From an uncultured Fluviicola sp. (GTDB lineage Bacteria; Bacteroidota; Bacteroidia; Flavobacteriales_D; Crocinitomicaceae): DNA of 64,000 nucleotides. The position numbers and the translations under genes were made by a program. The notes beneath the pieces are model-generated. The model saw only the letters and a program-made list of their open reading frames with translations. It did not search any database and was not told the origin of the DNA. Each line of letters opens with the position of its first letter. The stretch's first letter is position 1. The stretch lies in contig CAJVYC010000006.1 in assembly GCA_913009205.1 (NCBI GenBank), forward strand, positions 1 to 64,000. The letters are read 5' to 3'. Positions 1 to 64,000 of this stretch are shown here, one piece after another.

Positions 1-817
1 AAGCTCTTAATAAAGGAAACTTAAGGATTTTATGGCTTTGGTCTTTAGTTTTTTCTAGTGGTTCTATACCATCTCCATTCCAGGTCCATTGGCCATATAT
101 TGCATTTCCTTCCAAGGCAAACCTTGAAGTTCCCCAACCACTTTCCTTTGCTGCTTGCGCCAGCGCAATAGAAGTTGGAATAATATCAATTTTTTCAATT
201 AAATCGTTAATATTCCTACCTGACACTTTGTATTTTTTATATTTCTTATTTAACCAAATTTTACTTTCTTCTGTTTCATTGCCTTTTAATATTTTTGACA
301 AGTGTTCTCGGTCCTCTATAATTTTTTCATTCTCCGCAACAATTAAAGGCAACAAAATTTGTAAGAAAGTTTCTTTTTTTTCCTTAACACTTTTAATGGT
401 ATCTAAATCCTTCGGCAGTCTTGTAAAATATATAGGTTTTACTTTTTTTTTATTTCTTACGTAGTCTAAATCATATTCTAAATCATCAAATAGATTTAAT
501 ACCGTCTGTGTATTTAAGTTATAATCGTTATCTGAAGAAGGATTTTTTTTATTCTCAGGTAATTTTACTATTTCTTTAGGATTGTTTTTTTTTATATTAT
601 TTTTTTTGTTAACAACTTTTTTTTTGGTTTCTTTATCGTTTATTTTTTTATTGGATTTAATCTCTAAAGATATTTTTACTAAATCTGCATCAGTTATGAT
701 TTTTTTTATATGAAAACCAGAAAAAACTAACATTAATGCGACAGAAACATAAGCTGTTTTTAAAAAAATGTTTTTTATAACTTTTTCTTTGATTTTAAAA
801 TTGTAAATATCATTCAA
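1..817 (-). CDS. Bax-type glucosaminidase, membrane-anchored, 3'-partial
   Basis: The frame stays open from the window edge upward and encodes a lysine-rich protein cut at its C terminus by base 1. The last part (about bases 1-400) carries the hallmarks of the Bax/glucosaminidase family: a segment LPKDLDTI followed by a helix with LLPLIVAENEKI, then SIALAQAAKESGWGTSRFA with the likely catalytic Glu, and GNAIYGQWTW. Such enzymes cleave peptidoglycan glycan strands. A hydrophobic segment near bases 715-760 would anchor the protein, followed by a Lys/Asn-rich linker. No ATG precedes that segment; the TTG at 815-817 is the best upstream start but is uncertain. The DNA is much richer in A/T homopolymers than neighbouring genes, so it may be foreign or a misassembled end. 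The family assignment is fairly sure; start and host are not. Confidence 0.62.
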   Translation of the reverse strand, partial: MNDIYNFKIKEKVIKNIFLKTAYVSVALMLVFSGFHIKKIITDADLVKISLEIKSNKKINDKETKKKVVNKKNNIKKNNPKEIVKLPENKKNPSSDNDYNLNTQTVLNLFDDLEYDLDYVRNKKKVKPIYFTRLPKDLDTIKSVKEKKETFLQILLPLIVAENEKIIEDREHLSKILKGNETEESKIWLNKKYKKYKVSGRNINDLIEKIDIIPTSIALAQAAKESGWGTSRFALEGNAIYGQWTWNGDGIEPLEKTKDQSHKILKFPLLRA

Positions 818-868
818 ACTTTCGATTATTGTGTTGAATAATGTTTTAAAGAAATTAATAACTTTTTG

Positions 869-1000
869 AATCTCTATATCTCTAGCAAATTTTCTAGCAT
901 TTTTTAAATCTATGAAACTTCTATTGATATGGGGATAGCCTTTTTTTCTTATTTCAACTTTGTAAATAGAATGGTTCTGGGATTGGAGTTGACTTTTAGC
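869..1000 (-). other. tyrosine-recombinase N-terminal-like segment
   Basis: In the same open minus-strand frame as the glucosaminidase, and just upstream of it, is a stretch reading YKVEIRKKGYP, then SFIDLKNARKFARDIE. This resembles the N-terminal arm domain of phage-type integrases, typically W/Y-K-V-x-I-R-x-K-G-Y-P-x-I-x-x-T/S-F. No catalytic domain follows; the frame runs into the membrane segment of the neighbouring protein, and no start codon is evident. It is either an integrase remnant fused by chance to the next gene, or part of a longer unusual protein. Confidence 0.35.
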
Positions 1001-1063
1001 GAGAAAGAGTTGGCGGGTTATTGGTACAAGTGAAAAATTGATAATTATTAATTAATTTAGGGT

Positions 1064-1576
1064 ATGAAAATTTTGATTCAATCATTCGCCGTTCTATCTG
1101 TTGTGTTCCTTTTCGCCTCTTGCGGTGGAGAACTTAAAACTGTAGATAAGCCCGAGGACATAGGACCACAAGTCTTTGCCGTACTAGAAGATATGGATGA
1201 GATGACAAAAGCTCAATTCCGACAGCACTTTCTAACGATTGAAGATATTCATGCAATGGCGAAAAACAAAAGTCTAGGAATGTCAGAAGAAATGTCCGAT
1301 TTTTTTCTTGCTCAAGACAAAGAAGAATATGATGAAGATCTGGATGAGGGCTTCAAAAAAATCGGTAAAAAGGGAAAAAAGCTCGGAATTGAATGGACAC
1401 AAATTGAATACGTGAAGTTCACTTCAAAAATCAGAATTAAAGGCGAAATAAAACAATGTGATGGTGAAATGACGTTTAAATATAGGAAAATACCTTTCGT
1501 TATTGAAACACAATCACTCTATGATGGATCCGGATGGAGTTTACTGAATATCGGCAAGCCAAAAAAAGCTTATTGA
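1064..1576 (+). CDS. hypothetical lipoprotein
   Basis: The 170-residue product starts with a clear lipoprotein signal peptide: a short basic start, a hydrophobic run, and a lipobox FASC at residues 17-20. The mature part is acidic and lysine-rich in the middle (about residues 85-110) and has no family I recognise. The C-terminal third is predicted to be beta-rich. The gene stands alone between the AT-rich start of the window and a minus-strand cluster. The motif KPEDIGP after the lipobox resembles KPEDLIP in the DUF4296 lipoprotein at 1673-2020, which suggests either distant paralogy or a shared export-adapted N terminus. Start at ATG 1064 fits the signal peptide. Function unknown. Confidence 0.75.
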   Translation: MKILIQSFAVLSVVFLFASCGGELKTVDKPEDIGPQVFAVLEDMDEMTKAQFRQHFLTIEDIHAMAKNKSLGMSEEMSDFFLAQDKEEYDEDLDEGFKKIGKKGKKLGIEWTQIEYVKFTSKIRIKGEIKQCDGEMTFKYRKIPFVIETQSLYDGSGWSLLNIGKPKKAY

Positions 1577-1672
1577 TCATGTAAAACATCCATTTCGCGT
1601 TTTTTGATAGCTACTTTTGTACAATTATTCTGTTGCGTCCTAAGAATAAGGAAGTAAAATCGGAGCTCCTTC

Positions 1673-2020
1673 TTAATTTCTCTGAAGTTCTCCGAGGTCT
1701 TTATTCAAGTCCTCAAGAACATCTCGATAAATCGACATCATTTCCTCCTGACGGGAACCATAATAATCCATAGAGCCTTCAAATTGGTCTATCGTATAGC
1801 CTTTGGCGTTTAGCAATGAGTCGCCAGTTTTCACCATTACTTTATGGTATTTCGTGATGTTCCCAAACTCATCCGTTATATAAGCTTCCAATTTCACCAT
1901 TTCAGTGAGAAGTGGAACCATTTTTTTTCGTGGGATTAAATCCTCTGGCTTTTCAACTCTAGGAACTCCATCAGAACAGGAAGCAAGAAAAAGGAGCGCT
2001 ATGATGAAAACTCGGATCAT
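1673..2020 (-). CDS. DUF4296 lipoprotein
   Basis: This 115-residue protein has a short signal peptide with lipobox LASC and the DUF4296 pattern IPRKKMVPLLTEMVKLEA just after it. DUF4296 proteins are small Bacteroidota lipoproteins of unknown role. The rest is predicted helical, with a segment around GYTIDQFEGSMDYYG that is typical of the family. Its ATG overlaps the stop of the upstream dihydroorotase gene by four bases, so the two are probably co-transcribed with the glycosyltransferase further upstream. In other Bacteroidota this gene also tends to sit beside dihydroorotase and this glycosyltransferase, from memory. Confidence 0.82.
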   Translation of the reverse strand: MIRVFIIALLFLASCSDGVPRVEKPEDLIPRKKMVPLLTEMVKLEAYITDEFGNITKYHKVMVKTGDSLLNAKGYTIDQFEGSMDYYGSRQEEMMSIYRDVLEDLNKDLGELQRN

Positions 2021-3351
2021 CTATTGAAGATCAATCTACTTCCGTTTCCTGCTTCGATAATATTCCCTCGATCATATACCTTACGGCCGTTTACATAGGT
2101 TGAATGAATTGAATTTGAGAACTCCACACCTTCGAATGGCGACCATCCGCATTTGTACATGATATTCTCTTTTGTAACTCCGTATTTAGAATTCGGATTG
2201 ACAATTACTAAATCTGCAAAATAACCTTCGCGAATGAAACCTCGCTCAACGACATTAAAAAGAATTGCTGGAGCATGTGCAATTTTTTCAACAACACGCT
2301 CAATTGATATCTTTCCTTCCTCAACCTTTTCAAGTAGTGCCAATAAAGCATGCTGAACTAAAGGACCTCCAGATGGAGCTGTCAAATATTTATTATTCTT
2401 TTCTTCAAGAGTGTGCGGTGCATGATCCGTTGCAATAACGTCAATCTTATTGTCCAAAACCGCTTGGAAAATTGCATCTCGATCAGTTGCTTTCTTTACC
2501 GCAGGGTTCCACTTAATAAGCGATCCCTTTTCAGTATATTGTTCTTCACTGAACCACAAGTGGTGGATACAAGCTTCGGCCGTAATTTTCTTTTGTTCTA
2601 AAGGAATTGAATTATCAAACAGCTCTAATTCTTTAGCCGTACTAATATGAAACACGTGCAATCTACTTCCATTCTTTTTCGCAAGTTCTACTGCAGCAGA
2701 TGAACTTAAATAACAAGCCTCTTCACTGCGAATTACAGGGTGCATACTCATTGGAATATCCTCACCGTATTTCAATTTAGCTTTCTCTAGATTTGTGCGA
2801 ATTGTTCCTTCATCTTCGCAATGCGTAATCAATTGATGGTCCAATTGAAAAATGCCTTCCAAGGTCTTCTGCTGATCAACAAGCATATTCCCTGTTGAAG
2901 ATCCCATAAATATTTTTATTCCAGCCACATCAGTTTTGCTCACCTTTTTCAACTCTTCCAAGTTGTCATTGGTCGCTCCCATATTAAAGCTATAATTCGC
3001 AATTGAAACTTCGCTGGCGCGATCGTATTTCTTTTCTAACTCTTCTATTGTCGTTGCGGCAGGCTTTGTATTTGGCTGCTCCATATATGAAGTAATCCCT
3101 CCTGCAACTGCAGCTCTAGACTCGGTTTGAATATTTCCTTTGTGCGTTAATCCCGGTTCGCGAAAATGTACTTGATCGTCAATCCAGCCCGGTAAGATCA
3201 GTTTCCCATTTAGGTGAACTTCTTCTGCATTTCCTTCTACAGAAATCGATTTCGAAATTTTCTCTATTCTACCATCCTTGATTAAAAGATCCGCTTCAAT
3301 TCTGGATCCTTCGTTGATGATAACTCCGCCACGTAAAATAATTGTACTCAT
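2017..3351 (-). CDS. pyrC: dihydroorotase
   Basis: The enzyme closes carbamoyl-aspartate to dihydroorotate in pyrimidine synthesis. The amidohydrolase signatures are visible: IDDQVHFREPG about 55 residues in, a Lys in the segment AGIKIFMGSS for the bridging carbamate, two later metal-ligand His regions (HCEDEG and HVFHIST), and the catalytic DHAPHT near the C terminus. The usual HxH of the first motif is QxH here, a variant I associate with Bacteroidota enzymes. I chose the ATG at 3349-3351, which overlaps the stop of the upstream glycosyltransferase as ATGA, over an in-frame ATG eight codons upstream inside that gene. The length of about 444 residues is normal. Confidence 0.93.
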   Translation of the reverse strand: MSTIILRGGVIINEGSRIEADLLIKDGRIEKISKSISVEGNAEEVHLNGKLILPGWIDDQVHFREPGLTHKGNIQTESRAAVAGGITSYMEQPNTKPAATTIEELEKKYDRASEVSIANYSFNMGATNDNLEELKKVSKTDVAGIKIFMGSSTGNMLVDQQKTLEGIFQLDHQLITHCEDEGTIRTNLEKAKLKYGEDIPMSMHPVIRSEEACYLSSSAAVELAKKNGSRLHVFHISTAKELELFDNSIPLEQKKITAEACIHHLWFSEEQYTEKGSLIKWNPAVKKATDRDAIFQAVLDNKIDVIATDHAPHTLEEKNNKYLTAPSGGPLVQHALLALLEKVEEGKISIERVVEKIAHAPAILFNVVERGFIREGYFADLVIVNPNSKYGVTKENIMYKCGWSPFEGVEFSNSIHSTYVNGRKVYDRGNIIEAGNGSRLIFNR

Positions 3352-4061
3352 AAATCCATTCCGCGCATTTTCCAAACTCCGAAAAATGCTTCTTTAAAAA
3401 TTCCTGTACTCATTTTTGACTCTCCCAATACACGATCCATGAACGTAATTGGAACTTCCTTCACCTTATAACCGTGCTTGATCGCTGCATACTTCATGCA
3501 AATCTGGAAAGCGTATCCTTTAAACGTTACTCCATCCAAATTGATTTTCTCCAATACTTTTCTTCTGTAACACTTAAATCCAGCGGTCGTATCTTTAATT
3601 CCAATAAACAAGATCATTCGCACATACACACTTGCGAAATAAGACATCAAGATCCGTTTAAGCGGCCAGTTAGAAATCTTGCCGCCTTTGATATAACGAG
3701 AACCGATACTTACATCTGCCCCATCTTCTTTGCACGCTTTATACAATCGAATCAAATCATCAGGGTTGTGGGAGAAATCGCAATCCATTTCAAAAATGAA
3801 TTCGTACTCTTTTTCAATTGAACATTTAAATCCGTGAATGTAAGCTGTTCCCAATCCTAATTTTCCTTTTCGAACTTCAAGATGAATCCGACCGGGAAAT
3901 TCCTTCTGCAACTCGCAAATAACATCTGCTGTTCCGTCAGGAGAAGAATCGTCAACATACAGAATATCAAACTCTTTCTCCAATGACAAAACCTTGCGCG
4001 TCATGCGTTCGACATTATCTATTTCATTGAATGTGGGTATGATTATTACTGAATCTGACAC
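3348..4061 (-). CDS. polyprenol-phosphate mannosyltransferase-type glycosyltransferase
   Basis: This 237-residue family 2 glycosyltransferase resembles dolichol/polyprenol-phosphate mannose synthases. It has the N-terminal nucleotide-binding start IIIPTFNEIDNVERM, the acidic VDDSSPDGT motif, and MDCDFSHNP as the metal-binding DxD-like motif. The GSRY segment and the Lys/Arg-rich region around RVLGESKM are typical of the family. There are no C-terminal membrane spans, so it is the short soluble form. It probably charges an undecaprenyl-phosphate carrier with a hexose for envelope glycosylation; the sugar cannot be read from sequence. It is first in a three-gene overlapping run with pyrC and the DUF4296 lipoprotein. 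Confidence 0.88.
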   Translation of the reverse strand: MSDSVIIIPTFNEIDNVERMTRKVLSLEKEFDILYVDDSSPDGTADVICELQKEFPGRIHLEVRKGKLGLGTAYIHGFKCSIEKEYEFIFEMDCDFSHNPDDLIRLYKACKEDGADVSIGSRYIKGGKISNWPLKRILMSYFASVYVRMILFIGIKDTTAGFKCYRRKVLEKINLDGVTFKGYAFQICMKYAAIKHGYKVKEVPITFMDRVLGESKMSTGIFKEAFFGVWKMRGMDL

Positions 4062-4170
4062 TTTACTATTTAAGGTAGCCCCTAAAATAAGTAATTCTGC
4101 GCAATCGCAGCTTAAACCCGAACGATTGAAAGCATTGTTTTATCTTTACATTAACAATATTTACAATTCA

Positions 4171-5550
4171 ATGTGGAGACTTCTATTTCTTGTTTTTCCA
4201 ACACTTGCCTTTGGACAGGGTTCATTTAACGTGAATTTACTCGATATATGGTACGAGGACACACTGTTGCACAACACCACAGACGTGCGTTACAACGATT
4301 GTTGGGGCTATACTCAAAACGGTCAGGAATATGCCTTAGCAGGGTCAACCGAAGGAACACACGCATTTAAAATTTCTGAAACGAGTCAATTTGAATACAT
4401 CGATTTCTTGGAAGGAAATTTTACTTCGACAATGGTTATTCACCGCGACATCAAAACATATTTGAATTACGCTTACGTTGTTTGCGACGAAGGAATGAGT
4501 AGTCTTCAGATAATTGATTTATCTTATCTACCTGATTCCTTGCACGTTGTCATGGAAAACGATTCGAGCTTTGCACGCGTTCATAACTTATTTATCGATG
4601 AAGACAATGCTTTAATGTATGCATGTTCCATTCAGCCAAGCAGTGGTGGATTTCTGCAATCCTTGATTTCAATGCAAGTGTTTTCATTGGCAGATCCAGA
4701 ACTTCCTGTTTTGGTATACGAAGGACCAACCGACATTCCGGAAGTTCACGACGCTTATGTTCGAGATAATATTGCTTACTTAAATTGCGGAACCGACGGA
4801 TTCAGGGTGTACGATTTTTCTATTCCAACCGCGCCTATTTTCATCCAGAACACGAGCTTTTATCAAGATCAAGGATACAACCACCAAGGTTGGTTAAGTC
4901 CGGATGGAACCAAATATGTCTTTGGAGACGAATCAAGTGGAACGCGTTTGAAATTGTGTACCGTTGACGCGAACCACAACGCAACAATAAGCAAGCGGTT
5001 TGGAACGAATTATGAAAATGGGAGCGTCCCTCATAATATTGTAATTTCAAATGAATTCGTCTACGTTGCGTATTACAATGAAGGTTTAAGAATCTTCGAT
5101 TTAAGAGCTCCAATCCCTTCTGAGATTGCCTATTACGATACGTATCCAATTGACGAACCCTTGTTTAAAATGCAGGGAGCTTGGGGAATTTATACAGATT
5201 TCCCTTCCGGCAGGTTACTCGTTTCAGACCGACATACAGGTTTGCACTTACTAGAATTTAACGAGCCCGTTTTTCAAGTTTCCACTGGAAACACATTTGA
5301 TGTTTACCCAAATCCAGCTATTGAAGGTGGTAGTGTCACAATTAAATTCAATGTGGAAATTTTTGAAGAATTAGAAATCTCAATTCATGATCTTTTCGGC
5401 AAAATAGTTGAGTCAAAATCAATCATAGATGAATCCTACGCGCAGTTCAATTTGGATTTGGCTTCTGGAATTTACTTCTTTAGAGTAAGTTATAAGGATT
5501 ACCTCGGAGATACGATTCTGGAGCAGAAGAAGATTCTTGTTTCGGAGTGA
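4171..5550 (+). CDS. secreted LVIVD-repeat protein with type IX sorting domain
   Basis: The product of about 459 residues begins with a signal peptide (MWRLLFLVFPTLAFGQ). The body has beta-propeller-like LVIVD repeats, seen as recurring segments such as LQIIDLSYLPD, FRVYDFSIPTAP and LRIFDLRAP, as in 'choice-of-anchor B' proteins. The C terminus is a type A type IX sorting domain with VYPNPA, a central IHDLFGK and a final GIYFFRVSY. It is therefore probably exported by the GldKLMN machine in this window and attached to the cell surface. I chose the ATG at 4171 because it gives a signal peptide; a longer frame from 3994 has none and overlaps the divergent glycosyltransferase. Confidence 0.88.
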   Translation: MWRLLFLVFPTLAFGQGSFNVNLLDIWYEDTLLHNTTDVRYNDCWGYTQNGQEYALAGSTEGTHAFKISETSQFEYIDFLEGNFTSTMVIHRDIKTYLNYAYVVCDEGMSSLQIIDLSYLPDSLHVVMENDSSFARVHNLFIDEDNALMYACSIQPSSGGFLQSLISMQVFSLADPELPVLVYEGPTDIPEVHDAYVRDNIAYLNCGTDGFRVYDFSIPTAPIFIQNTSFYQDQGYNHQGWLSPDGTKYVFGDESSGTRLKLCTVDANHNATISKRFGTNYENGSVPHNIVISNEFVYVAYYNEGLRIFDLRAPIPSEIAYYDTYPIDEPLFKMQGAWGIYTDFPSGRLLVSDRHTGLHLLEFNEPVFQVSTGNTFDVYPNPAIEGGSVTIKFNVEIFEELEISIHDLFGKIVESKSIIDESYAQFNLDLASGIYFFRVSYKDYLGDTILEQKKILVSE

Positions 5551-5927
5551 GAGTGGGGAGTGATGAAGTTGGAAGAGAAGACGAAACTTTAAAACACCTT
5601 CTAAAGGCCGTAGAGATTGATCCCGCTTTTAGAACTCCTTATGCCAATATCGGGTATAAATATCAGGAAATTGGGCATTATGATGAGGCCATAAAATATT
5701 ACAATAAAGTTCTTGAACTCGATCCCGAAGAACCTTCGGGTTTCAGCAACAGAAGTTACAATTTATATAAACTTTGTAGGTTAAAGGACGCAATGAAAGA
5801 AATCAATAAATTCATTGAAATTTATCCTGCCAATTCTTTTGCTTATAAGCTTAGAGCCTTAATTCACTTGCGTACGAAAAGAATAAAAAAAGCATATAAC
5901 GAGTTCTCAAAATTACCATTAATTTAA
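5547..5927 (+). CDS. TPR protein, short
   Basis: The 126-residue product contains about three tetratricopeptide repeats, for example the segment TPYANIGYKYQEIGHYDEAIK followed by LDP, with the normal W/L-G-Y-A-F-A-P spacing. The only start I can offer is a GTG at 5547 that overlaps the stop of the preceding gene (GTGA), so translation may be coupled. The N terminus has no signal peptide and begins inside what looks like a repeat. It may therefore be the surviving C-terminal part of a longer TPR protein. TPR units bind other proteins; the partner is unknown. Confidence 0.6.
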   Translation: MRVGSDEVGREDETLKHLLKAVEIDPAFRTPYANIGYKYQEIGHYDEAIKYYNKVLELDPEEPSGFSNRSYNLYKLCRLKDAMKEINKFIEIYPANSFAYKLRALIHLRTKRIKKAYNEFSKLPLI

Positions 5928-5995
5928 AGTATACTGAACAGTATGGAGATGAGGTTCAACAATTGAACAATGCGAATTGTCAATAGAAAGTTAAT

Positions 5996-6475
5996 CTAAT
6001 CGATGAACAAAGGATCAACAACATCCTTGATTAAATCCGTTTCATAGCCTTTAGAAGCTAAAAATCGATACACCTTAACCTTCTTAGCATAAGAATCCTT
6101 TTCGCTTGCTAAGGAAAGGTATTTACGCTCCGCCAATTCCGTTAGGTTCGAAATATAAACCTCTGGATCAATTGAGGAAATTCCTTTATCCATAGAATAT
6201 TTAGAAATTCGCTTTTGCTTTAAATGTTGGCAGATCTTGATTTTTCCCCACTTCTTGATATTGATTTTTCCAGATACGAATGCTTCAGTAAATCGCTCTT
6301 CATTCAGGAAATTATTGGAAATGAGGTGGGCCAAAAGGCGGTCCATATCTTCCTGATCGAACCGCCACTGGTATAATTTTGTCTCTAGCTCTGATGAACA
6401 TCGCTCTTGATAAGCACATAAGGCTTCGAGCTTTGTTTTTGCTTCGAGGAAAGAGTATTTGCGCTCTGATAACAT
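5996..6475 (-). CDS. recX: RecX regulatory protein
   Basis: This 159-residue protein fits RecX, which caps or removes RecA filaments and so limits recombination. The family's three-helix repeats are visible: AKTKLEALCAYQERCSSELE near the start, then FLNEERFTEAFVSGK with the conserved D/E-x-R-F-A/T-x-x-F/Y pattern, then a Lys-rich helix and YRFLASKGYETDLIKDVV at the end. The ATG overlaps the last base of the RNase G stop codon (TGATG), which suggests coupled translation. recA is not in the window. Confidence 0.88.
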   Translation of the reverse strand: MLSERKYSFLEAKTKLEALCAYQERCSSELETKLYQWRFDQEDMDRLLAHLISNNFLNEERFTEAFVSGKINIKKWGKIKICQHLKQKRISKYSMDKGISSIDPEVYISNLTELAERKYLSLASEKDSYAKKVKVYRFLASKGYETDLIKDVVDPLFID

Positions 6476-8025
6476 CAGACCGTAATCTCGTCTTGTTTAT
6501 CGTTGACAAATGAATATTGCAACAAATGATTTGCTGAGCTTCCTCTTACTGGAATCCACTTCTTATATTTAAAGAACCACTTCATTTGACGAGACATTAA
6601 GCCTTTCTTAAAGTGTGATTCTAAATATGGATGAACCAACAATGAAACACTCTTTTCTTTTTTCTTAGTCATTAAGTACTCGAGGTTGTTCTCAATCTCT
6701 TCTGCAAAAAGAATAGATGCTTGAACTTCACCAGTACCATTACATGTCGGACATTTTTCTGATGTTGTAATATCCGTTTCAGGACGGACACGCTGACGTG
6801 TAATTTCTACAACTCCAAATTTAGACGGAGGAAGTATATTGTGCTTTGCTCTATCGTTCGACATTGATTTCTTTACCGCTTCAAACAAAGCCTTATTGTT
6901 AGCACGTTCATGCATATCAATAAAGTCAATACAGATGATACCACCCATATCTCTCAATTGAAGAACACGTGAAATTTCATGCGCAGCCTCAATGTTTGTT
7001 GAAAGCGCATTGTTTTCTTGTCCGTCGGCACCTTTGCGGTTTCCACTGTTGACATCTACAACGTGCATCGCCTCAGTGTGCTCAATGATCAAGTATCCTC
7101 CACTAGGTAAAGGAACCTTCTTACCAAACAATGATTTGATTTGCTTGTTCACGCCAAACTTCTCGAAAATGTCCAATTTCCCATCGTAATGACGGATAAT
7201 CTTTTCTCTTCCAGGAGCAATTCCAGATACGTACTCCTTTAAATTAGAAGTAAGGTCACCATCGTTGACATGAATATTAGTAAAGTTCGCATTCAATAAA
7301 TCTCTAAGTAAAGACGACGTTTTATCAATTTCGCCCAGTACTCTGTAAGGAGGTTTAGCCCCAATAAGATTATCATGCATTTTTTTCCACTTACTCGCCA
7401 GATTCTTCAAATCTTGGTCGAGCAGTTCGATCTTCTTTCCTTCTGCGACAGTGCGAATAATAACTCCGAAATTTTTCGGTTTAATACTATTCATAACTTC
7501 TTTCAGTCTTGCTCTTTCATCGTTATCCTTAATCTTTTGGGATATGGATACTTTATTCGAAAAAGGCACTAAAACAAGATACCTGCCTGCTAGGGTTATT
7601 TCAGCACTCAACCTCGGTCCTTTAGATGAGATTGGTTCTTTTGCTACTTGTACTAAAATTGGGGCCGAAGAAGAAATGATTTGACTAATCTTTCCATCCT
7701 TTGGTATGTCTTTTTCCCCTTTGAAATACAGAAGATCGGCTACGTTCTGCTTGCCACGCAATGTATCACGCGAAAACTTATTTTGCGAATTGAATTGAGG
7801 TCCAAGATCAAGATAATGCAAAAATGCATCCTTATCATAACCAACATCCACAAACGATGCATTTAGGCTTGGAACGACTTTTCTGACTTTACCGAGATAA
7901 ATATCTCCTACAGCAAATTCAGCCTTTCCGCTCTCCTCTTCATGCAACTCAATAAGCTTTCCGTCATCGAGCAAAGCAAGCCTGACACCTTTTTTATGGG
8001 TATCGACTACTAGTTCTAAACTCAC
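6475..8025 (-). CDS. rng: ribonuclease G/E family endoribonuclease
   Basis: The 516-residue protein matches the catalytic half of RNase E/G, which cuts single-stranded A/U-rich RNA and matures 16S rRNA. An S1 RNA-binding domain lies near residues 35-130 (GDIYLGKVRKVVPSLNASFVD). The DNase I-like catalytic part contains VVDVNSGNRKG and GGIICIDFIDM, which carry the Mg-binding Asp residues. The zinc-link motif CPTCNGTG follows near residue 435. No long C-terminal scaffold is present, as expected for RNase G. recX follows with a one-base overlap. The upstream spacer holds the terminator of the small basic gene at 8104-8196. Confidence 0.93.
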   Translation of the reverse strand: MSLELVVDTHKKGVRLALLDDGKLIELHEEESGKAEFAVGDIYLGKVRKVVPSLNASFVDVGYDKDAFLHYLDLGPQFNSQNKFSRDTLRGKQNVADLLYFKGEKDIPKDGKISQIISSSAPILVQVAKEPISSKGPRLSAEITLAGRYLVLVPFSNKVSISQKIKDNDERARLKEVMNSIKPKNFGVIIRTVAEGKKIELLDQDLKNLASKWKKMHDNLIGAKPPYRVLGEIDKTSSLLRDLLNANFTNIHVNDGDLTSNLKEYVSGIAPGREKIIRHYDGKLDIFEKFGVNKQIKSLFGKKVPLPSGGYLIIEHTEAMHVVDVNSGNRKGADGQENNALSTNIEAAHEISRVLQLRDMGGIICIDFIDMHERANNKALFEAVKKSMSNDRAKHNILPPSKFGVVEITRQRVRPETDITTSEKCPTCNGTGEVQASILFAEEIENNLEYLMTKKKEKSVSLLVHPYLESHFKKGLMSRQMKWFFKYKKWIPVRGSSANHLLQYSFVNDKQDEITV

Positions 8026-8050
8026 GAAAGCCTAATTATATTAATAAATA

Positions 8051-8079
8051 GAAAAACTCAGCAGGTACTCTACCTGCTA
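8051..8079 (-). terminator. rho-independent terminator after the 30-codon basic gene
   Basis: On the minus strand AGCAGGTA-GAG-TACCTGCT forms a perfect 8-bp stem with a 3-base loop, followed by GAG and five T residues. It lies directly downstream of the small gene at 8104-8196 and upstream of the RNase G start. Confidence 0.75.
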
Positions 8080-8103
8080 AGCTTCAAAAGTGTTCAAGAA
8101 AAA

Positions 8104-8196
8104 TTACTTCTTCTTCTTGTGACGGTTTTTTCTAAGTCTCTTTTTACGCTTATGCGTAGACATTTTATGTCTTTTTCTTTTTTTACCACTTGGCAT
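8104..8196 (-). CDS. AURKAIP1/COX24-domain small basic ribosomal-type protein
   Basis: A 30-codon gene encodes a protein made almost wholly of Lys, Arg and His. It begins MPSGKKRKRHKM and continues with a STHKRKKRLRKNRHKK block. This matches the very short AURKAIP1/COX24-domain proteins annotated in Bacteroidota, which are related to the small-subunit ribosomal protein bS22 of mycobacteria. It probably binds 16S rRNA. It is too short for ordinary gene finders. It has its own downstream terminator and stands between HU and RNase G. Confidence 0.8.
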   Translation of the reverse strand: MPSGKKRKRHKMSTHKRKKRLRKNRHKKKK

Positions 8197-8252
8197 AATT
8201 CTATATATTTTCTTGTTAAAATTCTTATTTAGTTATTCCCCTCCGGTTAAGA

Positions 8253-8286
8253 GAAAAAAAACACTCTCACCATACAGCAAGAGTGC
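8253..8286 (-). terminator. terminator downstream of hup
   Basis: On the minus strand CACTCT and AGAGTG pair around a loop of about 12 bases and are followed by eight T residues. The position is about 55 bases after the HU stop codon. Confidence 0.6.
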
Positions 8287-8339
8287 AAAAGTAACAAAAC
8301 CAATTGAATTTTGGCGTTCTATTGGCTCAAACTACTTAA

Positions 8340-8630
8340 TTATTTTAAAGTTACGTTCGTCTTAACCTCTTCAACAAATGTTTTCGCTGGCTTAAACGAG
8401 GGAATATTGTGAGCAGGAATGATAATCGCAGTGTTTTTTGAGATATTTCTTCCCGTTTTTTCAGCTCTTTCTTTAACGACAAAACTTCCGAAACCTCTTA
8501 AGTACACATTTTGACCTTTTGACAATGAAGACTTCACTGAATTCATAAACGCCTCAACGGCCTTTAACGCCTCTACTCTCTCCAACCCTGTTTCTTCAGC
8601 AATATCTGCAACTATATCCGCTTTTGTCAT
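8340..8630 (-). CDS. hup: HU family DNA-binding protein
   Basis: The 96-residue protein has the HU/IHF fold signature: an N-terminal helical pair (MTKADIVADIAEETGL), the core strand VYLRGFGSFVVKERAEKTGRN, then the beta-arm with IPAHNIPSFKPAK, where the arm-tip Pro intercalates into DNA. HU dimers bend and compact the chromosome. The C terminus is slightly longer than in E. coli HU. It is divergent from mutY. An exact TAATTTTG minus-7 element lies on the minus strand at 8673-8680, about 40 bases upstream, though no clear minus-33 box matches it. Confidence 0.94.
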   Translation of the reverse strand: MTKADIVADIAEETGLERVEALKAVEAFMNSVKSSLSKGQNVYLRGFGSFVVKERAEKTGRNISKNTAIIIPAHNIPSFKPAKTFVEEVKTNVTLK

Positions 8631-8689
8631 ATCTTATTGATTTTTTGATGTTTAAATGTTGACTTTCGAAGGCAAAATTAAAGTTCTCT

Positions 8690-8724
8690 TTTGTTTATTA
8701 CTTACTTTTGAGCGAATAATTTTT
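8690..8724 (+). promoter_or_regulatory. candidate promoter of mutY-ssb-gldE-gldD
   Basis: TTTG at 8690-8693 and TAATTTTT at 8717-8724 are separated by 23 bases, one mismatch from the Bacteroidota pattern TTTG-N19-23-TAnnTTTG. The element ends 13 bases before the mutY start codon. Confidence 0.35.
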
Positions 8725-8737
8725 CGATTTTCCCTTA

Positions 8738-9748
8738 ATGCACAATTTTTCCCCACTAATAGCCCATTGGTATAGACAAAACTCTAGAATTCTACCATGG
8801 AGACAGACTAATGATCCATATTTCATTTGGCTTTCAGAAATTATCATGCAACAGACAAGAGTCGATCAAGGTACGGCTTATTACGAGAAGTTTACATCAA
8901 ACTACCCGACAATCATTGACTTAGCCAATGCGGAAGAACAACAAATCTTAAATGATTGGCAAGGATTGGGATATTATAGTCGAGCGAGAAATTTGCACTA
9001 TTCAGCCAAATTGGTCAGAGATGAACTTAACGGAGAATTTCCAAACACGTTTAATGAAATATTGAAGCTTAAAGGAGTTGGCACTTATACGGCAGCGGCC
9101 ATAAGCTCATTTGCTTTTAAAGAACAGAAAGCGGTCGTTGACGGAAATGTATATCGATTGCTGAGTAGAGTGTTTGATATAGACACACCCATTGACAGTT
9201 CAAAAGGACAAAAGGAATTTCAAATTGTAGCGGATGAATTAATTCCAGAAGAAGCACCCGATATTCACAATCAAGCCATCATGGAGGTTGGATCACTCAT
9301 TTGCATGCCGAAAAATCCAAAATGTGAAGAATGCCCATTGGTCGACTTGTGCCTTGCGAGAGTGAACAAGACAATCGAATTAAGACCGGTAAAATCAAAG
9401 AAGACAAAAGTACGTGATCGCTACTTTCACTTCTTTCTATACGACGACAATGGAGAAACTTATATTGAACAAAGAACAGAAAAAGGAATTTGGCAAAACA
9501 TGTTTCAGTTTCCTTTGTTAGAAATTGAATCGAATGCGATTGAGTCGACTAAAAAACAATGGAGTCGTCAATCGAAACAGTCTTCTGAAATAATTCACAA
9601 ACTGAGCCATCAAAACATCCATGCCGTTTTCCATCATTTTGACCGCATGCCCAATTCCATAAATGAATCGTGGATCAAAATAAAGATGGAGGATATTCAA
9701 GATTATCCGCTCCCTCGAATCATTGATCGATATCTTGAGGAAAATTGA
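8738..9748 (+). CDS. mutY: A/G-specific adenine glycosylase
   Basis: MutY removes adenine mispaired with 8-oxoguanine. The 336-residue protein shows the catalytic Glu in SEIIMQQTRVDQ (E34), the helix-hairpin-helix LKGVGTYTAAA, the catalytic Asp in VVDGNVYRLLSR (D135), and the iron-sulphur cluster Cys set C189-x6-C196-x2-C199-x5-C205. The C-terminal third is the NUDIX-like domain that recognises 8-oxoG. Order mutY-ssb-gldE-gldD is the arrangement known from flavobacteria, which supports the identity of the following genes. Confidence 0.95.
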   Translation: MHNFSPLIAHWYRQNSRILPWRQTNDPYFIWLSEIIMQQTRVDQGTAYYEKFTSNYPTIIDLANAEEQQILNDWQGLGYYSRARNLHYSAKLVRDELNGEFPNTFNEILKLKGVGTYTAAAISSFAFKEQKAVVDGNVYRLLSRVFDIDTPIDSSKGQKEFQIVADELIPEEAPDIHNQAIMEVGSLICMPKNPKCEECPLVDLCLARVNKTIELRPVKSKKTKVRDRYFHFFLYDDNGETYIEQRTEKGIWQNMFQFPLLEIESNAIESTKKQWSRQSKQSSEIIHKLSHQNIHAVFHHFDRMPNSINESWIKIKMEDIQDYPLPRIIDRYLEEN

Positions 9749-9909
9749 TGATTATAAATGATCAGCTTGTTGAAGAAAAAAATCAACGCTCGCAGGAGCA
9801 ATTAATCAACAACTTGAAGAGAATTTTGATATCCAATTCACAATTATTAATTATCAATCCACAATTCAATTCAAGATTTCGTACTTTTAATCTAGAAATA
9901 CAACAATAA
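9748..9909 (+). CDS. possible small ORF between mutY and ssb
   Basis: An ATG overlapping the mutY stop (TGATG) opens a 53-codon frame that ends two bases before the ssb start. The predicted peptide is rich in Asn, Gln and Ile and matches nothing I know. Part of the spacer consists of near-repeats of CACAATT and ATTATCAATC, which are commonly non-coding in these genomes. It could be a coupled small protein or only a leader with an open frame by chance. Confidence 0.22.
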   Translation: MIINDQLVEEKNQRSQEQLINNLKRILISNSQLLIINPQFNSRFRTFNLEIQQ

Positions 9910-9911
9910 AC

Positions 9912-10361
9912 ATGGCAGGATCAGTCAATAAAGTAATCTTAATTGGAAACCTTGGGAAAGACCCTGAAGTTCGTCATTTAGAAAATGGCGCTGTAGTGGC
10001 TAACTTTTCTATCGCTACATCAGAAACATATATGGATAAGAATACGGGACAAAAAGTAGAAAATACGGATTGGCACGATATAGTTGTTTGGAGAGGCCTT
10101 GCTGAAGTTGTTGAGAAATATGTCAAAAAAGGACATAAAGTTTATGTCGAAGGAAAGCTTAAAAAACGTTCTTGGCAAGACAAAGAAGGGATCACAAGAT
10201 ATTCTACTGAAGTTATAGCCGATGAAATGACAATGTTGTCTAGTCCTGGGCAAAAAGCTCCTGGCACTCAAAAAGACCCTTACAATTCAGCTGGAACACC
10301 AGACACTCCGTCAAAGGTCGATGACATCATTAAAAATGATAAAGACGATTTACCGTTTTAA
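9912..10361 (+). CDS. ssb: single-stranded DNA-binding protein
   Basis: The 149-residue protein starts with the OB fold of SSB (VNKVILIGNLGKDPEVRHLENG), contains the conserved WHDIVVWRGLAEVVEKYVKKG, and ends in the acidic tip DDLPF, which recruits repair and replication partners. The linker between them is short and Pro/Ser/Asp-rich. It binds single-stranded DNA as a tetramer during replication and repair. Location between mutY and gldE is the standard flavobacterial order. Confidence 0.95.
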   Translation: MAGSVNKVILIGNLGKDPEVRHLENGAVVANFSIATSETYMDKNTGQKVENTDWHDIVVWRGLAEVVEKYVKKGHKVYVEGKLKKRSWQDKEGITRYSTEVIADEMTMLSSPGQKAPGTQKDPYNSAGTPDTPSKVDDIIKNDKDDLPF

Positions 10362-10372
10362 GTAACTATTAA

Positions 10373-11710
10373 ATGGACGACCCCTCAAATTTTGAAACTT
10401 TCGGAAATATATCACAAGCGGGATTTAATTCATTTGGAGATTTCGCATCTATTCTCATACTTTTATGTTTACTAATATCATCTGCCCTGATATCAGGATC
10501 AGAAGCTGCATTCTTTTCGCTTACTCCAATTGATAAAGAAGACCTTAAAGCCGATTCCGGTAAAAGTGCAAAAACAGTTACAGACCTTTTAAAGAAACCT
10601 AAAGAACTTTTAGCAACGATTCTTATTGCAAATAACTTTGTCAATGTCGCTATTGTAATTGTATCGAGTGCTGTATTGACTCAAGCCTTTGAAGGCTCTG
10701 AATTAAGTGGAACGACTCAGTTCTTAATTGAATTCGCATCAATTACCCTTGTTTTATTATTGATTGGCGAGGTTATCCCTAAAATATACGCAACCAAAAG
10801 AGCCTTGTTTTTTACTAAAATGATGAGTAAGCCACTCTATTATTTAAATAAAACCCCTCCAATTTCCTGGATTAGATCAGGACTCGTTTTAGGAACAAGT
10901 TTCATTCAAAAAAGAGGAAAGCGCGGAAAAGTTGATTTATCGACAGGTGAACTTGAACAAGCATTGGCCTTAACTAAAGAAACAAGCACTTCTGACGATG
11001 ACCACAAAATTCTTGAGGGCATTGTCAAATTTGGAAGCACTGAGGTTCGACAAATCATGAAATCTCGTGTGGATGTCTATTCACTTGAATCTCAAGATAC
11101 ATTCGATACGGTTTTAGAAAAAATTCTTGATTGTGGCCATTCGCGAATTCCTGTTTATGAAGATAACTTTGATAAGATAATAGGAATTCTTTTTATTAAG
11201 GATCTTCTGCCCCACCTGAGCTCAAAAGATAAATTCAATTGGCAAGAACTGATTCGAAAACCGTTCTTCGTAACAGAAAATAGAAAGATTGACGATTTAC
11301 TAAAAGATTTTCAAGAAAAGAAGGTTCATATTGCCATGGTTGTTGACGAATACGGAGGAACCAGCGGAATTGTGACTTTGGAGGACGTCCTTGAAGAAAT
11401 TGTAGGAGATATTACCGATGAATTCGATGACGACGAAATAGTTTACACAAAAATAAACGAATCCACATACCTCTTCGAAGGCAAGACTTCACTGGTTGAC
11501 TTTTATAAAGTGATGGATATTGATGAAGAAGAATTAGAAATTGATACCCAAGCAGCTGATACTATTGGAGGATTAGCCGTTGAAATAGCAGGGAGAATTT
11601 TAGAACCCGAGGAATCTCTTGTTATTGGAAACTTCAAATTAATCGTTGAATCCAGTGACAAAAAGAGAATCAAGATGATTAAAGCTGTTAAAATTGGGAA
11701 AGAAGATTAA
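10373..11710 (+). CDS. gldE: gliding motility-associated protein GldE (CBS/CNNM family)
   Basis: This 445-residue membrane protein has an N-terminal DUF21/CNNM region with about three to four membrane spans (first near residues 22-48, with the GSEAAFFSL signature). Two CBS domains follow near residues 210-330, and a C-terminal CorC/HlyC domain ends the protein; VVDEYGGTSGIVTLEDVLEEIVG is the diagnostic motif. CNNM relatives move Mg2+ or Na+. In Flavobacterium johnsoniae GldE supports GldD in gliding. Its position between ssb and the gldD lipoprotein gene justifies the name GldE rather than a generic hemolysin-like label. Confidence 0.9.
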   Translation: MDDPSNFETFGNISQAGFNSFGDFASILILLCLLISSALISGSEAAFFSLTPIDKEDLKADSGKSAKTVTDLLKKPKELLATILIANNFVNVAIVIVSSAVLTQAFEGSELSGTTQFLIEFASITLVLLLIGEVIPKIYATKRALFFTKMMSKPLYYLNKTPPISWIRSGLVLGTSFIQKRGKRGKVDLSTGELEQALALTKETSTSDDDHKILEGIVKFGSTEVRQIMKSRVDVYSLESQDTFDTVLEKILDCGHSRIPVYEDNFDKIIGILFIKDLLPHLSSKDKFNWQELIRKPFFVTENRKIDDLLKDFQEKKVHIAMVVDEYGGTSGIVTLEDVLEEIVGDITDEFDDDEIVYTKINESTYLFEGKTSLVDFYKVMDIDEEELEIDTQAADTIGGLAVEIAGRILEPEESLVIGNFKLIVESSDKKRIKMIKAVKIGKED

Positions 11711-11722
11711 TAAGATAAGACT

Positions 11723-12298
11723 ATGAATTGGAAATTAGGAGTTATTTTAGTGTCGTTTATAGTACTTTCTTCATGTGAAGAGGATATTAACATTCCAAAA
11801 CCACCAGCTTATTTAAGGCTTGAACTTCCCGATCATACATATATCAGCTATGTAGACTCGTGTCAATACAGCTATGATTTAGCATCAATTTACACTGTCG
11901 AAAATCCTTCAGGAAACAAACAAAACATGTGTTATCGAGAAATTAAACTTGGCCCGCTAAATGGAACCATTTATTTTCGATATTGGGACATGGTAGAGCC
12001 CCTTTCTTATTATGTAAACAATGCTAATGATGAAATAGATCGTCACAAAGGAATGGCCATTGATGTAAATGATCAATTGATAATCCGTGAAAAAGATGAT
12101 GTTTACGGAATCATTTTCCAGCTGAAAGGAGACGTTGCAACGCCATTCCAATTCTACCTTACAGACAGTACAGATCGATTTGTTTATGGCGAAGTTCTAT
12201 TTAACATGAGTCCGAATTACGATTCATTGATACCTACGCTTGACTACTTGAGAAAGGATTTGAACCAACTATTGGAAACGTTCAAATGGAATCAATAG
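11723..12298 (+). CDS. gldD: gliding motility lipoprotein GldD
   Basis: The 191-residue product has a signal peptide with lipobox LSSC and then the GldD-typical start PKPPAYLRLELPDH and a CQYSYD segment. GldD is an envelope lipoprotein needed for gliding and type IX secretion in flavobacteria; its exact role is not settled. The gene follows gldE by 12 bases and overlaps the start of folK by 13 bases, so the three probably share one transcript. Confidence 0.9.
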   Translation: MNWKLGVILVSFIVLSSCEEDINIPKPPAYLRLELPDHTYISYVDSCQYSYDLASIYTVENPSGNKQNMCYREIKLGPLNGTIYFRYWDMVEPLSYYVNNANDEIDRHKGMAIDVNDQLIIREKDDVYGIIFQLKGDVATPFQFYLTDSTDRFVYGEVLFNMSPNYDSLIPTLDYLRKDLNQLLETFKWNQ

Positions 12299-12783
12299 CA
12301 TACTTATCAATTGGAACCAATCTCGGAGATCGCATCAAAAACATAGATGACTCGATTGAATTGATCCAAAGTGAAGCAGGACCATTAATCGCAAAATCGA
12401 GTATTTATACAACAGAACCTGTTGGCTTTTCAGCTGAAACTGATTTCCTCAACTTATGCATCTCTATTCGAACGGAATTACCGCCGCTTGAATTGATCGA
12501 AAAATTAAAAAGTATTGAATTTAATTTGGGTCGAAAAAAAAAGTCTGCAAATGGTGTTTACCAATCAAGGTTGATCGACATTGATATAATACTATACGAT
12601 AACAAAATAATGGCAACAGAAGAATTAACAATACCTCATGAGCGATATAACCAGAGAATGTTCGTACTTAAACCTTTAGCTCAAATTGCAGCCAATATCT
12701 ACGATCCAGTTCAAGGTAAAAGGATTAAGCAATTATTGACCGAGTGTATTGATCAATCGACTATTCAATTATATGGCCATTAA
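12286..12783 (+). CDS. folK: 2-amino-4-hydroxy-6-hydroxymethyldihydropteridine pyrophosphokinase
   Basis: HPPK transfers pyrophosphate from ATP to hydroxymethyl-dihydropterin in folate synthesis. The 165-residue protein shows the family start AYLSIGTNLGDR, the ATP-loop region LGRKKK, and the signature RLIDIDIILYD with the Mg-binding Asp pair, followed by IPHERYNQRMFVLKPLAQIA. The ATG lies inside the last 13 bases of gldD, so translation is coupled. The linkage to gldD is probably only operonic. Confidence 0.94.
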   Translation: MESIAYLSIGTNLGDRIKNIDDSIELIQSEAGPLIAKSSIYTTEPVGFSAETDFLNLCISIRTELPPLELIEKLKSIEFNLGRKKKSANGVYQSRLIDIDIILYDNKIMATEELTIPHERYNQRMFVLKPLAQIAANIYDPVQGKRIKQLLTECIDQSTIQLYGH

Positions 12784-12812
12784 ATAACACCAAACAATAG
12801 CTGCAAGGGCAT

Positions 12813-12840
12813 TTTGTTATCAAAATAATTACTATTATTG
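12813..12840 (+). promoter_or_regulatory. weak candidate promoter for the OmpA-like/TPR lipoprotein
   Basis: TTTG at 12813-12816 and TATTATTG at 12833-12840 (one mismatch from TAnnTTTG) lie 16 bases apart, slightly short of the usual spacing, and 29 bases before the start codon. Confidence 0.3.
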
Positions 12841-12869
12841 CAGTTGAAATAAGAATTTTATTATTTACT

Positions 12870-14573
12870 ATGAAAAAACAAACCATCAAAGTTGTTGCAT
12901 TTTTAGCTATCGCAGGAAGTTTAGCTACTGGATGTAGCCTTCTAAAGGACGTAACATACGTATCAACTACTAATCCGTTAGAGATGCACGGTGATTCAGT
13001 TCGTGTACAAGTTGATATTACTTTCCCAGAAAAAGGAATCAACAAAAAAGCTGCAGCAGAAATCGTTCCTATGATCGGATCAACTGCACTCAAGCCACTT
13101 AGAGTTCAAGGTGAAAAAGCAACTGGAAACGGTGAAGCTATTCAGTATAAGGCTGGTGGAAAAGTTACATATAAAGATATGGTAGCGTACACTCCAGATA
13201 TGGAAGCTGCTGACTTTATGGTTACTGGTAAGATTTATAAAGGTGAAAAAGAGAAAGGTGAAATCGAGGCTACAAAAATCGCTGACGCAACTATCATTAC
13301 ACCTTACTTAGTTGATAAAGATTTTAAAGTTGTTATCGCTAAAGATGAATTTAGAAGAGTAACACAAGAATCTACATTAACTGTTATCAATTACGATAAA
13401 GGTCGTGATGCAGTTAAAAGTTCTGAGTTAAAAGATGACGACGTTAAAGCATATGGAGAATTCTTAATTGAAGCTCAAGCAAATCCAAAAGTAGAATTGA
13501 CTAAGATCAACGTTGTTGGTTATGCATCTCCAGAGGGTGAAGTTGATAAGAATGATGGATTGTCTGGTGATCGTGCTGCATCTGCAATTGCAGCAGCAAT
13601 GAAAATCGCTAAAAAATCTGAAAACGAAACTGCTCAAACTGAAGGAATGTATGCTCCAAGTGGAAGTGGTGAAGATTTCGCAGGTTTCGAGAGAGAATTG
13701 ACTGCAGATACTAAAATGAACGAAAGCGATAAGCAATTGGTTCTTAGAATCCTTCAAACTGAATCGAATCCGGCTACTAGAGAAGAAAAAATGAGAGATT
13801 TAGGCAAGTCATTTACTTACTTAGACAAAAACATTTTTCCTAAGTTACGTCGTGCTGAGATCACAACAAACTATGACTTAACAGGATTCTCTGATGAAGA
13901 GATGAAAGCTAATTCAGTATCTAACCCAGACACATTGAACTTAGAAGAGTTATTGTTCTGTGCTACTTTGTATACAGATTTGAATGAGAAATTAAGAGTT
14001 TACAAAATTGCTGAAACAAGATTCCCAAAAGATTACAGAACTTCTAATAACGTAGGAGCTGTATTGTATATGATGAATAAAGTTTCTGATGCAAAAGCAA
14101 AATTTGAAAAAGCAAACGGTGTTAAAGATAACCCAATCTCTAAAAACAACTTAGGTGCTGTTGCTGGTGTTGAAGGTGATCGTACGAAAGCATCTAAATT
14201 ATTAGGCCAAGCAGGTGGTGCAGGTTCTGAAGTTGATTATAACAAAGGAATTATCTCTATCCAAAATGGTAACTACGGAGACGCTGTTACTCAATTAGGA
14301 TCTGATGCTTCTTTCAACAAAGGATTGGCACAATTACTTAATGGTTCTGCTTCTATTACTGCTGGGACAGTTGATGGGTCTGATGACGCTGAAACTGGTC
14401 AAGGTTACTACTTAAAAGCTGTAGCAGCTGCACGTCAAGATAAACTTGCAGATGTAGTTAGCAATCTTAAGAGTGCTATCTCAAAAGATGGAGCTTACAA
14501 AGCAAAAGCAGCGAAAGATAGAGAATTCATCAAGTATATGGAAAATGCTTCTTTCACAGCAATAGCTAAATAG
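12870..14573 (+). CDS. OmpA-like/TPR-containing lipoprotein
   Basis: The 567-residue product has a lipoprotein signal with lipobox ATGC near residue 23. The central region carries an OmpA-like segment, with VVGYASPEGE and GDRAASA, which probably binds peptidoglycan. The C-terminal 200 residues contain degenerate TPR-like helices in which an Asn-based motif recurs (SNNVGAVLYMMNKVSDA, KNNLGAVAGVEGD). Codon use looks biased to a few codons and a strong terminator follows, which suggests a highly expressed outer-membrane protein; that is an inference. Related Bacteroidota proteins are annotated only as OmpA-family or hypothetical. Confidence 0.72.
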   Translation: MKKQTIKVVAFLAIAGSLATGCSLLKDVTYVSTTNPLEMHGDSVRVQVDITFPEKGINKKAAAEIVPMIGSTALKPLRVQGEKATGNGEAIQYKAGGKVTYKDMVAYTPDMEAADFMVTGKIYKGEKEKGEIEATKIADATIITPYLVDKDFKVVIAKDEFRRVTQESTLTVINYDKGRDAVKSSELKDDDVKAYGEFLIEAQANPKVELTKINVVGYASPEGEVDKNDGLSGDRAASAIAAAMKIAKKSENETAQTEGMYAPSGSGEDFAGFERELTADTKMNESDKQLVLRILQTESNPATREEKMRDLGKSFTYLDKNIFPKLRRAEITTNYDLTGFSDEEMKANSVSNPDTLNLEELLFCATLYTDLNEKLRVYKIAETRFPKDYRTSNNVGAVLYMMNKVSDAKAKFEKANGVKDNPISKNNLGAVAGVEGDRTKASKLLGQAGGAGSEVDYNKGIISIQNGNYGDAVTQLGSDASFNKGLAQLLNGSASITAGTVDGSDDAETGQGYYLKAVAAARQDKLADVVSNLKSAISKDGAYKAKAAKDREFIKYMENASFTAIAK

Positions 14574-14590
14574 TACGGAATTCAATTCTT

Positions 14591-14627
14591 AAAAGGCCCT
14601 TCGGTTTATCCGAAGGGCCTTTTTTTG
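14591..14627 (+). terminator. strong rho-independent terminator
   Basis: AGGCCCTTCGG-TTTAT-CCGAAGGGCCT forms a perfect 11-bp GC-rich stem followed by seven T residues, 21 bases after the stop of the OmpA-like/TPR lipoprotein. Confidence 0.93.
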
Positions 14628-14807
14628 TGTCGATCCTTTTTCAATATTAAGGAATTATCATTATTTACAATAACCACCAAACTTATTAACACCCATTCTG
14701 CCTTCCTATGAGTACATAGCTTCACTACTTAACGGTTTTACCACCTCTTCCCAAGTATTATCTATAAATTAAGCCTTTTCGCCTGTTCATAACTACGCCC
14801 TGTAATT
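14628..14807. other. non-coding stretch before the type IX cargo gene
   Basis: Between the terminator and the promoter below I see no convincing reading frame, repeat or structured RNA on either strand. With the terminator and promoter it makes up the 311-base gap between the two genes. Confidence 0.5.
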
Positions 14808-14838
14808 TTTGAATTGCCACATAAATGACTTAATTTTG
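14808..14838 (+). promoter_or_regulatory. consensus Bacteroidota promoter
   Basis: TTTG at 14808-14811 and TAATTTTG at 14831-14838, with a 19-base spacer, match the Bacteroidota housekeeping sigma pattern exactly. Transcription would begin about 40 bases before the cargo gene at 14885. Confidence 0.72.
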
Positions 14839-14884
14839 ATGCAATCAACTAACACGGCATACAACGCTTGATAACTACAATCCC

Positions 14885-17029
14885 ATGTTAAGACTAATCA
14901 TCATTTTCATTTTTGCTCTATTTCAATTCTCGTCGTATTCGCAAACTTGGACGCACGATTTTGAGACTGCAGGCGGATACACGACAAGTGATGCTGAATG
15001 TACTGATGGTTCAGATGATTATTTCATCAGAACTGATGGATCAAACACAAATGATGACCCAACTAGTCCTCAGGGTTCATTCTACTTTGCAGCACAAGAT
15101 ATAGACGCTGCAGGATGCCCCGCGATTGCAGGTGCCAATGGCACTCTAGATTTTGACGATATTGATATAAGTAATTGCACGGGGCTTTCTCTCGAAATTT
15201 TGGCAGCAACTTTTAACACTTCAAAATGGGACAATGTAGACTATGTCCATATTCTTTATGACATAGATAACTCAGGTACATGGTCAAATTTAATTTGGTT
15301 TGAGAATAATGGAGCTACATATAACACTGTAGCTCAAGTTGATACTGACTTTAATGGAGTCGGTGATGGTTTAATACTTTCACCAACATTTCAAAACATT
15401 ATTGGAAGCATCGCTGGTAGCGGAGCACTTATCGATATTAGAATTGAATTTCAGTTGAACGCTGGATCAGAAGATATTAATCTCGACAATATCAGGATCT
15501 TTGGGACAGGATGTGGAGCACCATCATCTTCTATATTAACTGGCGTAATTACAGGTAATCCTTTCACTGTGGATTGCGCAGGAACGGCAGATGCAGGAAC
15601 AATTAATTTCACTTCAACAGGAACATTCATTGGAGGAAATATTTACACGGCACAACTATCGGACGCCGCAGGAAGTTTTGCAAGCCCAACTTCAATAGGG
15701 ACTTTAGCATCGACGGCCAATTCAGGAACAATAAACATCACCATCCCGGCTGGAACAGCATCTGGATCAGGATACCTCATTCGAGTAATATCAGACAACC
15801 CAGTTACGACAGGATCGAGTAGCGCAGTATTTACGATTACCCAAACAGGAACATGTGGCCCAACATTACCAGCAGGACTAATAATAAATGAATGGTCAAA
15901 CGGCCCAGCGGGATCTCAAGAATACTATGAATTCGTAGTTGCAGGTCAATGTGGAGAACTTGTAGATATTCGAGGTTATATACTCGACGACAACAACGGG
16001 ACCTTTACTACACCAGCAAGTTATTCTGGAACAGCATCTGGTATTGCACCAGGTCACTTTAGATTCGCATTTGTTGCTCAGTGGGCTTCAATCCCTGTTG
16101 GTTCTTTAATCTTGATTTACAACGCAAATGATCCCAATACGGACCTTCCGGCAGATGACCCAACTGATGCCAATAATGATTCTTTATACGTTGTCCCACA
16201 TAATAATGCTCTTTTTGAAAGATGCCTATCGATGCCAATAGCTGCTGCTCCAGATTCATTATATACACCGTGTACATATACTGTATCCCCACTTTCTGGT
16301 TGGGGAGCTTTAAGTCTTCGTAATAGCGGTGATGCAATTCAGGTGCGTCAACCAGACGGAACCTACTACCAAGGTGTTTCGTATGGTGGCAGCGAAATTT
16401 CTGGCGGCCCTAATAATCTTAAATTATTCACCGGAAGCGGAAGTGCTATGGCTGGATGGTTTACTAACGGTGACTTTTTTGATATTTCAAATTGGACATC
16501 AGGAGCAGCTAATGTAACAAATCAAACGGCTGGTTTAGCCAATAACGCTTTAAATCAAGCATGGCTTTTAGAAATGAGAGATTCTCAAACAGAGAATTGC
16601 CCTTTTACAACCTTGCCCGTTGAAATCACTCTTTTTGAAGGTTGGAACGAACCTTATGGCAATAAAATCATTTGGGAAACTGCAACTGAAAAGAATTCAG
16701 ACTATTTCGTGATTGACAGAAGCATTGACGGTAAGTCTTGGATTGAAGTTCAAACTATCAAATCTGTGGGCAACTCTGAAACAACATCGAAATACAGCAC
16801 AGTCGATATTGGTTTCGAAGAAGTGATGAACTATTATAGATTGAGTCAGTACGATCTTGATGGAACTGAGAAGAGACATTACAAATCGGTTACCATAGAC
16901 AATAGCATTGTTTCTGACATAGAGCTTATTGGTATTTATAATATACTAGGACAACCTGTTACTTATGAATACAAAGGCCTTCAAATTCATGTATTCAGCA
17001 ATGGGACCTCTAAAAAGGTACTCCATTAG
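14885..17029 (+). CDS. secreted multidomain protein with lamin-tail-like domain and type IX sorting domain
   Basis: The 714-residue product starts with a signal peptide ending near SYSQ. Residues of about 25-210 form a beta-rich domain with low-complexity Asp/Asn/Gly sequence. Residues 215-320 resemble an Ig-like fold with many Thr/Ser/Gly. Near residue 335 a lamin-tail-like domain begins with LIINEWSNGP, followed by EFVVAG and GYILDDNNG. The end has the common pre-sorting segment LPVEITLFEG, YFVIDRSIDGKSW and YYRLSQYDLDG, then IYNILGQPVTYEYKGL and a basic tail, a type IX sorting signal. It is a likely surface protein; no enzyme motif is seen. Confidence 0.85.
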   Translation: MLRLIIIFIFALFQFSSYSQTWTHDFETAGGYTTSDAECTDGSDDYFIRTDGSNTNDDPTSPQGSFYFAAQDIDAAGCPAIAGANGTLDFDDIDISNCTGLSLEILAATFNTSKWDNVDYVHILYDIDNSGTWSNLIWFENNGATYNTVAQVDTDFNGVGDGLILSPTFQNIIGSIAGSGALIDIRIEFQLNAGSEDINLDNIRIFGTGCGAPSSSILTGVITGNPFTVDCAGTADAGTINFTSTGTFIGGNIYTAQLSDAAGSFASPTSIGTLASTANSGTINITIPAGTASGSGYLIRVISDNPVTTGSSSAVFTITQTGTCGPTLPAGLIINEWSNGPAGSQEYYEFVVAGQCGELVDIRGYILDDNNGTFTTPASYSGTASGIAPGHFRFAFVAQWASIPVGSLILIYNANDPNTDLPADDPTDANNDSLYVVPHNNALFERCLSMPIAAAPDSLYTPCTYTVSPLSGWGALSLRNSGDAIQVRQPDGTYYQGVSYGGSEISGGPNNLKLFTGSGSAMAGWFTNGDFFDISNWTSGAANVTNQTAGLANNALNQAWLLEMRDSQTENCPFTTLPVEITLFEGWNEPYGNKIIWETATEKNSDYFVIDRSIDGKSWIEVQTIKSVGNSETTSKYSTVDIGFEEVMNYYRLSQYDLDGTEKRHYKSVTIDNSIVSDIELIGIYNILGQPVTYEYKGLQIHVFSNGTSKKVLH

Positions 17030-17065
17030 GGTTAATTGAACTTCGAAGATTAATACTTTTTTTTG

Positions 17066-17244
17066 ATGATTGCTATGGGGCAATTTGTCAATGCGAAAAC
17101 TATTGATTCGGACTTTCATGATGGCAGAATCATGTTTAAATTGAAAAACGAAAGACTTGCACAGTCAAACAACGGATAAATCGAACTATGACTTAGTTGT
17201 AGACGCTATCGAATACAAAGGAAACAAAGATAAATTGAAAAATT
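17066..17244 (+). pseudogene. possible fragment of a secreted-protein N terminus
   Basis: After the cargo gene an ATG opens 33 codons (MIAMGQFVNAKTIDSDFHDG and on) and stops. One base out of frame, the reading continues as TDKSNYDLVVDAIEYKGNK toward the next gene. The pattern, a short hydrophobic start, an xDFHDGRIMFKLK stretch, then a frameshift, looks like the beginning of a surface or subtilase-type protein that has decayed. It runs into the 3' end of the convergent glycosyltransferase gene. The family guess is weak. Confidence 0.3.
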
Positions 17245-18183
17245 TCATTCGAGATAATCCTTTATTCCAAAGTGTAAATCGTATAAATACTCTTGTTCTC
17301 GCTGGCCCTTTGTAGGAAACAATGTGGCTGGCGTTTTTAGTAATTCTAAGTCCATTATTGTTGAATAACCAGATCGTGAAATAATATGAGAAGCGCTCAG
17401 AATAGCCACATCTTGTTCTTTCCAACTCTTTGATAACGTCTTAATTCCATCACGAATTTTTATTTCAGGAGAAGCAATTACAGCTACAGATTTTGACACT
17501 AAATTATTCAATTGTTCATCTAATAATTGCTGTCCATAAATTGTCGGCCCACTAATAATAATAACCTTTTCAATCGTTTTTTCCTTCGGAACTTCATACT
17601 GTGAAAATCGGGAATAAGGACCAATATACGTCCGTCTGATGTCACTAGAAGCGACACTTAAATCACCAGCTAATCTAGAATCTTCGTAATCCATAATCCA
17701 AATTTCATTGAATTGTTTCATCAATTGCCCGTGGACTTTCCGCACCGCGATTTCATACCATTTAACCGGAAGTTCGTATTGATGTGTAATAAAAATCGAT
17801 GGAACTTGAGTTGAGACAAATCCATATCGATGGTCTGCAATCACAAGATCAATATTGAATTTTTCGACCAATTTTTCAGTTTCGATTCTTTCTTTTTTCA
17901 ATCGTTCTCTAAGTGGTAAAATTACACTGACCAACTCATTTCCAAATTTACCCTTCCCCTTAAAATCGAAAGGATATCCTTCGTGGTTCACATATTCTAA
18001 ATCGGGGAAATATTCCAAGAAAATCACTCGCTGATCTTTATCACACGCCAAAACAACAAAATTGTCTTGTTCATTAAGTTGATGAATGAGTCCAATACAA
18101 CGTGAAACATGGCCAAACCCCCAATTAAGTGGAGAAATAAGAATGCGTTGATTTTTGACTTCTGACGGGCTCATTTCTATCAA
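17245..18183 (-). CDS. glycosyltransferase of the family 28/MurG-like type, probably C-terminally truncated
   Basis: The 312-residue protein has the N-terminal Gly-rich start ILISPLNWGFGHVSRCIGLI and a C-terminal half with VIIISGPTIYGQQLL and ASHIISRSGYSTIMDLELL, followed by PTKGQREQEYL. These are the sugar-nucleotide-binding features of GT-B enzymes related to MurG. Relatives I know continue for some 40-60 residues past the EQEYL motif; this one stops 13 residues later, next to the gene fragment at 17066-17244. A 3' deletion is therefore likely, and activity is doubtful. An alternative ATG at 18172-18174 would shorten the N terminus by three residues. Confidence 0.72.
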   Translation of the reverse strand: MIEMSPSEVKNQRILISPLNWGFGHVSRCIGLIHQLNEQDNFVVLACDKDQRVIFLEYFPDLEYVNHEGYPFDFKGKGKFGNELVSVILPLRERLKKERIETEKLVEKFNIDLVIADHRYGFVSTQVPSIFITHQYELPVKWYEIAVRKVHGQLMKQFNEIWIMDYEDSRLAGDLSVASSDIRRTYIGPYSRFSQYEVPKEKTIEKVIIISGPTIYGQQLLDEQLNNLVSKSVAVIASPEIKIRDGIKTLSKSWKEQDVAILSASHIISRSGYSTIMDLELLKTPATLFPTKGQREQEYLYDLHFGIKDYLE

Positions 18184-18234
18184 ATATACGAACTAGAAAC
18201 CGCTCAACTGAAATTAACCTTTTTTTGATTTATT

Positions 18235-18269
18235 TTTGATTGCCAATCCCAACATTGTTTATAGCTTTA
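18235..18269 (+). promoter_or_regulatory. candidate clpP promoter
   Basis: TTTG at 18235-18238 and TAGCTTTA at 18262-18269 are one mismatch from the Bacteroidota consensus with a 23-base spacer. Their position, about 30 bases before the ATG at 18299, supports that start over an in-frame ATG at 18236. Confidence 0.4.
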
Positions 18270-18298
18270 ACGTTATAACAATACAAATAAAATCAAAT

Positions 18299-18967
18299 AT
18301 GTTCGACGGTAACGAATTTAGAAAATACGCGACTAAGCACGTAGGTCTTAGTAGCATGCACGTGGACTCATACATTGAATCATCTGTGACACCTTATATT
18401 ATTGAGGAACGTCAAATGAATATGACTCAAATGGATGTGTTCTCACGATTAATGATGGATAGAATTATATTCTTAGGAACTGGAATTAATGATCAAGTTG
18501 CAAATATTATCAATGCGCAATTATTGTTCTTAGAATCGGCAGATCAGAAAAAAGATATTCAAATCTATTTGAATTCTCCAGGAGGTTCAGTTTACGCTGG
18601 ATTAGGAATTTACGATACAATGCAATATATCAATCCTGATGTAGCGACAATCTGTACAGGAATGGCTGCATCAATGGGAGCTGTATTATTGTGCGCTGGA
18701 GCTGAAGGCAAGCGTTCAGCATTGAAACACTCACGAGTAATGATTCACCAACCATTAGGTGGAGCTCAAGGTCAGGCATCTGATATTGAAATCACAGCAA
18801 GAGAGATTCAAAAGTTGAAGAAAGAATTGTATGATATTATCGCTACACATTCAAAACAAGATTACGATAAAGTATGGGCTGATTCTGATAGAGATTATTG
18901 GATGACAGCTCCAGAAGCGAAAGATTACGGTATGGTTGACGAAATTTTGCTTCGCAACCCTAAATAG
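18299..18967 (+). CDS. clpP: ATP-dependent Clp protease proteolytic subunit
   Basis: ClpP is the serine-protease barrel that degrades proteins fed by ClpX. The 222-residue protein contains LNSPGGSVYAGLGIYD, the catalytic Ser in GMAASMGAVLL (S125), the catalytic His in HSRVMIHQP (H150) and the catalytic Asp in SDRDYWMTAPEAKDYG (D199). I chose ATG 18299 because the promoter-like element lies just upstream and this gives a normal length. clpX follows after a hairpin. Confidence 0.94.
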   Translation: MFDGNEFRKYATKHVGLSSMHVDSYIESSVTPYIIEERQMNMTQMDVFSRLMMDRIIFLGTGINDQVANIINAQLLFLESADQKKDIQIYLNSPGGSVYAGLGIYDTMQYINPDVATICTGMAASMGAVLLCAGAEGKRSALKHSRVMIHQPLGGAQGQASDIEITAREIQKLKKELYDIIATHSKQDYDKVWADSDRDYWMTAPEAKDYGMVDEILLRNPK

Positions 18968-18987
18968 TTTATCTTTGAAAAAAAATT

Positions 18988-19044
18988 AAAAGCCCATCTC
19001 GTCTCGCCTCGGTTAAACTGAGACGAAATTGGAGGGGCTTTTTT
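18988..19044 (+). terminator. hairpin with T-run between clpP and clpX
   Basis: AAAAGCCC (18988-18995) pairs with GGGGCTTTT (from 19034), and the inner TCGTCTC (18999-19005) pairs with GAGACGA (19020-19026), followed by six T residues. The structure would end most clpP transcripts or attenuate clpX, whose ATG is only 14 bases further on. Confidence 0.7.
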
Positions 19045-19057
19045 GACGAAAAAAGTT

Positions 19058-20284
19058 ATGTCGAAAAAAGAAGCAGGTTGTTCATTTTGTGGAAGACCAC
19101 GAGCAGAAGTAGGAATGCTAATTGCTGGAGTTACTGGTCACATTTGTGAAAGTTGTGTGTCGCAAGCCCATACAATCATTAAAGAGGAAGATCTAGGCGC
19201 TAAAAGCGATTCAGGAGAACGAATTGTGAATGTCTACAAGCCGAAAGAGATCAAAGCCAAACTGGATGAGTACGTTATCGGTCAAGATGATGCTAAAAAA
19301 GTGCTTTCTGTTGCTGTTTACAATCACTATAAACGATTGAACCAACCGGAGACGAAAGACGAAGTGGAGATTGAAAAATCGAATGTTGTATTAGTTGGTC
19401 GTACTGGAACAGGAAAAACACTTTTAGCAAAGACCATTGCAAAAATGCTTAATGTGCCTTTTTGTATTGCGGATGCTACTGTTTTAACTGAAGCAGGATA
19501 TGTAGGTGAAGATGTTGAAAGCATCTTATCGCGTTTATTGCAATCTGCTGATTACAATGTTGAAGCGGCTCAACAAGGAATTGTTTTCGTTGATGAGATT
19601 GATAAAATTGCACGTAAAAGTGACAACCCTTCCATAACAAGAGATGTTTCTGGTGAAGGTGTTCAACAAGCATTATTGAAGCTTCTAGAAGGAGCTACGG
19701 TTAATGTCCCACCTCAAGGAGGTAGAAAGCACCCAGAGCAAAAAATGATTCAAATTGACACCAAAGACATCCTTTTTGTATGTGGAGGTGCATTTGACGG
19801 AATTGAAAAAATTATAGCGAATAGAGTTAATCGCCAAACAATTGGATTTTCGACTTCTGTTGAGGAAAGAGTTGATACAGATTCTCTTTTGAAATATGTT
19901 AATCCAACAGATATAAAAACATTTGGAATTATCCCTGAACTTATTGGACGTTTCCCTGTGCTTACCTACCTGGAGCCTCTAAGCCCTGAAAGCTTGAAAC
20001 GTATTCTTACCGAGCCTAAAAACGCTTTGGTTAAGCAGTATGTTCGTTTGTTTGAAATCGATGGAATTGATTTGAAATTTGATAAAGACGTTTTTGATTT
20101 TGTAGTTGAAAAGGCTATTGAATTCGCATTAGGAGCTCGTGGATTAAGATCTATCTGTGAGGCAATCCTTAACGAAGCGATGTACGACCTTCCATCAAAA
20201 GAAGAGACGGAATTCAGAGTTACAGCAGAATATGCTAGAGCTCAATTCTCTAAATCGAAATTGGCGAAGTTGAGAGTGGCGTAG
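19058..20284 (+). CDS. clpX: ATP-dependent Clp protease ATP-binding subunit ClpX
   Basis: ClpX unfolds substrates and threads them into ClpP. The protein of about 408 residues has the N-terminal zinc-binding domain (C8, C11, C30, C33), Walker A GRTGTGKT, the pore-loop GYVG, Walker [12 protein letters not shown] and the sensor-2 region [13 protein letters not shown] start at the ATG at 19058; the in-frame TTG at 19043 lies inside the terminator T-run. The gene shares a cluster with clpP but is separated from it by a hairpin. Confidence 0.95.
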
Positions 20285-20339
20285 AAAGATCTAGTTTCTA
20301 AGTCTCAAATCGAATTAAGTAACAGTATCCAAGAACGAA

Positions 20340-21008
20340 TTAATGAATCTTAAACTTCGTATATTTAATCGTCGCTCCTCGTCCCGTAAATAAAACTTCG
20401 TAGTGCGTTTTGATATGAAAAATCTCTCTTGTAACTGGATCAATATTTTCAGGAAGTTCTCCGTACAAATCCCAAGTTAATTCGAGGCAATCGTAGTTGT
20501 GCTCCTTAATTTGCTCTTCCGTGTATTCAAAAAGCAAATCGCTATCCGTCTTCATGTGCACAATTCCTCCTTGCTTCAATATTTTACGGTAACGCTCAAT
20601 GAACAAAGATGAACTCAATCTCTTTCTCGGTTTTTTAGGTTGAGGATCTGAAAAAGTTAACCAAATTTCATCTACTTCTCCTTCTTCAAAATAATCCGTT
20701 ATAAAATCGATTCGAGTTCTTAAAAAGGCGACGTTTTTCATTCCATCGTTTAATGCTTCTTCAGCTCCAATAAACATCCGTGCCCCCTTGATATCAACTC
20801 CAATAAAATTCTTATCTGGAAAGTGCTTTCCCAAGCCAACGGAATATTCCCCCTTACCGCAGCCGAGTTCAAGCACGATTGGATTGTCATTTTTAAAATG
20901 ATCTTTGTTCCATTTACCCTTTAAATCAAACGGTTCTTTTAATATAGGCTCGAAAAAATTATCGAATTCCTTGACCGCTGCAAACCTTCTTAATTTGTCC
21001 TTTCCCAT
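20340..21008 (-). CDS. trmB: tRNA (guanine-N7-)-methyltransferase
   Basis: TrmB methylates N7 of G46 in tRNA. The 222-residue protein has the SAM-binding motif VLELGCGKGEYSVGLGKHFPDKN, FIGVDIKGARM, and the family motif LTFSDPQPKKPRKR, which contains the conserved Pro/Lys cluster and catalytic Asp. The last part, IDPVTREIFHIKTHYE, fits the RAREIxxxTxYE-type ending of the family. It is convergent with clpX. Confidence 0.93.
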   Translation of the reverse strand: MGKDKLRRFAAVKEFDNFFEPILKEPFDLKGKWNKDHFKNDNPIVLELGCGKGEYSVGLGKHFPDKNFIGVDIKGARMFIGAEEALNDGMKNVAFLRTRIDFITDYFEEGEVDEIWLTFSDPQPKKPRKRLSSSLFIERYRKILKQGGIVHMKTDSDLLFEYTEEQIKEHNYDCLELTWDLYGELPENIDPVTREIFHIKTHYEVLFTGRGATIKYTKFKIH

Positions 21009-21010
21009 TC

Positions 21011-21250
21011 TTATAACTTAAGTCGGATTGTCTTCCGTCCTTGATTAAATAAATACATTCCATCTTCGAACTTCGAAGCATCAATAGTGAATTCATTGTC
21101 CGCATCGAAATTGATCATCACTTTTCCGTTCAGGTCAACTAAGTAGGCCTTTTCAAAAAGATCGGATTCAATTTCAACTCCAGAATTTATATATTTTATT
21201 TTCAATTCAGACAACATTGGAACCTCAATATCCAGTGCCGAATTCACCAA
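21011..21250 (-). CDS. short orphan protein resembling a type IX sorting domain
   Basis: A frame of 79 codons starting at TTG 21250 encodes FEKAYLVDLNGKVMINFDAD and ends GMYLFNQGRKTIRLKL, the layout of a type IX C-terminal sorting domain (central strand with xDLNGK, final G-M-Y-x-F). No signal peptide or passenger domain is present. The frame is the same as that of the upstream DUF2797 gene, only its TAG at 21269-21271 and six codons separating them. It may be a remnant of a secreted protein, or be reached by read-through. Translation is not certain. Confidence 0.4.
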   Translation of the reverse strand: MVNSALDIEVPMLSELKIKYINSGVEIESDLFEKAYLVDLNGKVMINFDADNEFTIDASKFEDGMYLFNQGRKTIRLKL

Positions 21251-21268
21251 TAAAAAAGTGCGATAAGA

Positions 21269-22057
21269 CTAGCTAATTTCAACATAAAAACCAGTGTGTT
21301 TTCTAATATTTAAAACCCTTCCGTCATCGAAGATTAAGTATTGACCTTTAATTCCAGCTAAAACTCCAGATATAGACGGCGTTTTTTCAAACGATTGACT
21401 TTTAACCTTTTCAGGATAGACATTCACGGGATAATTCAATTCAATAATCTCATCATTTTCAGAAAAGAACTCCATAATATCAGATGGCAACTGATCTTCA
21501 ATCGACCATTTTTCATCTTCCAAATCAATTGACTCATCAATGTCATTCTTCAACATCTTTTGCCATTGCGTCTTGTCCGTAAAAAATTCTTTCAGCGCTA
21601 CCTCCAATCGTCCTGCTTCATACCTGTTGGGGACTTCCGCTAAAATAATGGCTGACGACGCGCCTTGATCGATCCATCTTGTTGGAACTTGATCCAATCG
21701 AGTAATCCCAACTTTTACAGCACTAGAAGCCGCCAAGTAAACAATATGTGGTTTATTATGGTGCTTTTCTTCCCATTCAGGATCTCTTCCTTCGCCCAAA
21801 TGAGCGCGGCATAATTCTGGACGAAGAATACATTCAGCAGATTCAGGAGCAGTAGAAAAACAAGTCCAACAAAATCCTTGACCGAAAGACGATTTGGTTT
21901 TCTTGCCGCAGTTCGTGCAATTAATGACTCCGTTCCATTCCAAATTAATTTCTTTCCCGATAAAGTCGTTCATATTCAACTCTTCAGAAAGCATCAACCG
22001 GTATTGGACTTGATCGTCTAACGAAACTCGCATTTTTCTAAGATTACCTTCAGCCAT
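21269..22057 (-). CDS. DUF2797 protein
   Basis: The 262-residue protein has a zinc-ribbon pair, CTNCGK near residue 46 and CWTCFST near residue 68, then the DUF2797 core: CRAHLGEGRDPEWEEKHH, the segment VYLAASSAVKVGITRLDQVPTRW, and DQGAS. The GIY-YIG-like pattern YLAAS...KVGITR suggests a nuclease-related fold, but no function is known. It lies upstream of the short sorting-domain frame and downstream of gldC in the same orientation. Confidence 0.86.
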   Translation of the reverse strand: MAEGNLRKMRVSLDDQVQYRLMLSEELNMNDFIGKEINLEWNGVINCTNCGKKTKSSFGQGFCWTCFSTAPESAECILRPELCRAHLGEGRDPEWEEKHHNKPHIVYLAASSAVKVGITRLDQVPTRWIDQGASSAIILAEVPNRYEAGRLEVALKEFFTDKTQWQKMLKNDIDESIDLEDEKWSIEDQLPSDIMEFFSENDEIIELNYPVNVYPEKVKSQSFEKTPSISGVLAGIKGQYLIFDDGRVLNIRKHTGFYVEIS

Positions 22058-22086
22058 ATCCTCTATATTAATTGAAAAGGTATAAT

Positions 22087-22434
22087 TTATCTTTCTGGAA
22101 GAATATTCATTTTATCGGCGAAATGGTAACAGAAATCGCGAAGATCTTCACATATTTTTTGCTCACCTGTTGCCTTCTCGAAGGAATCCGATAATGTTAA
22201 AAGCGTTTGATGAAAGAATTGTTTCATTTCTTCTACAGACATATCTTTTGTCCATAAATCAATCTTCATTGTGTTGTTTTCCTCACCATCCCACAATGAA
22301 AGAAGCATTGCTTTGGCTGGTGCATCCTGAACCGATCCATCTGGAGCGGTCCATTTCATTTGCACGGGTAAATTATTTGCATTCAATCCTACATCAATGG
22401 TCACTTTCGATGTCTTTACAACTTTATCTTCCAT
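22087..22434 (-). CDS. gldC: gliding motility protein GldC
   Basis: The 115-residue protein has no signal peptide and matches GldC of flavobacteria (IDVGLNANNLPVQMKWTAPDG, and the acidic SLWDGEENNTMKIDLWTKDM). It is a small cytoplasmic protein that aids gliding; in F. johnsoniae loss of GldC gives a partial defect. Its ATG follows the gldB stop codon directly, so the two are one operon. The gldB-gldC order is that known from Flavobacterium. Confidence 0.93.
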   Translation of the reverse strand: MEDKVVKTSKVTIDVGLNANNLPVQMKWTAPDGSVQDAPAKAMLLSLWDGEENNTMKIDLWTKDMSVEEMKQFFHQTLLTLSDSFEKATGEQKICEDLRDFCYHFADKMNILPER

Positions 22435-23454
22435 CTAATCTTCTATTTTATATTCTTGTAATATGCTATTGTATGGCACTTTAGCCAATTTGCCAACTTC
22501 TATCTCTTTTTCTTCCATATAATGCCTTACCATGCGGTAACCAATGAATTGGCCCATCCTATCCGGCCCTCCTTTTTCAGGCAATCCCGATGTTGTTGGC
22601 CCATCTTTTATCATATTTGCAATCTGTAACTCATCAGAAGAAAACAAGGCTTTTTCCTTTACCAAATACTCCCAAAAATCGCGTTCATTCCCGACTGCCC
22701 AATCCCATCCACTTTTCTTGTAACGCATAATTAAATGCTCTTCCATTTCGGGGAAAGCCGCTTTCGTAAAATAGAGAACCTTTCCCCAGAAAATCATTCG
22801 CTCCGCTAAGTTTCCTTCCTTATTTTCAACAACATGCGTGCTAATCCATCCAGCAAGTGCGTCGCGCTCTATGAATCTAGCATCCATCCCTTCTTTGATC
22901 CAATTGTAAAACTCCCTTGGGTCCAAATACTTTTGAATCACAGTTGAATTACCGCCCAAATAGCGCTCAAGGCCAATTGAAATTTCCTTTTCCGAACAAA
23001 AAACATTGGATTGAAATCTTGAATTGATGAAAATAATATCTGATGGCATTTTCGCTCTTGGCAAATGGTACTTTAAATGTTTAAACCCGTCAACTATTTT
23101 CGCTTCGACACTATTCAAACTATGAAATTTCTTTTCAATCGCAATCTCAAAATCCTTCATAATCGGATCGCTTTGTAAAAAAATCATTTGTTTTGCGAAA
23201 GATGAGTCTGGCATATCTTCCGTAAACTCCATGCAACGGCCCAAGTAATAATTATAGATTTCAGTAATTTCCTTTTTGTATTTAGAATGCACTTTAATTA
23301 GTTCCATCGAATCGGCATGGTACAATTTAGAGTGTACTTTTCGGAAATTAATAGTTAAGTCAACATCAGACGCATCGACATCCAAAGGGTCAGATGAACA
23401 TCCGAGGAATATAAATGAGAGAATCAGAAGGGAAAAAAGGTTTTTTAGAGTCAT
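22435..23454 (-). CDS. gldB: gliding motility lipoprotein GldB
   Basis: The 339-residue product carries a lipoprotein signal with lipobox FLGC and matches GldB: FINSRFQSNVFCSEKEISIGLERYLG, then ALAGWISTHVV, and MGQFIGYRMVRHYMEE near the end. GldB is an essential envelope component of flavobacterial gliding and type IX secretion. Its C-terminal half resembles zinc-protease-like DUF2268 proteins but I see no clear HExxH. gldC is directly downstream. Confidence 0.93.
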   Translation of the reverse strand: MTLKNLFSLLILSFIFLGCSSDPLDVDASDVDLTINFRKVHSKLYHADSMELIKVHSKYKKEITEIYNYYLGRCMEFTEDMPDSSFAKQMIFLQSDPIMKDFEIAIEKKFHSLNSVEAKIVDGFKHLKYHLPRAKMPSDIIFINSRFQSNVFCSEKEISIGLERYLGGNSTVIQKYLDPREFYNWIKEGMDARFIERDALAGWISTHVVENKEGNLAERMIFWGKVLYFTKAAFPEMEEHLIMRYKKSGWDWAVGNERDFWEYLVKEKALFSSDELQIANMIKDGPTTSGLPEKGGPDRMGQFIGYRMVRHYMEEKEIEVGKLAKVPYNSILQEYKIED

Positions 23455-23533
23455 TATAATTAACTATTTTCGTAGCTCAAAAGTACTCAAAACAGAGTGA
23501 TTTTAGCCTAATCAATGTTTTAAAATTTGCACT

Positions 23534-24355
23534 ATGAAACGATTATTACAGAGCCTTTCGATTATTGCGCTTTCAACGTCTATATTCGCTCAAGAAGCAG
23601 CTGATAAAAAATTCCAAGCTGGTCTAGTGTTTGGAACTGGAATGAACTTCATGAAAATGTCAACAAACAAATTAGTCGCTGATGGTATAGGTTCTGATGT
23701 CACGATAGGTGCAAATATGAATTTTTCATTTAACGATGCAATTGGTATTACTACTGGAATTGAAATTGATTTTGAAACATTTAAATACAGACCTTCTGGA
23801 AATGCAGTCTATTATCACTTCAGAGATAAAGATATTGTTAGACAGGTTGACCTTGAAGCTTCAGATGTATTATACGAACTTCAAACAAGAAAACAAAAGC
23901 CTATTTATATAAGTATACCAACGATGTTCATCTTTAGAACGAAATTCATTGGCTACTTCAGATACTTTGGGAAATTCGGATTGAGAACAAGTATCTTAGG
24001 TTCAAATAAAATTACGGATACAGGTTTTGAATACGCTATTGGTGACAATCCTGTGCTGACATCTGGCACCTCTCGTAACAACGAAAACATGTCAGCAGCT
24101 TCAGAATTGATTTTTATTAAAACTGTTGGTGGATTTGCAGGTGGAGCTGAATGGAATTTCAGCGGAACGACTTCGTTAGTTGCTGAAATGGGATTCTATT
24201 TTGGAATTACTCCGTTGTATTGGGATCGAACTGCTGGTAACAATCAAGATAAACAGTTTTTACACCAAAAAGATGACACAGGAACGGAAAATGATTATTT
24301 TTCTAACGGCGCAACGCATAATCAATTGAGATTTAAAGTTTCCATCCTTTTCTAA
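23534..24355 (+). CDS. outer-membrane beta-barrel protein
   Basis: The 273-residue protein has a cleavable signal peptide (ending near SIFAQ) and alternating strands ending in an aromatic-rich C terminus (LRFKVSILF), the pattern of an outer-membrane barrel with a terminal Phe. The segments FGTGMNFMKMS and IYISIPTMFIFRTKFIGYFRYFGKFG resemble PorT-like and other Bacteroidota barrels. It is divergent from gldB and one base upstream of nadE. A motif close to TAnnTTTG lies only a few bases before the ATG, so the transcript could have a very short leader. Confidence 0.8.
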   Translation: MKRLLQSLSIIALSTSIFAQEAADKKFQAGLVFGTGMNFMKMSTNKLVADGIGSDVTIGANMNFSFNDAIGITTGIEIDFETFKYRPSGNAVYYHFRDKDIVRQVDLEASDVLYELQTRKQKPIYISIPTMFIFRTKFIGYFRYFGKFGLRTSILGSNKITDTGFEYAIGDNPVLTSGTSRNNENMSAASELIFIKTVGGFAGGAEWNFSGTTSLVAEMGFYFGITPLYWDRTAGNNQDKQFLHQKDDTGTENDYFSNGATHNQLRFKVSILF

Positions 24356-24356
24356 A

Positions 24357-25142
24357 ATGAGTTTTTTGAAGACACAACAAGTAGCACAGCATATTACAGC
24401 CTGGCTAAGCAATTATTGCGATAAAGCTGAGCTGTCCGGTTTTATAATCGGAATTTCCGGTGGTGTAGACTCGGCTTTAACGTCGACTTTATGCGCAATG
24501 ACAGGCAAAAAGACAATCGTATTAAGCATGCCCATTCGACAAACATCAGCTGAATATTCAAGAGCTATGAACCATATCGAAAATCTTAAAAAACGATTCG
24601 ATAATGTTGAATATTTCGATATCGATTTGACATCAACATTTGAAGAGTTCGTATCTAAAATGCCGTTCGATCTTAAGGAACATCATTTGGCAATGGCCAA
24701 CTCTAGAGCGCGATTGAGAATGACAACACTTTATTCTCTCGGACAAGCCTATCAATGTTTGGTTGCGGGAACAGGGAATAAAGTTGAAGATTTCGGAATT
24801 GGTTTCTTTACTAAATATGGTGACGGAGGCGTTGACCTTAGTCCTATTGCAGACTTAAATAAAACGGAAGTTTGGACTGTTTCAAAAGAGGTTGGTGTCA
24901 TTGACGAAATAATTTCTGCTAAACCAACTGACGGACTCTGGGAAGACGGCCGAAGTGACGAAGATCAAATTGGAGCGAGTTATCAAGAGTTAGAATGGGC
25001 AATGAGTTTTGAGGGTGACGAAGGTGAACTAAATGAAAGGCAATCTGAGGTATTGAAAATTTATACGCGGCTCCATGCAGCTAATAAGCATAAGATTGAA
25101 CCTATTCCTGTTTGCCTGATCCCAATTGAATTGAAAGGTTGA
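24357..25142 (+). CDS. nadE: NH3-dependent NAD+ synthetase
   Basis: NadE amidates nicotinic acid adenine dinucleotide to NAD+. The 261-residue protein has the ATP-pyrophosphatase loop GISGGVDSAL, the motif ARLRMTTLY and GTGNKVEDFGIGFFTKYGDGGVDLSPI, then the C-terminal KPTDGLWEDGRSDEDQIG. It lacks the N-terminal nitrilase domain, so it uses free ammonia. It follows the barrel gene with one base between them; the pairing near gldBC is common in flavobacteria. Confidence 0.94.
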   Translation: MSFLKTQQVAQHITAWLSNYCDKAELSGFIIGISGGVDSALTSTLCAMTGKKTIVLSMPIRQTSAEYSRAMNHIENLKKRFDNVEYFDIDLTSTFEEFVSKMPFDLKEHHLAMANSRARLRMTTLYSLGQAYQCLVAGTGNKVEDFGIGFFTKYGDGGVDLSPIADLNKTEVWTVSKEVGVIDEIISAKPTDGLWEDGRSDEDQIGASYQELEWAMSFEGDEGELNERQSEVLKIYTRLHAANKHKIEPIPVCLIPIELKG

Positions 25143-25329
25143 GTCTTAATCAATTGATCTTTTCTTTCCTTCGAGCGACTAGGATACAATTTTAATTACG
25201 GTATATACTTACAAAACTCGTTCAATGAGCCCAGATATTTCACGAGATCACAAGCGTACGATGCATCTAGAATAAAAAGGTTGTTTTCCGCAATATCATT
25301 AAACTTAGGAATGCCTTTTGCACTTTAGA

Positions 25330-25650
25330 TTATTCTTCTGGTGCCAAACGAAGAACTATCCCATCGATTTCCTCAGTGATATGGATTTGACATCCTAATC
25401 GACTGTTGTCCTCAACGTGAAAAGCTTGATCAAGCATATCCAGCTCATCATCACTTTGTTCTGGCAATGCAGTGTCTGATTCCAGATAACATTGACACGT
25501 AGCACACATGGCCATCCCGCCACATTCGCCTAAAACAGGTAATTCGTATGCCTTACAAACCTCCATGATATTCATATTCATATCCGTTGGAGCCATGAGT
25601 GCATGGCTTGCGCCTTCTCGGTCAATAATTATAACCTTTATATCGTTCAT
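25330..25650 (-). CDS. 2Fe-2S ferredoxin
   Basis: The 106-residue protein is a vertebrate-type/bacterial adrenodoxin-like ferredoxin. Cluster ligands are C43, C49, C52 (in ECGGMAMCATC) and C87 in RLGCQIH. It carries electrons to an unknown partner. A further Cys lies between positions 50 and 60. The gene is alone, followed downstream by about 190 bases without a convincing gene. Confidence 0.93.
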   Translation of the reverse strand: MNDIKVIIIDREGASHALMAPTDMNMNIMEVCKAYELPVLGECGGMAMCATCQCYLESDTALPEQSDDELDMLDQAFHVEDNSRLGCQIHITEEIDGIVLRLAPEE

Positions 25651-25771
25651 CAGAAAATTTTAGGCAAAAATAAGAAAAAGTGATCGCTTTTGATAGAGAA
25701 CCAACAAGTGACATCGAAACCAGAGTGTTTTTGATACAGGAGAGGGTGTGACTTCTAGAAAATTTACCTTC

Positions 25772-26197
25772 CTAATTGTAAATTCGAAGCGTCTGATTTC
25801 CGTCCCAAGTAACCACATATTGTCTCAATCCAAAATTGGAACCTGAAATCGGGGAACCGTCATACAATGAAAACTGAGCACTATTACACGTGTCATTCAG
25901 CATTAAGAAGTTTCCAGCGTCTTGAATTAATGGTTGTGGGCAATCTCCAGCAATGTCAGCTGGTGAATGTCTATCGAAAGCAATAAAATCGCTAATCCCT
26001 CTGCGGTAAACGATAATCCCTCTTGATCCTCCGTTAACATAAGCAAATCCACTGACTCCTTGTAAACTTGAATAAGACGGAAGCGTTATATTAATTGAAA
26101 CATCAAACGGAATGTTAGGCACGGGATGCGCAGTATTTTGAGGACAAGCGGTTAGCAAGAACCCAACGGCAAACATTAAAATAAATCGTACTTTCAT
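25772..26197 (-). CDS. Rieske-fold-like lipoprotein lacking cluster ligands
   Basis: The 141-residue protein has a signal peptide with lipobox LTAC. The pattern VPNIPFDVSINITLPSY, GFAYVNGGSRGIIVYRRG and FDRHSPADI, then a final QYVVTWDG, is that of small Bacteroidota lipoproteins with a Rieske-like beta fold. The CxH and CxxH ligand pairs of a true 2Fe-2S Rieske centre are not present in order (only isolated Cys in GDCPQP and DTCNSAQ). A redox role is therefore unlikely for this copy. It is divergent from the Lys-rich lipoprotein gene. Confidence 0.72.
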   Translation of the reverse strand: MKVRFILMFAVGFLLTACPQNTAHPVPNIPFDVSINITLPSYSSLQGVSGFAYVNGGSRGIIVYRRGISDFIAFDRHSPADIAGDCPQPLIQDAGNFLMLNDTCNSAQFSLYDGSPISGSNFGLRQYVVTWDGNQTLRIYN

Positions 26198-26226
26198 TAC
26201 GTTTTAGGAATGATGATATCAAAGTT

Positions 26227-26490
26227 ATGAAGATTAGAACGATTATCGGCATACTTTTATTGTTGATTGTGACAATCAATTCAGGCTGCGGTAATATGAA
26301 GCCAATAACAGGCTCCTCGGAGGATATTCAAAAACAACTCGCAAAGGCGAAAAAGAAATCAGATAAAGCAGCCAAAAAGAGAAATAAGCTGGCCTACAAA
26401 CACTATTGGAGCATGCAATCGAAATCGGTAAAGAAGTCTATAAAAAAGAACAAGAAACGCCAAAAAAAGAAAGCTCAGAAAATGCGTTAA
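26227..26490 (+). CDS. small lysine-rich lipoprotein
   Basis: The 87-residue product has a signal peptide and a lipobox-like NSGC near residue 21. The mature part is nearly all Lys, Ala, Gln and Arg, rich in KKK runs, predicted to be one charged helix. It stands between a Rieske-like lipoprotein gene and the convergent ABC-F gene. Similar small basic lipoproteins occur in Bacteroidota, without known role; the charge would suit binding to anionic lipids, polysaccharide or nucleic acid, which is only a guess. Confidence 0.62.
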   Translation: MKIRTIIGILLLLIVTINSGCGNMKPITGSSEDIQKQLAKAKKKSDKAAKKRNKLAYKHYWSMQSKSVKKSIKKNKKRQKKKAQKMR

Positions 26491-26493
26491 ATT

Positions 26494-28431
26494 TTATCCT
26501 TCCATTTCCATTAACCCTTCAGTTCCCTCTTCCCAAAGTGACATTTGCTCATCAAGTTTCGCTTTTAAAGTATTATAAGCGCTAAGAATCGATTCAGCTT
26601 TCGCCTTGTCATCATAATTCAAATCAGCAATTATCAAATCTTGTTCAGCAATATTAGATTCCAATTCATCTATTTTTTGCTCTGATTTATTTACCTGATT
26701 CTGTAATTTGTTCTTAAGTCGTTTTCTGTCCTTTTCCTCCTGATAAGTAAGCTTTTGCTCAGATTCATTCGTTTCGACAACAACTTCTTTTTTGACTGAG
26801 GTCACATTTATCTTTTTCTCAGAACTTGCCGTTTTTCGACTTAAAAAATCTTTAACGCCATAGTGATGCACTTTCAATTGCTGGTCTTCGATTTCCCAAA
26901 TTCTATTCGTCAATCCATCCAAGAATTCTCTATCGTGCGAAACAACAATAAATGTTCCTTCATATGTTTTAAGTGCCTGTTTTAAAACCTCTTTACTTTG
27001 AATGTCAAGGTGATTCGTAGGCTCATCCAAGATTAAGAAATTCGAAGGGCTTAATAGCAATTGACAAAGTGCCAACCTTGTTCTTTCTCCTCCTGACAGT
27101 ATAGATACTTTCTTGTCTGCGTCTTCTCCTTTAAACAAAAAAGCCCCCAATACACTTCGTAGGCTTTTGCGAATTTCTCCTTTTGCCGTTTGATCAACAG
27201 TTTCCAATACCGTTAACGAAGTATCCAGCGATTCAGCCTGATTTTGAGCGAAATAAGTAATATTTACATTGTGACCATATTCGACAGTTCCTTCGCCATC
27301 GAGATCATTCATCACACGTTTCAATAGTGTGGATTTACCTGTGCCATTTGCTCCTAGAAGTGCAATTTTCTCTCCTCTACCGACCGTTAAGTTTACTCCT
27401 TTAAAAAGGTTCTTGTCCCCGAATGATTTCCCCATGTTTTCCATTTCCAAAACCCACTTTCCGGGCTGAACGCTTAATGGAAAAGCAATTTTCATATTTG
27501 CTACGGTGTCATTCTCAACTTCTATGATCTCGGTTTTCTCTAATTTCTTTATCAGTGATTGCGCAAAAGCAGCCTTATTCTTTTTAGCTCTGAACTTATT
27601 TATAAGTTCTTCAGTGTGTTTGATATCCTTCTCTTGTTGCTTTTTCGCGCCTACCAATCGTTCGATTTCCTCTGCCCTAAGCAGCTTGTATTTGGAATAT
27701 GCGCAGGCAAAATCAAGAATTTTACCCTTGGCAATCTCTAAAGTTCTTTTCGTCACATTGTCAAGAAATAATCTATCGTGAGAAATAACGATAACGCTTC
27801 CAGGATAGACCTTTAAATAATTTTCCAACCAGTTAATCGATATTATATCCAGGTGGTTTGTTGGCTCATCGAGTAAAACAACATCTGGACTATTCACCAA
27901 AATTTTGGCAAGTTCAGCTCTCATTTTCCATCCTCCAGAAAAAGTAGACAAACTATTGTTTAATTCATTTTCAGCAAACCCTAACCCAACTAAAGTAGTT
28001 GTAATCTTCTCCTCCCATAAGAATCCTTCATTCAATGAGAATTCATGGTTCAAATCGTTCAATTCATCAAGCATAGCCATATAAGAATCGGACTCATAAT
28101 CTGAACGTTCAACCAAAAGAAGGTTAATTTCTTCAATTCTTGCATTAAGTGTTTTTAACAAAACATTTGAATTGAGAAGGTAATCGAAAACGGTTTGCGT
28201 CGTGTCAATTTTAATATCTTGAGTCAAATAACCAATCGTACAGTCCTTTGGTTTATGCATCTTTCCCTCCGAAGGTTGACTTTGCCCAGAGATTAATTTT
28301 AGCATTGTTGACTTACCCGCTCCGTTCTTTCCAACCAATCCTATTTTATCGCCATCGTTAATTTGAAGGCTAATATCTTTAAAAAGGTATCCCTGTGGAA
28401 GGTGTACACCAACTTGTTCTAAATTAATCAT
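26494..28431 (-). CDS. ABC-F family ATPase
   Basis: The 645-residue protein has two ATP-binding cassettes and no membrane spans. The first Walker A is GKNGAGKST, with signature LSTFSGGWKMR and Walker B VVLLDEPTNHLD. The second has GANGTGKST, LSGGERTRLALCQLLL and LILDEPTNHLD. The inter-domain Lys-rich linker and the C-terminal coiled coil (about residues 570-640) resemble the Uup branch. ABC-F proteins act on ribosomes, relieving stalling or granting resistance; which one cannot be said. It is the last gene of the motor region but separated from the second gldM by a terminator. Confidence 0.9.
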   Translation of the reverse strand: MINLEQVGVHLPQGYLFKDISLQINDGDKIGLVGKNGAGKSTMLKLISGQSQPSEGKMHKPKDCTIGYLTQDIKIDTTQTVFDYLLNSNVLLKTLNARIEEINLLLVERSDYESDSYMAMLDELNDLNHEFSLNEGFLWEEKITTTLVGLGFAENELNNSLSTFSGGWKMRAELAKILVNSPDVVLLDEPTNHLDIISINWLENYLKVYPGSVIVISHDRLFLDNVTKRTLEIAKGKILDFACAYSKYKLLRAEEIERLVGAKKQQEKDIKHTEELINKFRAKKNKAAFAQSLIKKLEKTEIIEVENDTVANMKIAFPLSVQPGKWVLEMENMGKSFGDKNLFKGVNLTVGRGEKIALLGANGTGKSTLLKRVMNDLDGEGTVEYGHNVNITYFAQNQAESLDTSLTVLETVDQTAKGEIRKSLRSVLGAFLFKGEDADKKVSILSGGERTRLALCQLLLSPSNFLILDEPTNHLDIQSKEVLKQALKTYEGTFIVVSHDREFLDGLTNRIWEIEDQQLKVHHYGVKDFLSRKTASSEKKINVTSVKKEVVVETNESEQKLTYQEEKDRKRLKNKLQNQVNKSEQKIDELESNIAEQDLIIADLNYDDKAKAESILSAYNTLKAKLDEQMSLWEEGTEGLMEMEG

Positions 28432-28451
28432 GGCGCAAAGATAGTTGTAAT

Positions 28452-28482
28452 AAATAAAAAATCCTTCTTGAAATAATCAAGA
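28452..28482 (-). terminator. terminator after the second gldM
   Basis: On the minus strand an ATCCTTCTTGA / TCAAGAAGGAT stem of 11 bp with a 5-base loop is followed by six T residues. It sits between the gldM paralogue stop and the ABC-F start. Confidence 0.85.
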
Positions 28483-28507
28483 AGGATTTATTTATAAAAT
28501 TCATCAT

Positions 28508-30268
28508 TTAACTCTTTGCCCAACTACCTGTTGTAGTCCTTACAATTCCATCAGGGCCTTTAACCTTAACGATAAAGGTGATAATTGTTCCTGATTGCGC
28601 CGCATTGATAAGAACTCCAGCACCTGCGATATTCCCACCAGTACCTTTGATTGCTGCTCCTCTCATTGATGACGTACTGCACGACCAACTTAGAACATCA
28701 TACTTCGCGTTTAATGGAATTTCAGGTGGTAATTTTGCTTGTAGAAGTCTAGACGATCGAACTCTTCCACCGTCTTTGGCTGAACCAAGATACAACGTTG
28801 GATCTGGCAAATTAACAACTTTGTATTGAACCTTTTTCAATTGAACTGTTCGTCCATCTGCTGTGCGACCTGAAACAGTAAGCGTTGCCGATCTTCCACT
28901 TCCCGGACGAACAAAATATCCTTCACCTGATCGTGTCAAAGTAGCATTCGATGGAGTTAAAACAGTAGTCACATATCCAGAAGCCGTAGCATTTACCTGA
29001 TTATTATAACCTCTGTACAGAATATTGAATTGAGGCATCTCGATAGAACCTTGTGGTTTCATAACAGTTACTGTCTTCCTCCAAGGCATTGTTTTTTTTG
29101 CGCCTGTTTTATTTATTATGGAGACTGTTCCACTTAACTCCATTGATGATCCTGTTCCTTTTAATTTTATAAATCCTTTACCGTCGCGAACATCATCAAC
29201 TGTCTGACCGTTATAAATCACTTCAGGTTTTTTGTCGCTGTCGTAAGCGGCCATTAAAACTTCCACTGTAAAGTCTTCATTTGCGTTTACAACTTCTGGA
29301 CCATAAGCCAATGGAATAATCTTGTTAAACGAAAATTCTCCACCGCCAACCCTACTTCTAATTGTAGCAATCGCAGTTGCTCTAGCCGCTAAGATATCCT
29401 TCTGTAGCGATGAAAGTGATGCAACTGCTGCTACGGATGGCGAATGATCGAACGTTTTTCCTATCCAATGAACACCTTTCATTTCATCAACATCCAATCG
29501 TTCTTCTTTCGTCAAACCTCTGTAAATCTCTAAAATCGCATCCCTATCATCCATATGTACATTTTGTTCGCCCATTGATTTTTTAATCTGCTCATTCAGA
29601 TCCTCTTGATCTTTAAATTTATTAATACGGGGTGCTTTGAATGAGAATTTAGTATCTGTCACAACTTTCCCACTTTTATTCGTGTATACATGAGTCGAAG
29701 CAACTAGTTCTGTTATCTGTCCTCTGAATTTATTTAATGAATTCCACAATTTCAATCCTTTACCTTTTGGATTTTTGATATCTGTCGCGTCACCCAACAT
29801 AATACGCATTGGATCATCGTACTTGTCCTTTCCATTCACCCAAGATAAATTCATCCGAACTGGTTTCAATGGGTTTTGATCCTTGTTATATTTCTCTCTT
29901 ACAATATTTCCTGAATGACTCACAGTACTCATATCTTCGCCACAAGACTCAAGAATTTGAAATTTCAAGTCGTCAATTTCTTTAATTCGTCGAGCTGTAA
30001 TTGCATCAATTTTTTCAACTGCTTCCAATAAAATTTCTGCCTTTCTTGCTCGCTCTGGATTTGAATCGTCGGATGCAGTTTCTTTCAACTCTGACTTTTT
30101 CTCATCTCCTCTGAATAACTCTGTCAAATTTGCCTTTTGCATATTCTCTTCAATTGCAACGAATGCATCCAAAATTGATTTGGAAACATTTAATGCAAGC
30201 AAAGCTGTTAAAACTAGGTACATCATCCCTATCATTTTCTGTCTTGGTGTTTCTTTCCCTCCTGCCAT
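28508..30268 (-). CDS. gldM: second GldM (type IX motor subunit paralogue)
   Basis: This 586-residue GldM paralogue has the same plan as the copy at 31935-33698: one N-terminal membrane helix (about residues 12-35) and a long periplasmic part of Ig-like domains ending in the conserved SSRLLQAKLPPEIPL and GPDGIVR segments. The first 42 residues are identical to the other copy, while the rest is strongly diverged, with different insertions in the first periplasmic domain. GldM helices sit in the GldL channel and the tail contacts GldK/GldN. It is preceded by the gldN remnant and followed by its own terminator. It may form an alternative motor or heteromer. Confidence 0.9.
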   Translation of the reverse strand: MAGGKETPRQKMIGMMYLVLTALLALNVSKSILDAFVAIEENMQKANLTELFRGDEKKSELKETASDDSNPERARKAEILLEAVEKIDAITARRIKEIDDLKFQILESCGEDMSTVSHSGNIVREKYNKDQNPLKPVRMNLSWVNGKDKYDDPMRIMLGDATDIKNPKGKGLKLWNSLNKFRGQITELVASTHVYTNKSGKVVTDTKFSFKAPRINKFKDQEDLNEQIKKSMGEQNVHMDDRDAILEIYRGLTKEERLDVDEMKGVHWIGKTFDHSPSVAAVASLSSLQKDILAARATAIATIRSRVGGGEFSFNKIIPLAYGPEVVNANEDFTVEVLMAAYDSDKKPEVIYNGQTVDDVRDGKGFIKLKGTGSSMELSGTVSIINKTGAKKTMPWRKTVTVMKPQGSIEMPQFNILYRGYNNQVNATASGYVTTVLTPSNATLTRSGEGYFVRPGSGRSATLTVSGRTADGRTVQLKKVQYKVVNLPDPTLYLGSAKDGGRVRSSRLLQAKLPPEIPLNAKYDVLSWSCSTSSMRGAAIKGTGGNIAGAGVLINAAQSGTIITFIVKVKGPDGIVRTTTGSWAKS

Positions 30269-30365
30269 GATTATAGTTTTTATTGGTTACATGAATGGAA
30301 TGGGATTCGAAAAAGAAAGTAACAGAGAAATTATTAATCAATTGTGGCAAATAGGATTATACTCA

Positions 30366-30399
30366 AACAAAAATCCCGCTATCAAAGGGTTTGATAGCG
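30366..30399 (-). terminator. terminator after the gldN remnant
   Basis: On the minus strand CGCTATCAAA-CCC-TTTGATAGCG forms a perfect 10-bp stem followed by GGATTTTTG. It is intact even though the gene it ended is decayed, and it separates the remnant from the second gldM. Confidence 0.8.
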
Positions 30400-30422
30400 A
30401 GCTTAAAATCTTCATTTATTTT

Positions 30423-30712
30423 CTAGAAAGGCCAAACATCATGCTCAATTCCTCTTATTTCCTCTTTAATTATTTCCACTTCTTGAATGGTCCATAAACT
30501 CCATCTCAAAGGTCAATGAAGAACCAAACTCTTTCACTCAACATTACATCTCGTTCACCAACGCTAGGAGAGGGTAGCATTCTTTTTGTGGGGATATGGA
30601 TGCAAATGGCAATTCCATTAATTATTCCTGGGGAAGGCACGCCTAGAGGTCCATGTTGTGCATTCACTGAAAAACTAAACAGCATGAGAGATGCCATTAC
30701 TACTTTTTTCAT
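30423..30712 (-). pseudogene. decayed second gldN (gldO-like)
   Basis: The first 68 codons (from ATG at 30712) mirror the N terminus of GldN: signal peptide ending VNAQ, then VPSPGIINGIA, HIPTKRMLP and RVWFFIDL, where the intact gene has NVPSDGIIDGVF, HIPTKRMIP and RVWESIDL. A stop follows. One base out of frame the reading continues RWSLWTIQ, then EEIRGIEHDVWPF and stop, matching RWSLWTV and RNIEHDVWSF of the intact copy. More than 200 internal codons are missing. It is therefore a gldN paralogue reduced to about 290 bases. In F. johnsoniae gldN is followed by the paralogue gldO, so this is probably its equivalent. Confidence 0.9.
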
Positions 30713-30790
30713 AAATATTACTTTTAGGTTTGAAGGGCATCGTATTCTTAGCGCATTGCGTCAAAATCGTTTCATCTAAAAGTTCAATCC

Positions 30791-30825
30791 AAAAAAAATC
30801 CCTCTTGGATAAACCAAGAGGGATT
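30791..30825 (-). terminator. terminator after gldN
   Basis: On the minus strand AATCCCTCTTGG pairs with CCAAGAGGGATT across a 5-base loop, followed by a run of T residues. It ends the porP-gldKLMN transcript just before the gldN remnant. Confidence 0.85.
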
Positions 30826-30844
30826 TTATAAAGTTCTCTTTTAA

Positions 30845-31891
30845 TTAGAACGACCAAACGTCATGCTCAATATTTCGAATTTCGTTTTTAATACGGTCTG
30901 ACTCATACAAAGCATCAACACCCGAACGATATGTTTCAATATCTCTATCAAAAGTATTACTTTGTTTATACGCTACAGCATTGAATCTGCGTTTCCAGAA
31001 TACATCATCAAAACTCATCCATTGAGCGTCGTTTTTGGCATTGTATACAAAATAGTTATTGAAAACGAATCTACAGTGAGGGAAATATAACCAAAACATT
31101 TCCTCTAGGCCATTATTTTGAGTTCTTCCATTTGGATCTTTGATTATTGAGTATCTTACCGGAGCCATTGCAATAATTCGTACGTCAAGTACAGACCTTT
31201 CCTTGTCAAAGAACCAATCTTCCTTTAATCGATATTGTACAATATCTTTTGACATTGTCCATGTAGTATCTGGTGCATCATAAACGTATGACTCAAATCC
31301 ATTTTCATCAATTATTATCAGAGGCTCACCAAAGTCATCTGAATTAGGATCTTCATTAATTAGCGGTGTTGTACCCGGCTTTCCTAATTTTGCCAAATAA
31401 AAATTTGTCAACTCTTTTCTGTAAATACTATCGGTAAAAAAGTTCAATCCTGGTTGTGGTTTGATAGGGTATTTCAATTGATCACCATCACTAGCTCCAG
31501 AACCAAATAAAATCGGATTGTAAGGAGAAAAAACCGTCAAGTCACCATTTAACACGTGTGTTCTGATTACAGTCCAAAGACTCCATCTAGTCGCGTTACG
31601 CGTCCAAATCCCCCCCTGCATATCATCAAGTGGGTAATATAGATTGTGGTTAATTTTTTCACGCAAATCAATTGATTCCCACACTCTTCTACTCCAAATC
31701 GCATCAGCTTCACGAACATGTTCGTAAGGGATCATACGCTTTGTAGGAATGTGCTCCTGAATAAATACCCCATCAATAATACCATCAGAAGGCACATTTA
31801 CGGGACCTCCGTTAATTTCTTCATTTTGGGCATTAGCCGATAATCCAACGAGGACCAAACAAGCAATCAATACATTTTTCATATTATTCAT
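30845..31891 (-). CDS. gldN: gliding motility/type IX secretion protein GldN
   Basis: The 348-residue product has a signal peptide (ending SANAQ). The GldN features are HIPTKRMIPYEHVREAD, RRVWESIDLREKIN and YPLDDMQGG, with EMFWLYFPHCR near the middle and IEHDVWSF at the end. GldN forms the periplasmic ring with GldK under the outer membrane in the type IX machine. It follows gldM by about 40 bases and is followed by a terminator. Confidence 0.94.
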   Translation of the reverse strand: MNNMKNVLIACLVLVGLSANAQNEEINGGPVNVPSDGIIDGVFIQEHIPTKRMIPYEHVREADAIWSRRVWESIDLREKINHNLYYPLDDMQGGIWTRNATRWSLWTVIRTHVLNGDLTVFSPYNPILFGSGASDGDQLKYPIKPQPGLNFFTDSIYRKELTNFYLAKLGKPGTTPLINEDPNSDDFGEPLIIIDENGFESYVYDAPDTTWTMSKDIVQYRLKEDWFFDKERSVLDVRIIAMAPVRYSIIKDPNGRTQNNGLEEMFWLYFPHCRFVFNNYFVYNAKNDAQWMSFDDVFWKRRFNAVAYKQSNTFDRDIETYRSGVDALYESDRIKNEIRNIEHDVWSF

Positions 31892-31934
31892 TTTTAAGGG
31901 TATACAAAACTATAACGGGATTAACCAATAATAG

Positions 31935-33698
31935 TTACAGAGACCAGCCTCCACCAATTTGTCTAGTGATTCCGTCGGGACCTCTAACCTTACAAGTAAA
32001 GCTAATTCCAGAACCTGGTTTCAATGCATTGATAAGCGGACCAGCTCCTGCGATACTTCCACCACTACCAGTTGGCGGTGCACCTTTCAATCCAGGTGCA
32101 TAACATGTCCAACTAACCAATTTAAAATCAGCTTTCAAAGGAATCTCAGGAGGGAATTTCGCTTGAAGTAAACGAGAACTCCTTGATCCTTTCGCTCCAC
32201 TTTTCGCAGCCCCCCAATATAAAGTTGGATCTGGAAGATTACTAACTCTAAACGGAGACTTCTTTAATACTTTCGAAGTTCCATCTTTGTTTCTACCAGT
32301 AACACTTAATGTAGCTTCTCTACCTCTACCAGGGCTAACGATGTAACCTTTACCTGATTTAACGTAAGAAGCTCCCGAAGCACCTAAAGAAATCTCATCA
32401 TATCCAGAACCTGAAATCTCAACTTTATTAGGATACCCTCTATAAAGAACATTCAAATCTGTCAATTCAATGGCGCCATTTGGTGTAATCACAGGAACTT
32501 CATATTCCCAATCACGTGTTTTTTCAGCTCCTTGCTTGTTCTTAATTGTAACGGTTCCTTTCAATAACATACTAGAACCACCGGCTCTAAGTGTTACGCT
32601 TCCGACACCATCTTTATAAGTAGTTTTAGCTTCTCCACCTCCTTCGGTAACAACTACAACTGGTTCATTTTGAGAATCGAAAGCGGCCATCATTACATCA
32701 AGTGTAAAATCTTCTCCACCTCTTACAGATCCAGGTCCGTATGCCAATGGCATAATTTTATCGAACGAGTACTCACCTGTAGATATTTTTTGTTTCCACA
32801 AATAAAGAGCTTCCGCTCTCGCAGATAAAATATCTTGTTGCATTGATGAAAGTGACGCAAGCGCAGCTACTAAAGGTGAATGATCAAATGTCATTCCAAT
32901 CCAATGAACGTTTTTTACATCGTGAACGTCTTTTCTCTCACTTTTGGTTAAACGGTTGTAAATAACTGCCAATCCTTCTTTATCGTCGGGATTAACATCA
33001 TCACCGTCTACCATATCCATAATCATTTTGGATAGCTCTTTGTTGTCCTTGTATTTGTTTATGCTTTTAACATCAACTTTAAATTGCTTACCTCCCCATT
33101 TGTATGTACCTGCTAGGTTCATTAGTTCAGTACGGTATGCAATAAGGTCCTTCCAAAGATTGATTCCAGAACCTGTTGGCTTAGTAATATCCTCTCCAAT
33201 AATTTCGTGCATTGGAATATCATACTGATCCTTTGCCTGAACGGCCATTAAATGCATACGTGTAGGGCGGCATTGATTTTCTTTGCTACCATCATACTTT
33301 ACCCACATTATTGACTCTTCATCATTGTTTTTGTAAGTATCAACACTTTCACCTGATTTCTTCATGATATCGATTTTGATATCATCAATCTTTTTGATCA
33401 TTACACCGGTAATCTTATTGATTTGATCCATTTGAGTAAGGGCCTCATCAATACTTTTGATCTTAGCCGCGTTCCCTTTTGGGTCAGTAGCTTGAAGAGC
33501 ACCTTTCTCGCCTCTTACAGCTATAACAAACCCATCACCTCGCTCTACCTGAGCGATATTACCAAGCTGCGTGTTTTCCTCGATAGCAACGAATGCATCA
33601 AGAATAGATTTAGATACGTTAAGTGCTAGTAGAGCGGTGAGTACAAGGTACATCATACCGATCATCTTCTGTCTAGGGGTTTCTTTTCCTCCTGCCAT
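31935..33698 (-). CDS. gldM: gliding motility/type IX motor protein GldM
   Basis: This 587-residue GldM belongs to the complete gldKLMN run, so it is the likely primary copy. It has an N-terminal membrane helix (about residues 12-35) with the conserved start MAGGKETPRQKM, then periplasmic Ig-like domains and the C-terminal SSRLLQAKFPPEIPL and GPDGITR segments. Two GldM chains rotate within a GldL pentamer, powered by protons, to drive secretion and gliding. It follows gldL by about 60 bases and precedes gldN by about 43. Confidence 0.95.
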   Translation of the reverse strand: MAGGKETPRQKMIGMMYLVLTALLALNVSKSILDAFVAIEENTQLGNIAQVERGDGFVIAVRGEKGALQATDPKGNAAKIKSIDEALTQMDQINKITGVMIKKIDDIKIDIMKKSGESVDTYKNNDEESIMWVKYDGSKENQCRPTRMHLMAVQAKDQYDIPMHEIIGEDITKPTGSGINLWKDLIAYRTELMNLAGTYKWGGKQFKVDVKSINKYKDNKELSKMIMDMVDGDDVNPDDKEGLAVIYNRLTKSERKDVHDVKNVHWIGMTFDHSPLVAALASLSSMQQDILSARAEALYLWKQKISTGEYSFDKIMPLAYGPGSVRGGEDFTLDVMMAAFDSQNEPVVVVTEGGGEAKTTYKDGVGSVTLRAGGSSMLLKGTVTIKNKQGAEKTRDWEYEVPVITPNGAIELTDLNVLYRGYPNKVEISGSGYDEISLGASGASYVKSGKGYIVSPGRGREATLSVTGRNKDGTSKVLKKSPFRVSNLPDPTLYWGAAKSGAKGSRSSRLLQAKFPPEIPLKADFKLVSWTCYAPGLKGAPPTGSGGSIAGAGPLINALKPGSGISFTCKVRGPDGITRQIGGGWSL

Positions 33699-33757
33699 GA
33701 TAATTAAATTTTAATTGGTTAACAATTCATTTAATGCAATTAATTAATAGGGCGAAC

Positions 33758-34561
33758 CTATTTAGTAATTGTCATAGCTTGTAACATATTTCCGTATACA
33801 GAATTAAGATCCGTCAAGTTCTTAGACAACATAGACATGTTTTCCTTGTACCGACGTGTATCCTCAGCAGACGCAGCAAGATTACCCATCATATCAGTTA
33901 CTTGTACTTGGAATTTCTCTGTTGCTTCCAAATGAGCTGAAGATCCTTTCAATTGCAATTCGTAAACATTGTTCAATGCTGAAAGGTTTTTAGAAACTTT
34001 CTGCATTTGCTCACCGAATGAATCACCTTCTGCTTGAGAAGAAGTCATTCCTGAGATAGAAACAGACGCTCTTTCATAAGCTTCAGATAACGAAGATACT
34101 TTGTCAGATGCAGCTTGTAAACTATCAACGTAAGAATCAGTTGCAGCAACAGCAGACGTTACACCTTTTAATTGTGCAGCGTTCTCTCCTAAGTGTCTCA
34201 TTCCGTCACCAAGACGTTCTAACAATTCACCATCGATTTTTGCTTCTTCCAACATTTTGTCTAATTGGTCAGTGATACTATTTCCACCACGACCTCCTGC
34301 AGGAAGATTATCGTGATCTAAATCATCAGAATGACCTAAAGCCAATTCTGGATATACTAATTCCCAATTTGGATCTTCGTGAATTGGTTCGAATGCGGAG
34401 AAAAAGAAAATTACTGCCTCAGTACTAAGACCTACTACAAGCATTGGACCTGCGAAAGGCCAGTGCATAATTTTAAATAATGCTCCCATAATAACGATTG
34501 CTGCTCCAATTCCATACAGCTTCGCCATAAAATTTTTCCATGCTTTACTTCCTGGTTTCAT
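33758..34561 (-). CDS. gldL: gliding motility/type IX motor protein GldL
   Basis: The 267-residue protein has two membrane helices (about residues 10-30 and 35-57) with the conserved AKLYGIGAAIVIMGALFKI and MHWPFAGPML, including the His and the Glu of STEAVIFFFSAF that lie in the proton path. A long cytoplasmic, coiled-coil tail follows, Ser/Glu/Leu-rich (about residues 90-260). GldL is the proton-channel stator of the motor and pairs with GldM. It lies between gldK and gldM in the standard order. Confidence 0.95.
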   Translation of the reverse strand: MKPGSKAWKNFMAKLYGIGAAIVIMGALFKIMHWPFAGPMLVVGLSTEAVIFFFSAFEPIHEDPNWELVYPELALGHSDDLDHDNLPAGGRGGNSITDQLDKMLEEAKIDGELLERLGDGMRHLGENAAQLKGVTSAVAATDSYVDSLQAASDKVSSLSEAYERASVSISGMTSSQAEGDSFGEQMQKVSKNLSALNNVYELQLKGSSAHLEATEKFQVQVTDMMGNLAASAEDTRRYKENMSMLSKNLTDLNSVYGNMLQAMTITK

Positions 34562-34622
34562 AGTTCTCCTTGTTTTTTTTGGTTTAAAAAAATTTACTAC
34601 TTAGTTTGTTGTTTTACTTATT

Positions 34623-36188
34623 CTAGCGAAGTTGAATATCGCTTCGAATTTCTTCTCCACCTTCTTTAGTGAAGTCACGACCTCCACGTCCCAGGTGTGT
34701 CATTACATTTCTATAACCAATGTATGACTTGGCTGTGTCTTGATACTCGAATGTTCGAGTTGAGTTTCTCAAGTAATATCCAATATCTTTCCAAGAACCC
34801 CCTCTTAAAACCTTACGTTTCATTGATGGTGGATCCCAATCCATTGCATTGTATCTATAATCAGTATTCAAATCATGAGAGAATTCATACATTGACTCGT
34901 CGAAAGCAGTTTCACACCACTCAGACACATTTCCAGCCATACAATAAAGACCCCATCCATTTGGGTTGTAAGAATATACTTTCACTGAGTGGAAACCACC
35001 ATCTTCAAAATACCTACCTCTCATTGGTTTAAAGTTTCCAAGGAAACAACCTGACTCATTTCTAATGTAAGGTCCACCCCAAGGATATTGAGACAATTCC
35101 AAGTCACCTCTTGAAGCTCTTTCCCATTCTGCTTCAGTTGGCAAACGGAAATCATTCACAAATAAATCTCCCATTTCAACTAGCCATGTATTCAATAATT
35201 GAGTTCTCCAAATTGAGAAAGCTTTTGCTTGCGTCCAAGTCACACCTACAACTGGATAGTTATCGTATGCTGGATGCCAGAAATACATGTTAGTCATTGG
35301 ATCATGGAATGAGTAAGTGAAATCACGCACCCAACATAATGTATCCGGGTAAACGTTTATTTTCTCATCAATAATGAAACGCTGACGGTTTGCATGTCCA
35401 CGTATTGCATTACTTTGACCTTTCTTGTTAATTGATCCTTCACCAGGAACACCTTGCGACAAATTCAAATCTTGCCCTTGAGGCTCTTCAGTAAATGGAT
35501 GAGGAGGAGTATCTAACTCTCTATGCTCCGGAACCAACTTAACACCATCTTTATCGAATGCATTAGGTGTTATATTAATACGACCTCTTTTTGCCGCTTC
35601 AACATAATCAATCCAATAGTAAGTGAAAACCAATTTACGCGTATCGAATTCTCTCCGCTTGTAGAATCTCTCTGGTTGTGGATAATACATATCCGCCAAA
35701 AGAGGCACTAATTCAGGATCTCCATAGTAAAATCTACGGTCCCAATTTAGGCTAAAATTTTCACGATTGATGTATCTATCAGATTCTTCAAACTCAACAT
35801 ACTCCAAGTCACCTTCGCTGAAGTAATACTCAGAATAATCAATCCATCGACTTGCATCTTCATCTTCTTCCAAACCGATGTAGATTTTTTCTCTAGCAAT
35901 GGAGTCGCGAACCCAATTAACGAATTGGCGGTACTCATTGTTCGAAATTTCTGTCTGGTCCATGTAAAATGCCTGAACCGAAACAGTCTTCGCTCTGGTT
36001 TGATGAAGGAAAGGAACGTCGCCATCATTTTGCCCCATAGTGAAACCACCAGCAGGGATATATATCATTCCTAAAGGAACTTCTGGATGGTATGGTGTTC
36101 TTCCATATGCACCTTCCAAATGTCCTGACCTTGTACTACACGAAGCTAACGTCGCAGCAACTATAGTATATAACAAAAGTTTTTTCAT
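34623..36188 (-). CDS. gldK: gliding motility/type IX lipoprotein GldK
   Basis: GldK is an outer-membrane lipoprotein with a formylglycine-generating-enzyme-like (FGE/SUMF1) fold and forms the ring with GldN. The start MKKLLLYTIVAATLASC gives a lipobox (LASC) and was chosen over an in-frame ATG 25 codons upstream that has no signal. The FGE motifs are seen: IPAGGFTMGQNDGD, FYMDQTEISNNEY, VVGVTWTQAKAFSIWR, FRLPTEAEWERASRG, GNVSEWCETA and VLRGGSWKD. The catalytic Cys pair of true FGEs is not expected in GldK. gldL follows. Confidence 0.95.
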   Translation of the reverse strand: MKKLLLYTIVAATLASCSTRSGHLEGAYGRTPYHPEVPLGMIYIPAGGFTMGQNDGDVPFLHQTRAKTVSVQAFYMDQTEISNNEYRQFVNWVRDSIAREKIYIGLEEDEDASRWIDYSEYYFSEGDLEYVEFEESDRYINRENFSLNWDRRFYYGDPELVPLLADMYYPQPERFYKRREFDTRKLVFTYYWIDYVEAAKRGRINITPNAFDKDGVKLVPEHRELDTPPHPFTEEPQGQDLNLSQGVPGEGSINKKGQSNAIRGHANRQRFIIDEKINVYPDTLCWVRDFTYSFHDPMTNMYFWHPAYDNYPVVGVTWTQAKAFSIWRTQLLNTWLVEMGDLFVNDFRLPTEAEWERASRGDLELSQYPWGGPYIRNESGCFLGNFKPMRGRYFEDGGFHSVKVYSYNPNGWGLYCMAGNVSEWCETAFDESMYEFSHDLNTDYRYNAMDWDPPSMKRKVLRGGSWKDIGYYLRNSTRTFEYQDTAKSYIGYRNVMTHLGRGGRDFTKEGGEEIRSDIQLR

Positions 36189-36299
36189 TCTACCTCTTTT
36201 TAATCTTCCGGATATCTTTATTAACGAATTACAGGATCTATGTGTTTCGATATAACGGAACATTCACTGATTTGGTTACATTTTATTTTACAAATTATT

Positions 36300-37301
36300 C
36301 TATAGCCATCTAGGATGCTTCGATTTTGAAATCGGAATTGGCGGTAAGAAATAACAATACTTCACGAACATCTCATGCGAACCGGTTGAAATACTTGAAA
36401 GCTTGTTCACTGAAACATCATAAGAATATCCTACTGTAAATTGCGCAGGACGAGCTGCTCTTGTAGATAAGTCTGTACCAGACCAATCTAATAGCTCACT
36501 AACATTTGCACCTGCCATTATACCGATAGCGTCAGACATTCTATACGTAAGTCCTCCATACAATTTATTCTGCCAGAAATATCTAGCATTCAAATCAAAT
36601 GATGTTTTAACAAGATCACTTCTAACAAAAAGATTCATTTCTAAATCATCTCCTGGTTGAGAAACGTTTCTAATTGTGTGACCACCCATTAAATAATAAT
36701 GTCTCGCTGAATTCAACCCAGTTGGCGCAGTTGAAGTAGCATCATCAAAAGTTGGTCCTGGGATGTGTGTTGAAGATAATCCAATATAGTAACCAGCATT
36801 CGCCTTGAAGTACAAACCGAAATTTGCATCAAACTTAGTTTGAGAAAAAGCTTCAGGAAGTGAATTATCAGGATTAGAAGTTGGCGGAACCCATTCTGGA
36901 TTCATCCCCAAACTTGTAATACCTATACCAACTCCAACACCTAATTGACCAATATTGCCTAATTGAAAGTGATGTGCGAAGTTGATTACAGCAGTATTTT
37001 GTCGTGTGTAAGCAATAGCATCGTGATAAAATGCAATACCTACTCCAGTGTTGGTCATATACCTATCAATATTACCCTCTACGTTCAGCACTACTGAGTT
37101 CGGGGCACCGTTAACTTTATCCCATTGATTCCTGTAAATTGAAGTCCCACAGAAACCATCTAGAAAATTAGTCCCCGTTGCACCAGGATTTACGCTCATC
37201 TTCTCATACATGAAGTGAGTCATCGCTCTGTCTTGCTGCGCAGTAGCATTAACACCTACTGTACAGGCAATTAAAGATAAAACAAGTAGCCTTCTTTTCA
37301 T
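36300..37301 (-). CDS. PorP/SprF family type IX secretion membrane protein
   Basis: The 333-residue outer-membrane protein starts with a signal peptide and the family-typical Q-D-R-A-M-T-H-F-M-Y-E-K-M-S-V-N-P-G-A-T-G, seen across PorP/SprF proteins, then alternating barrel strands. PorP in Porphyromonas and SprF in Flavobacterium bind type IX substrates or their adhesins; in P. gingivalis porP precedes porKLMN exactly as porP precedes gldKLMN here. It is probably co-transcribed with gldK. Confidence 0.93.
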   Translation of the reverse strand: MKRRLLVLSLIACTVGVNATAQQDRAMTHFMYEKMSVNPGATGTNFLDGFCGTSIYRNQWDKVNGAPNSVVLNVEGNIDRYMTNTGVGIAFYHDAIAYTRQNTAVINFAHHFQLGNIGQLGVGVGIGITSLGMNPEWVPPTSNPDNSLPEAFSQTKFDANFGLYFKANAGYYIGLSSTHIPGPTFDDATSTAPTGLNSARHYYLMGGHTIRNVSQPGDDLEMNLFVRSDLVKTSFDLNARYFWQNKLYGGLTYRMSDAIGIMAGANVSELLDWSGTDLSTRAARPAQFTVGYSYDVSVNKLSSISTGSHEMFVKYCYFLPPIPISKSKHPRWL

Positions 37302-37472
37302 AAATAACTTTGTTTTCTCGGGATTGGCGGGACTTTAAAAGAAAGCACACTTCCCCCATTCAAGCGCCTAAAATAACTATTATTATTGAAACGAAGAACT
37401 TTTTAACGTCATTGTTCAAAAATTAATGAATCAACCCGTCAAGCCGCTAACTAATTAACATTCTTACTTTGG

Positions 37473-38621
37473 CTAGGTAAGTTTTTGCAGGGTTTTCCAC
37501 CACAAATTAGGAATCTTGTTTTTCAAAGCATTATCATAATCAGATTGATTGCATGGAACTAAGTGATGCCTGTCGTATTTAGCCCCCTCACCTGCTGGGT
37601 AGGACACTTCTAGCCACCAGCGAGCTGACTTATCGCTTTTGTAAAACACCAAATCTTCCTCAAAGTCTTCCAATCCAACGTGAAACTTTTTATAATTCAA
37701 CTTATTACCGATAGGGAAATCCCCCACTCTTTGAGCCATACCATCGGCGAAGTACCAAATCATTTGTGCCAATAAGTTCGAAGCTGATCGCGATTGTTTG
37801 GGGTCAACGTCCAATATATTCACGCAGGACATTTTATCACTCATCCCGGCATACTTCATAATTTGGCATATCTGATCCGATTTAAATCCGTTTGTGTTTT
37901 TATACCGTAGACTATCCGAATCAGCGTTTTTTATACTCTTAAAATCAACAGATAACAAGTCTGAATTTCTTAGATAAGGCTCAGCAATTCTAAAATCTGA
38001 ATTGAATGCACCCAATCGACAAATGTCAAAGAATAATTTATCGAATAAATCAACTTCTCTTGCTGGAACCATTAAGCGCTGCATGCCTATGTTTGCATAA
38101 TTAAACAAATAACAAGGTCGCTGCATCAAAAGGTGACTTACGTATCCATTCGATTTAACCTCATCGCTGGGCTCTCCAACATCTAGTGAGCTATCAACTG
38201 AACAAATATTAATCATTTGTTCAAGACTCTCAAAACCTTTGTAACTAGATATAATTAAATCTTGACTTCCTCCAATAATTACAGGAGTAATATTGGCTTT
38301 TACCAATTCACCTACAACTTGTGAAAGTGCGAAATATGTATCTTCAACAGATTCTCCTGGAGCAATTGTACCTAAATCATAAATTGAGAAATTCCACTTA
38401 TCTCCAGGGCTAAAAGTGTAAAATTCTTCTCTAAAACTTTCATTACTTCCGGTCAGTCCCGATTCGCTTCTCCGGTTTTCAGGAACATAAATAATAGCAA
38501 TTCCAGGATCTTTAAGCTCTGGAAAACCATCCTCGTTATGAATATGAGTGTCAATAATTAGGGCTCCAGTGGCGTCGGAGATATCGGAAATCGGTTTGAA
38601 ATAAATAGAAATGTCTTTCAT
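37473..38621 (-). CDS. formimidoylglutamase-like ureohydrolase with degenerate metal site
   Basis: The 382-residue protein has the arginase/ureohydrolase fold and lies where flavobacteria carry a formimidoylglutamase-like gene between topA and the gld genes. The metal ligands are damaged: the usual GGxHS is GGSQD (residues 117-121), DAHxD has no His (SVDSSLDVG at 141-149), and SxDxDxxDP is SVDFKSI (224-230). A two-Mn site could not form normally, so it is probably not an active hydrolase. A structural or regulatory role for the gliding machinery is a guess drawn only from its conserved neighbourhood. Confidence 0.8.
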   Translation of the reverse strand: MKDISIYFKPISDISDATGALIIDTHIHNEDGFPELKDPGIAIIYVPENRRSESGLTGSNESFREEFYTFSPGDKWNFSIYDLGTIAPGESVEDTYFALSQVVGELVKANITPVIIGGSQDLIISSYKGFESLEQMINICSVDSSLDVGEPSDEVKSNGYVSHLLMQRPCYLFNYANIGMQRLMVPAREVDLFDKLFFDICRLGAFNSDFRIAEPYLRNSDLLSVDFKSIKNADSDSLRYKNTNGFKSDQICQIMKYAGMSDKMSCVNILDVDPKQSRSASNLLAQMIWYFADGMAQRVGDFPIGNKLNYKKFHVGLEDFEEDLVFYKSDKSARWWLEVSYPAGEGAKYDRHHLVPCNQSDYDNALKNKIPNLWWKTLQKLT

Positions 38622-38714
38622 GCAATCTTGACTTTAATCAAAATTAGATGAAATTGAACAGCAGATTATCTCATTCTGAAAAATCTTTACAGGCAGGAAA
38701 GTTGAAAACTTCTA

Positions 38715-41228
38715 TTACTTTTTCTTAGCCACCTTTTTCTTCACAGCCTTTTTCTTCGTTGCTTTTTTCTTTGTAGGTTTTTTTGCCTCAATCATCTCAA
38801 GCACTTTCTCAAGTGTTAAAGACTCAGCGTCGAACGTTTTAGGTAGTTCGATTTTCATTTTTCCTTTAACGATATTGAATCGCCCCCAACGTGCTTTCTG
38901 AACAGAAATCCCTTCATCTTTCCAATTGTGGATCATTTTATCAATCTCTTTCTGCTTTTTAGTTTCAATCAATTCAACAACATCTTCTTGAGATAAATTA
39001 TCGAAATCGTATTTTTTATTGACATTGATGAACATTTCATTCCATTTGATGAAAGGTCCGAATCTACCCGTCCCTTTCTGAACTGGCAATTCTTCATACT
39101 CAGCAATAGGCGCATCAGCTTCTTGCTTTTCTTTTATCAATTCGATCGCTCTTGTCAAATCGACACCACCAATGTCCTCTCCTTTTGGAATAGAAACAAA
39201 GACTTCGTTGTGTTTAACATACGGTCCAAATCTTCCAAGAGCAACAACCACTTCTAAAGATTCAAATTCACCAAGATTTTTTGGGAATTGGAACAGTTCA
39301 AGCGCTTCGTCTAAAGTGATAGAATTAATCGACTGCCCTACTCTCAACGATGCAAATTGTGGTTTTTCTCCATCAACTTGTTCGTCACCAACTTGAATCA
39401 TTGGTCCGAATTTTCCAATTCTTGCAATTATTCTTCTTTTCGATTCAGGGTGAATTCCAATTTCTCTTTCTCCGGTTGCTCTTTCAGAATTTTCCAATGT
39501 ATCTTCAACGCTGTTATGGAAAGGTGTATAAAACTCTTTCAACATGCTGGTCCATTGCATCATCCCTTTTGCAATCTCATCAAACTCCTTCTCAACCTGA
39601 GCGGTGAAGTTATAATCCATAATCTGACCGAAATGCTCAGACAAGAAATCCGTAACTACAACTCCGATATCTGTTGGTGCTAATTTATTTTTCTCCTTAC
39701 CAGTAATTTCAGAAAGTTCTTTTTTATCGACAGAACCGTTCACTAAAGTCCATTGGTTGTATTTTCTTTCAACACCATCTTTTTCTGGTTTTTCAACATA
39801 TCCTCTTTTTTGGATCGTTGTAATTGTTGGAGCATATGTTGATGGTCTGCCAATTCCAAGACTTTCCAATTTCTTTACCAATGCAGCCTCAACGTATCTC
39901 GCTGGGGGTCTTGAAAATCTCTGAGTCGCTTTGATTTCATCTTGATCAACCAAATCACCTTGAACAACTGCTGGCAACAATCCTGATTGGAAGCTGTCGT
40001 CATCATCATCGTCTCCGATTGTACTTTCAAGATATACCTTTAAAAAACCTTCAAATTTGATAACCTCACCCTTCGCTTGAAAAGTATCAGCAACTCCATC
40101 TGCGCCTAACTTGATTGTTGTTCGCTCTAATTTGGCATCTGACATTTGCGATGATATTGCACGCTTCCAAATAAGATCGTACAATCTTTCTTGATCTGAT
40201 TCGGCGGTTACTTTATGTGCTGAGAAACTCGTTGGTCGAATTGCTTCGTGAGCCTCTTGAGCTCCCGCATTCTTCGTTGTATATTTCGTTGTGTTTGAAA
40301 ACTCAGACCCATAAGCCTTCTCAATTTCAGCTTTCGCTGCATTCAAGGCAGTATCTGAAAGATTCACAGAATCGGTTCTCATATATGTGATATGCCCTGA
40401 TTCATACAAACGTTGTGCTACAGACATGGTTCTTGAAACTGAGAATCCCAATTTCAAGCTGGCTTCTTGCTGTAAAGTTGATGTTGTAAATGGCGCGGCT
40501 GGTTTTTTAGTTGCTGGCTTCATTGTAACTGCATCAACTTTAAAGTTTACCGATTTACAAGAATCCAATAACGCCGTTACATCTTCTTCCGATTTTAATT
40601 GTCTGGAAACATCTGCACGTATTCTCCCCTTTTCAGTTGAAAATACTCCATTCACTTTATAGAATGTCTCGCCGGTAAATTTCTGAATTTCTTTTTCTTT
40701 CTCTACGATTAATTTAACTGCTACGGACTGAACCCTTCCTGCAGATAAACTAGGTCGAACTTTTCTCCAAAGAACTGGAGACAATTCAAAACCTACCAAT
40801 CTATCTAGTATTCTGCGCGCTTGCTGTGCATCGACTAATTCCTTGTTAATTTCTCTTGGATTTTCAATAGCCTTTAAGATTGCCGTTTTCGTAATCTCGT
40901 TAAATGCGATTCTTTTCGTTACCTTTTTCTCAAGGCCTAACGTTTCGTATAAGTGCCATGAAATAGCTTCTCCTTCGCGGTCCTCATCCGTTGCGAGCCA
41001 TACAGTTTCAACATTCTTTACAATTTTCTGCAAATCTGCTACGACTTGTTTCTTGTCTGCGGACACCTCGTACTTCGGTTTGAAATCGTTATCAACATCT
41101 ATCGCTTCTTTTTTGGCTAAATCTCTAACATGTCCAAAGCTCGACTTAACAATGAAATCTTTTCCAAGATACCCTTCAATGGTTTTTGCCTTAGCAGGTG
41201 ACTCTACAATAACTAGATTATTAGCCAT
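38715..41228 (-). CDS. topA: DNA topoisomerase I
   Basis: The type IA enzyme relaxes negative supercoils. The 837-residue protein has the TOPRIM domain (LVIVESPAKAKTIEGYLG, WLATDEDREGEAISWH), the catalytic tyrosine motif HITYMRTDS around residues 280-288, and LGIGRPSTYAPTI. The C-terminal region has repeated TOPRIM-C-like units (GRFGPYVK, GRFGPFIK, RWGRFNIV) in place of Cys zinc fingers. It ends in a tail of about 20 Lys/Ala/Thr residues, as in many Bacteroidota. Confidence 0.95.
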   Translation of the reverse strand: MANNLVIVESPAKAKTIEGYLGKDFIVKSSFGHVRDLAKKEAIDVDNDFKPKYEVSADKKQVVADLQKIVKNVETVWLATDEDREGEAISWHLYETLGLEKKVTKRIAFNEITKTAILKAIENPREINKELVDAQQARRILDRLVGFELSPVLWRKVRPSLSAGRVQSVAVKLIVEKEKEIQKFTGETFYKVNGVFSTEKGRIRADVSRQLKSEEDVTALLDSCKSVNFKVDAVTMKPATKKPAAPFTTSTLQQEASLKLGFSVSRTMSVAQRLYESGHITYMRTDSVNLSDTALNAAKAEIEKAYGSEFSNTTKYTTKNAGAQEAHEAIRPTSFSAHKVTAESDQERLYDLIWKRAISSQMSDAKLERTTIKLGADGVADTFQAKGEVIKFEGFLKVYLESTIGDDDDDDSFQSGLLPAVVQGDLVDQDEIKATQRFSRPPARYVEAALVKKLESLGIGRPSTYAPTITTIQKRGYVEKPEKDGVERKYNQWTLVNGSVDKKELSEITGKEKNKLAPTDIGVVVTDFLSEHFGQIMDYNFTAQVEKEFDEIAKGMMQWTSMLKEFYTPFHNSVEDTLENSERATGEREIGIHPESKRRIIARIGKFGPMIQVGDEQVDGEKPQFASLRVGQSINSITLDEALELFQFPKNLGEFESLEVVVALGRFGPYVKHNEVFVSIPKGEDIGGVDLTRAIELIKEKQEADAPIAEYEELPVQKGTGRFGPFIKWNEMFINVNKKYDFDNLSQEDVVELIETKKQKEIDKMIHNWKDEGISVQKARWGRFNIVKGKMKIELPKTFDAESLTLEKVLEMIEAKKPTKKKATKKKAVKKKVAKKK

Positions 41229-41417
41229 ACGTTATAAAAGTTTATTAGATGCGTAATTCAATTCTCGCTCGAAAAGATTTTGCAAATTAAGATGTTTTAA
41301 TTTCAATACACAACGTAAATAACGAACAAAATGTTTCAGAACTATTAGGAATAGATATTCTTTAACCGTAGGTTAAAGGTAGATTGGAAGATTTTAACAT
41401 AAATTAAATCCTGCCAT

Positions 41418-41449
41418 TTTGGCACCTTTTTGATTTTTGTGTAGCTTTG
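41418..41449 (+). promoter_or_regulatory. consensus promoter of the miaB operon
   Basis: TTTG at 41418-41421 and TAGCTTTG at 41442-41449 match the Bacteroidota pattern exactly with a 20-base spacer, 17 bases before the miaB ATG. Confidence 0.72.
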
Positions 41450-41466
41450 TAGACTGATTTAAAAGA

Positions 41467-42921
41467 ATGAAAGAAGGAGTTAATCTTGAGAAAGAGATCG
41501 ACGAAAGTCGACAAGGGGAAGCAACATTGATTGTTTCGGAGGATTCGAAGAATACAAAAAAGTTGTATGTCGAAAGCTATGGCTGCGCTATGAATTTCGC
41601 TGACAGTGAAGTTGTGGCCTCAATCATGAGTCAGAATGGATACACCACAACTAGCGATGTAGAAGAAGCAGATGTTGTTTTAATCAACACATGTTCAATT
41701 CGTGAGAATGCGGAATCAAGAGTTCGGAAAAGACTCACAAATTTCAAAAAACGAAAACAAAGACAGCCTGCATTGGTTGTTGGAATTTTGGGATGCATGG
41801 CTGAACGGCTCAAGAAAAATCTCCTTGAGGAAGAAAAACTTGTCGATTTAGTTGCGGGTCCAGATGCATATAGAGATTTGCCTGGATTGATAATGGAAGT
41901 TGAAGGCGGACAGAAAGCGGTTAACGTTTTACTCTCACGTGATGAAACTTACGCGGACATTACTCCCATTCGCCTAGACACAAAAGGAGTTTCAAGTTTT
42001 GTATCAATTACGAGAGGTTGCGATAACATGTGCTCATTTTGCGTTGTTCCGTTCACAAGAGGAAGAGAACGATCAAGAGATCCAGAAACGATTCATGGCG
42101 AGTGCGTAACTCTTTTCGAACAGGGATATAGAGAAGTTACTCTGTTGGGGCAAAATGTAGATTCTTACCGGTGGAACATGACTTCGAAAGGAGAAATAAA
42201 AGACGAAACAAAGCCTACAACTAATTTTGCTCAACTTATGGAATCAGTGGCTTCTATCTCTCCAGATTTAAGAATTCGATTCTCAACTTCTCATCCGAAA
42301 GACATGACGGACGAAGTATTAAATGTGATCAATAAGCACGAAAATATTTGTAATTACATTCACTTGCCAATTCAATCTGGAAACACGGAAGTGTTGAAAC
42401 GAATGAACCGCGGATATACGCGAGAATGGTATTTGGAGCGAATTGCTTCAATCAATCGGATTATTCCAAACTGCTCGATTTCGACGGATATTATTACTGG
42501 ATTTTGTGATGAAACGGAAGAAGAATTTCAAGATACACTTTCGATAATGAGAGAAGTTAAATGGGATTTCGCTTACATGTACAAGTATTCTGAGCGACCT
42601 AAGACACTGGCGGAAAGAAGATTCGAAGACAATGTTCCCGAAAAGGTTAAATCGGCTCGTCTAACGGAGATAATTAATATCCAACAGGAAAATTCTTTAG
42701 CGGTTAACCAGAAACAAATTGGCCAAATTCACAAAGTTTTGGTTGAAGGCGTTTCGAAAAGATCTGATGAAGATTTTGCTGGAAGAAACGATCAAAACAC
42801 AACAGTAATTTTTCCGAAAGGCAATTTTGGTAAAAACGAATACGTTTTGGTGAAGATAAAAACATGCACAGCTGCAACACTTCAAGGAGAAGTTGTTGAA
42901 GTACTAAAACCTTCTAAGTAA
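41467..42921 (+). CDS. miaB: tRNA-2-methylthio-N6-dimethylallyladenosine synthase
   Basis: MiaB adds a methylthio group to i6A37 of tRNA. The 484-residue radical-SAM enzyme has the N-terminal UPF0004 cluster Cys residues C40 (SYGCAMN), C76 (NTCSIRENA) and C110 (GILGCMAE). The radical-SAM motif is C185xxxC189xxC192 (GCDNMCSFC), and a TRAM domain ends the protein. It leads the conserved run miaB - sigma-54 activator - lptE - TPR - secG. Confidence 0.94.
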
Positions 42922-42927
42922 GGATTG

Positions 42928-44175
42928 ATGGAAGTTCAACAGGTTAAACAGAGATTTGGAATTATTGGGAATTCTTCTTTATTGAATCGGGCGCTTGAAG
43001 TTGCCATACAAGTTGCTCCTACTGATATTTCGGTTCTCGTAACTGGAGAAAGTGGTACCGGAAAAGAAATTATCCCACAGGTAATTCATCAATTGAGCTC
43101 TAGAAAACACGGCGAATATATTGCTGTCAACTGTGGAGCTATTCCAGAAGGGACAATTGATTCAGAATTATTCGGACACGAAAAAGGATCTTTTACAGGT
43201 GCAAGTGGGAGTAGAAAAGGGTATTTTGAAGTTGCAGATGGAGGAACGATTTTCCTTGATGAAGTTGCTGAGTTACCGATGCAAACTCAAGTTCGACTTC
43301 TTCGTGTATTGGAAACAGGAGAGTTCATTCGAGTTGGATCTTCGAAGGTCATTAAGACAAACGTAAGAGTTGTTGCTGCAACGAATGAAAATATGCAGTC
43401 AGCAATTACAAATAGTAAATTTAGAGAAGATCTGTTTTATAGATTAAGCACCGTTCCTATTCCTTTACCAGCATTGAGAAATAGACAAGATGACATTCAT
43501 TTGTTGTTTCGGAAATTTTCAAGTGATTTTGCTGATAAATATAGAATGCCTGGGATCAAATTAACAGAAGCCAGCGTTCAATTGTTAAATAGTTATTCTT
43601 GGCCAGGAAATATACGTCAATTGAAGAATATGGTTGAACAAATTTCCGTTATTCAAACAAAACGTGAGATTGATGTTGTCTTACTTCAAGAATATTTGCC
43701 GCCGGAAAAGGATAATTCTCCTGCTCGAATTGGAGAAACGAAGGATAGCATTAATGAAAGAGAATTGATGTATAAGTTCTTATTCGACATGAAAAAGGAT
43801 TTAACCGACTTAAAAAAACTAGTTGTAGAGATTTTATCGAAGGATGAAAGTAAATCGCTTAGCAGTGATCAAACCAACCTCGTTAATCGTTTTTATGATG
43901 ATGTTAATGAACCTAAACCGACTCCAACGCGCTTCCTTCCTCCGAGTAAATCTGACGAATCTGTTTTTGTTCACCCGAAGCAATCGGAAAACAATGATTC
44001 TTATGAAGTTCATGAGGAAGTAGAAGAATCACTTTCATTGGAAGATACGGAACGAGAATTGATTAAAAAGGCCTTGACAAAGCATAAAGGAAAGAGAAAA
44101 TACGCGGCCTCCGAATTGGGCATCAGTGAGCGAACATTGTATAGAAAAATTAAAGAATATAATTTGAACGATTAG
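42928..44175 (+). CDS. sigma-54-dependent transcriptional activator
   Basis: The protein of about 415 residues is an AAA+ sigma-54 activator: Walker A GESGTGKE (40-47), the sigma-contact loop GSFTGA (87-92), Walker B GGTIFLDEVAELP, then WPGNIRQLKNMVE and a C-terminal Fis-type helix-turn-helix (KRKYAASELGISERTLYRKIKEYN). It has no N-terminal sensor or receiver domain; a variable charged linker of about 130 residues lies before the HTH. I start at the ATG at 42928 rather than the TTG one codon earlier. Targets are unknown. Confidence 0.9.
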   Translation: MEVQQVKQRFGIIGNSSLLNRALEVAIQVAPTDISVLVTGESGTGKEIIPQVIHQLSSRKHGEYIAVNCGAIPEGTIDSELFGHEKGSFTGASGSRKGYFEVADGGTIFLDEVAELPMQTQVRLLRVLETGEFIRVGSSKVIKTNVRVVAATNENMQSAITNSKFREDLFYRLSTVPIPLPALRNRQDDIHLLFRKFSSDFADKYRMPGIKLTEASVQLLNSYSWPGNIRQLKNMVEQISVIQTKREIDVVLLQEYLPPEKDNSPARIGETKDSINERELMYKFLFDMKKDLTDLKKLVVEILSKDESKSLSSDQTNLVNRFYDDVNEPKPTPTRFLPPSKSDESVFVHPKQSENNDSYEVHEEVEESLSLEDTERELIKKALTKHKGKRKYAASELGISERTLYRKIKEYNLND

Positions 44176-44681
44176 TGAGACTACTTTTAACCATATCTCT
44201 ATTTTTCCTTTTGACCAGCTGCTGGCCAACCAGTGTTTCATTTGTGGATGGTTCTATGCCTCCTGAGTGGAAAACATTCTTCGTTACTTCATTTGAAAAC
44301 AATGCGGCAAATACTCCTTTGAGCTATTCCGCCTCACTTTCAGAATCCGTTCGAGACGGAATTCAAAACAACTCACGACTTCTCATAAATAACGATGCTG
44401 ATTCAGCGGAATTAAATGTTACCGCAACAGTTATGATTTACACAATTTCCCCCGTAGCTTTGCAGGAGGGTGATGTCTCAGCGCAGAATAGATTGTCCAT
44501 TTCGGTTAAATTTGAAATTTTCATTTCTAAGCCAGAAGAAAATCAAATGTCATTGACGAGCACTCGGTTTGTAGATTACGATGTAAGTACTGATATTGGC
44601 GTTGTTGAAACCGAATTATTGGCTGAAGTAAACGAGCAAATTGTTCAAGATGTGATTAATAAATTGATGTCGAACTGGTAA
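44175..44681 (+). CDS. lptE: LptE-family outer-membrane lipoprotein
   Basis: The 168-residue product begins at a GTG overlapping the previous stop (TAGTG) and has a signal peptide with lipobox LTSC. The small alpha/beta body with FVDGSMPPEWKTFFVTSFEN and the final YDVSTDIG-type segment matches Bacteroidota proteins annotated as LptE, which plug LptD during lipopolysaccharide export. LptD is not in the window. The position between the sigma-54 activator and a TPR protein is conserved in the phylum. Confidence 0.83.
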   Translation: MRLLLTISLFFLLTSCWPTSVSFVDGSMPPEWKTFFVTSFENNAANTPLSYSASLSESVRDGIQNNSRLLINNDADSAELNVTATVMIYTISPVALQEGDVSAQNRLSISVKFEIFISKPEENQMSLTSTRFVDYDVSTDIGVVETELLAEVNEQIVQDVINKLMSNW

Positions 44682-45796
44682 TGTTGAGCGTTGTAGAAAT
44701 ATCGAGTCGAATTCAGAACCCAAATCTTGTGGTTCCTGAAGATTTATCGACACTGCAGGAATTGTCAACGAAATATCCCTATACCCAATTGTTTTCGATT
44801 CTCTACCTCAAAGCATTGAGTAAGGCTGGAGATCCAAGATTTGAAGAAGAACTCAGTCGGCATTCTTATCGAATTTCTGATCGCGTTCAATTGTATGAAT
44901 TGATTCAAGAACATGATCAGATTGAATCGTTGAAAATACCTTCAAAAACAATAGAACTGGCAGCTGAAGTTGTTCAGGAAACTGAAATCGACATCACTCC
45001 TGATAATAAAATCATTAAAATATCATCTCCAATGGAGTCCACTGAAGAATTAAAGGTGAAAGCTTTTGATGGGAGATTCATAGATGAAGAAATAAAACCG
45101 GTTTTAGAAAACAATCCTATCGTTGCCAAGACAGATTCTGAATATGAAGCAATCGTCTTCGAACCTCAAATCGAACCTTTAGCAACAGAAATTGAAACTG
45201 AACTAATTGTTGAAGAAACGAAAATCGAACCGCAGGATAATTTGGAAGAATCCATTCTTCATAATGCATACGCAGCAAATTATCGTCTTGACGATTTAAC
45301 GGATGAAGAAGAAAAATCGTTGACATATGACAGGAAATCCTCAGACGACCAAACAAAAGTAGATTCTGAAGAATCAAAAGACGTTCGTAGGGCTAAAGAT
45401 TCGAAAAAGGAAGAAAATAAGGCTAAGGACAAGCAAGAGTCCTCGAGCTTTACAGACTGGCTTCATTCCAATAATAACTATATAGAGCGTGACACCTCGG
45501 ACAAAGAAGCAATAAATGCAGTTGTAGAAGATTTTTCTGAATTTGATCCATCAAGTGAATTATTTGGTGAAGTAGAAAAACCGAAGACTGAATTCTTCTC
45601 ACCTGCCAAGAAAGCTAAGAAGAGCCTAGAGGAAAGCGAACTTCCTGTAAGTGAAACTTTGGCGAAAATATACATCATGCAAGGGAATTATCCACAAGCA
45701 ATTTCAGCTTATAAGCAATTAAGCTTGGCATTTCCAGAAAAAAAGATTTTCTTTGCAAACCTTATTGAGGATTTAGAAAAAAAAATTAATACATAG
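44681..45796 (+). CDS. TPR-like protein of the secG cluster
   Basis: The 371-residue protein starts with a helical TPR-like region (LSTLQELSTKYPYTQLFSILYLKAL) and ends with another (VSETLAKIYIMQGNYPQAISAYKQLSLAFPEKK). Between them lies an acidic, probably disordered stretch, rich in Glu and Lys (about residues 90-300). No signal peptide or membrane helix is seen. The ATG overlaps the last base of the lptE stop codon. It is found in this place in many Bacteroidota, without a known function. Confidence 0.78.
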   Translation: MLSVVEISSRIQNPNLVVPEDLSTLQELSTKYPYTQLFSILYLKALSKAGDPRFEEELSRHSYRISDRVQLYELIQEHDQIESLKIPSKTIELAAEVVQETEIDITPDNKIIKISSPMESTEELKVKAFDGRFIDEEIKPVLENNPIVAKTDSEYEAIVFEPQIEPLATEIETELIVEETKIEPQDNLEESILHNAYAANYRLDDLTDEEEKSLTYDRKSSDDQTKVDSEESKDVRRAKDSKKEENKAKDKQESSSFTDWLHSNNNYIERDTSDKEAINAVVEDFSEFDPSSELFGEVEKPKTEFFSPAKKAKKSLEESELPVSETLAKIYIMQGNYPQAISAYKQLSLAFPEKKIFFANLIEDLEKKINT

Positions 45797-45800
45797 ATAG

Positions 45801-46097
45801 ATGGCAATTATTACAGGAATTATTCTTTTGGCAAGTATTTTACTGGTTTTCGTGGTATACATTCAAAACCCAAAAGGAGGAGGATTGAGTTCTGATTTCG
45901 GTGCAGCTCAGCAATTGGGAGGTGTTCAGAAAACAAATGATTTTATAGACAAGGCGACTTGGGGACTTGCAGCTATTGTAGGCATTGGAAGTATTGTTTT
46001 AACATTGATGTCAAAATCAGACGTTATTACACCAACAGTAGAAACACCAACAGAGCAAGGACCTCCTACAGATGGCGGTGGAACACCACCTCAATAA
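45801..46097 (+). CDS. secG: protein translocase subunit SecG
   Basis: The 98-residue protein has two membrane helices (about residues 3-20 and 52-70) with the SecG motif IQNPKGGGLSSDFG between them. It ends in a Pro/Thr/Gly-rich tail. SecG helps SecYEG translocate proteins. The gene follows the TPR gene by four bases and is closed by a terminator. Confidence 0.93.
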   Translation: MAIITGIILLASILLVFVVYIQNPKGGGLSSDFGAAQQLGGVQKTNDFIDKATWGLAAIVGIGSIVLTLMSKSDVITPTVETPTEQGPPTDGGGTPPQ

Positions 46098-46123
46098 CAG
46101 AGGCAGGTTCTTTTTAAATATTT

Positions 46124-46160
46124 AAAATGTCAGTATGTCACCATACTGACATTTTTTTTG
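46124..46160 (+). terminator. strong terminator after secG
   Basis: AAAATGTCAGTATG-TCAC-CATACTGACATTTT forms a perfect 14-bp stem with a run of T residues on the 3' side. It separates the miaB-secG operon from groESL. Confidence 0.93.
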
Positions 46161-46174
46161 CTTAAAACTTACAT

Positions 46175-46206
46175 TTTGTCCGACTCTATTAAGTGGCATA
46201 AAATTG
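46175..46206 (+). promoter_or_regulatory. candidate groES promoter
   Basis: TTTG at 46175-46178 and TAAAATTG at 46199-46206 are spaced by 20 bases, with one mismatch from the consensus, 45 bases before groES. No CIRCE inverted repeat for HrcA is visible in the leader. Confidence 0.45.
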
Positions 46207-46250
46207 GGGCTAATGAAAAAAGACAAATAAAACGTAATAAACACTAAAAT

Positions 46251-46526
46251 ATGGCAATTTCATTCAAACCATTGGCAGATAGAGTTCTTATCGAACCAGT
46301 TGCAGCTGAGCAAAAAACAGCAAGCGGAATTATCATTCCAGATTCAGCAAAAGAGAAACCTTTAAAGGGTAAGGTCATTGCAATTGGAACGGGCAAACCA
46401 GACGAGCCAATGACGGTAAAAGTTGGTGATGAAGTTTTATACGGACAGTATTCAGGAACAGAGATTAGGCTTGAGGGCATGGCATATTTGATTATGCGTG
46501 AAGCTGATGTATACGGAATCTTTTAA
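46251..46526 (+). CDS. groES: co-chaperonin GroES
   Basis: The 91-residue protein has the GroES pattern FKPLADRVLIEP, then the mobile loop AEQKTASGIIIPDSAKEKP that binds GroEL, and VGDEVLYGQYSGTEI. It caps the GroEL ring. groEL follows after 36 bases. Confidence 0.95.
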   Translation: MAISFKPLADRVLIEPVAAEQKTASGIIIPDSAKEKPLKGKVIAIGTGKPDEPMTVKVGDEVLYGQYSGTEIRLEGMAYLIMREADVYGIF

Positions 46527-46550
46527 TCGACAAGAAATCAAATTATTTAA

Positions 46551-48197
<1,647 letters not shown>

Positions 48198-48257
48198 CTT
48201 CGACAGGGCTTATACCCGATTCGTTTTTCCGATCGTTTGAGTCTTCGATAAAGAGTA

Positions 48258-48287
48258 TAAAGAATCTCGGTTCAACTGAGATTCTTT
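48258..48287 (+). terminator. first terminator after groEL
   Basis: AGAATCTC and GAGATTCT pair over a loop of about 12 bases, followed by five T residues. Confidence 0.7.
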
Positions 48288-48343
48288 TTCCGTTTCTATT
48301 TTCCCGATGTATTTCGGATAAATAGAGCGACACTATATAAATG

Positions 48344-48374
48344 AGCTCTTTACTGAAAAGTAGGGAGCTTTTTT
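48344..48374 (+). terminator. second terminator after groEL
   Basis: AGCTCTTTACT-GAAA-AGTAGGGAGCT forms an 11-bp stem (two G-T pairs) with a GAAA tetraloop, followed by six T residues. Two terminators in a row suggest strong insulation of groESL. Confidence 0.85.
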
Positions 48375-48404
48375 ACGCATTTATTTTAATTCGCTTTATA
48401 ATGA

Positions 48405-48708
48405 ATGAATTACTTTAAGCCACCAACCACTGAATGCACAGATCAATATGAAGTCATAAGGTTTAACCTTACGTGGAACTTGTGTCTGGCCCTTTGTATT
48501 CTTCTATCTCTCCTTTCTATTGCCAATTTTTACAACGACAACTATACTTCTTTAATGAATATTATGGAGGAAGGCGGACACTCAAAAATCTTTCGGATTG
48601 GAACTTATAGATACCATGACGGAACAATTGGAAGGAGAACGCACTTTGGAAAAAACAGACAAAGGAACTTTTTACACGTTCTTCCAAAAAGCGTTAGCTG
48701 AAGATTAA
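48405..48708 (+). pseudogene. histidine kinase remnant
   Basis: The first frame (from ATG 48405) gives a membrane helix near WNLCLALCILLSLLSIANF and then runs out at 48701. In another frame, from 48580 to the TAA at 48706-48708, the sequence QKSFGLELIDTMTEQLEGE and GTFYTFF follows, which is the last part of a HATPase_c domain (the G-L-x-L-I box and the closing strand) of a sensor kinase. The middle, with the dimerisation and most of the ATP-binding domain, is gone and the join is frameshifted. It is therefore a dead sensor kinase. Confidence 0.68.
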
Positions 48709-48717
48709 AAGAATCAC

Positions 48718-49515
48718 TTATCCGTTAATCATTTCATTCCCGCATTGATTGCAATAACCTGATCCGAATGGATTATTATTTTTACAATTATTGCACAAAT
48801 TATCATCTTTACCATCTGCTTTATATCTAGACATTTCAACTGAAATCAATCCCGTAGGAACCGCGATTATTACGTAACCTAAAATCATCATAACAGATGA
48901 TAGCATTTTACCCAAATCTGTGGTTGGAACCAAGTCGCCATAACCGACAGTTGTCGTTGTAACAATTGCCCAATAAATACTGGCAGGAATACTTTCAAAT
49001 CCATGTTCTCCGCTTTCGATAACATACATCAATGTACCTGCAACAACCATCATCATGATAACGAAGAAAAGGAACACCATTATCTTATAATAACTGGCTT
49101 TTAATGAATGAGCAAGAGCTTGTGATTCTGATGTGAAACGGGGCAATTTAAGAATTCTAAATATCCTTAATAAACGTAATGCTCTGACCGCCCTAATGGC
49201 TGTATACCCTGAAACAAAAATTTCTAAAAACGTAGGAATTATCGATACCAAATCAATGATTCCCCACCAACTAAAAATGTACTTAAGTGGCTTTTCTGAA
49301 ATCCAGATTCTGATGAGGTACTCAATCGTGAAAATGATCGTAAAAATCCAATCCAAATAGAACAATTGAGATTCGTATTCCCTAATCCATTCGGGCACAC
49401 TTTCAAACATCACAATGAATACAGATGTAATTATGAAAATCAACAGAATTATATCAAAAGCCCTACCTGCTTTCGAGTTAATTCCAAAAATAATATCATG
49501 TAGCTTCTTACGCAT
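48718..49515 (-). CDS. voltage-gated potassium channel with C-terminal zinc ribbon
   Basis: The 265-residue protein has six membrane spans. S4 (about residues 104-122) carries Arg at every third place (IRAVRALRLLRIFRIL), the voltage-sensor pattern. The pore has TTVGYGD at about 188-194, the K+ filter. The cytoplasmic tail ends in a zinc ribbon, C241xxC244 and C255xxC258, which is not typical of bacterial Kv channels. A minus-7-like TATCTTTA on the minus strand (49522-49529) with TTTG upstream (49547-49550) lies only seven bases before the ATG, so the mRNA may be leaderless. It is convergent with the kinase remnant. Confidence 0.9.
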   Translation of the reverse strand: MRKKLHDIIFGINSKAGRAFDIILLIFIITSVFIVMFESVPEWIREYESQLFYLDWIFTIIFTIEYLIRIWISEKPLKYIFSWWGIIDLVSIIPTFLEIFVSGYTAIRAVRALRLLRIFRILKLPRFTSESQALAHSLKASYYKIMVFLFFVIMMMVVAGTLMYVIESGEHGFESIPASIYWAIVTTTTVGYGDLVPTTDLGKMLSSVMMILGYVIIAVPTGLISVEMSRYKADGKDDNLCNNCKNNNPFGSGYCNQCGNEMING

Positions 49516-49615
49516 AGAGCCTAAAGATAATAAACAAATTTAACCTCAAAATTGTTTTCATTTTATGCATTTACGAAATAAGTTCATATTTGTAACCGTG
49601 AGAAATTAAGAACCT

Positions 49616-49843
49616 TCAACTAACCTGTTTCCTTCTCTTGTCAGAAGTATTAAACTGAAGAAGAAACTCAAATATAATATTTATAACACTCAACATATTA
49701 AGCGCTTCGTTTGGTGCCACAGGACAAGTCAATCGTTCACTCGACTGAATCCAGATTGGTCCTAGCCATTCATTTCCCCCTATTACTGATGCCGATTCCC
49801 GATCATAAACATTCGTTTCTTCTCTTTCAAAAGCTATCGCTTT
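49616..49843 (-). pseudogene. possible gene fragment, unknown family
   Basis: A minus-strand frame of about 75 codons without an ATG start reads NVYDRESASVIGG, NEWLGPIWIQSS, LTCPVAPNEALNMLSVINII and ends near KRRKQVS. Its composition is protein-like (balanced, with Trp, Pro, Cys) rather than random. It has no start and I recognise no family. It fills most of the 344-base gap between the channel and DnaJ-type genes; otherwise I see nothing there. It may be the remaining end of a lost gene. Confidence 0.28.
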
Positions 49844-49859
49844 TTATTACTTTGAGCAC

Positions 49860-50669
49860 ATGATTGAAAGCATTAATCTTTCTACAATGGACATTTTGGG
49901 ATATATCCCTGGATGGATTGTCGCACTTTTATTTTTTTTACCCTTCACAGCAGGTGTCGCACTCTATTTTTATAAAACGAGACACGCTCGATCTTGGCGA
50001 CAGGGAATTTTTCCTGCCTCTCTTAAATTTAATCAAGACAATTTATTGGAAGCTTACTTGGCGATTGGATCATTATTAATTCTAATCGATTATCAACGTT
50101 CCAAGGGGAAAATAGCATTTATAAACTCCTACTTCAATCGTTATTTCAAGTCAGCCAATTACAATTTTGGAGACTCTTTGCTCTTTTCAATGCGTCATCC
50201 GCTTCAAATTGACACTGCGTGTGATTGGTTGAACGCAAACTTGAAATCTGAAGGAGAACGATCACAAGTGATTTACTTCCTCACAGGACTCGCTATGTTG
50301 GATGGATCGCTAAGTCAAAAAGAAATAAAGTTCCTGCAGTTGATCAATGAGAAATTGAGATTGCCAAAAGCAAACCTGCATCGAATAATTGCGATTTACC
50401 AAACATTCAATGATTCTCATGAAAGCGAAGCAAAAGAAAAATGGGAAGACCGCAAGCGAAGCTCACGGGCTAAGAACTCAAATCACTTCCACGAAATTCT
50501 GAACATTTCAAAAAATGCAAGTATCGATGAGATTAAAAAGTCGTACCGTTCATTGGTAAAACAACACCACCCCGATGTTTTTGCAAATGCATCTGAGGCG
50601 CAGCAGAAAATGGCTGAAGAGAAGTTTCTGAAGATTCAGGAAGCGTATGAAGGGATGCTGGATAAGTAA
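49860..50669 (+). CDS. membrane-anchored DnaJ-domain protein
   Basis: The 269-residue protein has one membrane helix near residues 17-38. A middle region of about residues 120-190 resembles the helical TerB/DjlA fold (YFLTGLAMLDGSLSQKEIKFLQLINEKL). A C-terminal J domain has IKKSYRSLVKQHHPDVF, including the HPD motif that activates DnaK. This layout, membrane anchor plus TerB-like plus J domain, is that of DjlA. It would recruit DnaK to the membrane. Confidence 0.88.
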   Translation: MIESINLSTMDILGYIPGWIVALLFFLPFTAGVALYFYKTRHARSWRQGIFPASLKFNQDNLLEAYLAIGSLLILIDYQRSKGKIAFINSYFNRYFKSANYNFGDSLLFSMRHPLQIDTACDWLNANLKSEGERSQVIYFLTGLAMLDGSLSQKEIKFLQLINEKLRLPKANLHRIIAIYQTFNDSHESEAKEKWEDRKRSSRAKNSNHFHEILNISKNASIDEIKKSYRSLVKQHHPDVFANASEAQQKMAEEKFLKIQEAYEGMLDK

Positions 50670-50673
50670 TCTT

Positions 50674-50713
50674 TAAAAGAGAAAAGGAACTTCAAATGAA
50701 ATCTCTTTTCTCT
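50674..50713 (+). terminator. terminator-like hairpin after the DnaJ gene
   Basis: An AAAAGAGAAAAG arm and a complementary CTTTTCTCTCTTT arm form an A/T-rich stem with a loop of about 16 bases and a T-rich end. It could act in both directions. Confidence 0.5.
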
Positions 50714-50736
50714 CTTTATAAATTGCAAAGTATCAA

Positions 50737-51051
50737 TTATTGAATAACAATTGTTCCTTTTAAGATACGATCCTCATCACTTTTAATCTGAACAATGTAT
50801 TTTCCAGGTTCTCATTTAGAAGCATCAACGCTCTTATCTGTTAAGTTTATTTCAACTTAAACAATTCTTCCCATCATGTCAATAAGCTCAATTTCTTTAA
50901 TTGCTCCTTCGATATTAATCGAGAACATTCCGTTTGCAGTTGGATTCGGATACAGTAAAAGTGTTTCTAAACGCCGTATTTTGTAGAAATAAGAGTTATA
51001 ACAACCCCTCATTCGGACTTTATAAAGTGCATTTATTCTTGCTTCGAGCAA
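50737..51051 (-). pseudogene. type IX sorting-domain remnant with in-frame stops
   Basis: On the minus strand the frame gives LYPNPTANGMFSIN and EIELIDMMGRIV, the core of a type IX sorting domain, then TAA. Continuing in the same frame after the stop are EINLTDKSVDAS, a TGA, then EPGKYIVQIKSDED and GTIVIQ before TAA at 50737-50739. The last part is the normal end of such a domain (G-K-Y-I/F-V-x-I). Two in-frame stops interrupt an otherwise recognisable domain. The passenger part is missing. It is the tail of a lost surface protein. Confidence 0.75.
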
Positions 51052-51084
51052 GTTAATTAACGAAAAATAAGTGGTGATTGACTG

Positions 51085-52065
51085 TCACATTTCAATTAAT
51101 GTCAAGGCACGGTTAATAATTTCATCACTATATGAATTCAGTTTACTATGTTTTGGCATCCACCCAAGAAGGAACCTCGAAAAGTCTGCCCAAGCTATTG
51201 GAAAAAGTAACCGCCATTCATTTTCTAATTCAAAAAAATCAATATCTACCCCTTTACTATTGACCGCTGATTTCAGAGAGATAAAATATGAATCCAATAA
51301 TTCTTCTTCCCAAATCTCACATTGTGATTCATTTAGACAACTTCCTAAAAAATAGGCGATATCCTTCATTCCACAACCTCCCCCTGCGTATTGAAAATCG
51401 AGAGCGGCAACTTTGGTTCCGTCTTCAGAAAAACAAAAATTTGCAACCTTAGCGTCTCCGTGAATGATGGTTTGGTATTTACAGGTGTTTAGTACGTCAT
51501 CTATTTTTGATGCACTATCCTTAATTGGTCCATCAGCCATCGCCTGAAATTCCTCTTTTCTTGTTCCAAGATGCCAATAAGATCCTATCGGCCAAAGATC
51601 TTCTGGAGTTTGATTTATAAATGTTGCATGAAAATTTGCAAGCCATGAAAGACAAAGCTTAGCTTCTTTTTTATTCAAATGATTTTCCCGAATTGGATAA
51701 CCGTTTGCATTTAAGTCCTCCAAAAGAAGTATTTGATTGGCTTCATCAATTAGACAACCGTAAAATTTTGGGACTCTACAATTTTCTAAGCATTTTCCAG
51801 CATAATTTTCATACCAAGCATGTTCAACTTTATAGGAAATCAACTTTCGCTGTCTCGAGACATCAGTATTCCAACCTCTAGGTTGATTGATTTCATTAGA
51901 TAGAATAATATTTTTAACGACAACAGACTTATAAAAAGGAGCTCCTTCCAATTTCACTCTTAAAACTTGCCCAAATCCGCTCCATACCTCTTGAACAACT
52001 TCACATTCAAGAATATCAATGGCTCCTGTTTGTTCTAAAATAAATAATTTTATATTGAATAACAT
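51085..52065 (-). CDS. aminoglycoside phosphotransferase/ecdysteroid-kinase-like protein
   Basis: The 326-residue protein has the fold of small-molecule kinases: a VVVKNIILS strand with the ATP-site Lys, LLLEDLNANGYPI as hinge, the catalytic HGDAKVANFCF and the metal site ALDFQYAGGG. The EcKinase/DUF1679 branch fits best because of the HGDxxxxNxxF and LDFQ forms. The substrate cannot be told. It has no obvious operon partners. Confidence 0.83.
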   Translation of the reverse strand: MLFNIKLFILEQTGAIDILECEVVQEVWSGFGQVLRVKLEGAPFYKSVVVKNIILSNEINQPRGWNTDVSRQRKLISYKVEHAWYENYAGKCLENCRVPKFYGCLIDEANQILLLEDLNANGYPIRENHLNKKEAKLCLSWLANFHATFINQTPEDLWPIGSYWHLGTRKEEFQAMADGPIKDSASKIDDVLNTCKYQTIIHGDAKVANFCFSEDGTKVAALDFQYAGGGCGMKDIAYFLGSCLNESQCEIWEEELLDSYFISLKSAVNSKGVDIDFFELENEWRLLFPIAWADFSRFLLGWMPKHSKLNSYSDEIINRALTLIEM

Positions 52066-52178
52066 TCAGCAAAGTTACGGAAACAAAAAAAGTCTAGCTG
52101 AACTGCAAATATTTATGCAAACAAGAATAGTTATTGGTTTAAAACAAGACGAACAAAGTTATGGGTAGCAATACCGAC

Positions 52179-52769
52179 TCATTCGTAATGTTCTTCCACC
52201 CAATCTTTTGCAAAAGCACCGAATTGAAAATTGGACCAAACGCGCGAACGTTTCCCTTTCTTTCTAAAAACAAATGAAGGAAATTCTCTCTCCGCCAATT
52301 CAGACAACGCTCTAGTATTTTTAGATATTTTGACATTCATTTGCCCCTTCGATTTCTTCTTATAAAACTTCAAATCATTCTTATCAGCTGTGCATACAAT
52401 TATATCTATTTCTTGTTCAGAGCCAATGCGTGCTCTCAATGAATTCATCTGTTCGATAGCTTCTTCGCAGTATGGACAGCCCGGCAAAACAAGAATGGTA
52501 AGTCTTTCATCTTCCAATTCATATAAACGGCTCGTTATTTTTTCAGTTCTATAATTATCTGTAAAATCACCTTGATAAATTGGGTTAAAAACCAAGTAAG
52601 TTAAAGTGGGAAGCACGATTAAAACCAAGGATGATAATCGCATCCATTTGTTTTTCAAAATCTTCAAAACTATGAAATAGAGTCCAATACCGAGTATCAA
52701 CATCAGCAAAAAAGGGATGATTTTACTTGTTACCCAACCAATTCCAAAAGTTAAAAAGAAATTTTCCAT
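52179..52769 (-). CDS. membrane-anchored thioredoxin-fold protein
   Basis: The 196-residue protein has two N-terminal membrane helices (about residues 14-35 and 45-60) and then a thioredoxin-like domain with the active-site motif CPYC at residues 98-101. It may reduce or form disulphides on the periplasmic side. It shows no similarity to TlpA in its linker. Partner unknown. Confidence 0.78.
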   Translation of the reverse strand: MENFFLTFGIGWVTSKIIPFLLMLILGIGLYFIVLKILKNKWMRLSSLVLIVLPTLTYLVFNPIYQGDFTDNYRTEKITSRLYELEDERLTILVLPGCPYCEEAIEQMNSLRARIGSEQEIDIIVCTADKNDLKFYKKKSKGQMNVKISKNTRALSELAEREFPSFVFRKKGKRSRVWSNFQFGAFAKDWVEEHYE

Positions 52770-52861
52770 TCCTACAAAGTGATAAAATAAATTGGTATTA
52801 GTAAATTCATTTCCGTAATTATAACAAAATAATAATAAAGCGAAGTGAATAAACCAATTCT

Positions 52862-54253
52862 ATGAAAACCTTTAAAATCTTAGTGTGTATTTATCTCGGA
52901 GCCCTTTTAGTTAGCTGTGGAAGCATAAAACCTCAAGCCCCCGAAATTATTATTCAAAAAGAGGCTGTTCCAAATCAACCTGTTTCGCTGATTAAAATTC
53001 CAATTAAAATTAACCTTACGCCATATTTTGAACAAACGAACAAGGCAGTTCCTAAGTATTTCAGAGGAAGTAAAAAGCAATGTGAAGGGGTTAGCTACCA
53101 ATATAAGTTTGAGCGTAAACCAATTCAATTCAACGGTATCGGAGAGTCGATTCAATTTGACTGCTCCGGAAAATATTGGGTCAAACTTAATTATTGTTTG
53201 GAATGCACTTACCTATTGTTGGATCAAGGAAATTGCCTGACACCTCGTATTTATACTTCTTGCGGCGTTGACGAACCGATGCGAAAAATGCATGTGGCCT
53301 ACAAAAGTAAAATTGGAATCACGAAGGACTATAAATTAAAGTCCGAAACGACTCTTACCAAGGTTAAAGCGTTATCTCCTTGTAAAATGACGCTTTTCAA
53401 TTTTAACGCCACTAGAACTTTAGAAAAGGAAGTGAAAAAAGCGATGACTTCTGTTGAAAGGGACATTGACAAGGAAATCTCCTCGATAAACTTAAAACCT
53501 GAAATGGAAGCTACTTGGAACGCAATAAGTGCTCCTGTGGATCTTGAAGGTTATGGATTCATGTACATGAGGGCGTCAAGAGTTTCAATTGGAGATATAA
53601 AATACCAAGGAGACACGGCTTATTTTAATGCTTACTTAAAGGCGTATCCAAAAATATTCTTGGATACAATTACCTACACACCTAAGCCATTGCCGAATTT
53701 GTCAAACCATATTGAACAGGAAGGTTTTGATGTTCATATGGACATTTTGGCTGAGTACGATTCACTGAGCTCCATTCTAACAAAAAATATAAATGGTACA
53801 AAATTAGATGTCAAAGGTAAAGAGGTAATATTCGACTCCATAAAAGTGCATGGAGCTTCAGGGGCAAAGCTGACAATAAAAGTAAACTTCAGCGGAAGTA
53901 AAAATGGTACGCTTTATTTAACTGGAACACCTATTTTTGATTCAGAAAAACAACACATTTCATTTCCTGATTTGGAGTTTGACATTAAAACAAAAAGTGT
54001 CCTTCTGAAATCTGCAAAATGGTTATTTGATAAGAAAGTCACGAATTTGATTCGCGAATCATCATCGATGGATTTGAAACCATACCTCGATGATTTAAGA
54101 GAATCCTTGGGGTCAAGCTTAAACGGAGAGATAACATCAGGAGTTCATATGACTGGAGCTGTAAACGAAATATTAATCGATTATATATTCCCACGAAATC
54201 AATATTTATTTATACGTATCAATTCGAAAGGATCTTTAGGTATCAAAATGTAA
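52862..54253 (+). CDS. DUF4403 lipoprotein
   Basis: The 463-residue product has a lipoprotein signal with lipobox VSC, then the DUF4403 start LIKIPIKINLTPYFEQTNKAVPKYFRG. Later segments such as ATWNAISAPVDL and VHMTGAVNEILIDYIFPRNQYLFIRINSKGSLGIK fit the family. DUF4403 proteins are predicted lipid-binding tubes related to BPI/SMP folds, but no function is proven. Four Cys pairs in the N-terminal half are unusual for an envelope protein of this phylum. Confidence 0.85.
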   Translation: MKTFKILVCIYLGALLVSCGSIKPQAPEIIIQKEAVPNQPVSLIKIPIKINLTPYFEQTNKAVPKYFRGSKKQCEGVSYQYKFERKPIQFNGIGESIQFDCSGKYWVKLNYCLECTYLLLDQGNCLTPRIYTSCGVDEPMRKMHVAYKSKIGITKDYKLKSETTLTKVKALSPCKMTLFNFNATRTLEKEVKKAMTSVERDIDKEISSINLKPEMEATWNAISAPVDLEGYGFMYMRASRVSIGDIKYQGDTAYFNAYLKAYPKIFLDTITYTPKPLPNLSNHIEQEGFDVHMDILAEYDSLSSILTKNINGTKLDVKGKEVIFDSIKVHGASGAKLTIKVNFSGSKNGTLYLTGTPIFDSEKQHISFPDLEFDIKTKSVLLKSAKWLFDKKVTNLIRESSSMDLKPYLDDLRESLGSSLNGEITSGVHMTGAVNEILIDYIFPRNQYLFIRINSKGSLGIKM

Positions 54254-54376
54254 TCAAGTATTCACCATGTGGGTAGGTACTTTTGGAAAGCATTCGTATA
54301 GCGCCATTGCTAGAATTCCAATCGCTGCGAACAGTTTAATAATAGTCATAGTATCAAAGTAGAAAAATGGATCCAT
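54254..54376 (-). CDS. possible 40-residue single-span membrane protein
   Basis: A minus-strand ATG at 54376 opens 40 codons giving MDPFFYFDTMTIIKL, then FAAIGILAMALY as a membrane helix and a basic-poor tail ending HMVNT. The space between the DUF4403 gene and the frr terminator is otherwise empty. Small single-span proteins are often missed; however, a random frame of this length is also possible. Confidence 0.35.
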   Translation of the reverse strand: MDPFFYFDTMTIIKLFAAIGILAMALYECFPKVPTHMVNT

Positions 54377-54403
54377 CTTCAGTTCTTAATTAATCTACTT
54401 TAA

Positions 54404-54438
54404 CGAAAAAATCCTCCCCGATTGTCTCGAAGAGGATT
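54404..54438 (-). terminator. terminator of the pyrH-frr transcript
   Basis: On the minus strand AATCCTCTTCG-AGACAAT-CGGGGAGGATT forms an 11-bp stem and is followed by six T residues, about 25 bases after the frr stop. Confidence 0.88.
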
Positions 54439-54462
54439 CATATAATTATCGTTTAACGAAAA

Positions 54463-55026
54463 TTAGATCGTCATAATGTCCTTCTCTTTAACTATTAACA
54501 AATCATCAATTTTTTTAGAACTTGTATTCGTAATTGTTTGAACTTCTCCTTCAGCATCTTTTTGCAAATCTTCTGATAAACCGTCATCTTTTAAAGATTT
54601 AATCATATCGATCGCATCTTTTCTATTGTTTCTCATTCCAACTTTAGCATGTTCAGCTTCCGCTTTCGCCTTTTTAACGAGATCTTTCCGTCTATCTTCT
54701 GTCAGACTAGGTACAGATATAATCAACATCTCACCATTGTCCTGCGGAGCCAATCCAAGGTTCGCATTTACGATCCCTCTCATTACTTCCATCAACATTG
54801 GTTTCTCCCAAGGCTGAACGGTAAGTGTACGTCCATCCAAAGTATTTACGTTTGCAACTTGTTGAAGTGGTGTTGGCGAACCATAATAATCAACCATTAC
54901 TCCATGCAACATTGCAGGTGATGCCTTTCCGGCTCTTATTTTCAATAATGCAGTCTCTAAGTGTTCGATAGTCTTTCCATTAGCCGACTTCAACTCATCA
55001 TAGATCATATTTAAATCTTCAACCAT
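54463..55026 (-). CDS. frr: ribosome recycling factor
   Basis: RRF splits ribosomes after termination, with EF-G. The 187-residue protein has the family pattern TALLKIRAGKASPAML, VDYYGSPTPLQQVANVN, TLDGRTLTVQPWEK, GLAPQDNGEMLIISVPSLTEDRRKDLVKKAK and a helical C-terminal arm. The ATG that starts MVEDLNMIYDEL is chosen. pyrH is upstream by 11 bases, a common pairing. Confidence 0.95.
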   Translation of the reverse strand: MVEDLNMIYDELKSANGKTIEHLETALLKIRAGKASPAMLHGVMVDYYGSPTPLQQVANVNTLDGRTLTVQPWEKPMLMEVMRGIVNANLGLAPQDNGEMLIISVPSLTEDRRKDLVKKAKAEAEHAKVGMRNNRKDAIDMIKSLKDDGLSEDLQKDAEGEVQTITNTSSKKIDDLLIVKEKDIMTI

Positions 55027-55037
55027 GTTTCTAATTT

Positions 55038-55745
55038 TTAGTTTCTAACTATCGTTCCAACTTCTTCTCCATTAAGAACCTTAATTAGATTTCCAGGAGT
55101 ATCCATATCAAAAACGATGATTGGTAAATTGTTTTCTTTACAAAGGGTAAAGGCTGTCATGTCCATTACATTCAATCCTTTACGGTAAACATCATCAAAA
55201 GAAATCGAATCATATTTCGTGGCGTCAGGATTCTTTTCCGGGTCAGCAGTATAAATTCCATCAACACGGGTTCCTTTTAAAATGACCTCAGCATTCACCT
55301 CAATTGCTCTAAGCGACGCTGCAGAATCCGTTGTAAAAAATGGGTTTCCAGTTCCTGCTCCAAAAATCACAACACGTCCTTTTTCAAGATGACGCACTGC
55401 TTTTCTACGAACGAAAGGTTCTGAAATCTCCTTCATTTCAATTGCAGATTGCAATCGAGTTTGAACGCCAACCGATTCCAATGCTGCCTGAAGTGCCATT
55501 GAATTAATCATTGTTGCCAACATTCCCATGTAATCACCATGCGTTCGGTCCATTCCACCCTCTTCGGCTTGCACGCCTCTAAAAATATTCCCTCCTCCAA
55601 TTACGATTGCAACTTGAACTCCTGCTGCGCGAATCTCTTTGATCTGCTCCGCATAAATAGAGAGTCTATTGTTGTCAATCCCGAATGCCTTATCTCCCAT
55701 CAAAGACTCTCCGCTTAATTTCAGGAGTATACGTTTGTACTTCAT
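55038..55745 (-). CDS. pyrH: uridylate kinase
   Basis: The hexameric UMP kinase makes UDP. The protein of about 235 residues has [44 protein letters not shown]-like ([11 protein letters not shown]), the active-site [13 protein letters not shown] and [13 protein letters not shown] chose the ATG at 55743-55745 over an in-frame start 11 codons upstream because the former is the conserved [12 protein letters not shown] start and a promoter lies between. frr follows. Confidence 0.95.
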
Positions 55746-55766
55746 TTTTAGATTTTTGAAACCTAG

Positions 55767-55798
55767 CAAATATACCATTCCGAATTCGAAGATTCAAG
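55767..55798 (-). promoter_or_regulatory. candidate promoter of pyrH-frr
   Basis: On the minus strand CTTG (one mismatch from TTTG) is followed after 20 bases by TATATTTG, an exact minus-7 element, about 22 bases before the pyrH ATG. Confidence 0.55.
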
Positions 55799-55864
55799 CA
55801 ATAAAAGATTCAATAAGCTAAACTTATTAACGATTGAATTCGATCACCAGAAAATCAAGGCCAA

Positions 55865-56752
55865 TTAGTTCCGAATGAAATTCAACAAATGCCCTAAGTA
55901 AGATTCTAAACCAAGTTTAACAGGAACCTCCGAATGATCCGATCCTTCAACCCGGATTGCGGTACTTTCTGTTCCTCCATAATTTGCATAAATCAGTTCT
56001 CCGTTGTCAATTGAAACATAAGTATCTTCCTTACCATGAAGCCATAATAATGGTGCAACTACGCCTTTAATGTTCTCGGAATTCTCAAATTTTAAATCCG
56101 TTACAAATTCAGCTTGAACATTAATTACAGTTGAACCATTCACCAAATGCTGAACCGAAGCCAAGGGTGCCTCAATCATCAGCTTTGCCGGTTTGAAATC
56201 CGATCGGTACGCAGCTCTTTCAATACCAGGGATCGCTCCAAGGCTGTATCCGTAGTACATCGTTTTATCCGCATCAGCCCCTTGACCGATCAACCAATCG
56301 ATGGCTGCATCCGCATCTTCACTCAATCCAGCTTCAGATGAACTGCCTTCTGACATTCCATATCCTCTATAATCAAACATGAAAACTCCATAATTGTATT
56401 TACCTCCAACATTGGCCAGTAATGACGCGCGTGAAAAGTAATTGTCCATATGCAAAGACTGACCGTGCAAATAAAGCAAAACAGTATCTGAAGAAATTGT
56501 TGCTATGTCGCCGATATAAAGCCCATAAATTTTATAAACTTCTCCTGTAGCTTGATCCATTGAGTTCATTTCAACCAAGGTGTAGTTTGATGCATCGGCA
56601 AGCATAGCTTGAGGGATTTCTACTTCGCCTGAATAGTTTTCAAACTCATAAGCTTCCAATTTGGTGCCTGGAAATGCCAATCCATCTAAAACGACTTTCT
56701 TACATCCGAAAGAAACTGATACCAAGACAAGAATTAAAAGTGCATTTTTCAT
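55865..56752 (-). CDS. alpha/beta-hydrolase lipoprotein
   Basis: The 295-residue product has a lipoprotein signal with lipobox SFGC (C17). The hydrolase core has YLHGQSLHMDNY, FMFDYRGYGMSEG, the nucleophile elbow GYSLG (S170), a candidate acid D243 in HGKED and the catalytic His in SDH (H273). It resembles the Bem46/esterase type of small serine hydrolases. The substrate is unknown. Its start overlaps the stop of the upstream outer-membrane gene by four bases. Confidence 0.85.
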   Translation of the reverse strand: MKNALLILVLVSVSFGCKKVVLDGLAFPGTKLEAYEFENYSGEVEIPQAMLADASNYTLVEMNSMDQATGEVYKIYGLYIGDIATISSDTVLLYLHGQSLHMDNYFSRASLLANVGGKYNYGVFMFDYRGYGMSEGSSSEAGLSEDADAAIDWLIGQGADADKTMYYGYSLGAIPGIERAAYRSDFKPAKLMIEAPLASVQHLVNGSTVINVQAEFVTDLKFENSENIKGVVAPLLWLHGKEDTYVSIDNGELIYANYGGTESTAIRVEGSDHSEVPVKLGLESYLGHLLNFIRN

Positions 56753-57435
56753 GATTCTTTCTTTTTAGTGTTTAACATTTTTCTGAATCCAAAATAGAAC
56801 CCGGTCGCACCGTTTTCTCCAGTTATTCCTTTATACGGAACAAATGGCGATGCACTATTCAAATAGGGAGCTATGAATTTGATCTCAGTAAACAATTCCC
56901 ATCCACGTTCCTTTCCTTTAAATACGTGTCCAACCTGAGGGCTAAGCAAAATGTAACGATTACGTCCTTGCGTTTCAATACCAGCAAAATCAAAGTAGTT
57001 ATTGATTCCAAAATAAAAGTAGTTCCTCCGTTTACCATAATTGTAATAAGCGTTAACATCCAATATCGGCCACAATTTTGCTTTGCGATCGTTGAAGTCA
57101 TAGATAAAATTGACTGAAGGTGCAACAGATATATGTGGTGTCCATTTCCCTTTCAATTTAGGAGTAAGATAAGTCACACCGACATCGATTTGAGCGTTAC
57201 CAAAGAATAAGGCTGTCGTGTGAAGACCGCCGTGGAGCGTTAAATCGTCTCTCAAACCGTACCCAACTTCCAATTGTGTCAAAGGCACTGGAATAGGAGT
57301 TCCTGCAAAGTCAATGAACGGCCCTCCTAAACTAACACCAACGGCAAGTTGATCTTTCTCTAGAGGCTCTATAAAGCGTGAAGGCCCGCAGGATGTTATC
57401 AATATGGCTACAGACAAAAAGAGTAGTAATTTCAT
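56749..57435 (-). CDS. outer-membrane lipoprotein-like barrel
   Basis: The 228-residue product has a lipoprotein signal with lipobox ITSC. Repeating alternating strands with aromatic residues (such as YYNYGKRRNYFYFGINNYFDF) indicate an outer-membrane barrel-like body. No specific family is recognised. It overlaps the hydrolase gene (ATGA) and is probably the first gene of a two-gene unit of its own. Confidence 0.72.
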   Translation of the reverse strand: MKLLLFLSVAILITSCGPSRFIEPLEKDQLAVGVSLGGPFIDFAGTPIPVPLTQLEVGYGLRDDLTLHGGLHTTALFFGNAQIDVGVTYLTPKLKGKWTPHISVAPSVNFIYDFNDRKAKLWPILDVNAYYNYGKRRNYFYFGINNYFDFAGIETQGRNRYILLSPQVGHVFKGKERGWELFTEIKFIAPYLNSASPFVPYKGITGENGATGFYFGFRKMLNTKKKES

Positions 57436-57449
57436 AAATTATAATATAA

Positions 57450-57487
57450 CAAAAAACCCTGACACCAAAAGGTGCCAGGGTTTTTTA
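57450..57487 (-). terminator. terminator of the rpsB-tsf transcript
   Basis: On the minus strand AACCCTGGCACC-TTTT-GGTGTCAGGGTT forms a 12-bp stem with one mismatch, flanked by runs of A and T, 18 bases after the tsf stop. Confidence 0.9.
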
Positions 57488-57504
57488 AATAATTTCAATT
57501 TATC

Positions 57505-58335
57505 TTAAGATAAAGCTAAACGTTTGAATTCTGTAACAGTTAAACCAGACTCAGCACCGTTAAGGAACTGCTCTACATTTTGTTTGTTATCTCTAACGAA
57601 TGGCTGGCTCAACAAAGTGTTTTCTTTGAAGAATTTACCTAAACGTCCTTGAGCAATTTTATCCGCCATTTCAGCAGGTTTCCCTTCTTGAATAGCTAAA
57701 TCTTTTCCAACTTCAAGTTCTCTTGCGATAGTCGATTCGTCGATACCTTCTTTGCTTAACGCGAGAGGATTCATTGCAGCAACTTGCATTGCAACTTGTT
57801 TCCCTGCATCAGAAGCAGCCTCCGAACTATTAGTCAATCCTACTATAGTCGCCAATTGATTTCCTGGGTGATTGTAACCGACAACACATTCAGCATTGAT
57901 TTTCTCGTAACCAGAGATCACCAACTTCTCACCGATAACACCAATCTGTTCTATCAATTTCTCAGAGATAGAAAGTTTTTCGTTGTAAGCCAATGCTGTC
58001 AACTCATCAATGCTATCCGGCATTTTGTTGATAGCGATATCAACTAATGATTGAACAAAAGCTTGAAAATCAGAGTTCTTTGCAACAAAATCAGTCTCAC
58101 AGCTTAATGCCAATACAACACCTGATCTACCATCAGAAGTTGATTGAGCGTAAATCAAACCTTCTTTAGTTTCATTGTCCCCTCTTTTAGCAGCAACTTT
58201 TTGACCTTTCTTACGAAGAACATCAACTGCTGCTTCGAAATCACCGTCTGTTTCAACAAGAGCTTTTTTGCAATCCATCATGCCTGCTCCCGTTTGCTTT
58301 CTTAATTTATTTACATCTGCAGCTGTAATTGCCAT
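57505..58335 (-). CDS. tsf: elongation factor Ts
   Basis: EF-Ts exchanges GDP for GTP on EF-Tu. The 276-residue protein has the start TAADVNKLRKQTGAGMMDCKKALVETDGD, the contact motif CETDFVAKNSDFQAF, and a C-terminal dimerisation part. The order rpsB-tsf is universal. It is followed by a terminator. Confidence 0.95.
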   Translation of the reverse strand: MAITAADVNKLRKQTGAGMMDCKKALVETDGDFEAAVDVLRKKGQKVAAKRGDNETKEGLIYAQSTSDGRSGVVLALSCETDFVAKNSDFQAFVQSLVDIAINKMPDSIDELTALAYNEKLSISEKLIEQIGVIGEKLVISGYEKINAECVVGYNHPGNQLATIVGLTNSSEAASDAGKQVAMQVAAMNPLALSKEGIDESTIARELEVGKDLAIQEGKPAEMADKIAQGRLGKFFKENTLLSQPFVRDNKQNVEQFLNGAESGLTVTEFKRLALS

Positions 58336-58386
58336 GGATATAAGTTTTAAATATTAATAATTCTATTTTTTTCTTCAGTCGACTAA

Positions 58387-59370
58387 TTACTTAGCCTCTT
58401 TATTTTTTACTTCAGCTGCTGGAGCTTCAGTCACTGGAGTTTCTTCAACTACAGGTGCTACTGCTTTCTTCTTAGCTGCTGGCTTTTTCGCTGCTGCTTT
58501 CTTAGCTGCAGGTTTAGCTGCTTCTTCAGTTTTTGGCTTTTCTGTTGCTGGAGCTTCAACTACTGCGCGTGCAGCAGGTGCTGCTTCTGCTGGAGCTGCT
58601 GCAACTTTCGCTGCTTCTTTCTTCTCAGCTTCTTTCTTCTCAGCTTTTGCTGCAGAATCTTTAGCTGCCATGTCTTTATCGTTCTTACGCTCAGACAATC
58701 CTTCTTTAATTGCTCCACAAATCTCATCCATAATAATGGTAATTGATTTAGTAGCATCATCATTTGAAGGGATAGGGAAATCAACCAATTTAGGGTTAGA
58801 GTTCGTATCTACCATTCCAAATGTAGGGATGTTCAATCTTTTAGCTTCAGAAAGAGCGATATGCTCTTTTAAGATATCAACGATAAAAATAGCTGCAGGC
58901 TGACGAGTCATATCTGCAATAGAACCAAAATTCTTTTCTAGTTTTTCACGTTGACGTGTTTTAAACAAACGTTCTCTCTTGTTCAATGTTTCCCAAGTTC
59001 CGTCAGTCTTCATCTTATCAATAGAAGTCATCTTACGGATGGATTTACGTGTTGTTTGGAAGTTCGTTAACATTCCACCTGACCAACGTTCAGTTACGAA
59101 AGGCATGTTAAGTTCTGCCACCTTATCAGCGATAATATCTTTCGCTTGTTTTTTAGTTGCAACGAATAAAATTTTCTTCCCAGACTTAGCAATTTGCTTA
59201 AGAGCAGCAGCCGATTGATCGAGATGAGCAATTGTCTTATTAAGGTCAATAATGTGGATACCTTTTTTTTCCTCAAAGATATACGGCGCCATTGCTGGGT
59301 TCCATTTTCTTCTTAGGTGTCCGAAGTGAACACCTGCTTCTAATAAATCTTCAAATTTAACTTTTGACAT
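58387..59370 (-). CDS. rpsB: 30S ribosomal protein uS2 with Ala/Lys-rich tail
   Basis: The 327-residue protein has a normal S2 core over about the first 230 residues (LLEAGVHFGHLRRKWNPAM and later PAAIFIVDILKEHIALSEAKRLNIPTFG). It is followed by an extension of nearly 100 residues that is almost wholly Ala, Lys, Pro, Glu and Val. Standard uS2 is about 240 residues. The tail is likely disordered and may bind rRNA. tsf follows. Confidence 0.94.
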   Translation of the reverse strand: MSKVKFEDLLEAGVHFGHLRRKWNPAMAPYIFEEKKGIHIIDLNKTIAHLDQSAAALKQIAKSGKKILFVATKKQAKDIIADKVAELNMPFVTERWSGGMLTNFQTTRKSIRKMTSIDKMKTDGTWETLNKRERLFKTRQREKLEKNFGSIADMTRQPAAIFIVDILKEHIALSEAKRLNIPTFGMVDTNSNPKLVDFPIPSNDDATKSITIIMDEICGAIKEGLSERKNDKDMAAKDSAAKAEKKEAEKKEAAKVAAAPAEAAPAARAVVEAPATEKPKTEEAAKPAAKKAAAKKPAAKKKAVAPVVEETPVTEAPAAEVKNKEAK

Positions 59371-59515
59371 TTTTTCTTTTTTAATTGTTTACGTTCCTTT
59401 AGCAATCAATCCAAGAGGGGCTTTCGCAGTGCTCGCAGACTTAGATACTAAACAATCGTCAAAAAGTTCTCTTGAAACTTCCGATATAATCGAAACCACA
59501 GAGAACAAATATTTT
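59371..59515 (-). promoter_or_regulatory. candidate rpsB leader RNA
   Basis: The space between rpsI and rpsB is 145 bases. Its 3' half on the minus strand contains a G/C-rich block (GCGAGCACTGCGAAAGCCCC, then TTGGATTGATTGCTAAAGG) unlike the AT-rich spacers elsewhere in the window. Several short stems can be drawn. uS2 autoregulates through its leader in E. coli, so a leader element is plausible here. No terminator separates rpsI from it. Confidence 0.3.
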
Positions 59516-59902
59516 TTAACGTTTCGAGAATTGGAATTTCTTACGAGCCTTTGGTTGCCCTGGCTTTTTACGCTCCACCATTCTAGGGTCACGTGTCATC
59601 AATCCTTCTGCTTTCAATAAAGTCTTGTTCTCTTCATCTATTTTCACCAATGCTCTTGAAATCCCTAAACGGATTGCTTCAACTTGACCATTGATTCCTC
59701 CACCTGCAACATTTACTGTTACATCATACTGACCAACTGTATTAGTCAATTCAAATGGTTGGTGAATTTTAGATTGAAGAACAGATACAGGAAAAAATTC
59801 CGTATAATCTCTTTTATTGATCGTTACCTTTCCTTTACCTTTTGACATGTAAACTCTGGCAACAGACGTTTTTCTTCTTCCTAATGTGTTAATTATTTCC
59901 AT
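59516..59902 (-). CDS. rpsI: 30S ribosomal protein uS9
   Basis: The 128-residue protein has the uS9 pattern LGRRKTSVARVYMSKGKG, GGGINGQVEAIRLGISRAL, and the basic C-terminal arm ending KKFQFSKR that reaches the P site. rplM is four bases upstream, the usual pair. Confidence 0.96.
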   Translation of the reverse strand: MEIINTLGRRKTSVARVYMSKGKGKVTINKRDYTEFFPVSVLQSKIHQPFELTNTVGQYDVTVNVAGGGINGQVEAIRLGISRALVKIDEENKTLLKAEGLMTRDPRMVERKKPGQPKARKKFQFSKR

Positions 59903-59906
59903 GCTG

Positions 59907-60362
59907 CTATTTAAATGTATCTAAGTTTAATACTTCAGGTTTTTGAGCTTCTTGTCCGTGCTCAGCGCCTTTGTAAACTTTCAGATTAGTAAATAATCTC
60001 CGTCCAAGCGTACCTTTAGGGAGCATTCCCTTTACAGCTTTTTCGATTAATCTTTCAGGATGTTTTGCTAACATCTGTTCCGCTGTTGTTTGACGCTGTC
60101 CACCTGGGTAACCCGTGTGACGGATGTACGTTTTGTTAACAAGCTTTGTACCTGAAAATGCCACTTTTTCTGCATTAATAACGATAACGTTATCACCACA
60201 GTCAGCATGAGGCGTGAAGTTTGGTTTGTGCTTACCACGAACTACCTTCGCCACCTTACTCGCTAAACGACCTAAAGTCTGGCCTTCAGCATCCACTACA
60301 AACCACTTTTTATTAGCGGTTTCCTTGTTAGCGGAAACGGTTTTGTAACTTAATGTATCCAC
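59907..60362 (-). CDS. rplM: 50S ribosomal protein uL13
   Basis: The 151-residue protein has [19 protein letters not shown], the [31 protein letters not shown]-type core (seen from about residue 90) and the [14 protein letters not shown] end. It is the first gene of the rplM-rpsI transcript, with a consensus promoter about 45 bases upstream. Confidence 0.96.
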
Positions 60363-60408
60363 AATATTGTATTTTAAAAATAAGACAATTCCCCTAAATT
60401 GGGGGGTG

Positions 60409-60439
60409 CAAAGATATGATTTCTACATTTATTAACAAA
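60409..60439 (-). promoter_or_regulatory. consensus promoter of rplM-rpsI
   Basis: On the minus strand TTTG (60436-60439) and TATCTTTG (60409-60416) match the Bacteroidota pattern exactly, with a 19-base spacer. The short leader contains a small hairpin formed by CCCC and GGGG. Confidence 0.75.
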
Positions 60440-60855
60440 CCTTTAGTGAAAAAGATTAAGGTTTATTATTTGAAGTTTTTTTAATCCTAGGCAAAGATAG
60501 GAAAATCTAATGCTAAACATTGTAAATTATGACCTGAAAATTTCAAAAAAATAGGAATTAATTACACAATAATATGAAAAGGAGCGATGCGATTTCAACA
60601 CAATGAGTACACACATGTTTCTGGTGAATACACCGTCATTACAGCTTAAAAAGCTGTAATCATCTCCATTCTGAATTTCTTGAAATACGGAAATAAAAAA
60701 CAGTTAAATCGTGAATCGAACTGGATGTACTTTCAATTTCTATAAAACAGGCCACCGAAAGACACTAGCTATAAATTGAGATAGTTATTTCTTAGGTCGA
60801 AAGACACAACTAAGCAAAATATTAAAGGTGACAAACAAGAAAAATTGAATTCCTG
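60440..60855. other. non-coding gap with one inverted repeat
   Basis: This gap has no convincing frame on either strand. The only structure I see is a 10-bp inverted repeat at 60638-60660 (ATTACAGCTT and AAGCTGTAAT around three bases). It lacks a T-run, so it may be an operator or a decayed terminator of the enoyl-CoA hydratase gene. Confidence 0.5.
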
Positions 60856-61629
60856 CTACTTCTTTTTGAATGCATTAATGGCATTTACAGTAAACTCAGA
60901 CAAAACCAATTTCCCACTCATTTTTGCTCTTTCAGAAAGAAGCGAGTCCCAATTCTCAGTTCCTTCCCAGAAAATATTTTTAAGAAGCTCCATTGCTTGA
61001 GGATTCGATGTTGAAAGTTTATTCGCCAAGATCTCAATTGCATCATCCATTTCTGATACAGAATCATAAATTTCAGTATACAACCCTTTTTCTCTCGCCC
61101 ATGAAGCAGGCATCCATTCAGTAGCATTAATTGCCAATTGACTCATGGCAGACATTCCAACTTTACGTTGAACAGCAGGGCCAACTACAAATGGACCAAT
61201 TCCAACCGCAAGCTCTGAAAGCTTAACATCAGCAAATTTTGTTGCAAAACAATAATCTACTGCAGACGCTACACCCACTCCGCCTCCAACAGCTTTTCCA
61301 TGAACACGTCCGATGATTAATTTTGGACATTTCCGGCATGCGTTAATCACATTTGCGAAACCAGAAAAGAACTTCTTCCCTGATGGGAAATCTTGAATTG
61401 AAATCAACTCATCGAAACTAGCACCAGCGCAAAAAGCTCTTTCACCTGATGATTTCAAAACAATAACTTTCACGTTATCATCCTGTCCAATTTTTGTAAT
61501 TGTATCCGCAAGTTTTTGTAGAATTTTACCCGGTAGTGAATTACTCAATGGGTGACCAAATTCAAGCGTTGCAATTCCTTTCTCGTTGATAGAGACTTCA
61601 ACATGTCCTTGGTGAATAGCGTCAGACAT
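60856..61629 (-). CDS. enoyl-CoA hydratase/isomerase family protein
   Basis: The 257-residue protein is a crotonase: FGHPLSNSLPGKILQKL near the start, ERAFCAGASFDEL with the first oxyanion part, and RVHGKAVGGGVGVASAVDYCFA with the second. The catalytic Glu is in KLSELAVGIGP. The start is the ATG at 61627-61629, just after the RRM gene, not a longer frame inside that gene. Substrate unknown. Confidence 0.9.
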   Translation of the reverse strand: MSDAIHQGHVEVSINEKGIATLEFGHPLSNSLPGKILQKLADTITKIGQDDNVKVIVLKSSGERAFCAGASFDELISIQDFPSGKKFFSGFANVINACRKCPKLIIGRVHGKAVGGGVGVASAVDYCFATKFADVKLSELAVGIGPFVVGPAVQRKVGMSAMSQLAINATEWMPASWAREKGLYTEIYDSVSEMDDAIEILANKLSTSNPQAMELLKNIFWEGTENWDSLLSERAKMSGKLVLSEFTVNAINAFKKK

Positions 61630-61651
61630 AAAAAATATTGTTTTAGGTGAG

Positions 61652-61915
61652 TTACTTTTTTTGACGGTTGTCCTTGGCAGAGGCAATTTTAACATCAATT
61701 GCTCGGCCATTAATTTCCATTCCATTCAAAGCTTGAATTGCACTAATTGCATCATCAGCATCAACCATTTCTACATAACCGTATCCACGAGAACGCTTCG
61801 TATCCTTTTCATAAACCACATGTGCGTAACCTACTTTCCCAAATGTTGAAAATGTTGACATCAAGTCATCTGAAGTAATACTCCAATCCAGATTCGCTAT
61901 AAATATATTTGTCAT
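61652..61915 (-). CDS. RRM RNA-binding protein
   Basis: The 87-residue protein is one RNA-recognition motif: RNP2 is IFIANL at the start and RNP1 is RGYGYVEM at about residues 43-50. The tail is short and Lys-rich. Such small RRM proteins, common in Bacteroidota and cyanobacteria, probably act as RNA chaperones. The sequence differs from the usual RNP1 RGFGFVE only in two aromatic swaps. Confidence 0.92.
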   Translation of the reverse strand: MTNIFIANLDWSITSDDLMSTFSTFGKVGYAHVVYEKDTKRSRGYGYVEMVDADDAISAIQALNGMEINGRAIDVKIASAKDNRQKK

Positions 61916-61922
61916 CTAACCT

Positions 61923-62894
61923 TTATTTAAGAGTAAAGCTGTCTGTTCCAATCAGTTGACCTTGACAGTACAGTTTAACTTTATAATTCCCTTTTGATAA
62001 TTCTTTGCCCTTTAAACTATAATAGACAGCGACATCAATACTTTGATTTTGATAATTGATCGATTTCTTGTCTGAAAATGCCACTTGACCAGTCTCCAAA
62101 GTGGTGACATTACTTGAAGACGTTTGAAGTGTTTTTCCAGATGGATCGATTACACTCATATAAACGATTTTGTTTCCTCCATCCGTAATTGGGTTTTTGC
62201 CAATTGTGAATTCAGAACGAATTTGAACGACCTTTCTAGCTCTAGACTCTTCACCCATCTCGTTGTTCAGTTTTTGCTTCAAACCAACGGATTTTATAGA
62301 ATAGGCATTTAACTTTTGACCTTCTTTAATTTTCACAAAGCGATCATCCGCTAATTGAGCTGCAGAATCTCGAGACGCTGCAGTATAACCTAAAGTCTGA
62401 GTAGTTTCATCAAGATCATTTCTTAAACCGTAATTCAAGGTATGTAAAGAGTCAATTTCATAAACATAACCTCTCATAATATCTCTTAACCCAGCAATCT
62501 CGGTTTTTTGTCGTGCAACAATAGAAGCATTAATTCTCCCCGATTTTTGGCTTGCATCAAGATCTGCCATCAAAAGCTCTATGGCTTTTTTTTGAGAATC
62601 AATTGCTGCATTTTGTTCTGGAGTGCCGTTCTTCTTAAGCTCGTCATAGGTTCTAAGCATGGTTACGAAATCCTCGCGAAGATCGTTCGACATATCACCG
62701 ACATACTCCTTCAGCATTTCATTCATGACTTTCATGTCTTGAGTGAGCTTTGTATTATCTAATTCAGTTTCGTTCAAAGCAGTATTCTTGGAGGACCACA
62801 TGTAGCCCATAATACCCAACATTATTAACAGCATAATAACGATGGCAATAAAGGCACCGTTACTTTTTTTTGGGGAGTTCATTTCTTCAGACAT
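61923..62894 (-). CDS. membrane-anchored coiled-coil protein
   Basis: The 323-residue protein has one N-terminal membrane helix (about residues 14-31), a long coiled-coil part (about 35-190), and a beta-rich C-terminal domain of about 100 residues ending CQGQLIGTDSFTLK. It is likely in the inner membrane with the bulk in the periplasm. No named family is recognised; similar proteins are annotated as hypothetical in Bacteroidota. Confidence 0.78.
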   Translation of the reverse strand: MSEEMNSPKKSNGAFIAIVIMLLIMLGIMGYMWSSKNTALNETELDNTKLTQDMKVMNEMLKEYVGDMSNDLREDFVTMLRTYDELKKNGTPEQNAAIDSQKKAIELLMADLDASQKSGRINASIVARQKTEIAGLRDIMRGYVYEIDSLHTLNYGLRNDLDETTQTLGYTAASRDSAAQLADDRFVKIKEGQKLNAYSIKSVGLKQKLNNEMGEESRARKVVQIRSEFTIGKNPITDGGNKIVYMSVIDPSGKTLQTSSSNVTTLETGQVAFSDKKSINYQNQSIDVAVYYSLKGKELSKGNYKVKLYCQGQLIGTDSFTLK

Positions 62895-62991
62895 AAACCG
62901 TAATTTAGGAGATACACGTAATATACGAATGTATAGCGTAAATATTCAATCTTAATTCCAAAAAAAAATGTAATTTTTCTGGGGAAAGAAT

Positions 62992-63243
62992 TTATGCTTC
63001 CTCTAAAGAGTAGGTGTAACTCTCCATGATTTGGTTGGCCAACAATTTCTTACATGCCTGATCTACCATTTGATCGGCTGCTTCTTGATTACCCGCTTCA
63101 ACAAATAATCTAACGTGTCTACCAATTCGAACACTTTCAATAGAATCCAAACCTATATTCTTCATACTACTAGTCACTGCTTTTCCTTGAGGGTCTAACA
63201 ATGCATCCAATGGCATCACGTCTATTTCGGCCTTAAATCTCAT
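62992..63243 (-). CDS. purS: phosphoribosylformylglycinamidine synthase subunit PurS
   Basis: The 83-residue protein has the PurS pattern KAEIDVMPLDALLDPQGKAV and GLDSIESVRIGRHVRLFVEA. PurS joins PurL and PurQ in purine synthesis in organisms with the small PurL. It overlaps pssA by 11 bases. purL and purQ are not in the window. Confidence 0.92.
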   Translation of the reverse strand: MRFKAEIDVMPLDALLDPQGKAVTSSMKNIGLDSIESVRIGRHVRLFVEAGNQEAADQMVDQACKKLLANQIMESYTYSLEEA

Positions 63244-64000
63244 CCTTCTTCTTTTTTAAAAATATGATTCCTACTAACGATAAAATCAGATACAAACTTA
63301 CAATTAATGCAATAGACCAAGTCTGGAAAATCAAAATTAATACAGTACTTATTAACAAAAATAAATATCTGATTTCATTCGTTTTCCACCCAAAGGATTT
63401 AAACTTTAATGCGAACATTGGAAGGGGCACAACCATAAGCAAACTCATGATGACAATCAGAATGGATAGGTTGAAGGGGTCGTAAAGCATTTGCATTGCT
63501 GGGGTATACGTAACATCAGAATAGCACAGAACCAATGGGAACGTCATGAAAAACAGGGTAAGCGCAGGAGTTGGCAATCCAATAAAACTGTTTGTTTGTC
63601 TTTTATCGACATTGAATTTCGCTAACCTAAACATGGCAAAAAACGGAATAAATAACGCGAAAAACGGAAGCGCAAACAACTGATGACCTTCGAATATATC
63701 CCATAAGAATGCGTCCATGTTATAATTGATCACTTCATAATGATGATTGTTAATAAAATCACGAACATCCATTGACATTATTACCATCATAATAATTCCT
63801 GGCGCGATTCCAAAAGTCACCATATCAGCCAATGAATCCATTTGTTTTCCCAGTTCCCCATCGGACCCTATAAGTCTGGCTATAAACCCATCAAGAAAAT
63901 CGAAAATTGCACCAGCAAAAATCGCAAAAGGAGCTAAATCTATCCGTCCCATTATAGCTAAAAGAATGGCTACAATACCAGACAGCATATTAGCTGCAGT
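63233..64000 (-). CDS. pssA: CDP-diacylglycerol-serine O-phosphatidyltransferase, 5'-partial
   Basis: The frame continues through the window edge, so the true start lies beyond base 64000; the first internal ATG is at 63988. The CDP-alcohol phosphatidyltransferase motif is complete: FDFLDGFIARLIGSDGELGK and QMDSLADMVTFGIAPG. About seven membrane helices are predicted. It makes phosphatidylserine, the precursor of phosphatidylethanolamine. purS follows with an 11-base overlap. Confidence 0.92.
   Translation of the reverse strand, partial: TAANMLSGIVAILLAIMGRIDLAPFAIFAGAIFDFLDGFIARLIGSDGELGKQMDSLADMVTFGIAPGIIMMVIMSMDVRDFINNHHYEVINYNMDAFLWDIFEGHQLFALPFFALFIPFFAMFRLAKFNVDKRQTNSFIGLPTPALTLFFMTFPLVLCYSDVTYTPAMQMLYDPFNLSILIVIMSLLMVVPLPMFALKFKSFGWKTNEIRYLFLLISTVLILIFQTWSIALIVSLYLILSLVGIIFLKKKKDEI

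Follow-up and report, generated by a model that had tools for sequence, protein, structure and literature searches.

Organization of the Locus

GldM is the rod through which the movement of a proton-driven motor in the membrane reaches the outer layer of the cell. The window, by which we mean the whole 64,000-nucleotide stretch of Fluviicola sp. DNA analysed here, carries on its minus strand, in this order, porP, gldK, gldL, gldM1, gldN, a relic of a second gldN, gldM2 and then an ABC-F gene (Table 1). The first-pass annotation had placed two full-length GldM proteins within 5.2 kb; its coordinates and protein lengths proved exact, the span being 5191 bp. It had also described gldM2 as having neither a GldL nor a GldN of its own. 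The first part of this stands, the genome having a single GldL, but the degraded second gldN had been overlooked. The terminator that it had assigned to gldM2 is present downstream of the gene, and two more hairpins lie upstream, one after gldN and one after the gldN relic. By position gldM2 belongs to the cluster, adjoining gldKLMN and the gldN relic, yet its terminators set it apart as a separate unit.

Table 1. Features of the gld locus in the window (positions are those of the window).
Feature	Position	Strand	Evidence
Terminator-like hairpin 3' of gldM2	28459..28489	-	hairpin scan
gldM2, second full-length GldM, 586 aa, B type	28508..30268	-	TIGR03517 202.2 bits; Pfam domains 1-3; AlphaFold model; tree
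gldM2 codons 488-586, D4, outer tip, hypervariable among second-position copies	28511..28807	-	border from model
gldM2 codons 1-42, with the cytoplasmic end and the transmembrane helix; same sequence as in GldM1, including Arg9	30143..30268	-	pS 0.84
Terminator-like hairpin in the gap between gldN relic and gldM2	30375..30401	-	hairpin scan
Second gldN relic: open over the first 68 codons, no middle, tail in a different frame	30423..30712	-	E 1.5e-13 for 30500-30712
Terminator-like hairpin 3' of gldN	30795..30827	-	hairpin scan
gldN, 348 aa	30845..31891	-	TIGR03523 173.8 bits, cut-off 85.9
gldM1, 587 aa, A type	31935..33698	-	TIGR03517 205.8 bits; tree
gldL, the genome's only GldL	33758..34561	-	TIGR03513 249.8 bits, cut-off 68.3; one match in genome
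gldK	34623..36263	-	TIGR03525 551.1 bits, cut-off 350

Elsewhere in the window's genome (G000), a GldJ-like frame of 677 aa (C1:196223-198633) matches GldJ in pieces that stay below the family cut-off, and contig C3 carries one SprA over the cut-off. In many Crocinitomicaceae records (L144-L163), gldK matches in several pieces, a few hundred bases apart, which would suit insertions in the gene.

The Second GldM Protein

The two GldM proteins, the only GldM matches in the genome, are identical at 287 of 598 positions (48%). Both pass the cut-off (180) of the GldM equivalog TIGR03517 and both match Pfam GldM domains 1-3, while the Pfam model of the fourth GldM domain is reached by neither. Identity between them is very uneven along the chain: 1.00 over residues 1-42, 0.37 in D1, 0.50 in D2, 0.49 in D3 and 0.56 in D4. 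The AlphaFold model of GldM2, built from a 73-row alignment (mean pLDDT 90), has the domain plan of GldM, with a predicted helix at residues 8-66, a helical D1 and three beta domains, i.e., a predicted four-domain D1-D4 arrangement. The six best PDB matches of the model are PorM and GldM structures, including PorM 7cmg and GldM 6ey4; their TM-scores are low, which comes from a difference in domain angles. On the sequence and structural tests applied, GldM2 is a GldM: it shares with the GldM/PorM family the curated model, the Pfam domains, the length, the helix with Arg9 and the predicted fold. What distinguishes it from described members is that it is a second paralogue beside a single gldL and that second-position copies combine a fixed base with a hypervariable tip.

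The first-pass annotation had allowed for a dying duplicate if relatives had a single gldM at this locus and the second copy showed no constraint; neither is the case. Compared with the nearest relative, G003, dN/dS is 0.045 for gldM2, 0.110 for gldM1, 0.057 for gldK, 0.096 for gldL and 0.083 for gldN; only the order of size of the gldM2 value is usable, since dS is near saturation (pS 0.71), and that order is far from one. The gldM2 gene is intact, constrained and old. In G003 itself gldM2 has a frameshift near residue 537, which may be a sequencing error, the assembly being a metagenome-assembled genome of 800 contigs that is 79% complete. Taken with the gldN2 relic of the window, the damage in G003 may also be a sign of erosion of the second unit in this lineage.

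A Relic of the Second gldN

Over its first 68 residues the relic is identical to the second GldN of G003 at 49 positions. The start of the relic matches the window's own GldN at 38 of 73 positions. The tail is 16/17 identical; the middle is gone and the reading frame is lost. Because this broken gene sits between gldN and gldM2, we read the older gene order as K-L-M-N-N2-M2. A full-length, open second gldN is present in 14 of the 34 genomes of the genus (the window's own included), that of G016 being on another contig, and the gldN2 of G003 has an in-frame stop at codon 217. The second GldN is more variable than the first (0.635 vs. 0.76 in 11 genomes). The two second genes are only weakly linked: among 32 resolved genomes, 12 have both gldM2 and gldN2, seven gldM2 only, three gldN2 only and ten neither, which gives a Fisher p of 0.036, or 0.075 if the stopped gldN2 of G003 is counted as lost, with kinship between the genomes ignored. 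A link between the loss of gldN2 and a GldM1-like tip of GldM2 was dropped (Mann-Whitney p 0.09; five genomes that lack a full-length gldN2 against 12 that have one, G003 being placed among the latter and G018 and G046 not entered).

Between gldN2 and gldM2 lies, in L035:10161-12581 and L039:9498-11951, a gene that is some 810 codons long and has FG-GAP and UnbV/ASPIC domains; this was checked in G020, the start is similar in G017, and the gap in G044 is equally large. In more distant Bacteroidota (L180:7659-10900 and L182), three or four gldN-like genes follow a single gldM in a row. Proteins of 445-557 aa in L089, L094, L095 and L106 resemble GldN over some 40-60 residues (near its residues 167-231), and the one tested has no Pfam match.

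Distribution and Age of the Two-GldM Arrangement

Related genomes had been proposed as the place to look for a second gldM after gldN, and there the arrangement turned out to be common. In the genus, 19 of the 34 genomes have two GldM proteins over the whole length (one of them, in G003, frameshifted), 13 have one and two (G002 and G041, left out of the GldM tree) have fragments. Ten of the 13 single-GldM genomes carry the A type and three (G007, G045 and G047) a B shaft; completeness is 90% or more in eight of the 13, and single-copy status is firm only in part because several assemblies are incomplete. The order K-L-M-N-N2-M2 is also found in Fluviicola chungangensis (L139; its gldN genes being 1.9 kb apart), UBA7666 (L133) and Crocinitomix algicola (L167), further in L117, L164, L168 and L170, and in G026, a one-contig genome from another family. 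Three one-contig genomes from the same family as the window (G104, G114 and G137) have two GldM genes about 4 kb apart, as does G026, so that the pair of gldM genes is not an assembly fault.

In a tree of 57 GldM sequences, those of the genus fall into clades A (27 rows, 26 of them in first position) and B (24 rows, 18 in second position), with supports of 96/87 and 97/89; G046 has two A-type copies. In a quick tree the split extends to other genera, but each of the two copies in Fluviicola chungangensis, as in Crocinitomix, lies closer to the other. As the origin of the locus, simple duplication of an M-N unit in tandem was discarded: it would yield M-N-M-N, and the order found is M-N-N-M. 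Since the order recurs in several genera and one other family, and since the copies often cluster by lineage, we favour an old arrangement with exchange between the copies as more probable than repeated duplication of the same kind, which the trees would also allow.

This distribution bears on the possibility that gldM2 is a dying duplicate or an artefact of assembly. The wrecked gldN2 of the window, the in-frame stop in gldN2 and the frameshift in gldM2 of G003, and the fast evolution of D4 described below would all agree with decay, but the reading frame is intact, dN/dS is far below one, the second copy is kept in more than half of the genus, and pairs of gldM genes stand in one-contig genomes. 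We consider this explanation very improbable.

The Motor End

One GldL over the family cut-off is found in each of 33 of the 34 genus genomes, and none in G041, which is 72% complete. Weaker GldL-like matches, 17 in number and 32-48 residues long, occur in relatives, all below the cut-off; none is in the window's genome. Residues 1-42 of the two GldM proteins of the window are identical while pS over the same codons is 0.84. With synonymous sites so saturated, the identity of this segment points to selection, rather than recent copying, as what holds it; gene conversion as its source is ruled out for the window pair on the same ground. In 12 further two-copy genomes the copies are 0.95-1.00 identical over these residues, and over all 21 pairs compared the range is 0.88-1.00. 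Arg9, which is reported to pair with Glu49 of GldL (PMC12239597), is invariant in 73 GldM sequences, GldM2 included.

Because the cytoplasmic end and the membrane helix are the same in both proteins and only one GldL is available, GldM2 most likely fits into the GldL pentamer that GldM1 uses. The first-pass annotation had suggested heterodimers, and an obligate or preferred GldM1-GldM2 pair within one GldL pentamer would be an asymmetric shaft made from two genes. Identical membrane helices would permit mixed dimers, and the GldM pair inside GldL is reported to be structurally unequal (PMC12239597). The obligate form of the idea is nevertheless weakened by the 13 genomes with a single GldM, eight of them at least 90% complete: with ten genomes that have only the A type and three that have only a B shaft, obligate heterodimers are unlikely. 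Lower codon adaptation of gldM2 than of gldM1 and separate terminators, described in the next section, also speak against production at 1:1, and we regard heterodimers of either kind as improbable.

Expression

Our own hairpin finder placed terminator-like hairpins after gldN in G003, G004, G005, G006, G015, L133 and L167. After gldN2 they are present in G003, G004, L133, L139 and L167 and absent from G005 and G006; after gldM2, present in G004, G005 and G015 and absent from G003, G019 and G020, the last of which has no hairpin in any of its gaps by this finder. Codon adaptation, calculated with 29 ORFs of the ribosomal-protein region as the reference, is 0.80 for gldL, 0.73 for gldK, 0.70 for gldM1, 0.69 for gldN and 0.66 for gldM2, the last ranking 17th among the 46 ORFs of the window (median 0.64). 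The flanking hairpins and the lower codon adaptation suggest that gldM2 may be a separate and more weakly expressed unit. A scan for sigma-70-type sites gave 33, against a mean of 30.2 in shuffled sequences, and the best site (11/12) lies before gldM2, at 30385-30356. A scan with a Bacteroidota-type promoter consensus gave five sites vs. 4.4 expected by chance, none of them before gldM2; neither scan enters the argument.

The Outer Tip

In PorM, D4 is reported to contact the outer PorKN complex, and a kink is reported between D2 and D3 (PMC8986121). It is in D4 that the two positions of the locus differ most. Mean pairwise identity of this domain across 17 two-copy genomes is 0.637 for first copies and 0.385 for second copies; the corresponding values are 0.979 and 0.968 for residues 1-42, 0.532 and 0.569 for D1, 0.575 and 0.546 for D2, and 0.662 and 0.607 for D3. 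These averages leave out G003, with its frameshifted second copy, and G046, with its two A-type copies. The second copy of G003 is likewise absent from the AU tests below, but was kept in the GldM trees, the pair table and the pN comparison, and where this row is kept its last residues, being out of frame, inflate the D4 difference. In all nine chosen pairs of closer genomes pN of D4 is higher in the second copy, the pairs sharing genomes and therefore not being independent. The same is seen in a Fluviicola-type pair (L133 and L139), where identity of first and second copies is 0.98 vs. 0.55 in D4 and 0.90 vs. 0.85 in D1. In Crocinitomix there is no clear tip-specific effect, every domain of the second copy being faster. 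The two D4 domains of the window, at 0.56 identity, are among the closest of the 21 pairs compared.

The first-pass annotation had proposed that a second GldM could link one proton motor to a different outer-membrane partner, and the hypervariable D4 of second-position copies lends this indirect support. Fast evolution of D4 may, however, reflect relaxed constraint rather than a new partner.

Natural Shaft Swaps

In six genomes (G006, G007, G016, G022, G045 and G047) the first-position GldM is recombinant, with D1-D2 of the B type and D4 of the first type, the signal being weakest in G045. The case of G047 illustrates this well, as its D4 is 0.96 identical to that of G008 and its D1 only 0.38. 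In the D1 tree the B rows and the six recombinants form one side of a branch with a support of 100, although holding all first-position D1 domains together is not rejected (p-AU 0.415). For D4, the AU test rejects a group made up of the six and the second copies (p-AU 0.017, lnL difference 56); a grouping by position is weakly supported (73). The best single breakpoints (398, 366, 449, 408, 404 and 366) cluster near the D2/D3 border, at 404/405. Together with the reported D4-PorKN contact and D2/D3 kink of PorM, the recombinants indicate that at the place beside gldL the tip is kept, while either shaft is tolerated. None of the 34 genus genomes has a pure second-type GldM as its sole GldM: those with only a B shaft (G007, G045 and G047) are recombinants with a first-type tip, which fits a first-type tip that is the essential contact and a second type that is an accessory output.

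Parts of GldM also occur as proteins of their own in relatives from the genus. Stand-alone D1-D2 proteins (L062:1387-2574, L063:5101-6300, L064:1663-2751, L065:6132-7235, L093, L096, L097 and L110) are about 360-400 aa long and match GldM from about residue 30 to 404, without the membrane helix; several have starts that look, by eye, lipoprotein-like or secreted-like, and the two tested match Pfam GldM_1st. Stand-alone D3-D4 proteins (L066:5272-6622, L067:5333-5956, L068, L069:5651-6265, L071, L092, L098-L105 and L107-L109) are about 190-290 aa long, match only D3-D4 of GldM (from about residue 405) and mostly have a signal-peptide-like start; they are cut at the same D2/D3 border as the recombinants, and none is present in the window's genome. 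A 656-aa protein of G017 (L088:4217-6187) matches GldM D3 close to its beginning and, later in the chain, GldN over a short stretch.

The swaps also bear on whether GldM2 is simply a redundant spare, interchangeable with GldM1, having the same partner and the same job and kept for dosage or condition-specific expression. Such a case would resemble GldN and GldO of Flavobacterium johnsoniae, which are reported to be adjacent and partially redundant (PMC9127263). The genes come and go within the genus, separate terminators permit separate expression, and no intact GldN2 is left in the window, all of which would suit a spare. Between the two positions, however, D4 shows a strong and specific difference, and six genomes exchanged the shaft while keeping the first-position tip, which a pure spare would not need. 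We therefore hold redundancy to be rather unlikely.

A Proposed Role for GldM2

The explanation that best accounts for the data as a whole, to which we give a probability of about one half, is that one GldL motor serves two GldM shafts, the second of which has its own outlet. According to this proposal gldM2 would encode a second shaft, old and functional, for the motor of type IX secretion and gliding. Genomes whose sole GldM has one or the other shaft speak for homodimers, and GldM2 probably forms its own, at a lower level and from its own transcription unit, and there would therefore be two kinds of GldL-GldM motor unit per cell. In the first kind, the conserved D4 tip would serve the standard GldK-GldN ring; in the second, the fast-changing D4 tip would contact a different or species-specific partner. 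That partner may once have been GldN2, which is broken here; as the window has no intact GldN2, it could now be GldN, GldK or another envelope protein. The shared GldL, the GldM2 homodimer, the lower expression and the different partner are each inferred.

A more detailed version, which we put forward tentatively, is that one GldL drives two exchangeable shafts, the rod being modular at the D2/D3 border, so that the shaft can be swapped while the tip stays with its locus and its partner, and the halves also occur on their own, as envelope proteins of relatives that are divided at this very border. Of the earlier interpretation, a constrained second GldM, a single GldL, an identical motor end and the terminators remain in place; heterodimers are weakened in their obligate form, and the statement on GldN is corrected, since a gldN once stood beside the second GldM gene.

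Comparison with Known Systems

In flagellar motors with dual stators, one ring can be driven by stator units of two kinds; that case doubles both of the stator subunits, and here only the shaft protein is doubled. The nearest working analogue of the arrangement is ExbB with ExbD1 and ExbD2, and the nearest relative within the same machine is the gldN/gldO pair. ExbB of Xanthomonas campestris is reported with both ExbD1 and ExbD2, an arrangement also reported for Flavobacterium psychrophilum, and ExbD2 is reported to be dispensable for the main task and needed for another (PMC3551730). By analogy, one proton-channel gene adjoins two genes for dimeric arms in that system, as one GldL would go with two GldM proteins here; the Exb proteins, however, belong to another family with another task, and that genome has further exbB and exbD copies. 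The gldN/gldO pair likewise consists of tandem paralogues of a motor-ring component in the same place of the same operon. There it is the ring protein that is doubled; here the shaft is doubled too, and of the second gldN the window has only a broken form. In the parts of the open-licence literature consulted, we recognised no description of a second gldM. The new elements here are one GldL paired with two GldM proteins and the split behaviour of the base and the tip.

To our knowledge, it is not settled how one type IX motor serves both secretion and gliding, nor which part of GldM decides what is pushed. One GldL with two GldM proteins, a base that is constant, a tip that varies and shafts swapped in nature point to D4 as the part that would confer specificity, and the natural GldM family offers ready comparisons for D4 specificity. 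If the proposal is true, the locus would be a rotary-motor counterpart to the case of ExbD1 and ExbD2.
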